The notes under the pieces were generated by a model, which saw only the letters and a program-made list of their open reading frames with translations, did no database searches and had not been told where the DNA came from. The translations under genes and the position numbers were made by a program. Of a stretch of 11,744 bases of DNA, positions 1 to 11,744 are shown one piece after another. Where the stretch lies: the NCBI GenBank assembly GCA_017940955.1, contig JAGAXP010000274.1, forward strand, positions 1 to 11,744. Reading direction: 5' to 3'. Origin of the DNA: Oribacterium sp. (GTDB lineage Bacteria; Bacillota_A; Clostridia; Lachnospirales; Lachnospiraceae). Numbering within the stretch: position 1 is the stretch's first letter; every line of letters starts with the position of its first letter.

Positions 1-798
1 AACAATGGCTATAATATCGTTCACAGCCCGTTGGAGATTGATGATGAGGGCGTATGGAGAATGAACTTTTCCGATATGGAGAAAAAGATCGTTGATAATA
101 AGATCCATACAGCCATATTCTGCTCACCTCACAATCCGTGTGGCCGTGTATGGGAGAGGTGGGAGATAGAGAAGGCCATGGAGTTGTTCAGGAAACATGA
201 TGTCTTCGTTATATCCGATGAAATATGGTCGGACATCATCCTGAACGGACATAGACATATCCCGACCCAGTCTGTCTCCGAGGATGCCAGGATGCGTACT
301 GTGGCACTCTATGCGCCGTCAAAGACCTTTAACCTTGCAGGACTTGTGGGAAGCTACCATATCATTTACAACAAGTGGATCAGGGAGAGGATTGAAAAAG
401 AATCATCATTGTCACATTACAATGAAATGAATGTTTTATCCATGCATGCCCTTATAGGTGCTTACAAGCCGGAAGGATATGAGTGGGCCGATGAGTTAAA
501 GGCAGTACTCAGCGAAAATGTAAACTATGCCTGTGACTATATAGCTTCCCACTTTGAGGGACTCAGGGTCAGCAAGCCGCAGGGAACCTATATGCTTTTT
601 GTGGACTGCAGCAGGTGGTGCGAAAATCATGGGAAAACTATCGAAGACATAGAGCATGCGGCATGGGATGTGGGAGTTGCCGTTCAGGATGGAAGGATGT
701 TCCATGGAAACTGTCATCTTAGAATGAATCTGGCCCTTCCCCTGTCCAGAGTAAAAGAAGCTTTTGAACGCTTGGATAAGTATGTTTTTAATGCTTAG
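1..798 (+). CDS. MalY/PatB-type PLP-dependent aminotransferase / C-S beta-lyase, 5' truncated by window
   Basis: Fold-type I PLP enzyme of the aminotransferase class I/II family, MalY/PatB branch. Known members cleave C-S bonds (cystathionine beta-lyase, cysteine desulfhydrase) or transaminate. The reading frame is open from base 1, so the true start and the N-terminal part of the small domain lie upstream; the TTG at 31 is not the start. Visible landmarks are CSPHNPCGRVW (nt 121-153, including the conserved Asn), SDEIW (nt 214-228, the Asp that contacts the PLP ring nitrogen) and APSKTFNLAGL (nt 313-345). The probable Schiff-base Lys is at 322-324. Near the C-terminus, LRMNLALP carries the Arg expected to bind the substrate carboxylate. 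The visible 265 residues fit a family of about 390. A 183-bp AT-rich gap separates it from the NRPS genes, so it may be a housekeeping neighbour or may supply a precursor; the sequence does not decide. Confidence 0.85.
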   Translation, partial: NNGYNIVHSPLEIDDEGVWRMNFSDMEKKIVDNKIHTAIFCSPHNPCGRVWERWEIEKAMELFRKHDVFVISDEIWSDIILNGHRHIPTQSVSEDARMRTVALYAPSKTFNLAGLVGSYHIIYNKWIRERIEKESSLSHYNEMNVLSMHALIGAYKPEGYEWADELKAVLSENVNYACDYIASHFEGLRVSKPQGTYMLFVDCSRWCENHGKTIEDIEHAAWDVGVAVQDGRMFHGNCHLRMNLALPLSRVKEAFERLDKYVFNA

Positions 799-981
799 AT
801 CATAGCTTCATAAGAGGCTTTGCTTCGAGGGGGGAATTTAGCGTTCTCTAAGAAGACAATAATAAATCTCAAAATATTTCCATATAATTTTAATATTCTG
901 CTTATAGTAGTTAAAGATTTTGACGACACGTTTATATAGTTTTTTTGATTGCAGGGTTTAAGTTTTTAGAGAGGAACAAGC
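799..981 (+). promoter_or_regulatory. AT-rich intergenic region, probable NRPS operon promoter
   Basis: This is the only sizeable non-coding stretch in the window and is much more AT-rich than the flanking genes from about 850 onward. Possible promoter elements are TTGACG at 920-925 with TTTGAT at 944-949 (18-nt spacer), and an isolated TATAAT at 883-888 with no good -35 in front of it. Neither is strong, so the start of transcription is uncertain. A similar element (TTATAGTAG at 902-910, TTATATAGT at 932-940) recurs 30 bp apart and could be a weak operator-like repeat or chance in AT-rich DNA. A strong ribosome binding site, AGAGAGGA (968-975), precedes the NRPS 1 ATG by 6 nt. No convincing rho-independent terminator for the aminotransferase gene is visible. 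Confidence 0.35.
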
Positions 982-3921
982 ATGTCAAAAGTGATCGACT
1001 CTTTTTTTGATTCAGTAAAAGAAAATCCTGATGCGCCTGTGTTGAGCGACTGCAGTGCGGTCAGTCTCACCTACCTTGAACTTGATATACTGTCAGCACG
1101 GGTTTATAGGTATCTGAAAGAAAAAGGTATAGGACGGGAGGATTTTGTGATGATCCTTCTGCCCAGAGGTGTCTTGCCCTTTGTCGTGATGCTCGGTGTG
1201 TGGCGGGCAGGTGCCGCCTTTGTGGCGGTCGAAGAGGGTTATCCGGAAGAACGTGTAGCCTTCATAAAAAAGGACTGCGGCTGCAGACTGACGATAGATA
1301 CCAATGAGTGGAAGGAGATCCTGAAAATGGAGCCCCTGTCGGGATGTGAGCAGGTTCTTGAGCATGATGCCGCCTTTGCGGTATATACTTCAGGTTCCAC
1401 CGGTAATCCCAAGGGAGTTCTCCATGAATACGGAAACCTGGATATCATAGCCGCGTCCGTGACCTTTGATGTGGTATCCTTCGGACTTATCGCTCCGACC
1501 AATTTTGTTGCCTCGGTCATAGGTTATCTTGCAATACTGTTTCAGGGTTGCAGCATGTTCGTCCTTCCGTATTCCGTGATCAAGAATCCCCCGGCACTGG
1601 TAGACGTTTATGTTAAGAACAACATACATACGGCATTCTGTGTTCCGACCGTTTACAGGCTTTTTTCAAAGATACCGACTCTAAAGGTCATTGTTCTGTC
1701 CTCCGAACCCACCAGGGGTATCTGGTCAGAAGATCCCGAAGTGAGTATATTTAACTTCTATGTTTCAAGCGAGACAGGATTCATCGCTTCTGCAGCAAAG
1801 CTTGATAAGCCGAATGAGAATGCGCCCATAGGACATCCGATGACAGGGTTGAAGATGATCCTTCGGGATGAAGCGGGAAATATCGTCCCGGACGGTGAAA
1901 CCGGTGAGATCTGTGTTGAAAACCCATATGTACGCGGATATATCAATCTTCCCGAACAGAATGTAAGAGCCTTTATAAACGGTGAATACCGCACCGGAGA
2001 TCTGGGAAAGATTAATGAAGACGGAGAGTTTGTAGTGGAAGGCCGCGCCGATGATATGGTAAAGATAAACGGCAACCGTGTGGAGCCCGGAGAGGTTGAA
2101 GAGGCGGTACACCGGCTGCTTGGTGTTTCGGAAGTGATGGCCAGGGGATTTACTGAGGGAGATGATGCCTTTATCTGTCTTTATTATACGGATGATATTG
2201 AGCTTGATGCAGAGAAGGCGAGGAAAGCTCTGTTAAAGGTCCTCCCCTATTACATGATTCCGGCTCATTTCATGCATATCGACAGCCTTCCGCGTACCGC
2301 AAACGGTAAGGTTTCCCGCAGGATGCTCCCAAAGCCAGAAATCGTTTCAAAGGAGGATACCTATGCCGAGCCGAAAACCCCGGAAGAAAAGGCATTGTGC
2401 GATGCAATGGCCAAAATCCTTTCCGTTTCGCGTATCGGTGCAAGGGATGATTTCTACACCCTTGGCGGCAGTTCGATCCTGGCCATGGAACTCATAGTCA
2501 GTTGCGATCTTCCGGAGCTGAATGTCACCCAGATCTTCCGCGGACGTACTCCTGAAAAGATCGCGGCTCTGTATCTTGAAGAGCGTGTGCCTGACAGCGG
2601 ACTTTCGAGAAAAGACCGCATCAAAAAGGCAATGACCAGATCTTATCCTCTGACATACGAACAGTTATATATGTTTGATTATCAGTTATATACACCAAAA
2701 TCCACAATGCTCAATATAGCAGGCATGCTTAAGTTTAATGAGGATCTCGATGCCGAAAGGCTGAGGGATTCCATAAATGCGATGATACAAAGCCACCCTG
2801 CGCTTCTGACTTCACTTTCGTATAATGAGGATGGTGAAGTTGTCCAGCGCTATACTCCGGAGCTTTTCGTGCCTGTAGAGATCGAGGAGATTTCCGAGGA
2901 CGAGATTGAAGAGCTGGCGGATAACCTGGTTCATCCCTTTGACGGTCTCATGAAAAGATCTCTTGTAAGGAACCGTCTGTTTCAGACAGAGGAAGCCCTT
3001 TACTGGTTTTACGAGATCCATCATATGTTTTTTGACGGTGCTTCGGGCAAGATCATGATAAAGGAGGTATGTGATCTTTATCTGGACAAAGAGTATCCTG
3101 CGCCGAAGGAACCGGACGGATACTATCTCATGCTCCATGAACGTGAACACCATAAGCTCAGCGAACAGTATGCAAAGAGCCGTGAGTATTTTGAAAACCG
3201 CTACGACGGTACCGATTGGAGCATACGGCTTGACTGCGAGATGGAAAGCCGAAAAAACGGCTATGATGAAATGGAAATGCTGCTTGACCTGTCTGAGGAT
3301 GAGTTAAAAGAGCTTGAAGAAGTCTCCAATCTCGGGAAAAACGGGATATTCATGATATCAGAGCTTCTTGCCATGGCTGCGATGAACGGGAAAAAGGATG
3401 TAATGACAGTATGGGTCTACAAGGGCAGGGATTCCAGAAACCTGACTGATATCCTGGGCCTGCTTTTCAGGGAGCTTCCCGTTGCGCTTTCTCTTTCCCC
3501 GGATATGACTATGGGTGAGATCTATGCGGATGTTGCCGAACAGATCAGCTCCGGCATAGCTCACTGTGATTATCCGTATATCGATAAAGGTTCTGCCGTA
3601 AGGGAAAATGATCATTTCATCTTCATATATCAGGAGAATAACTGGAACTGTGCAGACGAGATGCCTCTTGATATGGAAGATGTCGATATCGATTTTCCGG
3701 ATATCGCTTCCGAGACCGCCATGGATGTGGAGATCATCGACACGGATGAGGGTATCCTCATGTTTCTTGAATTCTCCGATGACAGATATCGCGAAGAGGA
3801 TGTGAAGCAGTTCATGGATATGATGGTGAGCTTTGACAGGGCGATGCTCAGCTTAAGAAAGCATCCGGAAACAACACTTGAGGATCTTTTCAAGGAAGCA
3901 GATCTTCCTTTTCCCGGATAA
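982..3921 (+). CDS. NRPS protein 1, starter module A1-PCP1-C1 with atypical (non-alpha-amino-acid) adenylation domain
   Basis: 979-residue NRPS that activates a starter acid, tethers it and hands it to protein 2. A1 (about 5-450) has YTSGSTGNPKG (135-145), YRTGDL (336-341), a variant A8 loop GRADDMVKINGNRVEPGEVE (354-373) and NGK with catalytic Lys443. The A5 motif is NFYVSSE instead of NxYGPTE. The position equivalent to GrsA Asp235 is Val176 (nt 1507-1509), and the hand-derived pocket is V A I F V S F F I K. PCP1 (about 465-535) carries LGGSS with phosphopantetheine Ser498 (nt 2473-2475). C1 (about 553-970) has an intact HHMFFDG (680-686, nt 3019-3039), but its DILGLLFRELPV segment (823-834) departs from the usual C5 pattern. 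The ATG at 982 has AGAGAGGA 6 nt upstream and starts directly at the A domain, with no preceding C domain. It belongs to an operon with the next gene, 24 nt downstream. Domain calls are secure; the substrate is inferred. Confidence 0.93.
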   Translation: MSKVIDSFFDSVKENPDAPVLSDCSAVSLTYLELDILSARVYRYLKEKGIGREDFVMILLPRGVLPFVVMLGVWRAGAAFVAVEEGYPEERVAFIKKDCGCRLTIDTNEWKEILKMEPLSGCEQVLEHDAAFAVYTSGSTGNPKGVLHEYGNLDIIAASVTFDVVSFGLIAPTNFVASVIGYLAILFQGCSMFVLPYSVIKNPPALVDVYVKNNIHTAFCVPTVYRLFSKIPTLKVIVLSSEPTRGIWSEDPEVSIFNFYVSSETGFIASAAKLDKPNENAPIGHPMTGLKMILRDEAGNIVPDGETGEICVENPYVRGYINLPEQNVRAFINGEYRTGDLGKINEDGEFVVEGRADDMVKINGNRVEPGEVEEAVHRLLGVSEVMARGFTEGDDAFICLYYTDDIELDAEKARKALLKVLPYYMIPAHFMHIDSLPRTANGKVSRRMLPKPEIVSKEDTYAEPKTPEEKALCDAMAKILSVSRIGARDDFYTLGGSSILAMELIVSCDLPELNVTQIFRGRTPEKIAALYLEERVPDSGLSRKDRIKKAMTRSYPLTYEQLYMFDYQLYTPKSTMLNIAGMLKFNEDLDAERLRDSINAMIQSHPALLTSLSYNEDGEVVQRYTPELFVPVEIEEISEDEIEELADNLVHPFDGLMKRSLVRNRLFQTEEALYWFYEIHHMFFDGASGKIMIKEVCDLYLDKEYPAPKEPDGYYLMLHEREHHKLSEQYAKSREYFENRYDGTDWSIRLDCEMESRKNGYDEMEMLLDLSEDELKELEEVSNLGKNGIFMISELLAMAAMNGKKDVMTVWVYKGRDSRNLTDILGLLFRELPVALSLSPDMTMGEIYADVAEQISSGIAHCDYPYIDKGSAVRENDHFIFIYQENNWNCADEMPLDMEDVDIDFPDIASETAMDVEIIDTDEGILMFLEFSDDRYREEDVKQFMDMMVSFDRAMLSLRKHPETTLEDLFKEADLPFPG

Positions 3922-3945
3922 GATCATCAGATAAGGATAAAGATC

Positions 3946-6900
3946 ATGTTAGACAAAAAAGAACTAGAGGAAATACTTAAGCTGTCAAAGGGACCGGAAC
4001 TGAAGTATGATGCGTCCCTTACCTGGCTGGACCTTTTTGAGGAACAGGTGAAGAAAGACCCCGGTCATATCGCGGTGGCGGATGAGTACGGAAGCCTCAC
4101 CTATGAAGAACTTGACCGCCTCTCCGATGAGCTGGCTGCGGCTCTCGTCGAAGACGAGAAAGTAAAGCCGGATGAATTTGTTGCGGTGAGACTTGACCGT
4201 GAAAAAGAGTTTTTTGTGGCCGTTACCGCCATTTTCAAGGCAGGCGCCGCATACCTTCCCATCGACCTCGAATCCCCGTCGGGGCGCATCTCCTATATGC
4301 TGCATGACTCCGGGGCAAGGCTGACTCTTACGAAAAAGAGTGTTCTGCGTCTTTGTTCAGCGGGAAGGGGCAGATCCCTTTCATCCTTCAGGTGCAGACC
4401 GGATGGGAGGGCATATATGATCTACACCTCGGGCTCCACCGGAGAGCCGAAGGGAGTCGTGATACCGCAGCGGGCCCTGACTAATTTCGTTCATGCCATA
4501 AGACATCATTGGGGACTCGGAAAACACAGCCGCATCGCCCTCCATGCAAACTTCGCCTTTGATGCTTCTGTCGAAGATATATTTCCTCCTCTTTGTGCAG
4601 GCGGAAGTGTCTTTATAATTCCGGAACGGATGAGAAAGGATGTTTTTGAGGTTCGGGATTTTATTAAGAAAAATAATATAAACGGGGGATGCTATTCAAC
4701 CCTCTTCGGTCAGCTTCTCGGAATGGATGAGACTCCTCTTGATGTGGACTATTTTGTTCTAGGCGGCGAGGCCATGACTCAGGTTCCCAATGTCAGGGGA
4801 AAGATCTACAACACATACGGACCTACTGAGTTCACGGTGGATTCAACCTTTTACAAAATAAAAAAGGGGCGCGGATACGGAAATATTCCGATCGGGAGAC
4901 CGCTTTGTAACTGCTCGGCCTACATAGTAAATGAAAAGCTTGAGCTTATCCAAAGGGGTGAAACAGGTGAGCTTTGTATGGCCGGACCCCAGCTTGCACT
5001 GGGTTATTATAACCGGCCGGAGCTTACAAAGGAAAAATTTACTACTCTTGATCTGCAAAACGGAGAGACGGTCCGGATCTACCGTACCGGGGATCTTGCA
5101 CGCTGGAATGAAGACGGGCAACTTGAGTATTCCGGCCGTATCGACACTCAGGTAAAGCTTCGGGGGTTCCGTGTCGAGCTTGGCGAGATCGAACGCTGTG
5201 CCTTGTTATTTACGGGAATTAGCCAGACTGCTGCAGAGGTACGCAAGGACACGCTTTGTCTTTATTATACTGTTTCGGCAGATGTGGACGAGGAGGAGCT
5301 GAAGACCTTCATGGCCGGAAAGCTTGTCGATTTCATGGTTCCGCAGATCTTCATAAGAATGGAGGAGATGCCTGAGACGGCAAACGGAAAGATCGACCGG
5401 AAAAAACTGCCCGAGCCTGTTTACAGGTCGGCGGGGGAATATGTTGCGCCTTCAACAAAAGAAGAATGCATGGTGGCAGAGGTCATGGCAGAGGTTCTTT
5501 CCATGGGAGAGGCCGTAAGCGTTACCTATGACTTCTTTGAGCTTGGAGGAGATTCCATCAAGGCGATCCGTATGGTAAGCATCCTTCGAAACAAAGGCTT
5601 CAGGGTTTCCGTGGCCGATGTAATGAAGGGACGCACGGCAGCGGACATAGCAGCACTGCTGCATGATGCTGATGAAGCTACGGATAAGCAGGAGATCGAC
5701 GATAAGGAAAGGGTCTGGAGTGAGGAAAGCATAAAGGCAGTCTATGACAGATTTGAAAAGCAGGGAGAAAAGGTGGAGCGGATATATCCTCTGACCCCCA
5801 TGCAGGAAGGCATGCTCCTTGAACACGTTTCACATCCCGAAAGCTTTGGCTACCGTATAGCGGATATTTACGAATGTACCCGCCGTGTTGATGAAGAGGA
5901 GCTGCGCAGGGCCGTGGATGCTCTGGCAAAAAGGCACGAGACGCTCCGCTCCGCGATCCTGTACAGTGGTCAGATAGAACCCCGTCAGGCTGTGATCGAC
6001 CGGGTATTGCCGGTCACATATATTGACAGGACGGACACCCCGGACATTTTTGAAGAGCTCATGAAGCTTCGTACCAACATACTTGAAACTGCCTTTGATC
6101 CGGAAAACAAGCCTATGACACAGTTTGTTTATGTGAAATACGGAAAGCCCTCCGATTATCTCATCTTTGTTTCACATCACATAATAACGGACGGCTGGAG
6201 CTTTGATGTACTGATAAAAGACCTTAATGCCCTGCTTCGGGGTGAGGAGATACCCGAAGGCATCCCGGGACTCTATGAAAGGGTTGTCCGCAGACAGCTT
6301 TCACTTGATCGGGATGCGGCCGTAAACTATTTTACGGAAATGCTTTCAGGTTATGAAAATTTTGCCGGCATCCCGTTCTGGGGTGAGGTTCCCGAAAAGG
6401 AACGTTCAAAGGATGACCAGTTCCGTTTTACATTATCTTCCTCCGATACAAAAAAGCTTTCAGAGCTTTGCCGAAGATCAGGCGCCACTTTATCGGACGG
6501 CTTCAACCTCATCTGGGCTCTTGTTCTGAAGGTTTTAAACCGCATCGATGATGTGGTATTTACCACCATAGCCTCGGGACGTGACGGATCTGATATGGAC
6601 TTAAGTGACAGCGTGGGTCTTTTCCTGAATCCCGTTCCGGTACGTGCAGACTTCGGTAACGGAGCAGAAAACGCCCGGACGATGCTGAAAAAACTGCGTG
6701 AACAGGCAAACGCGTCAAAGGCCTATGATTTCTGCCCTCTTGCTGACATTCAGGATGCCATGGGAGGAGGGATCAGGCTTCATGGCTTCAACATTTCCTT
6801 TGAAAACTACAGTGAGCCTGACACAGGAGAGGCAGTTCTGGTTCCGATGTATATCCATGATGACCATGATGCCGACGGTGTGGGAGTGGATGCCATCGTG

Positions 6901-9900
6901 CAGCCGGACGGGAGAGTTTTTATTATTTTGATCTATGATCCCCTTGTTTATCATGAGGCGGAACTGAAACGTTTATCGCTCCTGTTTGGGAATGTAGTAA
7001 GATGGGTCACAAAAAACCCGACAATACCGCTTTCAAAGCTGGAGCCGACAGGCCGTGAAGAGCTGCCTGAGCTTATGGCGCTTTCAAAGGGAGATGAGCT
7101 TGCGTCAGATGACGGGGCGGTATGGCTTGACGGCTTTCGGCATCGGGTTAAAATGGCTCCCGACCGGCCGGCCGTCAGCGATAATGAAGGTCAGTATACC
7201 TATGCAGAGCTTGACAGGGTATCTGACAGTGTGGCCGCATATCTTATTAAGCAGGGCGTGAGGAAACGTGATTTTGTGGCTGTGCATATGGGAAGAAAAA
7301 AGGAATTCTTTGCGGCAGTCATCGGCATCCATAAGGCGGGTGCCGCCTATGTGCCCGTCGATCCCGAATATCCTAAGGGCCGTGTTGAATATATGATCCG
7401 GGATTCGGGCGCGAAGCTGATCCTCACGGAAAGAGATGTTGATCAGGCAGTTTCGCAGCTGCCCGATCCTGAATCCGTAAACCGCGTATCTTTCCGGGAT
7501 CCTGCCTATATGATCTATACCTCGGGCTCCACGGGACTTCCCAAGGGCGTTGTCATAGGACAGAGGGCGTTAAACTATTTCGTGCATTTCATAGCGCATG
7601 AGTGGAGGCTTGGCGTGGACAGCCGCATCGCGCTTCATTCAAGCTTTTCCTTTGATGCGGCCGTGGAGGACATTTTTCCCGCACTGACAGTCGGGGGGAC
7701 TATATTTGTAGTTCCGGAGGATGTCAGAAAAGATATATCGATGATGCGTGAATATATCACGCAAAACAGGATAAACGGCGGCTGCTATTCCACCCAGTTC
7801 GGACAGCTTCTCGCAATGGATGAGACTCCGCTTGACGTGGATTACTTCGTTTTGGGCGGTGAGGCAATGACGCAGATCCCCAATGTCAGGGGAAGGATAA
7901 TCAACACCTACGGACCTACCGAATTCACGGTTGATGCGACATTTTACGAGGTTGAAAAGGGACGGGAATATAAGAATATACCCATCGGCAGACCGCTGTA
8001 TAACTGCTCGGCCTACATTGTAAACGATAATCTTTCACTTGTACCGAGGGGAGTTGTGGGTGAGCTCTGCCTTTCGGGTCCCCAGATGGCTGACGGCTAC
8101 TGGAACCGTCCGGAGCTGACTGCTGAAAAATTTACAGTGCTAAAGATCGGAAACGGTGAAACAGTAAAGGTCTACCGCACAGGAGACCTTGCAAGATGGA
8201 ACGAGGAAGGCATGCTTCAATATGCCGGACGCATAGATGATCAGGTGAAGCTTCGGGGATTTCGGGTTGAGCCGGGTGAGGTGGAGCGTCGTGCCATGCA
8301 ATTTGCAGGAATGCAGGAGGCGGCTGCCGTGGTGCGAAAGGAAACCCTGTGTCTTTATTATACGGCAGACAGCGAGGTTGATGAAAAAGCCCTCAGGGAT
8401 TTCATGGCTTCAAGCCTGACAGACTACATGGTTCCCGGAGTATTTGTTCGTATGGAGAAAATGCCTCTCACACCGGCCGGCAAGCTGGACCGCAGGGCAC
8501 TTCCGGAACCGCGTATTGAGGCTACCGGAAGAGATTACCTTCCTCCGGAAAATGAGATTGAAAAGAAGCTCTGCAAGGCTTTTGCCGCCGTTTTGGAGAT
8601 GGATCCCGATACTGTTGGAAGAGATGAGGACTTTTTTGATCTGGGCGGTAATTCTATCCGTGGAATGCGCCTGGTGCTTCTGGCGGATATCGAAGGGTTT
8701 ACCACCACCGATCTTTTCAGGCTTCATACTCCGGAAAAGATAGCTCAGAAGCTTTTGTCCGGTCAGAGCAGATTCCTGCCCGAAGAGGAAGAAAGGGCAA
8801 GAAAGCTTTCTGTTCCGGCTACCGTCGGTCAGATCAGTATGATAGATTACCAGTTCATACACATCAATTCCGTAATGTATAATATCTCCGGACTGTACCG
8901 CTTTCCGGCAGACATTGATGTGGACAGGCTCAAAGAAGCTATAAAAACAGCTTTTGGAAATCACCCTGCCCTTCAGACAGTGCTCGAATTTGATAATGAT
9001 GGAAATGTGGTCCAGCGCTATTGTCCCGGACTGTTAAGTGAGGTCGGCATTATTGACGTACCTGCCGACCAGAAGGATGAAACATTAAAAAAACTTGTGC
9101 GTCCTTACAGACTGTTTAAGGAATCGCTGGTGCGTGCGGGTCTGTACCGCTTTGAAGACTGTGTAAGGCTTTTTATCGATATGCATCATGTGATTTCAGA
9201 CGGTTTTTCCATGCAGGTTCTGCTCAATGATATTGCGCAGGCATATGAGGGCAGACCTCTTTTGCAGGATAATTATTATACCTGGCTTTTAAATGAAAAG
9301 AAGGCAATGGAAACCGAAGAGTATGCCAGTGCGGAACGGTATTTCAGAAATAAACTCGGGTCTCATGACTGGTGCAGCGTGCCCACACCGGATTTTGATT
9401 CTATCGAATCGGATCTGGCAGAGGAAACGGCTGAAATGGGACTGACGATGGAAGATATGTCTGCTGCCGAAGCACGTCTCAAAGCCTCAGGTAATGTACT
9501 GTGCATAACGGCAGGGATACTTGCGCTTCAGGAATACTGCAGCCGGTCTGATATCCTGGTAACATGGATAGACAGCAACAGAGCAGACATAAGGTATGAA
9601 AATACCGTGGGCATGTTCTTCAGGAGCCTTCCCGTGGCCGTTCATACCGAGCAGTTTGCGTCTCTTGATGCACTCATAAGAGAGGTCTCTGAGCAGGTAG
9701 TCGCAGGCTTTGCAAACAGCATCTGCAATTATATGGAAACTCTTCCGAGCCGGAAGAATTTTGATGATGATATGGAGATCAATTACCTTGCAGGTCTGGG
9801 TGAAGAGGATCAGCTTAAGTCTGTCGGTGCCGTTTCGGAAGAAGTGCCCTATGACAGCGATAATATTTCCGCCGGAGAGCGGGTGGGCGTGTATATCAAT

Positions 9901-10044
9901 GAAAATGACGGAAACCTCTTTACCGAGATCGCCTATCAGAAAAAGGCATATGCGGACGGCAGCATGGCGCGGTTTCTGGCTCTCTTCAGGAAGTATCTGA
10001 GATTTATAGTAACAGAGGAAAAGGAATCTGATGAAAAAGATTGA
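3946..10044 (+). CDS. NRPS protein 2, two elongation modules A2-PCP2-C2-A3-PCP3 with terminal C3
   Basis: 2032-residue NRPS predicted to add two residues to the starter from protein 1. A2 (about 28-490) has YTSGSTGEPKG (160-170), YGPTE (291-295), YRTGDL and Lys482. PCP2 has LGGDS with Ser537 (nt 5554-5556). C2 (about 612-1030) has HHIITDG (744-750). A3 (about 1061-1521) has YTSGSTGLPKG (1191-1201), YGPTE (1322-1326) and Lys1513. PCP3 has LGGNS with Ser1570 (nt 8653-8655). C3 (about 1622-2020) has HHVISDG (1747-1753). A2 and A3 give the same predicted code, D A E C V G T V D K. No epimerization, methylation, thioesterase or reductase domain is present. The protein begins inside what is normally a C-A linker: residues 13-31 match its own internal linker at 1046-1064, so C1 of protein 1 serves A2. 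AAGGA (3933-3937) lies 8 nt before the ATG. The acidic tail ends 14 nt inside the MATE gene. Basic substrate (Lys/Orn-like) and C3-mediated release are inferences. Confidence 0.94.
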   Translation: MLDKKELEEILKLSKGPELKYDASLTWLDLFEEQVKKDPGHIAVADEYGSLTYEELDRLSDELAAALVEDEKVKPDEFVAVRLDREKEFFVAVTAIFKAGAAYLPIDLESPSGRISYMLHDSGARLTLTKKSVLRLCSAGRGRSLSSFRCRPDGRAYMIYTSGSTGEPKGVVIPQRALTNFVHAIRHHWGLGKHSRIALHANFAFDASVEDIFPPLCAGGSVFIIPERMRKDVFEVRDFIKKNNINGGCYSTLFGQLLGMDETPLDVDYFVLGGEAMTQVPNVRGKIYNTYGPTEFTVDSTFYKIKKGRGYGNIPIGRPLCNCSAYIVNEKLELIQRGETGELCMAGPQLALGYYNRPELTKEKFTTLDLQNGETVRIYRTGDLARWNEDGQLEYSGRIDTQVKLRGFRVELGEIERCALLFTGISQTAAEVRKDTLCLYYTVSADVDEEELKTFMAGKLVDFMVPQIFIRMEEMPETANGKIDRKKLPEPVYRSAGEYVAPSTKEECMVAEVMAEVLSMGEAVSVTYDFFELGGDSIKAIRMVSILRNKGFRVSVADVMKGRTAADIAALLHDADEATDKQEIDDKERVWSEESIKAVYDRFEKQGEKVERIYPLTPMQEGMLLEHVSHPESFGYRIADIYECTRRVDEEELRRAVDALAKRHETLRSAILYSGQIEPRQAVIDRVLPVTYIDRTDTPDIFEELMKLRTNILETAFDPENKPMTQFVYVKYGKPSDYLIFVSHHIITDGWSFDVLIKDLNALLRGEEIPEGIPGLYERVVRRQLSLDRDAAVNYFTEMLSGYENFAGIPFWGEVPEKERSKDDQFRFTLSSSDTKKLSELCRRSGATLSDGFNLIWALVLKVLNRIDDVVFTTIASGRDGSDMDLSDSVGLFLNPVPVRADFGNGAENARTMLKKLREQANASKAYDFCPLADIQDAMGGGIRLHGFNISFENYSEPDTGEAVLVPMYIHDDHDADGVGVDAIVQPDGRVFIILIYDPLVYHEAELKRLSLLFGNVVRWVTKNPTIPLSKLEPTGREELPELMALSKGDELASDDGAVWLDGFRHRVKMAPDRPAVSDNEGQYTYAELDRVSDSVAAYLIKQGVRKRDFVAVHMGRKKEFFAAVIGIHKAGAAYVPVDPEYPKGRVEYMIRDSGAKLILTERDVDQAVSQLPDPESVNRVSFRDPAYMIYTSGSTGLPKGVVIGQRALNYFVHFIAHEWRLGVDSRIALHSSFSFDAAVEDIFPALTVGGTIFVVPEDVRKDISMMREYITQNRINGGCYSTQFGQLLAMDETPLDVDYFVLGGEAMTQIPNVRGRIINTYGPTEFTVDATFYEVEKGREYKNIPIGRPLYNCSAYIVNDNLSLVPRGVVGELCLSGPQMADGYWNRPELTAEKFTVLKIGNGETVKVYRTGDLARWNEEGMLQYAGRIDDQVKLRGFRVEPGEVERRAMQFAGMQEAAAVVRKETLCLYYTADSEVDEKALRDFMASSLTDYMVPGVFVRMEKMPLTPAGKLDRRALPEPRIEATGRDYLPPENEIEKKLCKAFAAVLEMDPDTVGRDEDFFDLGGNSIRGMRLVLLADIEGFTTTDLFRLHTPEKIAQKLLSGQSRFLPEEEERARKLSVPATVGQISMIDYQFIHINSVMYNISGLYRFPADIDVDRLKEAIKTAFGNHPALQTVLEFDNDGNVVQRYCPGLLSEVGIIDVPADQKDETLKKLVRPYRLFKESLVRAGLYRFEDCVRLFIDMHHVISDGFSMQVLLNDIAQAYEGRPLLQDNYYTWLLNEKKAMETEEYASAERYFRNKLGSHDWCSVPTPDFDSIESDLAEETAEMGLTMEDMSAAEARLKASGNVLCITAGILALQEYCSRSDILVTWIDSNRADIRYENTVGMFFRSLPVAVHTEQFASLDALIREVSEQVVAGFANSICNYMETLPSRKNFDDDMEINYLAGLGEEDQLKSVGAVSEEVPYDSDNISAGERVGVYINENDGNLFTEIAYQKKAYADGSMARFLALFRKYLRFIVTEEKESDEKD
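4027..5415 (+). repeat. A2 adenylation-domain copy of an intragenic duplication (partner 7126-8508)
   Basis: The A2 domain of NRPS 2 (residues 28-490) is paralogous to A3 (residues 1061-1521), about 3.09 kb downstream in the same gene. In the substrate-pocket region, residues 246-330 and 1277-1361 align without gaps with 72 of 85 identical. The DNA around the A3 motif (4417-4442 and 7510-7535) is also nearly the same. This points to tandem duplication or later homogenisation between modules. The stretch just before the A3 motif (about 130-155) is not conserved between the copies and is notably Arg/Ser-rich in A2. Confidence 0.8.
7126..8508 (+). repeat. A3 adenylation-domain copy of an intragenic duplication (partner 4027-5415)
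   Basis: Second copy of the duplicated adenylation domain (residues 1061-1521). All ten pocket positions match those of A2: Asp1237, Ala1238, Glu1241, Cys1280, Val1302, Gly1304, Thr1321, Val1329, Asp1330 and Lys1513. Differences from A2 are scattered, mostly conservative, and outside the pocket. The carrier and condensation domains that follow (PCP3-C3) are not copies of those following A2, so the duplicated unit seems to cover the C-A linker and A domain rather than a whole module. Confidence 0.8.
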
Positions 10045-11395
10045 ACTTTCGGACCATTTTACCTGTACAAAGCTTTTATTATACTCCCTTCCCGCAATCG
10101 GAGAGATGATCGCCATCTCCTCCTTTGAGTTTGTGGACGGACTGTTTCTGACAAATTATCTGGGCGTGACGGCCTTTGTGGCGATCGACCTGATCATACC
10201 GCCGTTTATGATTCTCTTTGCCCTGGGATATATGTTCGGCGCCGGGGCAAATGCCCTGGTGTCCCAGTATCAGGGAAAGGGAGACACCAAAACCGCAGGA
10301 GAGATCTTTTCTCTTTCAACAGCTGCCATGATGATCGTGGGAATACTGGTTGCCGTGATCGGCATGTGGCAGATGCCGAATCTTTCGATGATGGTCGGTG
10401 CAGAGGGAGAGAAGGCAGTGATCAGCAATACCTACGGAATGATATTAATGGCGGGACTGCCGGCTTTTATTATCAATGCAGCTTTTCAGTCGCTTTGGAT
10501 CACGGCGGAAAAGGCAGTGCTGGGTCTCATTTTTTCCATCTTAAACGGGGTTTTAAATGTCGCTTTGGACTGGCTTTTCATGGGACCGTTTCATATGGGG
10601 ACTGCAGGAGCGGCATTGGCGACGGTTCTGTCGGCTGTCATACCGGCTGTGATCACGCTCCTATACTTCCTTTTGCCCAATCCCTCCACACTTCGTTTTG
10701 TACGCTTCCCGTTAAAGAGACTGAGGGAGCTTCCCGGGATCTGTTTCAACGGTGCATCTGAAATGATAAGTGAGCTTGCCGTAAATCTGACCATGCTCAT
10801 AGCCTATAAACAGGTGCTCAGGACCATAGGAGATGCGGGTGTTGCGGCCATGGGGGCGTACAACACCATAATCGAGGTCTTCATAGGTGTATTCTACGGT
10901 GTTTCCACGACCGTTGTCACGATATCAGGGTATAAGTACGGGAAAAAGACGGATGATGAGCTTACAAGTCTTGTGCGTACAAACAACATTTTAATGGCTG
11001 TCTGCGGCTCCCTGATGTTTCTGGTTTTAGTAGTGTTTTCAAGGCCTCTGGCTCTGGCTTTTTTCAATGATGATCCGGCAGTATGCGATCTGACTGTGCA
11101 TGTACTCCGTATCATGGCCTTTTCGTGTTTCTTTTACGGATTTGAGTTTGTTACGGGTTCCACCTTTACGGGAATGGGTGACGGATTGAGCTCAATGATC
11201 ATTGCCGCATTCGGATCCTTCATCGCACCGGTTGCAATGATATTTGCCATGCCGGCACTTTTCGGAGCTGAAGGATTGTACTGGGCCATGCCTGTCGCAT
11301 TATTTTTGACTGCGGTACTGTGTGTGATATTCCTGAAAAAGAGATATCCGGTATTACTGAAAAACACTGACAGAGATGATGCTCTGGAGGAATAA
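10031..11395 (+). CDS. MATE-family multidrug/metabolite efflux transporter, putative exporter of the NRPS product
   Basis: 454-residue polytopic membrane protein of the MATE family (DinF/MepA-like size), whose members use Na+ or H+ gradients to export organic compounds. About twelve hydrophobic segments run from residue 15 to 436. An N-half loop, SQYQGKGD (78-85), has a counterpart in the C-half at SGYKYGKKTDD (299-309), as expected from the family's two-fold internal repeat. GASEMISELAVNLTM (241-255) opens the second half in the family style. There is no signal peptide, and a charged C-terminal tail follows the last helix. The ATG at 10031 overlaps the NRPS 2 stop by 14 nt. AGAGGAAAAGGA (10014-10025) lies inside the NRPS 2 reading frame, 5 nt before the start, so translation is probably coupled. 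Context makes it the likely exporter or self-resistance pump for the peptide; the family call is firm, the substrate is inferred. Confidence 0.93.
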   Translation: MKKIELSDHFTCTKLLLYSLPAIGEMIAISSFEFVDGLFLTNYLGVTAFVAIDLIIPPFMILFALGYMFGAGANALVSQYQGKGDTKTAGEIFSLSTAAMMIVGILVAVIGMWQMPNLSMMVGAEGEKAVISNTYGMILMAGLPAFIINAAFQSLWITAEKAVLGLIFSILNGVLNVALDWLFMGPFHMGTAGAALATVLSAVIPAVITLLYFLLPNPSTLRFVRFPLKRLRELPGICFNGASEMISELAVNLTMLIAYKQVLRTIGDAGVAAMGAYNTIIEVFIGVFYGVSTTVVTISGYKYGKKTDDELTSLVRTNNILMAVCGSLMFLVLVVFSRPLALAFFNDDPAVCDLTVHVLRIMAFSCFFYGFEFVTGSTFTGMGDGLSSMIIAAFGSFIAPVAMIFAMPALFGAEGLYWAMPVALFLTAVLCVIFLKKRYPVLLKNTDRDDALEE

Positions 11396-11411
11396 GGAAG
11401 CAGTTTTTATT

Positions 11412-11699
11412 ATGCTTGAGGTAGGAAATGTAAAAAGATCCATGCCGGATTACGATAAGGTTGTTGATCTTTTTAATGAGGCGTTTCCCGACTACGAGTT
11501 GTATCCGATATGGGTGATGAGACTGATGGCACTTAGAAAGGGTGTTGATTTTCTGGCATTTTACGACGGTGACGAGTTTATAGGGATCAACTACGGTGCC
11601 TATACGGACAGGGAAACTCTTGATATAGAGGAATACAAAAAGGCCGTTAATAAACTGTCATTTGGTCTTGTCAGACTAAAGATCAAAAAAGTTAAATAG
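11412..11699 (+). pseudogene. GNAT-like acetyltransferase remnant, probable internal deletion
   Basis: A 95-residue frame resembling the two ends of a small clostridial GNAT N-acetyltransferase. The first part has a DYDKVVDLFNEAFPDYE helix and a FLAFYDGDEFIGINYGAYTD strand pair, like beta2-beta3 of the fold. It then jumps at about residue 58 to IEEYKKAVNKLSFG, which looks like the C-terminal tail of such proteins. The middle that normally holds the acetyl-CoA-binding R/QxxGxG/A loop (roughly 80-100 residues) is absent, so it should not be catalytic. The ATG at 11412 is preferred: an AAGGAAG (11394-11400) stands upstream, though 11 nt away. The in-frame ATG at 11376 lies inside the MATE gene and has no ribosome binding site. 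It is 16 nt past the MATE stop and probably co-transcribed. It could instead be an intact small protein of unknown role; the deletion reading is an inference. Confidence 0.5.
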
Positions 11700-11744
11700 T
11701 TATACATTGAATAAGAAATAATCAGTACGTATTAAATATTCTGA
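11700..11744. other. AT-rich intergenic end of window
   Basis: The 45 bases after the last stop codon are strongly AT-rich. I see no hairpin, terminator or start of another gene. The change of composition suggests the NRPS gene set ends here, but a terminator could lie just outside the window. Confidence 0.4.

Follow-up and report, generated by a model that had tools for sequence, protein, structure and literature searches.

Starter adenylation (A) domains without the aspartate at GrsA position 235 are already known, and several described systems share features with A1, the first A domain of the locus analysed here. The alpha-amino-acid A domains of LgrA, GrsA and TycA have the fold of A1 and are its best PDB sequence matches. 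However LgrA retains both the Asp and the YGPTE form of motif A5, which are changed in A1, and GrsA and TycA also retain Asp235 and YGPTE. The aryl-acid ligase EntE, like A1, is without Asp235 and without the A5 proline (code AMPAQGVVNK, motif FGMAE), but it is a stand-alone ligase and lies far off in our A-domain tree on a long branch. A phenylpropanoid role is known for McyG. Compared by its description in excerpts of the published work, McyG carries Val at 235 like A1 and is called Phe-activating (PMC11253843). Such excerpts also give Val or Gly at 235 for alpha-keto-acid A domains (PMC5238615), Ala or Gly for alpha-hydroxy-acid A domains (PMC11253843), and a change of the A5 proline to Met in StsA, which StsA requires (PMC11253843). 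Judged by published codes, the alpha-keto-acid A domains of StsA, CesA-A1 and PksJ resemble A1 in having an aliphatic residue at 235, and StsA also lacks the A5 proline, although the remaining code (VGMWNGxSxK) is unlike the VAIFVSFFIK of A1.

The Oaa pathway of gut Clostridia (OaaA, OaaACP, OaaC) likewise consists of one A, one carrier and one C unit in gut Firmicutes and, like the A-T-C protein in our proposal, joins an acyl group to a nucleophile. By published description the Oaa units are separate proteins, whereas those of the window are fused. The Oaa C motif (D/H)HxxxD is followed by Ser (42%), Ala (36%) or Gly (17%), and C1 of the window reads HHMFFDG; membership of C1 in the Oaa class was rejected on the Gly after the Asp, though 17% of the class share it. 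In the literature searched, largely confined to work outside subscription journals, we found no description of the A1 signature or of the fused starter-A/terminal-C module, nor any linkage of A-T-C genes to STAS, RsbW or SpoIIE neighbours. Looking there for a table with codes of this kind gave no paper, and looking for A domains that load short acids gave one general review. The pertinent papers are PMC13142362 and PMC8241843; PMC4455996, PMC10949194 and PMC12283262 were drawn on as well. Nonribosomal peptide synthetases (NRPS) account for 5,346 of the 14,814 biosynthetic gene clusters in a rumen survey, and the words adenylation and condensation are absent from its main text (PMC8241843).

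Layout of the window and the A1 pocket

The window, the whole stretch of 11,744 nucleotides of Oribacterium sp. DNA that was analysed, carries its annotated genes on the forward strand. A truncated gene for a PatB-like PLP enzyme (C-S lyase/aminotransferase; 1-798; Pfam, NCBIfam) lies upstream of NRPS1 (982..3921), a single ORF of 979 amino acids in which Pfam AMP-binding, PP-binding and Condensation matches give the order A1-T1-C1, and which we call the A-T-C protein. It comprises the adenylation domain A1 (residues 1-455, 982..2346; Pfam, AF2 model), the carrier domain T1 with the motif LGGSS (2392..2568; Pfam) and the condensation domain C1 with HHMFFDG (2638..3885; Pfam, C-domain tree). 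Downstream are NRPS2 (3946..10044; Pfam), a protein of 2032 amino acids with the order A2-T2-C2-A3-T3-C3 and a terminal C3, a MATE-family exporter (10031..11395; Pfam, NCBIfam) and, 3′ of it, a short ORF of 107 amino acids without a Pfam match (11376-11699). Because a C domain is absent upstream of A1, A1 is a starter by position. The closest genome relatives are Lachnospiraceae MAGs, L001 from roe deer abomasum with 92% over A-T-C and L002 with 88%. We know of no product from this A-T-C family.

An earlier note on this DNA had drawn attention to 1447-1788, residues 156-269 of A1, where it placed Val176 at position 235 opposite the Asp of A2 and A3 and derived the code V A I F V S F F I K. Motif anchors, for which we relied on what we take to be the GrsA spacings, and a MAFFT alignment with A2 and A3 gave the same ten residues. 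These are Val176 (1507..1509), the further pocket residues A177, I180, F219, V238, S240, F259, F267 and I268 (GrsA 236-331; 1510..1785), and Lys443 in motif A10 (2308..2310), which corresponds to the catalytic Lys517. None of the ten positions is acidic. The same alignment gave identical codes for A2 and A3, DAECVGTVDK, which by code comparison is Orn/Lys/Arg-like. Independently of the motif anchoring, a phmmer alignment to the solved LgrA structure 6mfz sets V176 opposite the Asp of FSFD in LgrA A1 and S262 opposite the Pro of GYGPTE. Counting on the sequences reproduced the interval of 20 residues to the following Pro that the note had given for both A1 and A2, and its reading of motif A5 as YVSSE in place of YGPTE was likewise borne out (1759..1773), Ser262 occupying the Pro325 position. 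Position 325 equals LgrA P483 and StsA M415, according to excerpts of PMC11253843. A1 thus combines a hydrophobic residue at 235 (V176) with a non-proline A5 residue (S262), the pairing expected of an alpha-keto-acid A domain.

In other respects A1 is an adenylation domain, by fold and by its AMP-binding family match. The AF2 model has a mean pLDDT of 87.0, with 72 in the block holding Lys443. The amino acid adenylation model TIGR01733 is still its top model at 226.7 bits, which is under the cut-off of 317.4; A2 (365.1) and A3 (368.8) both score above it. The second-best model for A1 is a long-chain fatty acyl-CoA ligase at 177.0 bits.

Conservation of the starter signature

In the protein search the 7,993 candidates with the most shared words were scored, and the best 120 of 7,178 matches were used. 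After two of these (P0015, P0027) were dropped for length, window A1 and 118 homologues with 41-91% whole-protein identity to the query were aligned. As the resulting 119 rows were picked by similarity to the query, the counts describe conservation within the family and not frequency among A domains. Position 235 is Val in 115 rows, Ile in three, Ala in one and Asp in none, and the A5 proline site (position 325) holds Met, Ser, Ala, Cys, Thr or Gly, with Pro in 0 of 119. Ser302, Ser326 and Lys517 are present in every one of the 119, and a 25-row alignment shows little or no variation at many residues of motif regions A3, A5, A7, A8 and A10.

Among the synthetases of the window and of the relative genomes fetched, Asp235 is kept in all 16 internal A domains and in all five first A domains preceded by a C domain. 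The first A domains of six other A-first synthetases (L090, L091 and L095-L098, including two near-duplicate pairs) have Val or Ala at 235. The loss of Asp235 in A1 is more than chance. The starter codes of these six are varied: VAQF[FY]GMSAK, AIHVNGASIK, VALFLGAGGK and VVQFTGGGGK.

A phylogeny of A domains, which the earlier note had proposed as a check, placed A1 inside a clade of starters without Asp235. In this maximum-likelihood tree of 56 A domains one clade with support of 100/98 holds 21 A-T-C rows and the six other Asp235-less starters, 27 being sampled. Sister to it (97/91), on a long branch, is the Asp235-less A domain of L102 (IVLYLVLLPK), which was excluded from the A-first count as some 450 residues precede it. 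An Asp235-less AMP-binding protein of 521 amino acids that is not an NRPS (L101) falls outside the starter clade. An aryl-acid, EntE-type origin of A1 was considered and rejected, EntE being distant and on a long branch, with its exact place in the tree unsure.

What A1 may load

That Asp235 and the A5 proline are lost, that the catalytic residues are intact and that A1 belongs to this clade are all read from the sequence, and from these facts we infer the substrate class; with its catalytic residues intact, A1 has a hydrophobic acid without an amine as its most likely substrate. The earlier note had proposed a hydrophobic carboxylic acid, and this part of its claim gains from the code without an acidic residue, the intact catalytic residues, the starter position and the Asp235-less clade. 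Among the acid types it had named are fatty acids, of which the long-chain ones are disfavoured by a bulky pocket lining, a weak proxy. Summed over eight pocket positions, side-chain volume comes to 1221 for A1, and the consensus of the wider family gives 1140, compared with 1127, 1086, 1076, 1261 and 1291 for Leu, Ile, Val, Gly and Cys codes, 943 for PksJ and 997 for CesA-A1. For GrsA it is 1052 with the code as we take it to be. The measure is crude, as the Leu code (1127) and the PksJ code (943), for the same side chain as a keto acid, differ by 184, and it takes no account of backbone shifts or of the Asp-to-Val change itself. With this reservation the bulky lining speaks for an aliphatic acid that is short or branched and ranks long chains lower, so that a long-chain fatty acid was rejected as first choice. 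Short and branched aliphatic acids are abundant in the rumen. VIA ranks for A1, of which 50 entries were shown with StsA not among them, are tied among NRPS A domains and single out no substrate.

Other substrates have to be weighed against an amine-free short or branched acid, and loss of the A5 proline fits alpha-keto or aryl acids too. An alpha-keto acid, for example a branched-chain 2-oxo acid as activated by StsA, CesA-A1 and PksJ, is the chief alternative, possible though on the whole rather unlikely; lacking a ketoreductase, such a system would give a product with an alpha-ketoacyl cap. StsA pairs a hydrophobic residue at 235 with a lost A5 proline, both of them changes seen in the A1 family, and its Met at this site is the commonest residue among the closer family rows (16 of 24, vs 6 of the remaining 95). 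The relative starter of L095/L096, AIHVNGASIK, is also close to the VGMWNGASVK type of the 2-oxoisocaproate codes. The A1 code itself, however, differs from all five alpha-keto codes given in one table and shares only V235 and K517 with VGMWNG[ATV]S[VI]K, plus I331 in the case of CesA-A1. The residue before the A5 Met or Ser is Gly in StsA but Val in A1 and Ala in most relatives, and alpha-keto modules are described with a ketoreductase domain, for which Pfam reported no match in A-T-C or NRPS2. We consider a medium- or long-chain fatty acid, which would make the product a lipopeptide or fatty acid amide, an improbable substrate of A1, even though the separate A, ACP and C proteins that make the Oaa fatty acid amides of gut Clostridia recur as fused parts in A-T-C. 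Apart from the bulky lining (weak proxy), the A-T-C family has HHxxxDG or NHxxxDG where the Oaa class mostly has Ser or Ala after the Asp, and A1 scores higher with the amino-acid model, if under its cut-off, than with the long-chain acyl-CoA ligase model. Certain amino-acid A domains also lack Asp235, and the beta-alanine code has V235, so one also has to consider that A1 may still take an ordinary alpha-amino acid or have lost its activity. This seems very improbable given the absence of acidic residues from its code, the joint loss of Asp235 and retention of Lys517 in 119 of 119 rows and the largely invariant motif regions of the 25-row alignment. Given an amine-free starter clade that shares a fixed signature, acyl-capped products could be predicted by a direct rule.

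The acyl acceptor and the stand-alone relatives

A tree of 42 C domains has a 19-row clade (95/100) that unites 16 A-T-C C domains with the terminal C domains of NRPS2 (C3), L003 and L102, and the A-T-C C domains, C1 included, do not group with the C domains that come first in other synthetases. A further two C-like rows, each located where an ORF piece ends (L092, L093), lie outside this terminal clade and join window C2 and the first C domain of L003. Among the 120 family proteins, 111 have the condensation motif as HHxxxDG and eight as NHxxxDG, and one gave no match. At E 1e-10, 17 of 42 relative genomes (from 80 loci) have a single PF00668 match, the one in A-T-C itself, a count possibly inflated as MAG completeness is unreported. 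With only one C domain in these genomes and the terminal grouping of C1, A-T-C may well act alone in many hosts on a free acceptor. A-T-C has the look of an assembly line with a single module, which in the window is accompanied by a dimodular Orn/Lys-type synthetase. The N-acylated product expected in the earlier note is therefore only partly supported, as C1 groups with terminal C domains and 17 of the 42 genomes lack another C domain.

We infer the acceptor and the export step from the C1 grouping and the gene order, both of which are read from the sequence. A1 would activate a neutral, amine-free hydrophobic acid, for which a short or branched aliphatic acid is the likeliest candidate, and load it onto T1, and C1 would then transfer the acyl moiety from T1 to a nucleophile. 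Where relatives have a lone A-T-C, this acceptor would probably be a small amine or alcohol in free form. In L001 and L003, as in the window, A-T-C adjoins a synthetase whose first A domain is of the amino-acid type and which is without its own starter, and with such a starterless neighbour trans-loading of T2 is a reasonable guess. A-T-C may well serve here as a separate starter acylating the residue on T2. The predicted product would then be a dipeptide of two basic residues that carries the acyl group, and C3 would release it and the MATE protein export it. We regard this scheme as a whole, from the amine-free starter through C1 transfer, possible T2 acylation and C3 release to MATE export, as moderately probable, the transfer in trans to T2 being about evenly balanced. 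The terminal grouping of C1 (95/100) argues against simple transfer to T2, and given this placement a small nucleophile in free form, rather than the T2 amine, may receive the acyl group. It is conceivable, though somewhat less probable than our scheme and compatible with any substrate, that NRPS1 and NRPS2 are separate lines with free acceptors that share only the exporter. This would agree with the common clade of C1 and C3, with the 17 genomes having no further C domain and with a variable gene order, the NRPS2-like gene of L003 lying upstream of A-T-C, but all three NRPS2-type synthetases seen adjoin an A-T-C gene and have no starter of their own. The A-T-C copy of L003 (from 9881) contains an in-frame TAA.

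A scan of genome contigs found at least 552 relatives, of which 80 loci were kept; 19 of these have a title naming a ruminant, and RUG, which we take to be a series of rumen genomes, appears in 38. Many relatives are a lone A-T-C beside a carboxylesterase or MATE exporter and STAS, RsbW or SpoIIE genes. In these loci taken together with those from genomes of the L002 family two layouts recur, each often incomplete: STAS - A-T-C - carboxylesterase, and SpoIIE - RsbW - A-T-C - MATE - STAS. A carboxylesterase directly follows A-T-C in 49 and a MATE gene in 17 of 75 testable loci, and STAS immediately precedes it in 37 of 79, tallies in which L083 and L045 are one locus counted twice and L084, L086 and L088 have no full A-T-C match. 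The fullest set by Pfam, in L016, comprises SpoIIE, HATPase_c_2, MATE with a C-terminal HATPase_c_2, STAS, A-T-C, COesterase and a Bax-inhibitor-like gene. At least one STAS, SpoIIE or RsbW match occurred in 24 of 29 A-T-C stretches of 16 kb and in three of 33 controls of equal length, drawn from ten of the genomes. The p-values of this comparison are only a rough guide, since the profiles derive from these very neighbours and the loci lack independence. The window's own branch does not share the pattern: beside A-T-C in the window, L002, L003 and L004 there is no STAS, RsbW-like or SpoIIE gene. A-T-C was found at E 1e-200 in eight of 397 genomes of the L002 family and is thus patchy there.

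The lone A-T-C and its regulatory neighbours point to a small acyl-conjugate pathway tied to a protein-phosphorylation switch, and its hosts live in high short-chain fatty acid. Speculatively, and on balance we think it unlikely, the lone A-T-C of ruminant-gut Firmicutes could be a minimal complete synthetase making a secreted acyl conjugate from a rumen short-chain acid, forming one system with the MATE protein (sometimes fused to an RsbW-like kinase), the carboxylesterase and the SpoIIE-RsbW-STAS switch, with the window as a branch that recruited the module to start a longer peptide. If so, the making, exporting and sensing of a community signal would be wired together.

A number of further features were observed at these loci. 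A MATE gene with a C-terminal RsbW-like HATPase_c_2 domain lies just upstream of STAS and A-T-C (L016:4209-5975; Pfam), the same fusion was found by profile matches at L027:6433-8199 and L077:7876-9651, and ORFs of the MATE cluster reach 588-611 amino acids in nine loci. The carboxylesterase (PF00135) directly downstream of lone A-T-C genes, as at L029:12952-14622 and similar loci, has GESAGG and a hydrophobic C-terminal tail. A gene for a Bax-inhibitor-1-like membrane protein recurs in eight loci (cluster c7), the copy at L016:11016-11867 being the one matched by Pfam. In L002, the 88% relative, genes for an FtsX-like permease and a HlyD-type fusion protein lie directly upstream of A-T-C (L002:1612-5433).
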